In this document: positions 1 to 31,418 of the stretch, in pieces
Layout of the letters: every line of letters begins with the position of its first letter
Position numbering within the stretch: the stretch's first letter is position 1
Virus record (IMG/VR): IMGVR_UViG_3300042880_000061
Coordinates: 1 to 31,418 of that record
DNA: 31,418 nt
Direction: 5' to 3' (one strand)
Origin: a virus
The notes under the pieces: model-generated
Told to the model about the DNA's origin: nothing
The model's input: the letters and a program-made list of their open reading frames with translations, nothing else
Databases searched by the model: none
Program-made: the position numbers and the translations under genes

Positions 1-62
1 ATCTTTTAGAAACCATTTGCGGTGACAAAGTTATTATAATCGTTTCACAAATGATGTTATAG
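1..62 (+). CDS. 3' part of small ORF that crosses the window ends
   Basis: Read from base 3, the sequence encodes 19 residues (LLETICGDKV... ending QMML) and stops with TAG at 60-62. If the molecule is circular, the G at 31418 plus bases 1-2 form a GAT codon, and the frame is exactly that of the ORF opening with ATG at 31394. The joined product would be 28 residues. No function is recognised. A single missing base in the AAA near 27-29 would instead fuse this ORF to the next one (26-223), whose C-terminal part looks like a small phage protein I have seen often in Bacteroidota prophages. The short ORF may therefore be the front of a frameshifted gene rather than a gene of its own. Confidence 0.4.
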   Translation, partial: LLETICGDKVIIIVSQMML

Positions 63-223
63 ATTACATAAATCATGCACACGAAAAAGCCAAAGCAATG
101 GAGCGTGAGCAGATTGAGGAGGCGTTTATGGATTCTTCATGGTTTGAACACGATGATCATTCTAATGAAAGGATTTCAACGCAATACTACAACGCAACTT
201 ACAAAGGAAGCTCCAATGAATAA
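26..223 (+). CDS. Small phage protein, start codon not resolved
   Basis: The frame is open from 26 to TAA at 221-223. Its only ATG is at 98, which would give a 41-residue product. The residues before that ATG (an INHAHEKAKAMEREQIEEAF helix) look coding and amphipathic, so the true start is probably upstream, reached from the preceding frame through an indel or a frameshift near base 27. The end of the protein, an AMEREQ helix followed later by QYYNATYKG, resembles a small unannotated protein common in Bacteroidota phages; this is recall, not a search. It overlaps the DnaA-IV-like gene by 8 bases, a normal operon spacing. Function unknown. Confidence 0.5.
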   Translation, partial: QSYYNRFTNDVIDYINHAHEKAKAMEREQIEEAFMDSSWFEHDDHSNERISTQYYNATYKGSSNE

Positions 224-797
224 CTACTACACATTCAACAATCAAATCGTGTGCAAGGTCGGTGAGGTGGCAGTCCACAACTCCATTGGCGTACCCGAAG
301 CCCATGCGCTATTCAGAGCCAATGGCAAGTATCTCACTATGGGGATCAATGACTATGAAAACCACATGAAGCCCGTTGAATCGGAGGCGGTTGTGCACCT
401 AATCGACAACCAGCGCAAGTCAGAGGCCATCATGGACTGCATGGCACTATCGCATGGGCCGATTGAGTTGTGGACCACAAGGCGCAGGCATAGGGTTCAT
501 GCAAGGGCACGGCATCTGTTGTTTTGGGCGCTCAGAAACGCTACCACCATGACACTTGTGGAGATCAGCAGAATGATACCGAATAACTATGACCACGCAA
601 CGGTGATCCATGCCTGCAAAGTAATTGATCAGGAGATTGAATCAGGGGATCATGAGATCATTGCACGGGCGCAGAGTATTGCATCTATTCTTGAATTGAT
701 TGGATGCACTAAGTTAAGCAAGCGCATAGAGGCCTTGTCAATGAGGTCGAGCATCGCTAAAACTAGAATGCAGAAAAACCGCGAAATTATTTCTTAA
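216..797 (+). CDS. DnaA domain-IV-like DNA-binding protein
   Basis: The product has 193 residues. Residues about 89-140 look like the C-terminal DNA-binding domain of the replication initiator DnaA: a basic RRRHRVHARARH segment is followed by a helical stretch and then DHATVIHAC (126-134), matching the DnaA signature DHTTVlhA. The AAA+ ATPase domain is absent, so this is not a full DnaA; the N-terminal 85 residues are unrecognised. It may bind DnaA-box-like sites in the phage origin or act as a regulator or decoy for host DnaA (inference). The ATG at 216 is preferred because AAAGGAAG lies just upstream and the longer reading from 75 covers the preceding gene. The methyltransferase follows 3 bases after its stop. 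Confidence 0.65.
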   Translation: MNNYYTFNNQIVCKVGEVAVHNSIGVPEAHALFRANGKYLTMGINDYENHMKPVESEAVVHLIDNQRKSEAIMDCMALSHGPIELWTTRRRHRVHARARHLLFWALRNATTMTLVEISRMIPNNYDHATVIHACKVIDQEIESGDHEIIARAQSIASILELIGCTKLSKRIEALSMRSSIAKTRMQKNREIIS

Positions 798-800
798 CCT

Positions 801-1823
801 ATGAACCACATTGGACTATTTGAAGGCATTGGAGGTTTTTCGATTGCTGCTAGGCAAATGGGATGGGAAACCATCGCTTGGTGCGAGATCAACCCATTTT
901 GCCAAACTGTTCTAAAACATCATTACCCAAACGCTACACCACACCATGACATCAAACAAACAGATTTCACTATTTACCGAGGAGAGTGCGACATCATTAC
1001 CGGGGGATTTCCTTGTCAACCATACTCAACTGCCGGGAAGCGACTTGGCAAAGAAGATGAGCGCCACTTGTGGCCCCAGATGCTTAGAGCGATACGAGAG
1101 GTTGCCCCGCGTTGGGTTGTCGGCGAGAATGTTCGCGGGTTACTTAGTTGGAATGGAGGGTTGGTATTCGACGAGGTGCAAACTGACTTGGAAGCTTGTG
1201 GGTACGAAGTCTGGCCGTTTATACTTCCAGCTTGCGGTGTCAACGCTCCCCACAGACGGGATAGGATTTGGTTTGTTGGCTACGCCAAACACAATGGACT
1301 TCATGCCTCCAAAATCAGAGGAAATGAGCAAGAACCACCCATCAAGACCAGGGCGAACGAAGTCGGGCAATCTTCGCGAACAAGTGGCATGGAATCAAGT
1401 TGGCCTACTCAAAACACCAACGAAAATGGATGGAGAGGTGACATCGGGCAAAAAGAATCCGAAGTCGGGCAACTCAGGAACATTAGCGCAAGAGATCATG
1501 AGCGAATACCCACCGACAATGGAGAAGTTGGGGTTGCTACCAACTCCGCGAACAACCGACCAAAGGATGCACTGGAAAACGGAGAATTGGAAAGAGGACG
1601 ATCTCGGTTCATGGATGAACGAAATGTGTGGGACTCGTTCCCATCTGAATCCCCTATTTGTAGCGGAGATGATGGGCTTTCCCTTGGACTATCTGACATT
1701 ACCTTTTCAAAATGGCGAAACGAATCCATCAAAGCATTAGGCAACGCGGTAGTTCCGCAGGTAGTTTTACAAATTTTCAAAGCAATAGAACAATGCAACC
1801 AATCAACCACCCAACAACAATAA
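801..1823 (+). CDS. DNA cytosine-5 methyltransferase
   Basis: The 340-residue protein has the C5-methyltransferase motifs in order: I, FEGIGGFS (8-14), which binds S-adenosylmethionine; IV, GGFPCQPYS (68-76), with catalytic Cys72; VI, GENV (108-111); VIII, HRRDRIWFVG (151-160); and X, GNAVVPQV (314-321). It transfers a methyl group to carbon 5 of cytosine in a sequence set by the region between VIII and X (about 160-300), which is low in recognisable structure. It has no visible partner nuclease, so protection of phage DNA against host restriction is the likely role. That same region is dual-coded: a second frame is open from 946 to 1740. The gene starts 3 bases after the DnaA-IV-like gene. 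Confidence 0.93.
   Translation: MNHIGLFEGIGGFSIAARQMGWETIAWCEINPFCQTVLKHHYPNATPHHDIKQTDFTIYRGECDIITGGFPCQPYSTAGKRLGKEDERHLWPQMLRAIREVAPRWVVGENVRGLLSWNGGLVFDEVQTDLEACGYEVWPFILPACGVNAPHRRDRIWFVGYAKHNGLHASKIRGNEQEPPIKTRANEVGQSSRTSGMESSWPTQNTNENGWRGDIGQKESEVGQLRNISARDHERIPTDNGEVGVATNSANNRPKDALENGELERGRSRFMDERNVWDSFPSESPICSGDDGLSLGLSDITFSKWRNESIKALGNAVVPQVVLQIFKAIEQCNQSTTQQQ
946..1740 (+). CDS. Overprinted ORF inside the methyltransferase gene
   Basis: This ORF of 264 codons lies wholly inside the C5-methyltransferase gene in another frame of the same strand. The product is not random-looking. It contains GLLATPNTMD (109-118), GLLKTPTKMD (153-162) and GLLPTPRTTD (196-205), three copies of a GLLxTPxxxD motif, and ends with SHLNPLFVAEMMGFPLDYL before GETNPSKH. 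From memory, proteins with repeated LLPTP motifs and a NPxFVxEMMGFP ending are annotated in Bacteroidota phages near such methyltransferases, which supports real coding. Function unknown; given the position, it could be a methyltransferase partner or a second specificity-related protein. No clear ribosome-binding site precedes the ATG. It could alternatively be a by-product of codon bias in the variable region. Confidence 0.55.
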   Translation: MTSNKQISLFTEESATSLPGDFLVNHTQLPGSDLAKKMSATCGPRCLERYERLPRVGLSARMFAGYLVGMEGWYSTRCKLTWKLVGTKSGRLYFQLAVSTLPTDGIGFGLLATPNTMDFMPPKSEEMSKNHPSRPGRTKSGNLREQVAWNQVGLLKTPTKMDGEVTSGKKNPKSGNSGTLAQEIMSEYPPTMEKLGLLPTPRTTDQRMHWKTENWKEDDLGSWMNEMCGTRSHLNPLFVAEMMGFPLDYLTLPFQNGETNPSKH

Positions 1824-1990
1824 TCGGACGCTCATACAAATACCACGGCTCGCGTCAAACCACGTTCGTTGTCAAAGCGATCCAAGGCCACACCATAGAG
1901 TTTGAGTGCGGCCACAAGGTCACGGATGCGGTTTTCAGCGATATGTGGGATGTGGAGGCGAGAAGCTATAACTATGCAATTTATGATTGA
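1793..1990 (+). CDS. Small hypothetical protein, beta-rich
   Basis: The 65-residue product starts at an ATG that overlaps the last part of the methyltransferase gene by 31 bases. The longer reading from 1712 would lie mostly inside that gene and is less likely. The predicted strands (RSYKYHGSR, TTFVVKAI, HTIEFECGHKV) suggest a small beta-barrel fold, with one Cys-x-His (ECGH). I recognise no family. Its position in the plus-strand early block suggests a nonstructural role. Confidence 0.6.
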   Translation: MQPINHPTTIIGRSYKYHGSRQTTFVVKAIQGHTIEFECGHKVTDAVFSDMWDVEARSYNYAIYD

Positions 1991-2567
1991 AAATATTGAA
2001 AAATCTCATTGCGAGCACCTAGATAATTATACGGGTGATTTGCGTGATTGCTCGTGCAAAAGGTACTTGACCGTGTCCAATCCTAAAACTGGACGTAGTG
2101 AAGTGTTAGTATTTTGCAACGAATGGTTTAAGTTGAATGTTCAGCAGAAAGTCAATGAAAAAGCATACTATGAAACACACCAATACGTTGCTATTAATTT
2201 GCTGGAAAAGATAATCCTCAAACATTTTGAACTCAGAAAGCATATTCCTTGGGGCCGTTACGCTAATATTAACAATATAAGTATTGAGTTATGTCAAAGG
2301 CCATACGTGCACACCTATGTAAATATTAGAACCGCCATTGATTGGTACAATTTACATAGAAGTAGAGATCTTTTTTTTCAAATTAAAGATAAAATTCTCG
2401 AGTGGTGTGGCCATAATGAACGATTCAAAAAGCATAAATCAAACTGCGCTCAAATTAAAACAATTTTGAACAAAATTGATCATGTGTATGAGCAGTATGA
2501 AAGAGAAATTTTATTCAACGAACTTTTTTTAATAATCCTTAAACTCACAACAAATGAAGCCGATTAA
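1974..2567 (+). CDS. Hypothetical protein, AT-rich gene
   Basis: The product has 197 residues from the ATG at 1974 (or 194 from the second ATG at 1983). The longer reading from 1902 would be inside the previous gene. The N-terminus has a Cys/His-rich patch (HCEHLDNYTGDLRDCSC) and the remainder is helical and rich in Lys, Ile, Asn and Tyr. The base composition is clearly more AT-rich than the neighbours, with runs such as TTTTTTTT near 2370, so the gene may be a recent acquisition. No known domain is recognised. It overlaps the preceding ORF by 17 bases and the next gene by 14. Confidence 0.6.
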   Translation: MQFMIENIEKSHCEHLDNYTGDLRDCSCKRYLTVSNPKTGRSEVLVFCNEWFKLNVQQKVNEKAYYETHQYVAINLLEKIILKHFELRKHIPWGRYANINNISIELCQRPYVHTYVNIRTAIDWYNLHRSRDLFFQIKDKILEWCGHNERFKKHKSNCAQIKTILNKIDHVYEQYEREILFNELFLIILKLTTNEAD

Positions 2568-2793
2568 CAACAAATCGCTATTACACTTCATCTTTGATCA
2601 GATGGAGAAATTGGACAACGGAACCAGCACTGTTGAAATTGCCAAAGCGCAGGCTCACCTTGCGAAACAAGCGAATAACTCGCTGAAGTACGAGATTGAA
2701 AGAACTCGATTGCTCATGGAGTTAGAAAACCACCGCAAGGAAACAGGTAATGCGGTTTCGTTCAGAAATGCAGAAGGAATAAATTTTGAATGA
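2554..2793 (+). CDS. Conserved small phage protein
   Basis: The 79-residue product reads MKPINNKSLLHFIFDQMEKL and continues as two long helices rich in Ala, Lys and Glu. From memory this resembles an unannotated protein found again and again in Bacteroidota prophages upstream of replication genes. A coiled-coil dimer is plausible from the heptad-like spacing of Leu and Ile at about 33-58. It ends directly at the promoter region for the replication genes; the promoter's -33 element lies inside its last codons. Function unknown. Confidence 0.7.
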   Translation: MKPINNKSLLHFIFDQMEKLDNGTSTVEIAKAQAHLAKQANNSLKYEIERTRLLMELENHRKETGNAVSFRNAEGINFE

Positions 2794-2822
2794 TTTGATT
2801 CTTTTTGTATATTTGCAATGGT
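2785..2822 (+). promoter_or_regulatory. Bacteroidota consensus promoter for the replication genes
   Basis: TTTG at 2785-2788, a 19-base spacer, then TATATTTG at 2808-2815 match the Bacteroidota housekeeping consensus TTTG/TAnnTTTG perfectly. Transcription should begin near 2821-2823, giving a leader of about 97 bases before the initiator gene at 2919. The identical architecture occurs at 28975. Confidence 0.8.
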
Positions 2823-2843
2823 CAAAAGTTACAGGTTTGACCA
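2819..2843. promoter_or_regulatory. Perfect inverted repeat at the transcription start
   Basis: TGGTCAAA (2819-2826) and TTTGACCA (2836-2843) are exact reverse complements separated by 9 bases, and lie right at the expected transcription start of the 2785 promoter. They could be an operator or a 5' mRNA hairpin. The right half, extended to TTTGACCACTTA (2836-2847), recurs exactly at 13729-13740 in front of the scaffold/terminase divergent region. Confidence 0.6.
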
Positions 2844-2862
2844 CTTAGAAAACATTTTTATC

Positions 2863-2914
2863 ATCCGATTGGCGAGTAGTGCTGTAACCACGAAAGCCAG
2901 TCGGATATTTTTTT
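2863..2914 (+). terminator. Terminator-like hairpin in the leader (attenuator candidate)
   Basis: ATCCGATTGGC (2863-2873) pairs with GCCAGTCGGAT (2896-2906) over 11 base pairs including one G-T wobble, with a 22-base loop, followed by a run of seven T (2908-2914). The next gene starts at 2919. A terminator between a strong promoter and its gene suggests attenuation or a short RNA of roughly 95 bases. Confidence 0.6.
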
Positions 2915-2918
2915 GGTT

Positions 2919-3617
2919 ATGAATTACATTCAGTTAATCAACAACTTTTGGGATGAGGTGCCCCACACACAAGGTTACAAATCTCAATATGGAATCCTTT
3001 ACTTTGCCATTGTTAATTGTGTCAATCGAAATAGTTGGAGGCCAACACGAATTGACTACGACCGCTTAATGAATAGCGCAGGAATTTCTAAGCCTTTGTT
3101 TTTGGAAGGTCGAAAGTGGTTGTCTGAATCCAAACTTATCAAGTTTCAAGAAGGGAAAAACGCCTATACGATGGCAGTTTATGAGGTAAATATATTGACC
3201 GCTACTAGTACCGCTACTAGTACCGCTACCGATACCGCTACCATACCTTCTACCTTACCCAATAGTAAACATATAAACTATATAAACAATAAACAAGTAA
3301 ACGAGGGCGATGCCCCCACACCCAAACCCAAACAAAACACACTTCCTCAACCTGCACAAGGTGACATAGTCGACTACATGATTGAATATTCAACCATCAA
3401 CAAAAAACCTTTCACCAAATCCTTTCTCGAAACCGAATCGGCCAAAATGTTTAACTACTACGAATCAAATGGTTGGATCGTTGGTAAGTCGCCAATGAAA
3501 AATTGGAAGGCTGCTGCTCGTAATTGGTTGATTAATTCTCAAAATTCCAATAAATTTGCAGCAACAAGTTCCGCCGCGGAGCGCCCAACTCAAACCAATA
3601 GAACGATATACACATGA
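2919..3617 (+). CDS. Phage replication initiator / helicase-loader-type protein
   Basis: The 232-residue product has an N-terminal region (about 1-95) compatible with a winged-helix fold (YGILYFAIVNCVNRNSW, then ISKPLFLEGRKWL), a low-complexity linker of TAT repeats (about 95-115), and a C-terminal helical part ending NWKAAARNWL. This layout resembles DnaD/lambda-O type initiators, and it is followed directly by DnaB through a 4-base ATGA overlap. The likely role is to bind the origin and recruit the helicase. The ATG at 2919 is used; an alternative TTG at 2913 lies in the terminator T-run. The linker is encoded by iteron-like DNA repeats (see 3198-3301), suggesting that the origin lies inside the gene. 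Confidence 0.7.
   Translation: MNYIQLINNFWDEVPHTQGYKSQYGILYFAIVNCVNRNSWRPTRIDYDRLMNSAGISKPLFLEGRKWLSESKLIKFQEGKNAYTMAVYEVNILTATSTATSTATDTATIPSTLPNSKHINYINNKQVNEGDAPTPKPKQNTLPQPAQGDIVDYMIEYSTINKKPFTKSFLETESAKMFNYYESNGWIVGKSPMKNWKAAARNWLINSQNSNKFAATSSAAERPTQTNRTIYT
3198..3301 (+). repeat. Iteron-like repeats plus AT-rich stretch: candidate internal origin
   Basis: Four 12-base units stand head to tail: ACCGCTACTAGT at 3198 and 3210, ACCGCTACCGAT at 3222 and ACCGCTACCATA at 3234. They are followed by a strongly AT-rich stretch (about 3257-3301) holding repeated ATAAAC words. Repeats next to a melting region inside an initiator gene copy the architecture of the lambda origin inside gene O. The repeats also encode the TAT linker, so they could merely be a low-complexity coding repeat. 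Confidence 0.5.
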
Positions 3618-4972
3618 GCGAACTACTACTCCATAAGACACCGCCACATTCCATCGAGCATGAGCAAGCCATCATAAGCACTTGCCTGCAAGAGCCGAAA
3701 CTGATCAATGACATCGTCAGTATTCTTGAATCAGATGACTTTTACAATCCAAAACACCAAACCATGTTCAGCGCGATCACCGAAATCCACTCAACGGGTG
3801 AACGGGTTGACCTGCTCTCGGTATCCAAGAAGATACGAACCAAGGGAAAGTCCTGCAATGTGGAGGTAGTGGATATTGCCACCATCACCAACCACCCAGT
3901 GATCTATTGGGATCAGGTTCATGGGTATTGTTTCTTTGTCAAAGAAAAGCGAATGATGCGCGATGCTTCAATGAGAGCATTGGCTATCTATCAATCATGC
4001 TTTGATGAATCCAATGTGATCGATGACATCAGTGCGATGACTGATCAGCTCAGCAAGTCACTCACTCCAACAACAAACGCCACTGACACGGCCTCCCTGC
4101 GCGATGTGATACCATCTGTGTTGGACGAAATTGGCAAACGGGCGAATGGAGAAATCTCGCAGGGCGTTAAAACTTACCTGCGCTCTGTGGATGCCAACAT
4201 TGGATTCATCGGAAACTCGGATTTAATGGTCATCGGAGCACGCCCCGGAATGGGTAAGACCGCTTTCATTCTGTCGACTGCGATCAGACAGGCTCAAAAT
4301 GGCGTTAAAGTGGCCGTATTTTCGCTTGAAATGTCCAACGAGCAGTTGACCTACCGCGTACTCTCCCAAGTGATGGATATAAGCCTAGAATCGACGATGA
4401 AAAAACAGATGTCGGCCAATGAGTACGAATTTCTAACTCGGAATTTAGGAAGGGTTGAATGTCTGCCGATCTATTTGTGCGACAAAGCAGGCATGAGTAT
4501 CGCGCAATTTAGAAGCCGCGCCCGAACGATGCGCGATGTTTATGGGGTGCAAATCATCTACGTGGATTATATTCAACTAATCCAAGGCAGCCAGCGCGGC
4601 AACCGTGAGAATGAGATCAGCGAGATCAGCCGAACGCTAAAGATCGTGGCCAAAGAATTAAAAATTCCAATCGTCGCGCTCAGTCAATTATCAAGGCAAG
4701 TTGAAACACGAGCCGACAAGCGCCCAATGCTTTCGGACCTTCGAGAATCGGGAGCGATTGAGCAAGATGCCGACATCGTGGGGTTCTTATATCGCTCTGA
4801 CTACTACGACGATGGCAGGGATAGCGATGGAAACGATACACGGGGGATGGCTGAATTTATTATTGCCAAGAATCGCAACGGAAGCATGGGCACAAGTCAG
4901 TTGACCTTCGTTCCGCAGATTGCCCAGTACACCGAACTCAAAACACTACCACAAAATTCAGCTCCATTTTAA
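3614..4972 (+). CDS. dnaB: Replicative DNA helicase, DnaB family
   Basis: The 452-residue protein has the DnaB N-terminal domain (HSIEHEQAIIS near 12-22) and a RecA-like C-terminal motor. Walker A is GARPGMGKT (208-216), Walker B IIYVDY (314-319); the ALSQLSRQVE sensor region is near 355-364 and the DLRESGAIEQDAD segment near 375-387. It unwinds DNA ahead of the phage replication fork as a ring hexamer, using ATP. The length is typical for the family. The start overlaps the initiator's stop codon by ATGA, implying coupled translation. Two small genes follow with 2-base spacing and then a 4-base overlap. Confidence 0.96.
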   Translation: MSELLLHKTPPHSIEHEQAIISTCLQEPKLINDIVSILESDDFYNPKHQTMFSAITEIHSTGERVDLLSVSKKIRTKGKSCNVEVVDIATITNHPVIYWDQVHGYCFFVKEKRMMRDASMRALAIYQSCFDESNVIDDISAMTDQLSKSLTPTTNATDTASLRDVIPSVLDEIGKRANGEISQGVKTYLRSVDANIGFIGNSDLMVIGARPGMGKTAFILSTAIRQAQNGVKVAVFSLEMSNEQLTYRVLSQVMDISLESTMKKQMSANEYEFLTRNLGRVECLPIYLCDKAGMSIAQFRSRARTMRDVYGVQIIYVDYIQLIQGSQRGNRENEISEISRTLKIVAKELKIPIVALSQLSRQVETRADKRPMLSDLRESGAIEQDADIVGFLYRSDYYDDGRDSDGNDTRGMAEFIIAKNRNGSMGTSQLTFVPQIAQYTELKTLPQNSAPF

Positions 4973-4974
4973 CC

Positions 4975-5214
4975 ATGAGAAAGATATACCCAATACATGA
5001 AAGATTGAAGTTCGCGCCAAACGAACTACTATCGCCACAGGAACGCAAGATGGATATTTGGCAATTATTCATGAGGGAGTTTGACGCACTCAAACCTTCT
5101 GCACTGCGTGGTATGTCACTGCGAGAATACAACGGTCAGGTAATTGACGTGACGCAGTACATGAAGCTAAGAATCGTTGAGGTAAGGAATGAATTAAACA
5201 CAATTAACCCATGA
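4975..5214 (+). CDS. Hypothetical protein next to dnaB
   Basis: This 79-residue, charged, mainly helical protein starts 2 bases after dnaB stops and overlaps the next gene by ATGA, so it is part of the replication operon. LSPQERKMDIWQLFMREFD and YMKLRIVEVRNELN look like amphipathic helices. No domain is recognised. A role linked to helicase or primer synthesis is guessed from position only. Confidence 0.7.
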   Translation: MRKIYPIHERLKFAPNELLSPQERKMDIWQLFMREFDALKPSALRGMSLREYNGQVIDVTQYMKLRIVEVRNELNTINP

Positions 5215-5573
5215 TCACACAATTTGAAGAACTAACGACCGAACTCACCGCTGATGAACTTGCGATCCTGCCCATCGTTGTAGCTATCCTGAGCAACACG
5301 AGCGAGGCCAATCCACTCAAAGCCCCGTTGATCGTTTCAAAGGTGCAGATGGCAGTGGATAAGTCAGGCATGGACGTACCATTCAATGAGCGAAGGCTGC
5401 GAAAGTTCGTAAACCATATCCGTTGCACGGGCGAACTGCCGCTGATTGCCACCACGCATGGGTACTTTGTGACCGATGACGTGGAGGTGATTAAGAAGCA
5501 GATCAAATCGTTGGGCGAACGTGCAAGGTCAATTCAGATGTGCGCGGATGGGTTAGGGAGGTATTGCCTATAA
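5211..5573 (+). CDS. Small winged-helix-like replication-region protein
   Basis: The 120-residue product has a helix-strand pattern (LAILPIVVAIL, then RRLRKFVNHIRCTGELPLIA, then HGYFVTDD) typical of a winged helix, with the GYFVTDD strand as a wing, and a C-terminal helix EVIKKQIKSLGERARSIQ. Similar proteins sit beside dnaB in Bacteroidota prophages in my recollection; their function is unassigned. It overlaps the previous gene by 4 bases. Its TAA stop (5571-5573) is part of TATAAC, the left core of the first attC-like element, so its end may have been altered when the cassettes were inserted. Confidence 0.7.
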   Translation: MITQFEELTTELTADELAILPIVVAILSNTSEANPLKAPLIVSKVQMAVDKSGMDVPFNERRLRKFVNHIRCTGELPLIATTHGYFVTDDVEVIKKQIKSLGERARSIQMCADGLGRYCL

Positions 5574-5700
5574 CGTTTTGTGGCTTTGCAATGGGCAAGG
5601 ATTAGAAGCACTAAACTTTAAATTAAGTACAAATGATTGATAGAAATACAAATGTTCAAATAACCGATGAAGCCCTTGCTTTTGCAAAACCGATGTTATG
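5569..5700 (+). repeat. attC-like element 1 (upstream of the GIY-YIG cassette)
   Basis: Left core TATAAC (5569-5574) faces right core GTTATG (5695-5700). Inside them, TTTGCAATGGGCAAGG (5585-5600) imperfectly complements GCCCTTGCTTTTGCAAA (5672-5688). The central loop contains GGATTAGAA..CTTTAAATTAAGTACAA and the ATG at 5633 of the next gene. The arms are less well matched than in elements 2 and 3. Confidence 0.6.
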
Positions 5701-5974
5701 TGCCGTAATATCTCGGACTGAAATAACTCAAAAGCTGAATAAAGTAAAGGGTAGATATTTTGTTTATTTGCTTCTAAAGGATGATGAAGTTATTTATGTA
5801 GGTAGGTCTTTTAATCTCTCTTGCAGATTGAGTTGGCATAAATACAGAAAGGATTTTAAAGAGGTTTATTTAGCTGAGTATGAAACATACGCTGAATGTT
5901 GTCAAGCCGAAAAGCAAATAACAAAATATTACTCTCCAGTTGAAAATAAGTTGTGGGTTAATTATGGCACATAA
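5633..5974 (+). CDS. GIY-YIG nuclease-like protein (cassette A)
   Basis: The 113-residue protein is one GIY-YIG domain: FVYLL (43-47) and YVGRS (55-59) replace the name-giving strands, followed by Arg65, catalytic-type Glu93 in CQAEKQITKYYSP, and Asn105. The set of key residues suggests a competent metal-dependent endonuclease, though the family also includes inactive members. The first 21 codons lie inside attC-like element 1, and the recombination point G5695/T5696 falls on a codon boundary. The stop is in the CATAAC core of element 2. The gene is AT-rich compared with dnaB. As a small standalone domain it could be a homing-type nuclease, a DNA-processing enzyme or a defence effector; the substrate is unknown. 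Confidence 0.8.
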   Translation: MIDRNTNVQITDEALAFAKPMLCAVISRTEITQKLNKVKGRYFVYLLLKDDEVIYVGRSFNLSCRLSWHKYRKDFKEVYLAEYETYAECCQAEKQITKYYSPVENKLWVNYGT

Positions 5975-6099
5975 CGGTAAACGGCTATGAGTAGTGGCGG
6001 ATTTAGAACTACTCACTTTAAATTTAGCACAAATGACAATGGAAAGCACAGAACATCAAGAAAGCACTAACCCGCCATTACTTATAGCGAGTGTTAGCG
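5971..6099 (+). repeat. attC-like element 2
   Basis: Left core ATAAC (5971-5975) faces right core GTTAGCG (6093-6099). GCTATGAGTAGTGGCGG (5984-6000) pairs with CCGCCATTACTTATAGC (6072-6088) over all 17 positions, 15 Watson-Crick and two G-T. The loop holds a CACTTTAAATTTAGCACAA leader and ATG 6033. The cassette downstream of element 1 begins GTTATGTGCCGTAAT and ends ATTATGGCACATAAC, matching as an inverted repeat at 14 of 15 positions. Confidence 0.75.
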
Positions 6100-6254
6100 G
6101 TTCGGTTTACTTGACCGAAAATCAGATAGCTGAACTTGCTCAAATAGGTTGCCAACACTTATACTTAGGTGCAATGGACGAAGGTAGGATTAGTTACGGT
6201 GGTATTATGGAAATTCTTAAAAGGTATGAGGAGCTTCGTAAAACTTACCGCTAA
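6033..6254 (+). CDS. Hypothetical protein (cassette B)
   Basis: The 73-residue product starts at ATG 6033 (a second ATG follows at 6039); a longer reading from GTG 5994 is unlikely because CTTTAAATTTAGCACAAATG matches the leader of cassette A. The first 20 codons come from attC-like element 2, and the crossover G6093/T6094 falls inside the GTT codon of LLIASVSGS. The cassette body (VYLTENQIAELAQIG through YEELRKTYR) is an acidic alpha-beta protein with no family I recognise. Its TAA stop is in the CTAAC left core of element 3. Confidence 0.65.
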   Translation: MTMESTEHQESTNPPLLIASVSGSVYLTENQIAELAQIGCQHLYLGAMDEGRISYGGIMEILKRYEELRKTYR

Positions 6255-6379
6255 CGGCTGCGTGTATGAGCAGTTGCGGACTTTAACCACAAAACTTAAT
6301 TAAAAGCAGAAATTATGAATACACAAGAAACTTTATTTGAAACAAATAACCCGCAATTGCTTATACACGATGTTAGCGG
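6251..6379 (+). repeat. attC-like element 3
   Basis: Left core CTAAC (6251-6255) faces right core GTTAGCGG (6372-6379). GTGTATGAGCAGTTGCGG (6262-6279) pairs with CCGCAATTGCTTATACAC (6351-6368) over all 18 positions, 16 Watson-Crick and two G-T at the same relative places as in element 2. The loop carries the leader and ATG 6315. Cassette B begins GTTAGCGGT and ends ACCGCTAAC. Confidence 0.78.
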
Positions 6380-7031
6380 CTGTGCATTATTTCACGGAGA
6401 TTGTTTTTCTTTTTCAATACCTGAATACGATTATATAATAAGTGATTTGCCATACAATACAAAGTATGCAGATTGGGACAAAGGATTTAATGCCAATAAA
6501 TTTTTTGATATGAAAGCCAAAGGTTTTGTTTTGTTTGCGGTGCAACCATTAACAAGCGAACTGATTATGGCAAATAAAAAGCAATACAAGTATGATTTAG
6601 TTTGGAGTAAAAACTGCTACAAGAGTAATTCATTTAAAACAAGACCTGGCAGACAACACGAAACTATATTGATATTTGGGAATTTGCCATATAATGCTCA
6701 AATGACAAAAAGAACCGAAACAGAAATGCAAAGGTTGAATTATGAGCAAAGAAAAAAATATCAATACAAAAATCCTGGCAGCGTATTATTTTTTGATGCC
6801 ATAAACAACAGGAACGGAAATAGAACAGGACATCCCGCAGAAAAACCTTTGGATTTAATGGAATGGATTATTAAAACATTTACGAATGAAGGCGATACAA
6901 TATTTGACCCATTTATGGGAACTGGAACAACTGGCGTGGCTTGTCTGAAAAATAACAGAAAATTTATTGGCATTGAAAAGGAAAAACAATACTTCGATAT
7001 TGCCTCGGAGCGTCTTTTGCATTGCCGCTAA
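6315..7031 (+). CDS. Beta-class DNA methyltransferase, adenine-N6 or cytosine-N4 (cassette C)
   Basis: The 238-residue protein has motif IV as DLPY (44-47; usual DPPY) before motif I DPFMGTGTTG (198-207), the beta-class order, plus HPAEKP just upstream of motif I. It transfers methyl from S-adenosylmethionine to an exocyclic amine; DLPY is an accepted variant. Residues 1-19 (MNTQETLFETNNPQLLIHD) are encoded by attC-like element 3, and recognisable methyltransferase sequence (ALFHGDCFSF) starts immediately after the crossover point G6372/T6373, so the enzyme itself lies in the cassette. The stop is in the GCCGCTAAC core of element 4. The gene is AT-rich. No cognate restriction enzyme is evident. 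Confidence 0.9.
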   Translation: MNTQETLFETNNPQLLIHDVSGCALFHGDCFSFSIPEYDYIISDLPYNTKYADWDKGFNANKFFDMKAKGFVLFAVQPLTSELIMANKKQYKYDLVWSKNCYKSNSFKTRPGRQHETILIFGNLPYNAQMTKRTETEMQRLNYEQRKKYQYKNPGSVLFFDAINNRNGNRTGHPAEKPLDLMEWIIKTFTNEGDTIFDPFMGTGTTGVACLKNNRKFIGIEKEKQYFDIASERLLHCR

Positions 7032-7066
7032 CGTGATGCTATACGCTACAAAATAGCGTATATCAT
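7024..7066 (+). repeat. Short attC-like element 4 / hairpin between convergent genes
   Basis: GCCGCTAAC (7024-7032) is the left core. TGCTATACGCTA (7037-7048) pairs with TAGCGTATATCA (7054-7065) with one mismatch and a CAAAA loop. No GTTA right core follows, as expected if the last cassette joins non-attC DNA. The hairpin might also limit read-through between the convergent genes, although there is no T-run. Confidence 0.5.
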
Positions 7067-7077
7067 ACCAAACACAC

Positions 7078-7518
7078 CTACGGATTGACGATAAGGATCT
7101 TATCCAACCCCGTGAACCTACAATCGCAATGCAGCCAAGTTGGTGTGAACGAGGTATTTTCGATGGTGGTGCAAATTTGTCGCTGGATCAGATAGTTTTC
7201 ATATTCCTTGATCACTGACAACACCTGCTTCGGTGTAGCTCCTGCGCATTTGATGTCAACGGCACGCCCGTACTTGTGTTGCGACCACTTGGCGCCCGTG
7301 GTTGTGTTGAACACGCGCAAGCCACTCTCACGATATTGACCGCCCGTTGCCCAGTTGTTGATCGTGATGGGCTTGCCAAGGGTTTCACGAAGCCACTGAG
7401 CGAAGATGATGATGCGATGATCCATCAGCAAGATGGACTTATCACCACGGGCCGCGTATGTGGATGGATCGATGAACTCATCCAAAAAAAAGTTTGGAGT
7501 GACTTGGATGCGTTTCAT
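7078..7518 (-). CDS. Endolysin, peptidase M15 family
   Basis: The 146-residue protein carries the M15 zinc-peptidase signature SQHKYGRAVD (79-88), with His and Asp ligands, and a second histidine in TWLHCD (127-132). Members cleave peptide cross-links in peptidoglycan, and in phages act as endolysins. No signal peptide is seen, so a holin must let it out; two candidate holins lie directly upstream (7515-8386). It overlaps the upstream gene by 4 bases. It is the last gene of the minus-strand block and faces the methyltransferase cassette. Confidence 0.87.
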   Translation of the reverse strand: MKRIQVTPNFFLDEFIDPSTYAARGDKSILLMDHRIIIFAQWLRETLGKPITINNWATGGQYRESGLRVFNTTTGAKWSQHKYGRAVDIKCAGATPKQVLSVIKEYENYLIQRQICTTIENTSFTPTWLHCDCRFTGLDKILIVNP

Positions 7519-8060
7519 TTCATTTGTCTGATGGTTTCATCCTTCATGCGCGAGGTCTTAGTTGTACCAAGGTAGTAAGCGAAGGCCATGCCAGCGAACG
7601 TGAAAACCTGCCCAACTCCCATGTTGAATAAATCCTTTTTTTCCTGTGGAACAATGGGTCCAAAGGCAAGGAAAGCAAATGCACCAATATACATGGCAAG
7701 TGCAGTGATTACTGCTGCGCCCATAAGCCAATCGCGCTTGCCTCCGTTTGTTTTCATGAACTCTACCTCACGTGAACGGGCCGACTGCTTATCCTCCACT
7801 TCCAATTTGAAAGTTTCCATTTCTAGTCGCAAGAAGTCCATCTCAAACTCATGGCGCATACGCTCAAACTCGATGGCCAGTGCCTGCACCTGCGCGTCAT
7901 TCTCCTTGCGATCATTGAGTAGTTCGCCCACCTTTTCGATGGCGCCTATGCCCGTCACATCACCCACGATCTCCAGCACATCACCTGCCACGGGTTTGAT
8001 CTTTTCGGTGACGAACTTCCAGAACTTTGTGTCCTTAAATGGTTTTTTCTTTTCGCTCAT
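7515..8060 (-). CDS. Holin-like membrane protein (3TM-holin type)
   Basis: In this 181-residue protein, an N-terminal amphipathic part (PVAGDVLEIVGDVTGIG) and a charged coiled-coil region (about 55-105) are followed by two hydrophobic segments, WLMGAAVITALAMYIGAFAF and VFTFAGMAFAYYLGTT. This matches the layout of three-transmembrane phage holins, which have a charged middle and a hydrophobic C-terminus. It would form the membrane lesion that releases the endolysin encoded immediately downstream (4-base overlap). The upstream membrane protein is a second candidate, so which one acts as the holin is not decided by sequence. Confidence 0.65.
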   Translation of the reverse strand: MSEKKKPFKDTKFWKFVTEKIKPVAGDVLEIVGDVTGIGAIEKVGELLNDRKENDAQVQALAIEFERMRHEFEMDFLRLEMETFKLEVEDKQSARSREVEFMKTNGGKRDWLMGAAVITALAMYIGAFAFLAFGPIVPQEKKDLFNMGVGQVFTFAGMAFAYYLGTTKTSRMKDETIRQMK

Positions 8061-8386
8061 TTCTTAGATATAAAAATGTTTATGATCTTTTCAAATATCG
8101 CTTTGTAATTTTGGGCAAGGTAGATATTGATCTTCTCTCCTAGCAGCGTAGCGAGGCCCACAACGAGCGATGAGCCGAATGGTGAGTAGTTCATCCACAC
8201 GCAATACATGCCAGCCATCCATGCCCAAAAGAGTGACACACCTACGATGGCAATCCACGCAAACCATGATAGCTTCCTACGCATGAGGATTTCGTTTGAT
8301 ATCTTGGCAATCGTAGCGACCGCCGCGCTCATTATTACGGCCCCGAATTTTGTGAAGAATTGATGCAGTTCATCGAGGAGTTGCAT
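8057..8386 (-). CDS. Membrane protein, second holin candidate
   Basis: The 109-residue protein has about three transmembrane segments: FGAVIMSAAVATIAKIS, WFAWIAIVGVSLFWAWMAGM and FGSSLVVGLATLLGEK. It has a positively charged C-terminus (IFISKK). Small size, three membrane spans and its place between another membrane protein and the endolysin suggest a holin or antiholin. It overlaps the next gene by 4 bases and the upstream one by 17. No specific family is assigned. Confidence 0.6.
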   Translation of the reverse strand: MQLLDELHQFFTKFGAVIMSAAVATIAKISNEILMRRKLSWFAWIAIVGVSLFWAWMAGMYCVWMNYSPFGSSLVVGLATLLGEKINIYLAQNYKAIFEKIINIFISKK

Positions 8387-8729
8387 AGATGTTTCTCGTG
8401 ATTTTGAAGGTGTAGTAAATAGTGAGCCCGATCAGTATTACATACTCGTTAACCCCTATCTGATTAGGATTAAAGAAAAGTTCATCCAATAGATTGTTGA
8501 CGCTTAAAGCAAACATAAAGGCCGCCCATTCACGGAAGCAGCCCGTTGTCAATAATGCTAGTGAAAGCATGGTGAATGATTTGGCGATTGCGTCGCAGAT
8601 CGTCCATAAATTGTTGGCATGGATTTTCTCAGTTTCAGAGGCTTCCAATGCAAAGGCAATACAGGTATCACCATACACCCATAGGATGCAGGCAATCAGC
8701 GTCAACGTAAATGCATACACTTGATTCAT
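8370..8729 (-). CDS. Polytopic membrane protein of the lysis region
   Basis: The 119-residue protein has hydrophobic stretches at the N-terminus (VYAFTLTLIACILWVYGDT), in the middle (FTMLSLALLTTGCFREWAAF) and near the C-terminus (YVILIGLTIYYTFKIT), three to four spans in total. The ATG overlaps the stop of the small upstream ORF by one base (TAATG on the minus strand), implying coupled translation. It probably belongs to the lysis functions by location; no family is recognised. Confidence 0.6.
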   Translation of the reverse strand: MNQVYAFTLTLIACILWVYGDTCIAFALEASETEKIHANNLWTICDAIAKSFTMLSLALLTTGCFREWAAFMFALSVNNLLDELFFNPNQIGVNEYVILIGLTIYYTFKITRNIYATPR

Positions 8730-8845
8730 TATTTTATGATATTATTTGTGTTTTGATTTTTGCCGTCTAATTGCTTTTTGTCAAGGTAAACCCTGAGCTT
8801 TGCAGCGAGTTTCTCATCGCGCTGCCTATTGTTTTTCTTTACCAT
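8729..8845 (-). CDS. 38-residue basic protein, translationally coupled
   Basis: This small ORF fits exactly between its neighbours. Its ATG (8845-8843) overlaps the stop of the neck-protein gene (ATGGTAA on the minus strand), and its TAA (8731-8729) shares one base with the ATG of the next gene. The product starts MVKKNNRQRDEKLAAKLRV and is strongly basic and helical. Both junctions suggest a real coupled gene. Function unknown. Confidence 0.6.
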   Translation of the reverse strand: MVKKNNRQRDEKLAAKLRVYLDKKQLDGKNQNTNNIIK

Positions 8846-9402
8846 CTGTCAATCATGTTACGTGGGTATCTGATCACATTATTACCCATCGCATGGTTAT
8901 TGTCACTAAGCATAAACGGAAGGTGTCTGTTGGCCGTCGGGAATTGATCGCTGCCCGTGTTGGTATTCAGCTCAGGAAACAATGACGGGTTATCGCAAAT
9001 GTAGTCTTGCAATCTTTGAGCGTAGAAGCGCGAGTTCTTCTTAGCGTCCTCGATCCTGCGATTCATCTCACTCATACCCACCGCTGATGTGTTCTCGCTA
9101 TTGTGCTGGGCGATCGATCCATTGTCGATCTTGTAATTGAGCGATGGCAGCATCTCCTGATAAGTGAACCACACAAGTGCTGGCCTCATGTAGTCATTGC
9201 GAAGGATTAGATAGTTGCCTGTGATTGATCCATCGTCGGAATCCTCTTTGATTTTGTTCATCAAGTCGGTGCCAATCAGTGGCTCGATCCACATATCCTG
9301 CGCCAATCGAATGTATGGTGTGACTTTGGAAGCCTCCACCGATGTGTTGACGTCTGTGTTTTGGTACAGATAGTCGGGTGATATTAGGAGTATTTGTGCC
9401 AT
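8839..9402 (-). CDS. Neck / head-tail connector protein (DUF6712-like)
   Basis: The 187-residue product starts at MAQILLISPDYLYQN; the longer reading from 9471 lies within the portal gene. An N-terminal strand, then ASKVTPYIRLAQDMWIEPLIG, TDLMNKIKE and a C-terminal IEDAKKNSRFYAQRLQDYI helix resemble DUF6712, a family I know from Bacteroidota phages next to portal genes and likely to act in head completion. It begins 2 bases downstream of the portal stop. The family call is from memory. Confidence 0.65.
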   Translation of the reverse strand: MAQILLISPDYLYQNTDVNTSVEASKVTPYIRLAQDMWIEPLIGTDLMNKIKEDSDDGSITGNYLILRNDYMRPALVWFTYQEMLPSLNYKIDNGSIAQHNSENTSAVGMSEMNRRIEDAKKNSRFYAQRLQDYICDNPSLFPELNTNTGSDQFPTANRHLPFMLSDNNHAMGNNVIRYPRNMIDRW

Positions 9403-9404
9403 GG

Positions 9405-11147
9405 TTATGGTCGTGGGTTTTTGTATCCGTTGTTGGGCATATCGATTGGACGAGTGGATGCCTCCGCCCAATATTGTGCATCCTTAAATTCAAAGCCTTT
9501 CTTTTCTGCGCTGGCTTGACTGATTCGCTCATCGTTTTCAAGTCCTTTGTTGGGTAGGAATTTGCCGTTCTCACGTTTGCGCATGAAGGTCTGCCTTGTC
9601 CAAAAGTGGTGGCAATTCGCACCGCCCTTGTAAAGGAAAATGGAGTAGGTACTTTCACCTTTGGCGGCAAATTCGCTATTGATACCATCGTCACCCATGC
9701 GGATGATGTCCTCATACCGGTAAACCACACCTGCTTTGGATGCGGCCACCATGTTTTTGCAGAAGATCCGTGAGTTATCCGACAAAGCAGTGGAGTATCT
9801 GTATCTTACTTTGATCAATCCTGCATCGTTCTTAGACTTTGCGTCAGGATCTGCAAACCTCTTGAATAGTTTGACCGCTGAAAGTTCCTCGTCCGCCACG
9901 GGCTCGCCCTCCACCACTTCTTCATTCACTAGGTCGTAAAGCTCCATGTCGATCACCTCTCCTTTGTCTTGCAGGTAATTGAGCCATGCCACCTCTTGCT
10001 CCTCTGTCATGTCCATTTTAGCCGACAAATTAGCGTGTTGTTTTAACACGGGAGCGACAGGTGCAACGGGTTCGGTTGGTTTCACCTCAGTTGCTCCGAG
10101 TATGTTGTTCGGAATAATCACAAGGCCGCTGATATTGAGCGCTTCCTCAAGTGAATCGATGATCACTCGCTGCATTGGTTCAATCACGTTGGCCATGAAG
10201 ATCTCCAAACCTTGGCGCATTTCGTCCGCGTTGGAGCTGAATCCATCACCGCCATACTTTATACCAAAAAGAAGGGGTGTTGTGATCAAATGGCCCACAA
10301 GGATCTTCTCTGTGGCCGTTCGGTTCAATAGGTCATATTGCTTATCCGCATCATTGAGCTGGTAGGTCACGATGTCGGGCTTCTGTTGGTCAGGCTCATT
10401 GAACAACACCACCATTTTGCCTGCATTGCTCGCTCCCGTTGCGCCTTGCAATTCGCGCTTCATTGCTTGCTTAGCATCCTCGTCGGGTGTGCCGTTGAAT
10501 AGCGACACGATTGTGCCGGGCGCAAAGTTGTTGAGGATATTTGAAACGTGGAAAACACTGATCTGTCGATCGAGTTCAATATAGTTGATGCAGGACTTGT
10601 ACGACGGCTGCGGATAGTACACCGATGTGGTTTCATCGAGGAAACTGATCTTCACAAATCGCTTCACCTCTCCACTATTAAGTGGAATGTGCACGGGTTC
10701 GTTGATCTTCTTGCGATACTGCGCCCAATTCTTGGAATAATAGATACCCGTCACGTTGCTATTCTCATCCACGGCAAGCCTGCAATTTTCAAATGGCAAG
10801 TGTGTCACCTTCACCACTTCATCACTTCCAAGCGCCTTGATGCACTCCACGTAAAAGCCACCATAAAGCGACATATCCGATGCCACAGACGGCAAGATGC
10901 GACTGAGCCTATCGGTGTTGTATGTAGGAAGTGGTGCAAACCCTTTGCCAGCAATCATACGGGCCACTCCCTTCACGATTGCACCATGAACGGGTGAAGT
11001 GTCCGCAAGTTCTTTGAGATAAGTGGGGTATAGGTTGTCATCACCAAAGCTGAGCCATCCACTGCGCTCAATCTTTTCACTCGACGCCACGGGTTGGTAC
11101 TGAGCAAGCTCCACACGCGACACTCTTATATTTTTATTCGGTTCCAT
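9405..11147 (-). CDS. Portal protein with C-terminal extension
   Basis: The 580-residue protein has portal-like features: GWLSFGDDNLYPTYLKEL near 30-47, a helix-rich core, FAPGTIVSLFNGTPDEDAK (a clip/stem-type region), then ILVGHLITTPLLFGIK and FSSNADEMRQGLEIFMANVI (stem/crown). It would form the dodecameric DNA gate of the procapsid. After about residue 430 comes a separate domain (KVRYRYSTALSDNSRIFCKNM, then ANCHHFWTRQ) that also follows portals in other Bacteroidota phages, in my recollection, and may be a minor head protein fused to the portal. The gene overlaps the upstream gene by one base, and the neck gene follows. Confidence 0.78.
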   Translation of the reverse strand: MEPNKNIRVSRVELAQYQPVASSEKIERSGWLSFGDDNLYPTYLKELADTSPVHGAIVKGVARMIAGKGFAPLPTYNTDRLSRILPSVASDMSLYGGFYVECIKALGSDEVVKVTHLPFENCRLAVDENSNVTGIYYSKNWAQYRKKINEPVHIPLNSGEVKRFVKISFLDETTSVYYPQPSYKSCINYIELDRQISVFHVSNILNNFAPGTIVSLFNGTPDEDAKQAMKRELQGATGASNAGKMVVLFNEPDQQKPDIVTYQLNDADKQYDLLNRTATEKILVGHLITTPLLFGIKYGGDGFSSNADEMRQGLEIFMANVIEPMQRVIIDSLEEALNISGLVIIPNNILGATEVKPTEPVAPVAPVLKQHANLSAKMDMTEEQEVAWLNYLQDKGEVIDMELYDLVNEEVVEGEPVADEELSAVKLFKRFADPDAKSKNDAGLIKVRYRYSTALSDNSRIFCKNMVAASKAGVVYRYEDIIRMGDDGINSEFAAKGESTYSIFLYKGGANCHHFWTRQTFMRKRENGKFLPNKGLENDERISQASAEKKGFEFKDAQYWAEASTRPIDMPNNGYKNPRP

Positions 11148-11536
11148 TAGTCGATTATCTTGATTGTTTGTTGACCTTGTATCACTTCAAATTGGTCGTT
11201 TGTGTTTTTGATGATCAACGTGCCACGCTCCACAAGGCCAACGACCGAAGCATCGTTCGGGTTGATGTTACTCGATGAATTTTGACCATAAGCGTAGTAT
11301 TGATATGTGCCCGTGTTGGTCAGTCCAATCGTTGTCAAAGTGACCTCTGTGGCTCTTGCGTTCTCGTTTACCACATCGAGCACCTGCGCGAGGGTAGCGC
11401 CTTGCTGATCCACACCAACACCATCAAGCACAAGCACCAAAAGATAGTGAGTAAATGCCGTGGCATAGAATGATCTACCCTCATCGAGAGTGAAGTATGC
11501 AGTTTGATCTGCTTCGTTGTATTCAAGGTAAATCAT
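11147..11536 (-). CDS. Small structural protein upstream of portal
   Basis: The 129-residue product starts at MIYLEYNEADQTAYFTLDEG; the longer reading starts inside a terminator hairpin. It is an all-beta-looking sequence (YFTLDEG, HYLLVLVLDG, ATEVTLTTIG, GTLIIKNTNDQFEVI) with an acidic character. The position between the tail-tube-like gene and the portal suggests a head or neck accessory protein. No family is recognised. A hairpin terminator lies directly upstream, so it may head its own transcript or depend on read-through. Confidence 0.6.
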   Translation of the reverse strand: MIYLEYNEADQTAYFTLDEGRSFYATAFTHYLLVLVLDGVGVDQQGATLAQVLDVVNENARATEVTLTTIGLTNTGTYQYYAYGQNSSSNINPNDASVVGLVERGTLIIKNTNDQFEVIQGQQTIKIID

Positions 11537-11551
11537 CGTTGTAAATTTAAC

Positions 11552-11582
11552 AAAAAAGGTGGGCAATTTACCCACCCTTTTT
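11552..11582 (-). terminator. Intrinsic terminator after the tail-tube gene
   Basis: GGTGGG (11558-11563) and CCCACC (11571-11576) form a GC stem with a 7-base loop. On the minus strand the stem is followed by TTTTTT, and on the plus strand by TTTTT, so it can work both ways. It separates the capsid/tail-tube genes from portal and neck genes. Confidence 0.75.
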
Positions 11583-11602
11583 GCAATTAAACCACTATTT
11601 GA

Positions 11603-12145
11603 TTAGTACGCTGGAGAAACCGTTGCGTTTGCAATGTTGTCAAATGGCACGTCTGTGAATGGCTCCACAAATGCAGCCTGTGCGATGCACTCAGCGGTGA
11701 ATGTCAATGTGTGACCTACGAAGTCACCCTTCGCGCCACCTGCGGTGATCGATCCTGCAGTCACTTCCGCACCTTGATCCAATCCCATCATGTGGATTTT
11801 GTCGTTCATATCACGCACGAAGATCATCAAGCGTCTGTTGCGTACCATGTTGCCAAGTTCTACTCGGTAGGTAGGCAAAAGGTCAGCAAGTTGGATGGTC
11901 AACGTCTGTGTGAAGAACACCGATTGAGTGTCACTCGATGCGCTGATGTCTTGCGTGAAAACATTGGCGCTTGACTTCAATTCATATCGGTACAATGTAG
12001 CCGCATCGAAGTCAGTCACCTGACCGCCTGCGTCGTATGTCAAAGAATCCTGAAGAACTCTCCAATCAGCGAAGAACACCTCTTTGATGCCCCCCACTTG
12101 GTTTTTGCAGTCTAAAATTCTGCCTGTCGTTAATGCGCACGCCAT
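11603..12145 (-). CDS. Tail-tube-like structural protein
   Basis: The 180-residue product starts MACALTTGRILDCKNQVGGIKEV and contains beta strands such as TLYRYELKSS, SVFFTQTLTIQLADL and HTLTFTAECIAQ. This all-beta organisation and placement right after the capsid gene fit a tail-tube subunit of the gpV/Hcp-like fold. From memory, similar proteins in Bacteroidota phages begin with a CxLTxGRxxxCK motif and are structural. It is 56 bases downstream of the capsid gene across a hairpin, and its own 3' end has a strong terminator. Confidence 0.6.
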   Translation of the reverse strand: MACALTTGRILDCKNQVGGIKEVFFADWRVLQDSLTYDAGGQVTDFDAATLYRYELKSSANVFTQDISASSDTQSVFFTQTLTIQLADLLPTYRVELGNMVRNRRLMIFVRDMNDKIHMMGLDQGAEVTAGSITAGGAKGDFVGHTLTFTAECIAQAAFVEPFTDVPFDNIANATVSPAY

Positions 12146-12163
12146 GGTTGTTGGGTATTATTA

Positions 12164-12189
12164 AACGGGGAGTTGTTACGCTCCCCGTT
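12164..12189 (-). terminator. GC-rich hairpin after the capsid gene
   Basis: AACGGGGAG (12164-12172) and CTCCCCGTT (12181-12189) form a perfect 9-bp stem with an 8-base loop. On the minus strand the following tract is TTTAATAAT, only weakly T-rich. Partial termination or mRNA 3'-end protection of the abundant capsid message is plausible. Confidence 0.55.
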
Positions 12190-12201
12190 ATTGGTTAATG
12201 A

Positions 12202-13095
12202 TTAAGGCTTGTAGAAAGCGATCTCGTTTCCACGTCCGTACTGAACGGCTGCAAAGAAGTCAGCACCGAAGTTCACGTTCTTAGCTCCTGTGATTGGACG
12301 CTGATCCAACACGAAGATGTTGTTCATGTCGCTTTCTTTGTTGGTACCGAACCACAAGTTCGATGCCTGCGCGAACACCATCACGTTGTCGCTCATACCC
12401 GGACACTCGATGATGTCGTATGAACCCTGCCATGTCATGCGGATTGCATCACCTGATTGGAACAAGTTGTTGTTACCAAGGGCTGATTGAGCGTTTCTCC
12501 AAGATTCTGCAACGTTGGATGCAACGTACAATTTTGGCTTCTCAGGAGAGCGACGAACGCGAACTGGCAATGTGGTGATGACCGTTGCCATTTCAGCAAT
12601 CACGTTTCCGTCTGTGATAGCCACGGGAGTAGCTACGTCAAGTACGGTTCCATCAGCGGTGAACAATGCTTCAAAGCCATCGAACGCACCTGCGCCAGCG
12701 GCACCCTGCCAAATCATTGTTTCCATGATTGCACCGATGTTGCCTGCCATGGTAGCGATCAATGCGTCAGCAACTGATCCAAGTTCGCCATTTTGTGCAG
12801 CAAGTGCTTCCCAATCTTGCAAGAAAGTCACCGTGCAAAGTTGACGCTGCATCTGCAAGTCAACCAAAGTCAACGTGCGCTCATCGATGTCAACGGTGCC
12901 CGTTGGTGTGAAGTCGCAAGTTTGATCTGCGAAGGTGGTCGCTGAATCTGTCAATCGACGCACTTTCAATTTGCCCGGTACGTTTTCTTTTACCGTGATG
13001 TGCTTTGTGGTTTCTGCTGCGAGAAACGCTTTGAGGTTCCATTCACCTGCGGCAACGCCTGCATAGGTGGTGGTGAGGTTTGTAGTTGTAGCCAT
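12202..13095 (-). CDS. Major capsid protein, HK97 fold
   Basis: The 297-residue product has features expected of an HK97-type shell protein: a mobile N-terminal arm, a strand-rich E-loop-like segment (KVRRLTDSATTFADQTCDFTP), a long helix (ELGSVADALIATMAGNIGAIME) and a C-terminal beta-rich A/P domain (PKLYVASNVAESWRNAQSAL, then NLWFGTNKES). The typical size and position, directly after a scaffold-like coiled-coil gene and before a tail-tube-like gene, support it. The processing protease candidate (XkdF-like) lies 4 kb upstream in the minus-strand order. Confidence 0.8.
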   Translation of the reverse strand: MATTTNLTTTYAGVAAGEWNLKAFLAAETTKHITVKENVPGKLKVRRLTDSATTFADQTCDFTPTGTVDIDERTLTLVDLQMQRQLCTVTFLQDWEALAAQNGELGSVADALIATMAGNIGAIMETMIWQGAAGAGAFDGFEALFTADGTVLDVATPVAITDGNVIAEMATVITTLPVRVRRSPEKPKLYVASNVAESWRNAQSALGNNNLFQSGDAIRMTWQGSYDIIECPGMSDNVMVFAQASNLWFGTNKESDMNNIFVLDQRPITGAKNVNFGADFFAAVQYGRGNEIAFYKP

Positions 13096-13115
13096 TATGC
13101 TCTTTTTTTTCTTTG

Positions 13116-13718
13116 TTAGTTTTGATTTGATGGTGACATCTGAGCAATTACGCGCTCGATGTAGGTCATTTGTGAAAACGACTTAGGCGCAGGTTGCGCG
13201 GTTGTTTTCGTTGATTTCTTAGAAAGCTCAGTCACTGAAGTTTCAGCGGCTTTCTTTGATAGTTCGGTCACTTTCGTTTCAGCAGTTTTGGCCTTTGTTT
13301 CGGTCGCTGAAAGTTTGGTTGTCAACTCTTGGTTGGTTGCTTTGAGTGCAGACAACTCAGCGGCTTGGCTTGCGTTGGTTGCTTCAAGTACACTGATGCG
13401 CTCGGCAAGTTGGCTCACCACTTGGGTGATCTCGCTCGACATTTCTTCTTCTTCAACTTTGGCCGTGATCTTGGTGATCTTGCCATCTTGCACACTCACG
13501 ATAGTGCCATCTTCAAGTGTGTGATCTCCATTCGGTGCAGGAATAACCTCACCTTCGATGGTCACGTACACTTCAACACCTTCGGCAAATTCATCGGCAG
13601 GTGTGCCGACCTCAATACCATCGATTGTTTTGGCAACCGCGGCAAGTTTGATCGTATTCTCCACAGACAAGTTCACATTGAACTTAGCGAGGATTTCATT
13701 GATTTTGTTTTTAAGCAT
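13116..13718 (-). CDS. Scaffold-like capsid assembly protein
   Basis: The 200-residue product starts at MLKNKINEILAKFNVNL. The middle carries a small beta region (PAPNGDHTLEDGTIVSVQDG), then a long coiled coil rich in Ala, Thr, Lys and Glu (about 90-170). It includes a repeated VTELSKK unit, and the C-terminus ends IERVIAQMSPSNQN. An acidic coiled-coil protein 20 bases upstream of the major capsid gene is the usual place and shape for a scaffold. The HTLEDGTI segment is also seen in other Bacteroidota phage proteins preceding capsid genes (recall). Function is inferred from context. Confidence 0.6.
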   Translation of the reverse strand: MLKNKINEILAKFNVNLSVENTIKLAAVAKTIDGIEVGTPADEFAEGVEVYVTIEGEVIPAPNGDHTLEDGTIVSVQDGKITKITAKVEEEEMSSEITQVVSQLAERISVLEATNASQAAELSALKATNQELTTKLSATETKAKTAETKVTELSKKAAETSVTELSKKSTKTTAQPAPKSFSQMTYIERVIAQMSPSNQN

Positions 13719-13756
13719 GATTAAATGATTTGACCACTTAACCATGGGTGTGATCA

Positions 13757-13797
13757 TTTGTATTATTGTGCCAAATTCTTTTTACATTTTTAGAACT
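13757..13797 (+). promoter_or_regulatory. Candidate promoter for the large terminase gene
   Basis: TTTG at 13757-13760 and TACATTTT at 13783-13790, with a 22-base spacer, fit the Bacteroidota consensus with one mismatch and a long spacer. A closer -7 match, TAAATTTG (13797-13804), sits only 4 bases before the ATG and has no well-placed partner. The region also holds TTTGACCACTTA (13729-13740), shared with 2836-2847. Confidence 0.4.
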
Positions 13798-13808
13798 AAA
13801 TTTGTGCG

Positions 13809-15107
13809 ATGCCTTACGTAACTCGACTTAATGATCGTCAGCAGGTAGCCATCAACTATCTGTCACCCCAATCCAATGTGGAGCAGGTGCTCTATGGTGG
13901 TGGGGTGTATGGTGGAAAAACGTGGCTAGGGTGCTATTGGCAAATTCTGAGGCGTTTGAAGTACCCACAAACCCGTGGACTTATTGGCCGTGCTGAATTA
14001 AAGAAGCTGCAGCTCTCCACCATGGCCTCCTTTTGGGAGCTATGCACTCAAATGGGGTTGCGTGCTGGCAAAGATTACAATTACAACGGCCAACTCAATC
14101 GGATCACGTGGCACAATGGCAGCGAAACCTTGCTCATGGATATGGCCGACACTCCGAGCGATCCCGACTTTCATCGCTTTGGATCATTGGAACTCACTGA
14201 CTACTTTTTAGATGAGGTCGCAGAGATCAGCGCAAAGGCCGTGGAGATATTGGACACTCGCGTGCGCTATAACCTAGTGAACGGGAGGCCCAAAGGATTG
14301 ATGTCGTGCAACCCCTCGCGTGGATGGTTGTACAATGACTTTTGGACGCCATACAAAGATGGCAAACTACCTGAGCATCGTGCATTTGTGCAGGCGCTAC
14401 TCGCTGATAACACGATCGTGCCAAATGAGGCCTATCAAAAGAAAATGGAACGGCTCAATGAGCGCGACCGCAAGCGACTACTCGATGGGGATTGGGAATT
14501 TGATGATGCACCCGACAAGATATTCGACTACGACGCAATGGTCCAGATGTTCAACGATACCGAACCAAAGGGCCAAGGTTTTATCACGTGCGATCCTGCG
14601 GCAATGGGTAACGATAGGACGGTCATCATGGTGTGGAAAGGCTTGCACTGCGTCAAAGTGATTGAGCATATTCACAAATACCCCCATGAGGTGGCTAATA
14701 TCCTGCGTGAATTGGCGGCCTCACATGGTGTTCCACTGAATAACGTGGTAGTGGATAGCGATGGATTGGGAATTGGCGTCAAAGGACTATTGAAATGCCG
14801 TGAGTTTTTGAATGGATCGAGTGCGATTGACAAAGATCACTTCCAACACATCAAAGCGGAGTGCTATTTCAAACTATCGGAGTTCATAAAGATGAACCGC
14901 ATCCACTTTGCCGACCATAGCCAAAAGGAGAATATCATCAAAGAATTGGATCTTGTCAGAGATGCCAGCAAAGAGGACAAAAAGAAAAGCGTCACGTCAA
15001 AGGATGACATCAAGCGCAGCCTTGGGCGATCACCTGACTATGCGGATTGTGTGATGATGCGTATGTTCTTTGAGCTGCGCCCGAACTATGGGAAGTATTC
15101 GTTCTGA
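13809..15107 (+). CDS. terL: Terminase large subunit
   Basis: The 432-residue packaging motor has Walker A-like GGGVYGGKT (30-38), Walker B YFLDEV (132-137), and a C-terminal RNase-H-like nuclease with Asp262 in ITCDPA, VVVDSDG (313-319) and SPDYADCVMMRMFF near the end. It cuts concatemeric phage DNA and pumps it into the procapsid through the portal using ATP. It is encoded on the plus strand while flanking structural genes are on the minus strand, and the small-subunit candidate is 12 kb away. Start: the first ATG of the frame, 12 bases downstream of the likely transcription start. Confidence 0.95.
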   Translation: MPYVTRLNDRQQVAINYLSPQSNVEQVLYGGGVYGGKTWLGCYWQILRRLKYPQTRGLIGRAELKKLQLSTMASFWELCTQMGLRAGKDYNYNGQLNRITWHNGSETLLMDMADTPSDPDFHRFGSLELTDYFLDEVAEISAKAVEILDTRVRYNLVNGRPKGLMSCNPSRGWLYNDFWTPYKDGKLPEHRAFVQALLADNTIVPNEAYQKKMERLNERDRKRLLDGDWEFDDAPDKIFDYDAMVQMFNDTEPKGQGFITCDPAAMGNDRTVIMVWKGLHCVKVIEHIHKYPHEVANILRELAASHGVPLNNVVVDSDGLGIGVKGLLKCREFLNGSSAIDKDHFQHIKAECYFKLSEFIKMNRIHFADHSQKENIIKELDLVRDASKEDKKKSVTSKDDIKRSLGRSPDYADCVMMRMFFELRPNYGKYSF

Positions 15108-15159
15108 TTTAGAATGATTCCAAATTACGCCACACCCTTATTCGTTGTAAAACATTGTT

Positions 15160-15167
15160 TACATTTG
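15160..15167 (+). promoter_or_regulatory. Possible -7 element upstream of small ORFs
   Basis: TACATTTG matches TAnnTTTG, 28 bases before the ATG at 15195. No proper TTTG lies at the expected -33 distance (nearest TTCG at 15141, spacer 15), so this is weak. Confidence 0.3.
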
Positions 15168-15194
15168 GCGCACAATAAAACAATACACTAAAAC

Positions 15195-15356
15195 ATGAGA
15201 ACACCAAAAGAATCGGCAGAAATTGTCGAGTTAACAATCACAGACATCAGATCATCCAAACAAATCAACAGCGATTTAATTCGGGAGGTATGCGCAAAGC
15301 ACAATATTTCTGAATCCCACATTCGCAAGGTAGCAGAGTTTCCTAAGTACAAATAA
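15195..15356 (+). CDS. 53-residue HTH-like protein
   Basis: The ORF starts at ATG 15195 and stops with TAA at 15354-15356, 87 bases after the terminase. The product has a helix-turn-helix look: SDLIREVCAKHNISESHIRK is spaced like helix-turn-recognition helix. It could be a small regulator or packaging accessory. A good -7 box lies upstream and a further small gene begins 11 bases downstream, suggesting a two-gene unit. No family is recognised. Confidence 0.5.
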   Translation: MRTPKESAEIVELTITDIRSSKQINSDLIREVCAKHNISESHIRKVAEFPKYK

Positions 15357-15367
15357 CATTTAATCAA

Positions 15368-15685
15368 ATGACAAACGAAAGAAAAGAAGCAATTAAAGCC
15401 GAAGCAAAAAGGAGGATTGATGAATGGCTAAAAAACTCGACATTTGAGGAGATGGCGTTTGGTGCTAGTCTTATGTATTTTGATATGTCGCTAGGATTAA
15501 GAGGCGGCTATCCATTCGGTGATAAACCTGAATGGATGAAGGGTAAAAAGTTCAATAATTTTGTGACTGATAAAGAATTTTTATCCAAAGAATACGATTG
15601 TATAATTTTAGAGCTATTTCGTTTGGAGCGAAACGCTAACATAAGAAGATGCATTGTCGCACGGAGAAAACTAGAGTTGAATTAG
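15368..15685 (+). CDS. Hypothetical helical protein
   Basis: The 105-residue, charged product has an N-terminal helix (ERKEAIKAEAKRRIDEWL), a central Gly/aromatic part (LGLRGGYPFGDKPEWMKG) and a C-terminal basic helix. The composition is more AT-rich than terL. It ends just before a bidirectional terminator at 15702. No domain is recognised. Confidence 0.55.
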   Translation: MTNERKEAIKAEAKRRIDEWLKNSTFEEMAFGASLMYFDMSLGLRGGYPFGDKPEWMKGKKFNNFVTDKEFLSKEYDCIILELFRLERNANIRRCIVARRKLELN

Positions 15686-15701
15686 TTTATAAAAAATAGA
15701 A

Positions 15702-15736
15702 TCAAAAAAAAGCCGCTCATCGTTATGGGCGGCTTT
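15702..15736. terminator. Bidirectional intrinsic terminator between convergent operons
   Basis: GCCGCTCAT (15712-15720) pairs with ATGGGCGGC (15725-15733) with one wobble and a CGTT loop. Eight A on the left make a strong T-run for minus-strand transcripts, and TTT on the right a weaker one for plus-strand transcripts. It would end the long minus-strand tail operon and the terL unit. Confidence 0.8.
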
Positions 15737-15767
15737 CCAATAAAACTCAAACATGGAACAAATAACC

Positions 15768-15784
15768 TGTACCAAATCGGTACA
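15768..15784. repeat. Short inverted repeat, operator-like
   Basis: TGTACC (15768-15773) and GGTACA (15779-15784) form perfect 6-base arms around AAATC in the gap between the terminator and the stop of the 15802 gene. It may be a protein-binding site or an mRNA 3' hairpin; nothing else in the gap appears functional. Confidence 0.35.
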
Positions 15785-15801
15785 AATATAACTCAATCAA
15801 A

Positions 15802-16869
15802 CTATCTTCCAATCAAACTATGGAATACTTCGCCAGTGCGAACGTCCATGTAGATTTCGGTGTCTGTTTTCTTTCCATCCAATGGCTTGTACTCAATGCA
15901 CATACCAATGGCAGCACGTTGGCCCTCTGCGTCAAAGGTCAATACAACCTCGTCAGCCTCATTGCGCACACTGAATGAGTTGCCCCATTCAATTCTCACG
16001 GGCTTCACCGATTCGTTCTCAAAGGCAATGTCCAAACATTTGCCGCCATTGCCCATTCCTGAGTAGTTCGGCTCAGGATAGTCCGCATTTGTTGAATCAT
16101 TGTATGCACGTAGGCGAACAACGAAGTCAGGTGTACGTCCTGCGTATGGTGGAATGAGCGCACCAAAGTTGAATGAGTTGTCATCCTGTCCATTAAAGTA
16201 AACATTGGGAATCCATACGTTTTCTTCAAGTTGCTCAAGGTCTGTGGCAACGTTTAACAAATGGGTGTCGATCGATGGTGTGATCAGATCAAACTTCTGA
16301 TAGCAGTTCTCCGCGATCATATCCGCAGTGATCCCCATAGCCAATAGCTCAGAGCGCGTGAATGTCTTGTTGAATTTGTGGCTAACCACCTTTGGCTGGC
16401 TCGTTTGGAACGTGGTCTTGCTGAATACCACAAGGCCAATCAAACCCTCATGCGGATTGCCGTCTTTGTCTGCGTTTCTAAAAGCATTGTGATACACTCG
16501 CTTCCATGTGCCGCGATCAAACTGCATAGTCTGTGCGCCCGTCCAAAACTCTTTGCCTGCTTGTGGACCAACGGGCACAACGAAGGTTGATGCCTCTTTG
16601 ACAATCGCATTGCCATCATCTGAAACAATGAACCCATGACCATGCACAAGTGAGTTGAAGTAGTTGTAGGCCATCCACGTGTCACCGCGATTGACGTCTG
16701 TCTTGGTCAATTCATACGTGGCAGTGCGCACCCACTTTCGTGTGGCCTTGTCGTAGGCCATGGTCACGTTTTCCTTTAGTGCCGGGATGGCGTGTTCTGT
16801 TTGCTTCAACCATCCATTGAAGCGTGTGAGTTGCTCAGGAAGTCCGAGCCTTTCTAAAGTTGTTTTCAT
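15802..16869 (-). CDS. Hypothetical phage protein, 355 residues
   Basis: I do not recognise this protein. It has an N-terminal helical segment (TLERLGLPEQLTRFNGWL), a mixed middle (DTWMAYNYFNSLVHGHGF, then TGAQTMQFDRGTWKRVYHNAF) and a beta-rich C-terminus ending in a small hairpin (DTEIYMDVRTGEVFHSLIG). No membrane segment or signal peptide is apparent. It is the last gene of the tail operon, 19 bases after the XkdF-like protease, which might suggest a head or virion-associated product. The C-terminal GTW and VRLRAYND strands would also suit an enzyme-like or ligand-binding domain. Confidence 0.6.
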   Translation of the reverse strand: MKTTLERLGLPEQLTRFNGWLKQTEHAIPALKENVTMAYDKATRKWVRTATYELTKTDVNRGDTWMAYNYFNSLVHGHGFIVSDDGNAIVKEASTFVVPVGPQAGKEFWTGAQTMQFDRGTWKRVYHNAFRNADKDGNPHEGLIGLVVFSKTTFQTSQPKVVSHKFNKTFTRSELLAMGITADMIAENCYQKFDLITPSIDTHLLNVATDLEQLEENVWIPNVYFNGQDDNSFNFGALIPPYAGRTPDFVVRLRAYNDSTNADYPEPNYSGMGNGGKCLDIAFENESVKPVRIEWGNSFSVRNEADEVVLTFDAEGQRAAIGMCIEYKPLDGKKTDTEIYMDVRTGEVFHSLIGR

Positions 16870-16888
16870 TGAAATTATTGTGGTTTAA

Positions 16889-17455
16889 TTATTCGTGCGA
16901 AATTAGTATATTTTTGATCGCAGCCAACACTTGTGCCTCCTTGGATAATTGCGTAAACTCACCTTCGATGGAGAATCCGCGCACCTCACCAATCTTCACC
17001 TTCTCTAGAATGTCATCGTTGTCAACTTTGACGCCCACGAACCATGTGCCGTCGGGGTAATTCATGCCCAGGTGAACGGATTTGTCGGCCTCACCTTCCT
17101 TGATCCATGATTCAACAACGGTCATGCCCTTGATTTTGGATGCGTGTTCAATCGTGTGGTCCGATTGATGCCCCGACTTCATAAACTCCTGAGCCGCCAT
17201 CACGATTGTTTCCTTGGGAAACTCGATAAGGTATTCTTCACCTTGCTGATCCACGCGAAGGATCTCCATGTCGGGGATAAGTACAGGGCCATAGAGCATC
17301 CTGCGCCCCATATCCACGCTCAATCGAACGTCTTGCTTCTGTGATAGCGCGATGAAATTGGCTTCAATGGCTGGCATCTCTACAACCGATATGGCATACA
17401 CACCCATCACTTCGTCGTTGATGCCGTAAATTATTTTCTTTCTTTTCTTTTCCAT
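16889..17455 (-). CDS. XkdF-like putative phage serine protease
   Basis: The 188-residue product starts at MEKKRKKIIYGINDEVMGVY; a longer reading from 17524 would overlap the tape-measure gene. It contains YGPVLIPDMEILR, HQSDHTIEHASKIKGMTVVE, then WFVGVKVDNDDILEKVKIGE and RGFSIEGEF, the recognisable pattern of the XkdF family, thought to be a capsid-maturation protease. His (SDHTIEH) and Ser (GFSIEGEF) are candidate catalytic residues by analogy with prohead proteases. It would cut scaffold or capsid arms, although the capsid genes are more than 3 kb downstream across the inverted terL segment. Confidence 0.75.
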   Translation of the reverse strand: MEKKRKKIIYGINDEVMGVYAISVVEMPAIEANFIALSQKQDVRLSVDMGRRMLYGPVLIPDMEILRVDQQGEEYLIEFPKETIVMAAQEFMKSGHQSDHTIEHASKIKGMTVVESWIKEGEADKSVHLGMNYPDGTWFVGVKVDNDDILEKVKIGEVRGFSIEGEFTQLSKEAQVLAAIKNILISHE

Positions 17456-17468
17456 GATTACAAATGTA

Positions 17469-19316
17469 TTAAAGTCTGCGTAAATCCTTGACCTTGGCGT
17501 TGGCATCCTGCGCACTTGACACATGGCCTGCTAGTACATAGGCTTGTGGTGTTTGTGCTGGTCTATTGCCAAGGAATGATGTGTCTATTGGATTGAACGT
17601 GGGTGTGCCTCCTTGTGAGCCACCACCGCCACCGAGGCCACCACCTCCGCCACCTCCACCACCGCCTGTTGATGGGGGTGGGCTTCCACCTCCGTCAAAT
17701 TTAGTTGCTCTGATCTTTGCGACCTGAGCAAGCCCACTCGCTACTGCTATACCTGCGGCCACTGCGGCACGGATTGGAGCGTCGGGTGTTGTTATTGCCA
17801 TTTGGCTTGCGTATGCAGCTGAAGCGGATTGGTAGGTCTGGATCAAGGCCTGCGCAATCTGAAACGCTTTGTTGATCTTAAAGGCTTTCTCTTGTGCTTT
17901 CTTGCCTTTGCCTGCAAATGATTCGGTCAAAGATGCAAGTGCAGCAAAACCATCAGCGGCAAGTTGCACACGGGCTTCGGATGCGAGCTTTTCATCTTCA
18001 AGAGCTTTTTTCTTTTTGGCCGCCTCATCAGCATCCATTTCATCGGAAATGCGCTGAACTTCCCTCATCGCTTCGATTTCTTCTTGATCTCTTAGCTTTT
18101 GCGCATCCATCATCTCGCGCTCCATGCGAGTGATTTCATCATCTGCCCAGCGCTCCATTTCGATCTCCTTCTTGATCGCGGCCTCCCTATCTTTTAGCGC
18201 CTTTTCATCAGCGGCTTTCTTATCGGCTGCATCCTTTTCTCTTGCGGCCTTGCGATCATCCGATGACTTCTTATCCATCGCTTTAAGTGCAAGTTCATTG
18301 CCTGCAAGTTGATTCTTTGCATCGGCAAGCTGTTTCTCCAGCGCCTTATTCGTTTCCTCACCTTTTTTGCGCACATCGTCGGGCGAGAATACCATGTCGG
18401 CTACCATATCCACGCCTTTGTCCAGCATCTTTTCAAGACCAAAGGATTCGCTAACCACACCAATCTTCTTCAATCCCTCACCGATGGCATCGATTTGGAT
18501 AGCAAGCATCCTGAGTGGCATTGTGATGAAGTTAATAATACCCTTCAGAATGGACTTGGCACGTTCTTCGGCTGCGATCTGCGCTTCAAGTTCGGCCTTT
18601 TGCAAGCGAATGGTGTTCTCCATCGCGGCAATGACCTGCTTCGTTTGCTCGATCTTCATCATTAAGATCTCGCGCTCACTCTTGCCTTGGAGTTTCAGTA
18701 TGTTTTCCTGAGATGATATTGCATTGAGTTTTTCTTGCTGGGCAGTCACGTTGGCGTTGGCTGCCTCCACTGCTTTTTGTTCATCTCTCCACGACAAAGC
18801 AATAAGATCTCGCAGCTTTTCAAAATTCATTATTATAGCCGTGACAATTCCTGCTATTGCAAATATTGGATTAGCAAACAATGCCTTTGTCAAGGTGACA
18901 AACGATTTAGCAGCATCACTCACACCTGATGATAAATCCTTCATTTTAATGCCCTTGACATTTGCAGCCATGTTTTTCATCGACATAGCAACTCCGCCAA
19001 AATCAAGGCTCTTAAACTGATCTACCATAGTGGCCGTATTCAGTCCTAACGATTCAAAGGCAGGCCCAGCATTATTGTTGACCGTTTCGGACACCTCTTT
19101 CATTTTGTCCTTCATTTCGGACAAACGCGCAGAAATCTTTTCAAACTCAGGACTACCCGTCTCTAACTCTAGCAACTGCTTAGTAAGAGAGGCCATTTCT
19201 TTTTTAAACTTATTGGTTTCCTCAGCCGTTTTTTTTACGGCCTTTTCTACGGCTTCAATGTTAGTAACCGCCCCTGTGGTGGTCACTTCAAGATTAACTA
19301 CTATGTTCTCAGCCAT
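17469..19316 (-). CDS. Tape measure protein
   Basis: The 615-residue product starts at MAENIVVNLEVTTTGAV. Long coiled coils (about 15-90 and 330-450, rich in Lys, Glu, Ala and Asp) flank hydrophobic segments (ALFANPIFAIAGIVTAIIM near 165 and INFITMPLRMLAIQIDAIG near 265). A helical tail region (FKINKAFQIAQALIQTYQSA) precedes a Gly-rich stretch of about 20 glycines. This is the architecture of a tape measure, which sets tail length and helps eject DNA. The modest size implies a short tail. The start overlaps the small membrane-protein gene by 16 bases. The poly-Gly run is unusual. Confidence 0.88.
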   Translation of the reverse strand: MAENIVVNLEVTTTGAVTNIEAVEKAVKKTAEETNKFKKEMASLTKQLLELETGSPEFEKISARLSEMKDKMKEVSETVNNNAGPAFESLGLNTATMVDQFKSLDFGGVAMSMKNMAANVKGIKMKDLSSGVSDAAKSFVTLTKALFANPIFAIAGIVTAIIMNFEKLRDLIALSWRDEQKAVEAANANVTAQQEKLNAISSQENILKLQGKSEREILMMKIEQTKQVIAAMENTIRLQKAELEAQIAAEERAKSILKGIINFITMPLRMLAIQIDAIGEGLKKIGVVSESFGLEKMLDKGVDMVADMVFSPDDVRKKGEETNKALEKQLADAKNQLAGNELALKAMDKKSSDDRKAAREKDAADKKAADEKALKDREAAIKKEIEMERWADDEITRMEREMMDAQKLRDQEEIEAMREVQRISDEMDADEAAKKKKALEDEKLASEARVQLAADGFAALASLTESFAGKGKKAQEKAFKINKAFQIAQALIQTYQSASAAYASQMAITTPDAPIRAAVAAGIAVASGLAQVAKIRATKFDGGGSPPPSTGGGGGGGGGGLGGGGGSQGGTPTFNPIDTSFLGNRPAQTPQAYVLAGHVSSAQDANAKVKDLRRL

Positions 19317-19519
19317 AAGAGCAGTATGATTAAAAGGTAAATGTATAGGCCGACACTGACAACGGAGCTTGCAATCCGTAGCCATTTGACCCGTCTATTT
19401 AACTCACGATTGTGTGTTTTGGTGAATTTCTCAGGCATAGGAGATCCAGCCTCTACCATCGCTCGGATGCGGCTGAATGTGGTCTGCCCGTTTTGATCTA
19501 CGAATATGTGTTCGCTCAT
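19301..19519 (-). CDS. Small single-span membrane protein in the tail operon
   Basis: The 72-residue product has a soluble N-terminal half (HIFVDQNGQTTFSRIRAMV) and a C-terminal transmembrane segment (IASSVVSVGLYIYLLIILLLW). It overlaps the hub gene by 4 bases and the tape-measure gene by 16, so it is co-translated with tail proteins. A membrane protein between hub and tape measure is odd. It might be a membrane-embedded effector such as a superinfection factor, or aid DNA entry. No family is recognised. Confidence 0.65.
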   Translation of the reverse strand: MSEHIFVDQNGQTTFSRIRAMVEAGSPMPEKFTKTHNRELNRRVKWLRIASSVVSVGLYIYLLIILLLWLRT

Positions 19520-22482
19520 TCTTTGATTTGTGTGTAGGTTAATGATGCGGCTATCTTGATGTTGGTAAGCGGATGGCTGCCACCGCCCATGGAGAATGAA
19601 ATGCGGTGTTCGTCCACGTTGGTTGTTGTGTCAATGTGCATGGTCACTGCGTGCATACTGCCGTGATCAAACACTTGATGCACTGTTGATGTCTTGGATT
19701 CTCCTGCCACCTTATAAGCAGTGAAAGCAAATTGACAGATTCGCGTGTCGTCAATCACACCGCCTGCTGGATCCCATTGCATGATCGAAACACTCACAAT
19801 GCAATTCATGGATGCGCCCTCGTCAATGGTCAAATGTTTATCAGTGCGCCCCTCAATCGTAATAGGTATCTGTGTGGATGAATTGGTGAATGTACCCTCT
19901 CCGATGTATGGAATCACTCCGTATTGAGCCTGCCCGTCTGCGTTGTTTCGATCATCACCAAACCAACCGCCCCCAAGGTGCAAACCACCTGCGAACGCTT
20001 TGGTGTTTTTTCCAAATGCAGCCACGCCACGCAAGCCCTCATCCACAATGATGTGTTCACCAACCGCGATTAAGTTGGCGTTGTTGTTTTCAATGGTCAC
20101 ATCGCTACCTGCCACCATGCTAAACTGCGTATCGCTGGACACATTGGATGCGTTGACCATCATAGCCGCATTGCGCACACTTGCCCCATCCACGGCTATA
20201 CCGAAGTTGCCGCCCGTGACCTCGGTTGTTACCCCGTTAGGTCTGTCGGGTTGGCCCACGTTGCCACCAAAGGCGAAGCATCTTGCGTCATCCGCTGACC
20301 AATTATAGCCGTATCGGTTGCAGCAATCCTCAGTGCCATAGGTCAGCGTTTCGTCGGGTAGTTGGAATTGCACAATGCCTTGGACCGTGATCTGATAGGG
20401 TGTTGATTCGCAGTCAAGTTGAGCATCGAGTAGGCGCATGAACTCACATTGCACGGGTTCATCCATGCCAACTTCATAGTTTGAGATATTGAGCAAGCGA
20501 TACCATGCGTCAATGATCCAAATGCGGTCATCAAATCCAAAGGTCACGATGTCGTTAATGGTCAGGTACATGTAGCACTCCAAACGACGGGCCGATGGTG
20601 AATAAAGTTCATTGAGATACGGCCTCCAATACTTATTGAATAGGTTGTTGTAAGGATTGGCCGTGATTATGTGCAAAGGTGTTTCGGGCGCAAAATTCAG
20701 GTCATCATCGCTCAGTGTAGGGTTGACTGATGAATAGTGATTGGCCGCGTTTACCGATGTCAACACCCCGTCTGCGATTCCCTCGTCATAAAGTGCGATC
20801 CAGCACTGATTTAAATCGACGTATAGGTAGCGAAGTCCAGGCTCTACAAATTCACCGCTAGCATCCACGAATTTTGGCACCACGTTGGACGTTCCATTGA
20901 TGGTGTTGCATGGTGTGGATTGCGCGATCAGCGTCACGTCTTTGTTGCCCACCGCGAAGTCGTTGGGATGGTCGCTTGGATTTGTGGTGTAGCCCTCGAT
21001 CAAGTAGTCACCATAGATGCGCTTGCCTTCTTTGTTGAATAGTTCACTCGCTGCATCGTTGCCCTTGGAATAGGTGAATGTCAGCACCTTCGCTTGGTAG
21101 TCCGTTGTGGGTGAAATCACTTGATCCTTGGAGTAGTCGAGCTTCGATGTCCAGTCCAAAGTGTTGCCGCCACCGATGTAATCACCAAAGGGCTCAAAGT
21201 GTATGAGCTTTGGGATATTGCGGTCGGGCACCATCACAAGGTTGTACTTCTTCAGGATGTCTTTGAGTAGGTCAATCTGTTGAATCTTAGGCGCGTTTGC
21301 CCCGATGTCAATGGGCAAGCCTGCGAGTGCGTCCGATGTGTTAACTAGCATCCATCCCGTGCCCGTGGTAAGGTCAGATCCTGCAAGGAAAGTACCTGCG
21401 TATTGGTTTGCCACGATCATTTTCAACTGGTCACCCACGTCCATAAACAATGTTATGTCCGTTGATTGCAGGTTGCGCGTCTGTGTGCCATTTAATGGCG
21501 AAGAAGTTTGCGTAAACACACCAATGTTGCCGGGCACTGTGCGCAATTTCATTTGGCGGTAATTGCTAGTGATGCCACTCGTAGCAGTTGGATCATTGGT
21601 GGCAAATAATCTGAATGTAAACCACCCCGTGAATGGTGCGGTGTACACACCAGTCGCCGCATTGAATGATCCGCTTGGATCGCTGACCTCGGTGAACCCC
21701 GTCAAGGTGGTTTCAGTAAAGCCCGCAGCGGTCGCAAGGTTTGAAGTCAGGTAGGCAGAGAAAAGGAATTGTGCTGGCTGCGAGGTTGATCTGTTCCACT
21801 TGGAGTTGACGAACGGAATGTACACCGCCTCCATTTCGCTCAGTATGTTGTCGGTGGTATAGGTAAATCCAGCCTCACGGATCATCTTGTCAAATAGCCA
21901 CGATTCACGGATCATCAGCGACATTTCGGACGGGTAAACGGGGTTGACCGTTGACACGATAGGCCGCGTGTTGACCTCTCCGAGTTCACTGAATTTATAT
22001 CCTCGGTCAATCAGCGCATACTTCCAATTCGTTGAGCCTGCCACTACGTTGTCGTAGGTCATATCATGGGCAAGGGTAGTATAGTCAAGTGCGCTCAGTA
22101 GCTTGGATCCCATCTCACGTGCGATGTCGGGCGTTTCGGCGAAAAACACGATCTCAAACTCTGAGTAAACGTTCTCGATCTTGTATGCTTTCAGAACCTG
22201 CACATGGCCAACACTTACGGGAATGGTATCCACGGTCAATGTGGCCTTGACTTTTTTATGAAACGAAAATTCACCAACGAAATTGACGTTTGATATGTCA
22301 CCGAAAAACGAAAGGTTTGTTTCGGATGCTGGGATGCGGAAGTTCCACGATCCACCACCAACAACGGCAAGTTCGCTTGGATTGGTGAACGCAAAGTTCA
22401 TGGGTATTTTTTCAACACCATAAAGGTCCACTACGCAGGTTTCCGCGTTGTCGTTTTCAAGAATTAGAATAACGTTGTCCAT
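19516..22482 (-). CDS. Large tail-tip / baseplate hub protein with C1q-like insert
   Basis: The 988-residue product has a beta-rich N-terminal hub-like region (about 1-200) and a stretch resembling a C1q/TNF-like jelly roll near 285-310 (TGVYTAPFTGWFTFRLFA). A conserved hub segment, DLLKDILKKYNLVMVPDRN, follows with LDWTSKLDYSKDQ downstream. The C-terminal third, from about 700, is Gly/Asn-rich and may be a receptor-binding or beta-helical tip. Tail hubs of Bacteroidota siphophages share the LLKDILKKYNL type motif in my recollection. It is flanked by the distal tail protein and the tape measure, as expected. Confidence 0.75.
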   Translation of the reverse strand: MDNVILILENDNAETCVVDLYGVEKIPMNFAFTNPSELAVVGGGSWNFRIPASETNLSFFGDISNVNFVGEFSFHKKVKATLTVDTIPVSVGHVQVLKAYKIENVYSEFEIVFFAETPDIAREMGSKLLSALDYTTLAHDMTYDNVVAGSTNWKYALIDRGYKFSELGEVNTRPIVSTVNPVYPSEMSLMIRESWLFDKMIREAGFTYTTDNILSEMEAVYIPFVNSKWNRSTSQPAQFLFSAYLTSNLATAAGFTETTLTGFTEVSDPSGSFNAATGVYTAPFTGWFTFRLFATNDPTATSGITSNYRQMKLRTVPGNIGVFTQTSSPLNGTQTRNLQSTDITLFMDVGDQLKMIVANQYAGTFLAGSDLTTGTGWMLVNTSDALAGLPIDIGANAPKIQQIDLLKDILKKYNLVMVPDRNIPKLIHFEPFGDYIGGGNTLDWTSKLDYSKDQVISPTTDYQAKVLTFTYSKGNDAASELFNKEGKRIYGDYLIEGYTTNPSDHPNDFAVGNKDVTLIAQSTPCNTINGTSNVVPKFVDASGEFVEPGLRYLYVDLNQCWIALYDEGIADGVLTSVNAANHYSSVNPTLSDDDLNFAPETPLHIITANPYNNLFNKYWRPYLNELYSPSARRLECYMYLTINDIVTFGFDDRIWIIDAWYRLLNISNYEVGMDEPVQCEFMRLLDAQLDCESTPYQITVQGIVQFQLPDETLTYGTEDCCNRYGYNWSADDARCFAFGGNVGQPDRPNGVTTEVTGGNFGIAVDGASVRNAAMMVNASNVSSDTQFSMVAGSDVTIENNNANLIAVGEHIIVDEGLRGVAAFGKNTKAFAGGLHLGGGWFGDDRNNADGQAQYGVIPYIGEGTFTNSSTQIPITIEGRTDKHLTIDEGASMNCIVSVSIMQWDPAGGVIDDTRICQFAFTAYKVAGESKTSTVHQVFDHGSMHAVTMHIDTTTNVDEHRISFSMGGGSHPLTNIKIAASLTYTQIKE

Positions 22483-22485
22483 AGT

Positions 22486-23847
22486 CTAGTTGGGTTGGTC
22501 CTGAGCGATTTTGAAACGAACCTGCAATGGTTCAAGTGTTTTGGCTTGTGGGTTCTTTACTCTGAAGTTGGTATCCTGAATGATCACGGGCGTGTGTGTT
22601 CCGTCATCGTGTACCCAATGCACCTGCTTTGATAGGATAAGACCTTTGAGAAACTCCCATTCGCCTTGCTGCAATTTCTCTGTGGCGCAAGTGATGAATT
22701 TATCTATCTTCTTGTAAGCGACGAACTCCGATTCGTCAAAGGTGTCAAAGGTAAAGTCACCCGTATTCGATTCTGATACCTGACCATAGTTGCCCACCAC
22801 TTTCTTAGCTGTTTTCTGCTCCGTTTGATAATCGGTTTCAGATAGCATCGTGAAGTTGTAATACTCCCAACCACCACGACGGCCAACCCATGCAAGGCGC
22901 ACCACCTCGTAGTCATGGCAGGTGCATAGCCCCGTTTGAGCGCGGTCGATATTAAACATCACGTAGGTCATTGACACTTGCTCGTCCAATGAATTGAAGA
23001 TTTGAAAATACACCGCTTTCCAATTTGGGTAATCTTCTGGCTTTAGTATCCCAGCAACTGTCGAGGCGTTTAGGTTAGCAGGGTATATTGGCAAATGTGA
23101 CCACCACGGTACGTCATTAAACAGGTAATCCTGTTGCATAGGCGAACCGCTATTAGGAAATATTGATAATTTTATGTAGTACGGCTCCGTGATGGCGTCT
23201 GTCGCAAAATGTGCGCGAATATCCCACACACCCCAATCGCTTTCGCGTGTTGGAATGTAGATCGTGTTGCTGCCAGTGAGCTCAACCAATTCAGCGAACT
23301 GCCAATAGTAAGTTGATGGCAAGCGATCGGACATTAAGCGCGACTGATCCCCGTCCTCATGTCCAATTTGAGCAAGAAGTGATGGCTTATATCCGTTGCG
23401 AATAGTGAAGTCGAGGAAGTTGTAAACAAAAATAGTCAAATCGACTTGACTTGCTGCGTTTTCAGTGAACACACCAGCAATGTTCCAGCCTTCAAAGATT
23501 TTAATTCCTATCATTTGAAAACCAGCCGTATTATAGTAATTTTGTTGCTCGATAATATTGATATTAACTGACGCATAGATGGAATGAACACTGCCTTGCG
23601 ATTCTGAATCAAGCAAGTGACCTATATTGTTTCTCATGTACTGACGCACCGATGGAGCGACGTCATAAACCAACATTCCGTTCTGATTTTGAGATATAAT
23701 AAACACCAAATCATCACCATTTTCCATCTGTAATTTCACAATATACCTAAATCCGTCATTCGATGAATTGGTGGATGAGGCGGTAAGGATTAGCGGTGTG
23801 CTGATTGCGCTGTGCTTGTCAGGTTCTTGATCGATTGTTATTGCCAT
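22486..23847 (-). CDS. Distal-tail-like protein
   Basis: The 453-residue product is mostly beta: an N-terminal fibronectin-like start (ITIDQEPDKHSAISTPLILT), DVAPSVRQYMRNNIG, then WWSHLPIYPANLNAS, a CxC motif (LCTCHDYEV), and a C-terminal FLKGLILSKQVHWVHDDG. This fits a Dit-type ring protein connecting tube and hub, and the gene sits just upstream of the hub. It overlaps the preceding gene by 10 bases. The call is from position plus general fold features, not from a strong motif. Confidence 0.6.
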   Translation of the reverse strand: MAITIDQEPDKHSAISTPLILTASSTNSSNDGFRYIVKLQMENGDDLVFIISQNQNGMLVYDVAPSVRQYMRNNIGHLLDSESQGSVHSIYASVNINIIEQQNYYNTAGFQMIGIKIFEGWNIAGVFTENAASQVDLTIFVYNFLDFTIRNGYKPSLLAQIGHEDGDQSRLMSDRLPSTYYWQFAELVELTGSNTIYIPTRESDWGVWDIRAHFATDAITEPYYIKLSIFPNSGSPMQQDYLFNDVPWWSHLPIYPANLNASTVAGILKPEDYPNWKAVYFQIFNSLDEQVSMTYVMFNIDRAQTGLCTCHDYEVVRLAWVGRRGGWEYYNFTMLSETDYQTEQKTAKKVVGNYGQVSESNTGDFTFDTFDESEFVAYKKIDKFITCATEKLQQGEWEFLKGLILSKQVHWVHDDGTHTPVIIQDTNFRVKNPQAKTLEPLQVRFKIAQDQPN

Positions 23848-24347
23848 TTTGTATTCATTATTTTGATTCTTAATTGTTCTGCGAGTGCCACGGCCAATTC
23901 TTCGCCACGCTCCTTCATCACATCTTCGACGGCTTCCTCAAAGTAGTGGATTCCCTCGATGCCATGCACACCGATCGACCTTGCGATAAGGTAGGCCACC
24001 TTGCGCATTTCGCTCTCTGTGGACTTCACAAACCCACCCTTTGGACCACGTAAACGGATGGGCTTCTGCTTCATCCAATCCATGATCGCGCTCGTTGGTG
24101 GTGGCTTTGAGTTTGGCCTGCGACCTTGCTCAATGACGTCTGCATACTTGGACGCTGATCCACTTGCGCCAAACTTCACCTTGGTGGTGCGCTGGCCTTT
24201 GGTTATGGAGTAGGTCAATGAATCCTTCAACTTGCCACTTGACACCCTCCTGCGCTTCTTTCCACGGATCATGCGATAGGCGCCAATGTTTTGCTGCGCC
24301 CGTTCAACGATCTCGTTGCAGATGGATTCAAGGGTGGTGATCATCAT
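23838..24347 (-). CDS. HK97-gp10-like head-tail joining protein
   Basis: The 169-residue product has two start codons in a row. SGKLKDSLTYSITKGQRTTK and ASKYADVIEQGRRPNSKPPP, followed by a C-terminal helix with HYFEEAVEDVMKERGEELA, form the pattern of the gp10/neck completion family (tail-completion type, around 130-170 residues). It would connect portal and tail tube. It overlaps the fibre-fusion gene by ATGA and the distal-tail gene by 10 bases. Confidence 0.72.
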   Translation of the reverse strand: MMITTLESICNEIVERAQQNIGAYRMIRGKKRRRVSSGKLKDSLTYSITKGQRTTKVKFGASGSASKYADVIEQGRRPNSKPPPTSAIMDWMKQKPIRLRGPKGGFVKSTESEMRKVAYLIARSIGVHGIEGIHYFEEAVEDVMKERGEELAVALAEQLRIKIMNTKWQ

Positions 24348-25990
24348 TGATAGGTAGCTGAATATTGTACGACATTGGCAGAGGTAACCGTTGCGTTGTT
24401 GCGGATCTTCCAGTTGATCAAGTCACCTGCTACCACTGATAATGATCCCGTGGCAGTGTAAACGCCTGCAACTGCTCCAGCAGCAATAGTCAAACTGAAC
24501 TGATCCGCTCCGTTTTTGCGAAGTGTGAAAACAAGTGTACCAGTTGCGGATTGAGTGCCTGTTGTGCGCACACGGATTTCCGTGAATGTCATCGCAAATT
24601 CAGCAGACATTTGTGTCACCGCCTCCACTCCGCTATTTCCCCCAGATTGCATCACATAAAAACGATCACCGCTCGATCCACTCAAAGTAATGGCTGTGCC
24701 TAAGGTGCGAAAGGCTTGGTTGACTGCTGCCGATATTACTAAGTTTCCACTGCCAAGGATTGATAAGCTATTGATTGTCTTAATGTTCGTGCCACTCACA
24801 AGCGTGTCCTGCTTCAATGCGATTGCGGTGGCCTGAGCAGTTGATACGGGTTTGTTTGCGTCCGAAGTATTGTCGACGTTTCCAAGTCCTACCGCTGATT
24901 TGTCTAGCGTTTGAAATGTTTTGTCACCTCGGTAGTATTGCGAAGTAGTGCCTGCCGTTATCGTTGGCTCCTTTGCGTCTAGTGCTGTTTGTGTTGCAGT
25001 GCTGATCGGCTTATTCAAATCGCTTGTATCATCAGCATTGCCCAACCCCACTTGTGCCTTGGTTGTGGCGTGTGGGTTGGAGGTGTTGCCTGTGTGAGCC
25101 GTGAGCGCGTTATTGACGTTGGATATATCTGTGGCGTTGGTTGCGTCACCTGCCATTCGTGCCGTGGTTTCGGTCGACAAATCACCTGCAACCGTGTTGA
25201 TGTTGTTTTGCAGCGTAGTGTCAGCGCTTGCCCTTGTTGTGGCCTCTGCCGTCAACTCCGCATCGGTAGCATAACCTAGTAGCAGCGCGATCAAATCCGC
25301 TTGATCTTCGATGTCACCACCGATGGCACCCCAATCCACACCACCACCACCGCCACCCGTTGCAGCAATGCGCACATTGCCAGCTCCAAGGTCAGTGATT
25401 GTAACATTGTTGCCGTTGACAAGGTTCAAAACGTTTTGGACTGCGTTGTTAGTGCCGTTCACTTTGAGTGTGATCGCGCCACTTCCTGATCCACTACCAC
25501 CCGATCCGCTTCCGCCTGGTGAATAGGTTGCAGGAATGGTGCAAGCGTTCCAATTATAAGGAACCACAAGCGCCATGGATAAGGTCACACCCGTCACCAC
25601 TTGCGCATAGCTCTCGATGAATGGGGTGATTGTTGGCTCACCATCCACATCGACCGAGGTGTCAAATAGCACGTTGCCGTTCTTGATCTCAGAAACAAGA
25701 TCCAAGGCAAGTCGAGCCATGTCGCTGATGACCTCGCGCTGATATTCGTTCTCTACTTCCTTTGCCCGTGGTAAATCATAAAACACCACGTCGAATTGAT
25801 GGAGCAAACCGCCTTGTGTTGGCTGCATAGATCCCGGTACGAAGTGCATGACGGGATATTGCTGATCCTTTGGCACGTCAATGAGATCAATCAATCCGTG
25901 TTGGAAAGCATTGATCATTTGATGCCCATTTGCAAAGGCCTCCATGCGTTCCACGACTTGCGTGTATGATAGTCCGTTATTATTGCTCAT
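24344..25990 (-). CDS. Tail-terminator domain fused to a fibre-like C-terminus
   Basis: The 548-residue product has two parts. Residues 1-155 (SYTQVVERMEAFANGHQMIN, then YPVMHFVPGSMQPTQGG and LHQFDVVFYDLPRAKEVENE) look like a tail-terminator or head-tail completion protein. A Gly/Ser linker (158-171) leads to a fibre-type region: VKNG-like beta strands, two copies of a VGLGNxDxTSDxNKPxS repeat (typical of tail fibres) and a beta-rich C-terminal domain possibly of TNF-like shape. Putting a fibre on a neck component would make a neck whisker or collar fibre. ATGA overlaps occur on both sides. Confidence 0.7.
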   Translation of the reverse strand: MSNNNGLSYTQVVERMEAFANGHQMINAFQHGLIDLIDVPKDQQYPVMHFVPGSMQPTQGGLLHQFDVVFYDLPRAKEVENEYQREVISDMARLALDLVSEIKNGNVLFDTSVDVDGEPTITPFIESYAQVVTGVTLSMALVVPYNWNACTIPATYSPGGSGSGGSGSGSGAITLKVNGTNNAVQNVLNLVNGNNVTITDLGAGNVRIAATGGGGGGVDWGAIGGDIEDQADLIALLLGYATDAELTAEATTRASADTTLQNNINTVAGDLSTETTARMAGDATNATDISNVNNALTAHTGNTSNPHATTKAQVGLGNADDTSDLNKPISTATQTALDAKEPTITAGTTSQYYRGDKTFQTLDKSAVGLGNVDNTSDANKPVSTAQATAIALKQDTLVSGTNIKTINSLSILGSGNLVISAAVNQAFRTLGTAITLSGSSGDRFYVMQSGGNSGVEAVTQMSAEFAMTFTEIRVRTTGTQSATGTLVFTLRKNGADQFSLTIAAGAVAGVYTATGSLSVVAGDLINWKIRNNATVTSANVVQYSATYQ

Positions 25991-26237
25991 TGCTTTGTCC
26001 TTGTGCTTTCTTTGTGTTAAAATCGATCATGTATGTCATGTGTGTGAACGCGGTCCACGTCTGTAAATTGGTGACCGCATCAAACTTCAATGGGTCCTGA
26101 CCTGCAAGTGCCTCTATGAAGTGGAACCACCCCCATTTGTTGAGGTCGATTGTAAGTCCATCTGCATTTCCATCGCTACGTTGGTCAAAAAGTCGAGGGA
26201 ACTTGTCAATAGTTCTACTTCGAAAGTCGAAAAAAAA
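25980..26237 (-). CDS. Frameshift extension of the tail-chaperone-like gene
   Basis: This frame is open from the T9 tract to TAA at 25982-25980, 85 codons. The part after the upstream gene's stop reads LNKWGWFHFIEALAGQDPLK and then FTHMTYMIDFNTKKAQGQ, which looks coding, yet it lacks any ATG, GTG or TTG in a useful place (only late ATGs). The stop overlaps the next gene's ATG, an operon-like junction. A -1 slip at U UUU UUU (26237-26231) would give a 263-residue long form, analogous to gpG/gpGT of lambda. The slip could alternatively occur nearer the stop at TGGGGGT. Confidence 0.6.
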   Translation of the reverse strand, partial: FFFDFRSRTIDKFPRLFDQRSDGNADGLTIDLNKWGWFHFIEALAGQDPLKFDAVTNLQTWTAFTHMTYMIDFNTKKAQGQSNEQ

Positions 26238-26770
26238 AGCATCGCACCCGACACAACCGACATGGGGAGCTGCTCCAAGTCATCTCGATTCGTTGTGGAT
26301 TCCATTCCCGTGTAGTCCGCGATGGTGTACTTGCCTCCAAGGCGCGAGGTGATGGGCCGATAGCACACCGACATCATATCAATTAGCTTGGTGTAGTCGC
26401 CCTGGGTAAACACCGCCTTGGATTGTTCGTCCAAATCGATGTATTGACCAATGGGCAGTGCGTCGATGTTGGGTATAAACCCGTATTCGTTGCCGTTTAA
26501 TCTGCAGGCGCCCACGCTTGTGGTCAGTTCGGTTTCCACGACCTTTTCAAACACCGCGTTTATCCGATTGATGGAGGTCGCATTGAGTTTTCGCACCTCA
26601 CTCACTGAGCGATTGAGAGCCGCCGCACACTTTTCTGTTGGTGTTTTGGCCATGTGCCAGCGCACATACTGACCGAGGTTTATGCCTGCGTAAGTAGTGG
26701 GTAGCGAGAATGTGCCATCCGTCGGTGTTTCAACTTTTGTCTTTTTGGTGAACCATGAAAACATACCCAT
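26114..26770 (-). CDS. Tail assembly chaperone-like protein
   Basis: The 218-residue product begins MGMFSWFTKKTK (the start could be the second Met at 26764). It has a helical core (VRWHMAKTPTEKCAAALNRS, SVSEVRKLNATSINRINAVF) and ends in an amphipathic helix and GGG. With the downstream frame it resembles a G/GT-type chaperone pair, which coats the tape measure during tail assembly. The tape measure is 7 kb downstream rather than adjacent. The match to Bacteroidota phage proteins is from memory and not strong. Confidence 0.55.
   Translation of the reverse strand: MGMFSWFTKKTKVETPTDGTFSLPTTYAGINLGQYVRWHMAKTPTEKCAAALNRSVSEVRKLNATSINRINAVFEKVVETELTTSVGACRLNGNEYGFIPNIDALPIGQYIDLDEQSKAVFTQGDYTKLIDMMSVCYRPITSRLGGKYTIADYTGMESTTNRDDLEQLPMSVVSGAMLFFSTFEVELLTSSLDFLTNVAMEMQMDLQSTSTNGGGSTS
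26230..26238 (-). promoter_or_regulatory. Candidate -1 frameshift slippery site (T9)
   Basis: The minus strand reads GC, nine T, CG; in the zero frame CTT TTT TTT TCG. The heptamer T TTT TTT allows -1 re-pairing of both tRNAs, and a T9 tract also allows polymerase slippage. It lies 115 bases before the zero-frame stop and opens into the extension frame. Confidence 0.5.
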
Positions 26771-26797
26771 GTAACTTGTAATTGAGTGAATTGTGTG

Positions 26798-27190
26798 CTA
26801 TTTTCCAAACACAAGCATAGCAGCGTCACGCGCGTGTACACTTGTGCGTTTATCCCATCCCGTCAGCTTGGTAAATGCCTCTGCGTTGAGTTTTGTTTTG
26901 TTGTTCTTTGGTGCCACCTTCACGATGTCGGGGAACACCTCTTGCCAAATCGTGCAATCGCGTTTGATTGATCCAGCGCCTTGGAGTTGTTCGCGGCCTG
27001 AGTTTCCGAACCACTTGCGCAGGCGTGCATCTTCCATGATGATTGTGACTTGCTGCGTTTGTGCCATCCATCGACATAGATCAATGGCCTCCATGATCGT
27101 CATGGTCTGAATGGAGCGCCATGCGTGGGTGTCACTATCCCATGCCGCTACTCCCGTGTTCGTTCCGGGGTCGATGCCGATGTAGATCAT
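26798..27190 (-). CDS. RuvC-like resolvase / RNase H-fold nuclease
   Basis: The 130-residue protein begins with MIYIGIDPGTNTGVA, the first strand of RuvC-type nucleases with Asp7 as catalytic residue, followed by a candidate acidic residue in IIMEDARL and a C-terminal HARDAAML (119-126) with the family's His/Asp pair. It would resolve branched DNA before packaging. It sits 2 bases after the small-terminase candidate, consistent with clearing junctions for the packaging motor. Confidence 0.8.
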   Translation of the reverse strand: MIYIGIDPGTNTGVAAWDSDTHAWRSIQTMTIMEAIDLCRWMAQTQQVTIIMEDARLRKWFGNSGREQLQGAGSIKRDCTIWQEVFPDIVKVAPKNNKTKLNAEAFTKLTGWDKRTSVHARDAAMLVFGK

Positions 27191-27192
27191 GG

Positions 27193-27612
27193 TTAGATGT
27201 TGTCGGGTGCAATGATTTGAACGGGGCCACCATCCGCGCCCGTGATCTCTTGGCGCTCGACGTAGCCTCGATCTTTGGCTTTTGTAGATAAGTAGAATTT
27301 AACCGCTTGTGCGTTTGGGGAATCCTTCAAAGAGGTAACACCATGTTCGGTTATTACCTCATAATATGCTCCATCCACAAGTTCAAGTAATTTTGATTCG
27401 ACATAATCGGTTCGATCGTCCATTATACCGTCGTATACTTGCTTATAGTCAATATCGTCGCGCATCCAATCGTTGTGTTGATGCCTTGTGATGCCGACAT
27501 CTTCACACGCTTTCCATACAATACCCTTGTGCTTGCGTAAGGCTTGCAGCATTTCACCTCTCTTGCGCCCGTCTTCGGTTGATATTGTAAGTTTATCGCT
27601 TGTTTTTGCCAT
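27193..27612 (-). CDS. Small terminase subunit candidate
   Basis: The 139-residue product has an N-terminal helix-turn-helix (ALRKHKGIVWKACEDVGITR then HQHNDWMRDDIDYKQ), a helical middle (YVESKLLELVDGAYYEV) and a C-terminal KFYLSTKAKDRGYVERQE, the organisation of phage TerS proteins that bind the packaging site and form a ring. It precedes the RuvC-like gene and is 12 kb from terL on the opposite strand, an unusual split. The promoter region upstream (27613-27724) shows no ORF. Confidence 0.7.
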   Translation of the reverse strand: MAKTSDKLTISTEDGRKRGEMLQALRKHKGIVWKACEDVGITRHQHNDWMRDDIDYKQVYDGIMDDRTDYVESKLLELVDGAYYEVITEHGVTSLKDSPNAQAVKFYLSTKAKDRGYVERQEITGADGGPVQIIAPDNI

Positions 27613-27724
27613 TTGTGTTTAATTTGTGTCGGTGGTCTGTTTTTCTTGGAATCCCAAAAAAGCCTTTCCCCTTATTTCATTGGTGTTTCAACGGTAGCGG
27701 TTTGGCATTTTTGATTTTGACAAA
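27613..27724. other. Intergenic stretch between the TerS candidate and the DUF1508-like gene
   Basis: This 112-base gap is AT-rich with no supported ORF: the ATGs on the minus strand are followed by stops after a few codons. TTTG words occur, but no full TTTG/TAnnTTTG promoter could be made out. It may hold a late promoter of a different sequence class. Confidence 0.3.
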
Positions 27725-28003
27725 TTACAAATCTGGCCAAATTTTACCAGCCGTTGCATCCTTAATCTTCAAAATTGAATAAAGCATTCCAGTGTTGGTT
27801 AGTGCAAACACCTTTCCTAGTGCTTCGATGTGTTTTTTTACGGCCTTGACGCTTTCCAGTTGCTCCGAGTGCTGCAATAGTTCACCATTGCCTGCGATGA
27901 GCTGAACACGGTAGCCTTTGATTTTTCTACGCATCGTTTCACCCGTTGACCTTGTGATCTGTGGTCGGTAAATCGAATCAACGATTCTAATGTGTGCTTT
28001 CAT
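27725..28003 (-). CDS. DUF1508-like small protein
   Basis: In this 92-residue product the segment YRVQLIAGNGELLQHSEQLE followed by SVKAVKKHIEALGKV has the strand-strand-helix layout of the YegP/DUF1508 repeat (FRIkAxNGexllsSE then a helix). The family's molecular role is unknown; it is common in bacteria and phages. The gene lies between the zinc-binding protein and the TerS candidate. The remainder is an N-terminal basic region (RRKIKG). Confidence 0.55.
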   Translation of the reverse strand: MKAHIRIVDSIYRPQITRSTGETMRRKIKGYRVQLIAGNGELLQHSEQLESVKAVKKHIEALGKVFALTNTGMLYSILKIKDATAGKIWPDL

Positions 28004-28015
28004 TTTATATTTTAT

Positions 28016-28468
28016 TTACTCAATTTCAATGTCTTGGGTGGCCTTTCTCAAATCTTCCAGCATCTGAGCCACGCAGTTGCCGCAGGTCGTGGGTGCAATA
28101 TTCTTGCCCGAAATCTTGCTCATGGCCGTGAATAGTGGTTTGATCTCATGGTAGTCGAATGAGGTTTTCCCTTCATATTTGACCAGTAACTTTTTCACTT
28201 GGATAAGTTCATCCTTTGACACGCCAACAGTTCCCCACTTGCCGATTGGGCAACTTGCCCATGTGTACTTGGTCTTGACCGTCATCACACATCCGCATAG
28301 GCGCACCTTGCGCTTGTAGTGTGTGACCTTATTGGCCTTGATTGCATCCGCTTCGTCCACCGATCCACCGATCAGCAGTGTGCCGCATGAGCGAGTGAGT
28401 GGCTTGTAATACTTGCAGCCCTTACAGATGGTGATCCGATCCGCTTGGATGGTGCTACTTACTATCAT
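28016..28468 (-). CDS. Zinc-binding Cys-rich phage protein
   Basis: The 150-residue product has CKGC (16-19), then a single Cys, LCGCVM and SCPIGKW, matching a recurrent CxxC...CGCxM...CPxGKW pattern that I recall in Bacteroidota phage proteins, with a likely zinc ribbon. A further CGNC occurs near residue 130. Function unknown; binding of nucleic acid or a partner is plausible. The start overlaps the sigma-like gene's end by 14 bases, so the two are co-translated. Confidence 0.65.
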   Translation of the reverse strand: MIVSSTIQADRITICKGCKYYKPLTRSCGTLLIGGSVDEADAIKANKVTHYKRKVRLCGCVMTVKTKYTWASCPIGKWGTVGVSKDELIQVKKLLVKYEGKTSFDYHEIKPLFTAMSKISGKNIAPTTCGNCVAQMLEDLRKATQDIEIE

Positions 28469-28946
28469 TATCGTCTATGTTTATTCGTCGTTTGATCTTT
28501 TGCTTCACCGCCCTGAGCCGATCATGTACCTCCCGTGCCTCCACACCCATCGCCTCTGCGATCTCCGCTGGCTTCACTCCGAGCTTGTAGGCCCTGACCA
28601 GTTCGCGCTCCATCATTGGCAGCGATGAGGTGGCGTATTCGATAAAGGTCAGCATCACCTCGTTGTCAAGTGCGCTAGGCGCTTCATCGCTTACACACAT
28701 TTCAGTATTCAACTCCACGTGGCGGCTATCTCTATACTTATTGCGCCTTTGCCATAGCATCCTGCGAACGAAAGCATCTATAAATCCCTTTTCGCACGTC
28801 CGTTCGCTCACTTCCCTATTCTCCAGCATCATTGTGACCACATCACTTAGCAGGTATTCGCCATGAATAGTGCTGCGAGTATATTGTTTGGCTGTTTTTT
28901 GCCAAATCTTGTAATTTTTATTTATATGATACTCAACGCATTGCAA
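28455..28946 (-). CDS. Sigma-70-like factor, start codon uncertain
   Basis: The C-terminal region (LPMMERELVRAYKLGVKPAE then IAEAMGVEAREVHDRLRAVK) is a sigma region 4-type helix-turn-helix. The earlier part (YKIWQKTAKQYTRS, LLSDVVTMMLEN, FIDAFVRRMLWQRRNKYRD) resembles region 2 of small phage or ECF-type sigmas. The first ATG (28832) would cut region 2, so translation likely starts upstream, at TTG 28946 (used here) or at an ATA at 28922 in front of NKNYKIW; the frame is open further. It lies at the head of the late minus-strand block, divergent from the early promoter, and is a candidate late-gene regulator. Confidence 0.65.
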   Translation of the reverse strand: MQCVEYHINKNYKIWQKTAKQYTRSTIHGEYLLSDVVTMMLENREVSERTCEKGFIDAFVRRMLWQRRNKYRDSRHVELNTEMCVSDEAPSALDNEVMLTFIEYATSSLPMMERELVRAYKLGVKPAEIAEAMGVEAREVHDRLRAVKQKIKRRINIDDNDSK

Positions 28947-28974
28947 ACTATTTTCAATAAATATGTAAAAAATA

Positions 28975-29012
28975 TTTGACAAATGGAAATTCTGACCTAT
29001 ATTTGCAAAGTC
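28975..29012 (+). promoter_or_regulatory. Bacteroidota consensus promoter for the early operon
   Basis: TTTG (28975-28978), a 19-base spacer and TATATTTG (28998-29005) match the consensus exactly, like the promoter at 2785. Start expected near 29012, about 34 bases before the first gene. The sigma-like gene is divergent and its upstream region overlaps this site. Confidence 0.8.
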
Positions 29013-29045
29013 AACGAAACAAATATACAATAAAACTCAAACAAG

Positions 29046-29279
29046 ATGACGAACAAAGAAAAAATCGCGCATTTAGAATCAATGCACAAAGAAGCTATCG
29101 ACATGATCGCGCATTGTGAAAAGAAAATTGCCAAAGATGAAAACGCATGGACGGCTGGCCTATCAATTGAATCGTTCCAAAAAGATGCAGCAGCGTTAAA
29201 GTATGCGCTCAAAGGACTTCAGTTGATGCAAAGTATTGTAACCGAACAAAGCGAAGAAGGAGGTGACTATGGCTTCTAA
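29046..29279 (+). CDS. Small coiled-coil early protein
   Basis: The 77-residue product is almost entirely helical and charged (KEKIAHLESMHKEAIDMIAH, ESFQKDAAALKYALKGLQLM), likely forming a coiled coil. It is the first gene after the early promoter and overlaps the next gene by 11 bases. No family is recognised. As the first early gene it may act on host functions (inference). Confidence 0.65.
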   Translation: MTNKEKIAHLESMHKEAIDMIAHCEKKIAKDENAWTAGLSIESFQKDAAALKYALKGLQLMQSIVTEQSEEGGDYGF

Positions 29280-29679
29280 AATATGCGTGCAGTCATCGGT
29301 GGCTGCACACCCTCAGTCGGGTTTCAATAATTGGATTAACTTACTCCATGCCCAGCTCAAACCTAAATTGGTCCTACGTCAACCAACAGATGGAGAGCGT
29401 CAATACGTTCGTGAGCACTTGGAAATTTTCGCTAGCCTATTCACGCACCAAGACCTTGTGAACATCGTGAGAGGTCACAAGAGTGAAACCCACCACATGA
29501 ACATGGGATTGAATCACATGAAGATTGATATGTTTACCTACTATGATGATGATCCCGACACTAGGCGCCACTACCGCGTCTACTTCAAAGCCTCCATCGT
29601 GCGCCTTGACCGCAATGGTGATGAAAGCCAAATCACAACCGAAGTTTATCAAACACACAGAAAAATCTACCAATTCTAA
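29269..29679 (+). CDS. Hypothetical early protein with a strong Shine-Dalgarno site
   Basis: The 136-residue product starts at the ATG at 29269 rather than the GTG at 29263, because AAGGAGGTG ends just upstream with ideal spacing; such a strong site is unusual for this phage. The protein mixes a helical N-terminal part (FNNWINLLHAQLKPKLVLRQ) with a strand-rich C-terminal part (HYRVYFKASIVRLDRNGDES). No family is recognised. Its stop shares a base with the ATG of the next tiny gene. Confidence 0.6.
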   Translation: MASKICVQSSVAAHPQSGFNNWINLLHAQLKPKLVLRQPTDGERQYVREHLEIFASLFTHQDLVNIVRGHKSETHHMNMGLNHMKIDMFTYYDDDPDTRRHYRVYFKASIVRLDRNGDESQITTEVYQTHRKIYQF

Positions 29680-29798
29680 TGAGCAAGTCCAAAGATCAAT
29701 TTATATTCATGCGAGAAATCGAAGTCCAATTTGAGGCCGAAATCCGCGAAAAAGAGCAAACAATTTATATTAACAATTTAACACAATCAACAAAATGA
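29679..29798 (+). CDS. 39-residue early protein, coupled on both sides
   Basis: The ORF begins in a TAATG with the previous gene and ends in an ATGA with the next, so it fits the operon without a gap. The product, MSKSKDQFIFMREIEV followed by a charged helix, is small and helical. No family is recognised. The two overlaps are the main support. Confidence 0.6.
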   Translation: MSKSKDQFIFMREIEVQFEAEIREKEQTIYINNLTQSTK

Positions 29799-30304
29799 GC
29801 AATTCATTTCTGCCAGACAATTACGAAGCGCCCAAAGGCGGTGGCGGTAATTACTACAAATTCCAACAAGGCGATAATCGCTTCAGAATCCTATCAAAGC
29901 CAATCATTGGATGGCTTGATTGGGATAGCAACAACAAACCCGTGCGCACCCCGTCAAACCAACCTAAGCCAGCTCCATTCAATCCTTCCAAAGCAGTAAA
30001 ACACTTTTGGGCGTTCATCGTGTGGAACTATGAATCGAGTAGCTTGATGGTCATGGAGGTCACTCAGGCAGGCATCCAGTCGCAGATACAAGCACTTGCC
30101 CGTGATGCGGATTGGGGCAGCCCGTTTGACTATGACATCGTGGTGAGCAAGTCGGGCCAAGATAAGGAAACAAAGTACATGGTGAACCCAAAGCCACACA
30201 AACCGATCACGCAGGACATGGAGGCGGCAATGTTGTCAAACCGCATTGACCTAGAGCAACTATTCACGGGCGGAGATCCGTTCATGGGAGGGCAGCAAGC
30301 ATGA
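29795..30304 (+). CDS. Putative ssDNA-binding protein
   Basis: The 169-residue product starts MSNSFLPDNYEAPKGGG and then NYYKFQQGDNRFRIL. I recall this beginning from Bacteroidota phages, where it is annotated as a single-strand DNA-binding or recombination-related protein. Strand-rich segments (FWAFIVWNYESSSLMVMEVT, FDYDIVVSKSG) suggest an OB fold, and it ends in an acidic-tail-like FTGGDPFMGGQQA. It would coat unwound DNA during replication and recombination. ATGA overlaps occur on both sides. Confidence 0.7.
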   Translation: MSNSFLPDNYEAPKGGGGNYYKFQQGDNRFRILSKPIIGWLDWDSNNKPVRTPSNQPKPAPFNPSKAVKHFWAFIVWNYESSSLMVMEVTQAGIQSQIQALARDADWGSPFDYDIVVSKSGQDKETKYMVNPKPHKPITQDMEAAMLSNRIDLEQLFTGGDPFMGGQQA

Positions 30305-30741
30305 TCACAATCAATGATAAATTCCTTGGGGCGGCAGAGCTGCTCCAAGGACTTGACGAGGGAGCTATTGACGCACTTCAAGTAATGATTAAACTCAAAC
30401 GATTGGAGAAGCAGATCGAAGCGGTAAAAGAAACCGCATCGAAGATGGCAGGCGATGAAGCCGCAAAGTTTAATCAAAAGTCGTTTGACCTATACGGGGC
30501 AAAAGTTGAACTTGCTGAGCTTGGAACGAAGTACCAGTACGATGGCTGCAACTATCCACCCTACCATAGAGCGAGCGAGAAGGCTAGGGAAGCATCGGAG
30601 CTTGTCAAAGCGTCTGAAGGGTGGTTAAAGTCGCTCAAAGGCAAGGTGGACTACATTGATCCCGAAACGGGGGAGGTGTGCGAGGTTTATCCACCAACCA
30701 AAACAAGTACAACGGGCATCAAAATCACACTTGCCAAATGA
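30301..30741 (+). CDS. Conserved early phage protein of the SSB operon
   Basis: The 146-residue product has a long helical N-terminal half (ALQVMIKLKRLEKQIEAVKE) and a Lys-rich middle with YGAKVELAELGTKYQYDGCN, ending VDYIDPETGEVCEVYPP. I recall this family next to phage ssDNA-binding genes, with unknown role. ATGA overlaps occur at both ends. Confidence 0.7.
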   Translation: MITINDKFLGAAELLQGLDEGAIDALQVMIKLKRLEKQIEAVKETASKMAGDEAAKFNQKSFDLYGAKVELAELGTKYQYDGCNYPPYHRASEKAREASELVKASEGWLKSLKGKVDYIDPETGEVCEVYPPTKTSTTGIKITLAK

Positions 30742-31091
30742 TTACTATACCGGCAATTCTCGAAAGTGTGGCAACCCGAAAGGATCGCACGCTGAGATTG
30801 GTATTCGGAACCAATGAGTTGTCCCCGTCGCAAGCGGGGCAACTCTTATCCGACACCGAGAAGTTTGGATGGCTCGCTTTCAAAGGTGAATCGTTTAATG
30901 TGGAAGAAAGCCGTGCGCTGGAATCGCTCAAAGCGGAGGCCAACGATGGATTCAAGAGCGATTCTCAGAGGCTTCGTGCCGTACTTTACAGGAATTGGGA
31001 GCAGGCCAATGATGGATTCAGCACCTTTGCAAGGTACTACTCACACCACATGGAGAATATTATTAACCATTACAAATCAAAATTAACGTGA
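30738..31091 (+). CDS. Conserved early phage protein
   Basis: The 117-residue product starts at ATG 30738, which overlaps the previous stop by ATGA; a longer reading from 30678 lies within that gene. TIPAILESVATRKDRTLRLV, NELSPSQAGQLLSDTEKFGW and QRLRAVLYRNWEQANDGF form a pattern I have met in many Bacteroidota phages at this position; function unknown. The C-terminal helix ends in HHMENIINHYKSKLT. The next gene starts at a GTG overlapping its stop. Confidence 0.75.
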   Translation: MITIPAILESVATRKDRTLRLVFGTNELSPSQAGQLLSDTEKFGWLAFKGESFNVEESRALESLKAEANDGFKSDSQRLRAVLYRNWEQANDGFSTFARYYSHHMENIINHYKSKLT

Positions 31092-31309
31092 AACCACCAA
31101 CACAACCACACCCCGTCACTCAGATCATTGTGGATCTGTACGGAAGTCAGATCGAGTTTGCGAGGAAGCAAAAGATCAGCAGGCCGACGGCAAAGAAGTA
31201 CATGACCAACCCCGAATCAATGCCATTCGGTATGGTGGTCAAACTTTGCAAGCGCGCTGGCATCAACATTAACGTAATAACCAAAGCAAGACAAGGAGGG
31301 GAGGAATGA
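31088..31309 (+). CDS. Helix-turn-helix protein, GTG start
   Basis: In this 73-residue product, IIVDLYGSQIEFARKQKISR and PTAKKYMTNPESMPFGMVVK outline an HTH of the XRE/Cro type, with a PTAKKYM recognition helix. It could be a repressor or an early regulator, but phage HTH proteins of this size are also found in lytic phages. It starts at GTG 31088 in a GTGA overlap with the preceding stop, and GGAGGGGAGG near its end serves the next ORF. Confidence 0.6.
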   Translation: MKPPTQPHPVTQIIVDLYGSQIEFARKQKISRPTAKKYMTNPESMPFGMVVKLCKRAGININVITKARQGGEE

Positions 31310-31407
31310 TAGCAGGAACAATCTTCATAACGTTAACAGCTCTAGTGATAGCTGGCGCACTAATCAATTTAATTAAACAGATCAAAAAACAAGATGACAA
31401 ACAATAA
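31306..31407 (+). CDS. 33-residue single-span membrane peptide
   Basis: The ATG at 31306 overlaps the previous stop by ATGA and follows a strong purine-rich site (GGAGGGGAGG). The product has a hydrophobic segment (AGTIFITLTALVIAGALINL) and a basic C-terminus (KQIKKQDDKQ), a classical small inner-membrane peptide. The role is unknown; host-membrane interference is a possibility only. Confidence 0.6.
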   Translation: MIAGTIFITLTALVIAGALINLIKQIKKQDDKQ

Positions 31408-31418
31408 AAAACAAACGG
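31394..31418 (+). CDS. 5' part of ORF running off the right edge
   Basis: ATG 31394 opens MTNNKKQT and remains open at the edge. It continues in frame into bases 1-62 if the molecule is closed (GAT made of 31418, 1 and 2), reading DLLETICGDK before a stop at 62. Overlap with the preceding ORF is 14 bases. See 1-62 and 26-223 for the possible frameshift that would make an 80-odd-residue protein. Confidence 0.45.

Follow-up and report, generated by a model that had tools for sequence, protein, structure and literature searches.

A C5-cytosine DNA methyltransferase gene in a 31,418-base virus contig (hereafter the window, i.e. the whole stretch of DNA that was analyzed) contains a second long open reading frame (ORF), which raises the question of whether the same bases encode one protein or two and, if two, what the second one does. 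The methyltransferase ORF, here called alpha, occupies positions 801..1823 on the plus strand and encodes 340 aa with matches to PF00145 (E 4.8e-45), phrog_363 (4.4e-73) and TIGR00675 (1e-39). The nested ORF, beta, lies wholly within it in the +1 frame (946..1740, +) and runs from an ATG to a TAG stop over 264 aa, while the +1 frame as such is stop-free over 274 codons in the window. The first-pass annotation had correctly placed this ATG-started ORF, and also correctly described three GLLxTPxxxD repeats in its product, namely GLLATPNTMD (residues 109-118), GLLKTPTKMD (153-162) and GLLPTPRTTD (196-205), a recognisable ending (HLNPLFVAEMMGFP), and a repeat in the methyltransferase frame over the same bases (VGYAKHNG, PTQNTNENG and ATNSANNRP). 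Directly upstream of the methyltransferase gene, a protein with a DnaA C-terminal helix-turn-helix (PF08299, 5.4e-9) is encoded at 75-797 (+). Elsewhere in the window, a second DNA methyltransferase of this phage, of the N6_N4_Mtase family (PF01555, 1.5e-34), is found at 6315-7031 (+), and a 12-base tandem repeat in about 4-5 copies (3198-3259, +) encodes the TATSTATST stretch of the ORF at 2913-3617.

Biased sequences can have stop-free second frames, and with a repeat present in both frames the open frame could be an untranslated by-product of the composition or repeats of the methyltransferase. This was addressed by shuffling synonymous codons within the methyltransferase, by which both protein and codon use are preserved. 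For the window gene, 5.9 stops were expected in the span of the nested ORF and none of 2000 shuffles was open (the minimum being one stop), with a Poisson chance of an open span of about 0.003 in this gene alone. An earlier estimate of about 3 in a million had assumed uniform codons. Openness in a single gene is merely moderately surprising, and it is conservation across genes that decides. Among 82 non-redundant related genes, the beta span contained no stops, versus 6.9 per gene expected from synonymous shuffling, whereas the same test in the +2 frame gave 19.6 stops observed versus 21.6 expected, i.e. no comparable depletion. Since this set includes genes found via similarity to beta, retained where the beta span was assignable, genes picked by the methyltransferase alone were also counted, and the +1 frame was open up to the motif-IX block in 70 out of 71 of them. 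In the enterobacterial clade (79 genes), +1 ORFs have a median length of 312 codons, versus 46 in the +2 frame.

Constraint on synonymous sites points the same way. Among identical residues, the fraction encoded by the same codon is 0.79 over the recognition region (0.40 after shuffling) and 0.89 over the motif-IX part (0.37 after shuffling). Outside the overlap the corresponding fractions are 0.51 and 0.50 versus 0.41 and 0.43 shuffled, a residual excess that is an effect of relatedness, and the synonymous constraint on the methyltransferase drops at both ends of beta. At the protein level, the variable region of alpha (residues 166-275) is less conserved than the beta frame over the same bases (0.23 vs 0.35), and in the third LLPTP module conservation is 0.62 in the beta frame vs 0.30 in the alpha frame. 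From alpha motif VIII to motif X beta is the conserved frame, and over motifs IV-VIII conservation is seen in both. Random stops in the second frame of homologues, or a lack of constraint on synonymous sites, had been named beforehand as the patterns to be expected if the second frame were not maintained; neither was found, and the suggestion that both frames are conserved was borne out. With shuffles that never open the span, a +2 frame that is not depleted, and a constraint that stops where the ORF stops, an untranslated by-product is scarcely credible, and the nested ORF is a conserved gene, with both frames under selection.

Beta also begins at an ATG of its own. Of the 82 genes, 99% have an ATG where one is expected, versus 52% in shuffles, the former figure being somewhat favoured by selection as the genes had been assigned starts at those positions. 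In the enterobacterial clade, whose genes were chosen by the methyltransferase alone, a GGAG precedes the ATG at +115 by about 8 bases in 64 out of 64 distinct genes, versus 7% expected, and both elements sit in the invariant alpha peptide ERSIEDV. Such a conserved Shine-Dalgarno sequence and ATG inside alpha indicate internal initiation, and beta is presumably translated in the window phage too. In the Bacteroidota clade no such Shine-Dalgarno sequence was found ahead of the beta ATG, a lack that is usual in this phylum. The +1 frame might instead be reached by programmed frameshifting, giving an alpha-beta fusion with motifs I-VIII, the recognition region and motif IX, in keeping with a segment order on the DNA that is that of a canonical enzyme and with the existence of fused relatives. 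However, motif X would then be lost unless a second shift followed, beta residues 43-100 are conserved although they lie well upstream of a useful shift site, and neither the nearly universal beta ATG nor the Shine-Dalgarno sequence ahead of it in every enterobacterial gene fits such a mechanism, which we regard as very improbable.

With internal initiation as the preferred reading, the next matter is what each of the two chains contains. The catalytic motifs of PF00145 were all located in alpha (plus strand throughout): motif I (FEGIGG, SAM binding, residues 7-12) at 819..836, motif IV (GGFPCQP, containing PCQ and the catalytic Cys72, invariant in the alignment) at 1002..1022, motif VI (ENV, residues 109-111) at 1125..1133, the motif VIII region (APHRRDR, residues 149-155) at 1245..1265 and motif X (IKALGNAVVPQ, residues 310-320) at 1728..1760. 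Motif IX, on the other hand, is absent, as a profile built from 40 canonical sequences of this motif gave no match in alpha. The place that the recognition domain and motif IX hold in canonical enzymes is taken by alpha residues 174-291 (1320..1673, +), a predicted disordered linker with pLDDT values of ~30-40 over most of its length. The predicted structure of alpha has a confident catalytic domain resembling M.HaeIII and M.HhaI, to which the match is limited, and the alignment to M.HhaI covers motifs I-VIII only. Judged by profiles and the structural model, alpha is without motif IX and without a folded recognition domain; what a single-chain C5-methyltransferase combines in the same chain is here supplied by the other frame.

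In beta, the gap of alpha (nt 1320-1673) corresponds to residues 126-243, which include the second and third LLPTP modules and the greater part of a motif-IX-like block, HLNPLFVAEMMGFPLDYL. The three modules are encoded at 1270..1299 (GLLATPNTMD), 1402..1431 (GLLKTPTKMD) and 1531..1560 (GLLPTPRTTD), and the block, within residues 231-250, at 1636..1695 (all +). When the 40-sequence canonical motif IX profile was compared with beta by hhalign, a match was obtained at LNPLFVAEMMGFPLDYL with a score of 21.0, the maximum among 100 column-permuted beta alignments being 14.8; a plain hmmsearch with canonical motif IX against beta stayed below significance. Motif X of alpha lies 18.7 codons past the GFP of beta, and this IX-to-X distance on the DNA equals the median of the relatives (18.7) and compares with 17 aa in canonical enzymes. 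The link between beta and motif IX is thus drawn from profile comparison, spacing and the fused relatives described below. Upstream of the modules, beta residues 43-100 (1072..1245, +), with the pattern W..STRC.LTWK..GTK..R.YFQL, lie over alpha motifs V-VIII and are conserved in both frames; strands are predicted at residues 78-86 and 92-100 with modest confidence, and the segment is probably a domain by which beta docks on alpha. The LLPTP region is probably the target-recognition domain, its position suggesting contact with DNA.

No family was assigned to beta by Pfam and NCBIfam, and a profile search of the PDB gave no match. An AlphaFold model of beta alone was of low confidence (mean pLDDT 54), and Foldseek found no fold match for it; an obligate partner would explain so poor a model, which is not proof of one. 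In PHROG, the window beta (1.4e-18) and the nested products of Fernvirus, Lacticaseibacillus and Klebsiella phages all match phrog_1008, which is labelled just DNA methyltransferase, with overlap and role unstated.

The strongest argument for beta as the part that carries recognition and motif IX comes from sequence relatives in actinophages, in which fused and tandem arrangements were found. Moonbeam gp69 and Aggie gp53 are single-chain enzymes with motifs I-VIII, LLPTP modules, motif IX and motif X in one frame, their motif-IX block being e.g. LHPAFPEWMMGWPAGW. Backyardigan gp74/73, CloudWang3 gp91/90 and Firecracker gp6/5 are tandem pairs in a +1 relation, with overlaps of 23, 179 and 209 bases, respectively, and with motifs IX and X in the second gene. 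(The single-chain or tandem loci are L426:786-1889, L433:451-2103, L431:990-1986, L432:939-1884 and L434:876-1971.) The third arrangement, full nesting with motif X in the first gene, is that of the window. Matches of the beta profile to the actinophage proteins are modest (E 1.7e-8 to 3.9e-5, Z=1000), and profile comparison of beta with Moonbeam gave P 9.5e-7 across the expected region. At L075:2787-3740, the parts of alpha and beta share a single frame through an indel ahead of alpha motif VIII, which is itself lost; an error of sequencing or assembly could account for this, as could a natural fusion. In the marine phage KM23-C739 (L429:795-1720) a frameshift interrupts the alpha frame, and beta has an annotation of its own, as a separate cytosine methyltransferase.

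Could beta, even so, be a true overlapping gene with an unrelated role, e.g. antirestriction or regulation, next to an alpha that is a complete enzyme alone? Selection on two frames would suit any functional protein, and beta alone has no known fold match. Against this stand the absence of motif IX from alpha by profile, the disordered gap of 118 residues at the place of its small domain, and the occurrence of the same segment in frame within single-chain methyltransferases. Nor was beta found without alpha: it lies inside alpha in 79 out of 79 bacterial loci, each beta match in 50 whole genomes sits at a PF00145 match, and no stand-alone LLPTP gene without alpha was found in these loci and genomes. 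We therefore consider an unrelated role very improbable. The first-pass annotation, which had seen an extra overprinted protein, was right that the second gene is real; since beta carries what is missing from alpha, namely motif IX and the recognition region, the two chains most likely belong to one enzyme, with beta as a subunit and not an unrelated protein.

The locus is thus very probably a C5-cytosine DNA methyltransferase that is naturally split, with both subunits encoded by the same bases and the recognition part residing in beta. One transcript would be translated from two initiation sites. Alpha (frame 0) would provide SAM binding and catalysis through motifs I-VIII and X, joined by the disordered linker, and beta (frame +1) would provide target recognition through the LLPTP region together with motif IX. 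Docked on alpha by its N-terminal segment, beta would complete a single enzyme that methylates phage DNA, the most likely role being evasion of host restriction. This account is supported by selection on both frames, the own start of beta, the complementary motif content and the fused relatives, while we infer translation in this phage, assembly, activity, specificity and protection from restriction. As for its origin, a plausible route would start from an ancestor of the single-chain or tandem form, in which two frameshifts compensating each other arose on either side of the recognition region and each frame was then extended over the other.

The arrangement appears to recur across many phages and bacteria that are unrelated to one another. 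Nested beta genes were detected in Paenibacillus, Lacticaseibacillus and Bacteroides phages, as well as in those of Klebsiella, Escherichia (N15, K1ind1) and Salmonella (epsilon15), among others. The genomes that harbor them are mainly Bacteroidota, with single cases elsewhere, and in a draw of 396 genomes from one phylum there were three matches, the seed genome included. An association of LLPTP-repeat proteins with such methyltransferases in Bacteroidota phages, stated in the first-pass annotation, was confirmed, but it extends beyond that phylum. The enterobacterial and Bacteroidota forms were joined by profile comparison (P 1.4e-11), and the scattered distribution is as expected for a phage-borne gene. 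Separate searches returned 69, 200 and 577 phage records, counts that are redundant and not additive, the last consisting chiefly of the fused and tandem actinophage forms. The enterobacterial phage methyltransferases (L343-L345, L337, L346-L425), those of epsilon15, N15 (gp58) and K1ind1 included, have the same nested frame, with one of the two frames annotated in most records. A seemingly degenerate copy (L340 and L342, G052:C1:1140482-1141325) has a partial alpha match and stops in the beta frame, as if the two frames were decaying together.

A widespread group of phage methyltransferase genes seems to encode two proteins, of which databases mostly list one, annotation retaining one frame and dropping the second. 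Codon optimisation of a synthetic gene would remove beta unnoticed and be expected to give an inactive enzyme, and if the recognition domain were predicted from alpha, the sequence so read would be a linker without meaning. The fused, tandem and nested relatives amount to a naturally replicated test bed for the evolution of dual coding. It is a possibility, to which we give a little less than even weight, that split C5-methyltransferases with interleaved frames are widespread in phages, with LLPTP modules (2-5 per protein) acting as exchangeable recognition units, changes in specificity having to preserve two frames, and fused, tandem and nested forms interconverting while the +1 relation is kept.

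Compared with known systems, the locus differs from M.HhaI and M.HaeIII, whose catalytic domain is matched by alpha, in that these enzymes hold the recognition domain as well as motifs IX and X in a single chain read in a single frame. Internal genes in methyltransferase genes with the same +1 relation have been annotated by depositors in the Paenibacillus larvae phage Sitara (gp59/gp60), whose internal gene product has direct similarity to the window ORF, and in K1ind1 (ORF29/ORF28); in those records they are called hypothetical, methyltransferase or Mte8-like, and not a subunit. A literature search, with most subscription papers outside its reach, gave no description of nested phage methyltransferase genes, of an LLPTP nested subunit and its spread, or of a fused-tandem-nested series. 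The split mechanism has a precedent, whereas no mention of beta as an LLPTP protein, of how widely it is spread or of the series turned up in the literature searched.

Two enzymes provide this precedent. In one of them, M.EcoHK31I, the gene of the smaller subunit is nested in that of the larger one in another frame, as it is in the window. The other, M.AquI (CYCGRG), is a two-polypeptide C5-methyltransferase in which the catalytic part and the recognition part are divided between two chains, the small subunit containing half of the variable region along with motifs IX and X (PMC3404938). The window differs from it by keeping motif X in alpha, and the actinophage tandem pairs, with motifs IX and X in the second gene, resemble it. 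M.EcoHK31I (YGGCCR), likewise of two polypeptides, has motifs I-VIII and X in its larger subunit, motif IX solely in the smaller one, and a recognition domain predicted in the larger (PMC3404938), a prediction that does not define the type. The window shares with it the presence of motifs I-VIII and X in the larger chain and of motif IX in the smaller one, the latter by profile score and spacing as given above and below significance in a plain HMM search. It differs in that the recognition part apparently lies in beta, alpha residues 166-275 being variable and disordered. As M.EcoHK31I was compared by description and the recognition region is apparently in beta, the locus is best placed as a variant of the M.EcoHK31I kind rather than an established member, a variant in which the nested gene would supply target recognition as well as motif IX.

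Follow-up and report, generated by a model that had tools for sequence, protein, structure and literature searches.

How do three genes whose start codons lie inside long inverted repeats come to stand in a row in a phage genome, and what is the unit that moves? The sequence studied is an IMG/VR phage record of 31,418 bases from a virus of bacteria, called the window here in its full length. A phage gene that ends at 5573 and a convergently oriented endolysin gene enclose a block of three open reading frames (ORFs), and each ORF is preceded by a long inverted-repeat element with AAC at its left and GTT at its right. We consider it likely that the block consists of three integron-like cassettes and that their family is common in Bacteroidia and in the phages of these bacteria, each cassette being made up of a site (a hairpin of about 125 nt) and then its own gene. 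The features are as follows.

5571..5573, + strand: stop codon TAA that ends the phage gene upstream (5211-5573), predicted to border the insertion site on the backbone side
5574..5974, + strand: cassette 1 (401 bp), element 1 plus GIY-YIG body; putative unit, proposed cuts TAA/C at both ends
5572..5697, + strand: attC-like element 1, AAC core at 5572 to GTT core at 5695
5633..5974, + strand: ORF 1, 113 aa, weak GIY-YIG match, ATG 5633 within element 1
5975..6254, + strand: cassette 2 (280 bp), element 2 plus small body
5973..6095, + strand: attC-like element 2, AAC at 5973, GTT at 6093
6033..6254, + strand: ORF 2, small protein of 73 aa from ATG 6033
6255..7031, + strand: cassette 3 (777 bp), element 3 plus DNA methyltransferase body
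6253..6374, + strand: attC-like element 3, AAC at 6253, GTT at 6372
6315..7031, + strand: ORF 3, 238 aa, N6_N4 DNA methyltransferase (PF01555, 1.5e-34), ATG 6315 within element 3
7032..7066, + strand: small backbone hairpin between the convergent genes, folding with z -3.5 and -4.3

Composition of the block

The original prediction, made from the letters of this DNA, described three genes with attC-like sites that hold their start codons, and the sequence, the ORFs and the repeat listing confirm this description. The ATGs at 5633, 6033 and 6315 lie inside the elements, so that about the first 20 codons of each gene are part of the preceding hairpin, and all three ORFs stop at the TAA of the next core, both as predicted. 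ORF 1 scores 20.7 bits against PF01541, under the curated cutoff of 22.6, and ORF 2 matched no Pfam family. For ORF 2, ATG 6033 is a likelier start than GTG 5994, to which the ORF list extends the frame. The hairpin at 7032-7066 had been counted as a fourth repeat element, but it has no right core and no match to the family model described below and is thus not an attC; it is possibly a terminator, though a terminator scan did not flag it.

The block as a whole matched no plasmid and 45 phage records, the matches among the 20 listed all being methyltransferase genes, and element 3 alone matched no phage. A second phage contig (L026/L101) has the methyltransferase body of cassette 3 (97% amino acid identity) together with element 3 between other flanks, and no attC was seen behind it there. 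The GIY-YIG body was not found in the 295 Bacteroidia genomes searched, so that a bacterial source of this cassette is hypothetical. A sigma-70 promoter scan, with a model ill-suited to Bacteroidota, stayed at chance level, and Rfam returned a single microRNA match far below threshold.

Folding and covariation of the elements

The claim that the arms fold held for two of the three elements: compared with shuffled sequences, the + strand folds better in element 2 (z -2.7) and element 3 (z -4.9), but element 1 folds no better than its shuffles (z -1.0) and was identified through its relatives. The terminal inverted repeats predicted for each body are present at the ends of all three. The leader and the arm of element 3 were scanned in viral and genome collections, as the original prediction had proposed, which gave 12 stretches. 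Two leader matches (L018 and L025) were rejected as chance. The remaining ten carry such an element (L016 and L017, identical here, are both counted), with other bodies behind it except in L026, which has the same methyltransferase.

An alignment of 22 elements has a common stem of 17 pairs, 13 of which have changed on both sides with pairing kept, and one G-T pair is retained in 20 of the 22. The arms are therefore not paired by chance; this covariation, like the anatomy of the elements, is read directly from the alignment. A covariance model, R1, was built from 22 related elements, the window's three included. It matches those three with E values of 5e-22 to 2e-20 and finds an element in 11/11 source records of the loci, neither result being independent of the training set. 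Elements lacking a clear AAC or GTT within the set limits, those close to the end of a stretch and near-duplicates were dropped before counting. L021 and L120 are the same contig with two elements, later counted only as L120, and a weak reverse-strand match in L022, a palindromic duplicate, was kept in the counts of neighbour orientation, cores and in-frame ATGs.

These elements resemble attC sites in several respects. AAC and GTT cores bound an imperfect hairpin (for element 1 by homology only), and the cassette ends are mutually complementary in the window and in its relatives. The more stable fold belongs to the strand read here in 39/44 phage elements and in 74/97 bacterial ones, an asymmetry that favours the bottom strand once this is assigned from the polarity of the unit (see below); the bottom-strand selectivity of attC has been described (PMC8946536, in its accessible part). 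With three R1 matches and no match to the integron-integrase model TIGR02249, the window corresponds to a CALIN, bearing in mind that the record may be incomplete.

Start codons within the site

A frame of at least 30 codons follows 31 of 43 distinct phage elements, and in 22 of these 31 the loop's first ATG reads into that frame without interruption. In bacteria, 72 of 104 elements qualify and 8 of these have such an ATG. The cultured phage mumin6-1 has annotated starts inside 6 of its 11 elements, the other 5 genes starting 21-46 nt beyond, so that a start inside the site is common but not universal. The orientation of the neighbouring genes also differs: at phage loci they are co-oriented with R1 (48/51), whereas at the 15 bacterial loci they oppose it (147/159). 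A first test for fusion of genes to the element in bacterial arrays appeared negative, and it was this result that revealed the opposed orientation of the genes there.

Near-identical phages that differ by one cassette

Part of the element 1 leader (47 nt, 83% identity) matches 13 Flavobacterium phage records, duplicates included. R1 elements form arrays in mumin6-1, tooticki6-1 and filifjonk9-1, and both these elements and the annotated genes behind them are on the minus strand. A 506-bp unit is present in mumin6-1 and absent in mumin6-3, mumin6-4 and tooticki6-1. With junctions marked by a slash, the occupied site in mumin6-1 reads AGCGGTTAA / CGTTTGGTGG...TTGCATAA / CGTTATCAGG, and the empty site of the other three reads AGCGGTTAA / CGTTATCAGG. 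With the unit deleted in silico, mumin6-1 reads like mumin6-3 for 200 bp to either side, and the boundaries of the unit are a direct observation. TAACGTT is common to both junctions, which leaves the cut ambiguous within 7 bp; the junctions at the array end (..ATAAC followed by TACAATATT) narrow it to TAAC. An ATG at offset 78, within the element, and a TAA belong to the unit itself. Furthermore, the array end beside a common stretch, TAACTACAATATT, varies among mumin6-1, tooticki6-1 and filifjonk9-1, as expected of an insertion end.

The two phages mumin6-1 and mumin6-3 show 8 differences across two aligned pieces of 8,501 bp in total (99.9% identity). A difference of a single cassette at this identity indicates that movement in these isolates is recent, and suggests that Bacteroidia phages exchange genes through an integron-like system. 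It also bears on whether the elements could be relics, i.e., cassettes that a host integron moved in the past and that have since become fixed, with the hairpins kept only as leaders. The poor folding of element 1 and the phage copies that have no left arm (L107, L121, L122) would suit such decay, but fixed cassettes should not differ between isolates that are otherwise 99.9% identical over 8.5 kb, and we find this explanation very improbable.

An exact empty site of the kind that the original prediction proposed to look for exists in the cultured phages; for the window's own block, none was found among relatives. Before insertion, the phage is predicted to have had GCCTATAA, ending at 5573, directly followed by CGTGATGC, starting at 7032, so that the block would have inserted behind the stop codon of gene 5211-5573, with its TAA joined to C7032. 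No relatives of this flanking gene were present in the viral contigs searched. Sister phages identified by DnaB (L002-L004, 82-83%) are without the three cassettes, but were rejected as empty sites because the flanking gene is absent as well.

A recombinase at one end of the arrays

Relatives of a viral tyrosine recombinase were found in 15/15 array genomes searched, at a loose threshold that XerC/D also pass. Eighteen loci were analyzed, of which 12 hold recombinase and elements together, the other 6 having the recombinase but no element within the stretch fetched. In all 12 informative loci the recombinase lies at the end to the right of R1, the fixed position beside the array that marks a complete integron. 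In 8 of 10 bacterial loci its gene shares the strand of most cassette genes, opposite to R1; both viral loci have it on the R1 strand. Among the matches listed, ten further contigs hold both, and 10 of 11 pairings are on the same side; in the exception (G264), recombinase and element are 73 kb apart. A viral contig of 246 kb has two such recombinase genes, each directly behind a cassette array. At E 1e-38 the recombinase clade is found in 139 of 200 element-positive and in 15 of 95 element-negative genomes, a comparison uncorrected for kinship; the other 61 element-positive genomes gave no match at this threshold.

The array recombinases are closest to XerA and IntI, and their best matches among solved structures are of the XerA type (PDB 5hxy and 4a8e). 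They have 15-24 residues where VchIntIA (2a3v) has 58-70, and therefore do not possess the IntI-specific domain. All ten array recombinases examined score 135-222 bits with TIGR02249, below its cutoff of 265, and one of the ten passes the cutoff of the XerA-type model NF040815 (226 vs 220). To our knowledge, no XerA-type recombinase is known as a cassette integrase.

In the usual integron layout, the integrase is followed by attI and then by gene-attC units. Taken together with the recombinase at the R1-right end, this layout implies that the unit consists of an element and the DNA to its right and that the cut is at TAA/C, the reverse of the polarity with a G/TT cut assumed in the original prediction. 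From the polarity of the unit it follows that the R1 strand is the canonical bottom strand. As noted in the original prediction, no integrase was seen in the window, whose record has no tyrosine-recombinase match and no TIGR02249 match. Neither did mumin6-1, tooticki6-1, filifjonk9-1 or the Polaribacter phage P12002L have a tyrosine-recombinase match, so the enzyme presumably acts in trans. The association with the recombinase is observed directly; we infer recombination itself, its catalysis by this enzyme, its action in trans on phages and a benefit of the cargo.

The mobile unit

As a further test of the unit, 195 elements with their longest flanks were compared, using pairs from different genomes or contigs that share a right-hand body. 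Five body families were obtained in which the left element is conserved as well (0.83-0.99 identity) and the left flank is not; random element pairs have a mean identity of 0.60 with a 95th percentile of 0.79. In two of the five families, other members stand behind a different element (0.67-0.77), the join lying close to the right core. There were 3 cases of a shared left body without conservation of the whole; in all three the element differs (0.49-0.74), and no case was seen in which left body and element are conserved with a changed right side. The L082/L131 pair agrees with a unit of element plus right-hand body. Likewise, 10 of 14 terminal bodies on the right end in a core matching their start with no R1 element following, and only 4 of 18 terminal elements on the left show a matched partner on their left; these counts exclude one palindromic duplicate (L022) each, the raw values being 11/15 and 4/19.

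These data bear on the central claim of the original prediction, in which the bodies are startless, carry the attC on their right, are cut at G/TT and become expressed by in-frame fusion to a resident element. The two body families found behind different elements, with a junction near the right core (as seen in L108-L110), are what this scheme expects, and exchanges of this kind thus occur as well. Also in its favour, the GIY-YIG body stays in frame behind each of three elements, at ATG-to-GTT distances of 62, 59 and 50 nt. However, the unit that differs between the cultured phages is element plus body, a left body and element were never seen to move together, and most terminal bodies are without a right-hand element. 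A general role of startless bodies is therefore very unlikely, and swapped elements occur in two families without being the rule. The isolate difference, the shared-body families, the terminal cores and the position of the recombinase instead indicate that each cassette carries a whole ORF, which makes fusion at every insertion unnecessary and removes the proposed contrast with classical whole-ORF cassettes. We therefore infer that the mobile unit is an element plus the DNA on its right, i.e., its own attC with the ATG, the body and the TAA.

Homologous recombination between the conserved leader repeats, with no dedicated enzyme, is an unlikely source of the same pattern. It might explain elements that look chimeric, such as L104 with a left arm resembling that of L108, as well as the 7 bp TAACGTT at the mumin6-1/mumin6-3 junctions and the four isolated phages without a recombinase. 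Yet the junctions lie at the core and are not spread across the repeat of about 125 nt, the body ends are complementary and the arms covary, and a recombinase clade sits at one end of 12/12 informative loci.

Occurrence in Bacteroidia

An R1 element was found at E 0.01 in at least 200 of 295 Bacteroidia genomes, with at most 11 candidates scored per genome; the genomes represent the class of a Flavobacteriaceae MAG. In the control, 1 of 99 genomes from the phylum of an Asgard archaeon had such an element, and an Asgard source was rejected. Integrons have already been reported from Bacteroidota, as scarce (PMC8618304, PMC9668308, both in their accessible parts), and the accessible text on IntegronFinder 2.0 names a single complete integron, that of Salinibacter ruber, besides In0 elements known from before (PMC9024848). 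The portions seen of the open-licence literature, preprints excluded, mention neither attC sites that contain start codons nor a family spread across Bacteroidia.

Relation to known integron systems

The arrays share with integron cassettes and their attC sites, as known from chromosomal integrons and CALINs, the cores, the imperfect hairpin, the complementary ends, the tandem arrangement, a recombinase at the end and the strand asymmetry. They differ in that the Bacteroidia recombinase has no IntI-specific insertion and scores below the integron-integrase cutoff, and in that the phage gene has the opposite direction and can begin within the site that belongs to it. An IntI-specific domain was looked for and is absent, and the system is therefore not a classical integron, although it is integron-like in its working. 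The data fit an integron with three departures, namely no IntI domain, a wide distribution in Bacteroidia and a phage gene that runs away from its own site.

A close precedent is the description of 17 phage CALINs, with attC sites recombined by IntI1 (Qi et al., 2023, PMC9892861). The accessible text describes attC sites and methyltransferase cassettes in phages, including Polaribacter phage P12002L, and does not mention start codons that lie in attC, XerA-like recombinases or a family found throughout Bacteroidia. In P12002L we find an R1 match at 39118-39248 (E 1.4e-8), possibly the attC2 reported there as active with IntI1 (PMC9892861). Translation signals that come from a recombination site or a neighbour are likewise described for ORF-11 and ORF-18 in attI and for fused cassettes (PMC8876359). 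As far as the text available goes, those involve a frame of attI or a lost attC, whereas here the cassette's own attC codes for the start.

In the mechanism that we propose, a XerA-like tyrosine recombinase, placed like IntI but without its specific insertion, would recombine folded single strands at TAA/C. Phages would use this enzyme in trans, supplied by the host or by another phage. If a cassette lands after a phage gene's stop codon, the phage operon would read it, since the cassette gene lies head-first, in contrast to those of bacterial arrays. The cargo (methyltransferase, nuclease) would most likely serve anti-restriction and competition. Among Muminviruses, those with reduced plating on the host LMO6 were missing a methyltransferase present in the others, a link presented as tentative in the accessible part of that paper (PMC7077304). 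The paper deals with the same phages, its text contains neither "integron" nor "cassette", and the part available does not describe the genes as cassettes. We regard the variable methyltransferase and the plating on LMO6 as suggestive support for a benefit, the gene being a putative cassette member.

On balance, we slightly favour a broader view in which Bacteroidia hold a distinct and largely overlooked class of integrons, whose XerA-like recombinases have no IntI domain, and whose phages trade head-first cassettes, with the hairpin as 5' leader and start, through a recombinase acting in trans, thereby changing their anti-restriction genes. The IntI-specific domain is held to be necessary for integron recombination (PMC9668308, in the part available). 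If the arrays are functional integrons, this domain would be dispensable in the Bacteroidia branch, and a very abundant class of bacteria would have integrons widely. One and the same site would then be a recombination hairpin and the coding 5' end of a gene at once. For the phages, this would give a concrete route for changing methyltransferases, one that the cultured Muminviruses make testable.

Genes of the sister and other viral contigs

In L002, a sister phage without the three cassettes, the region corresponding to the cassettes of the window is occupied by an alanine-rich, strongly repetitive protein with AAYAAD repeats (9783-10391). The window also encodes a second DNA methyltransferase, of the C5-cytosine type (PF00145; 801-1823), which is not part of the cassette block. 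As judged by eye, a protein resembling this methyltransferase is enclosed within 9484-10617 of another sister phage, L004, and adjoins the cassette-side genes there. On a 246-kb viral contig (L036), a DNA-polymerase-like gene (10816-12519) seems, from visual inspection of its sequence, to be interrupted between YVDTDSV and VHNSGY by an insertion that resembles an intein.

Element-model matches in an archaeal phylum, and elements in bacteria and other phages

Among the 99 genomes of the archaeal control phylum, matches to the element model were found in one, G384, which had two:

G384:C28:4100-4233, element-model match
G384:C5:7064-7193, element-model match

A head-first ORF is present in a bacterial array as well (L078, 7206-7481); its reading frame begins within the element, and the product is a small cysteine-rich protein.

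In some phage elements, the left arm has seemingly been lost:

L121:403-524, phage element
L122:2949-3070, phage element

Despite this apparent loss, both elements retain the start codon and body, and they are perhaps immobile leftovers.
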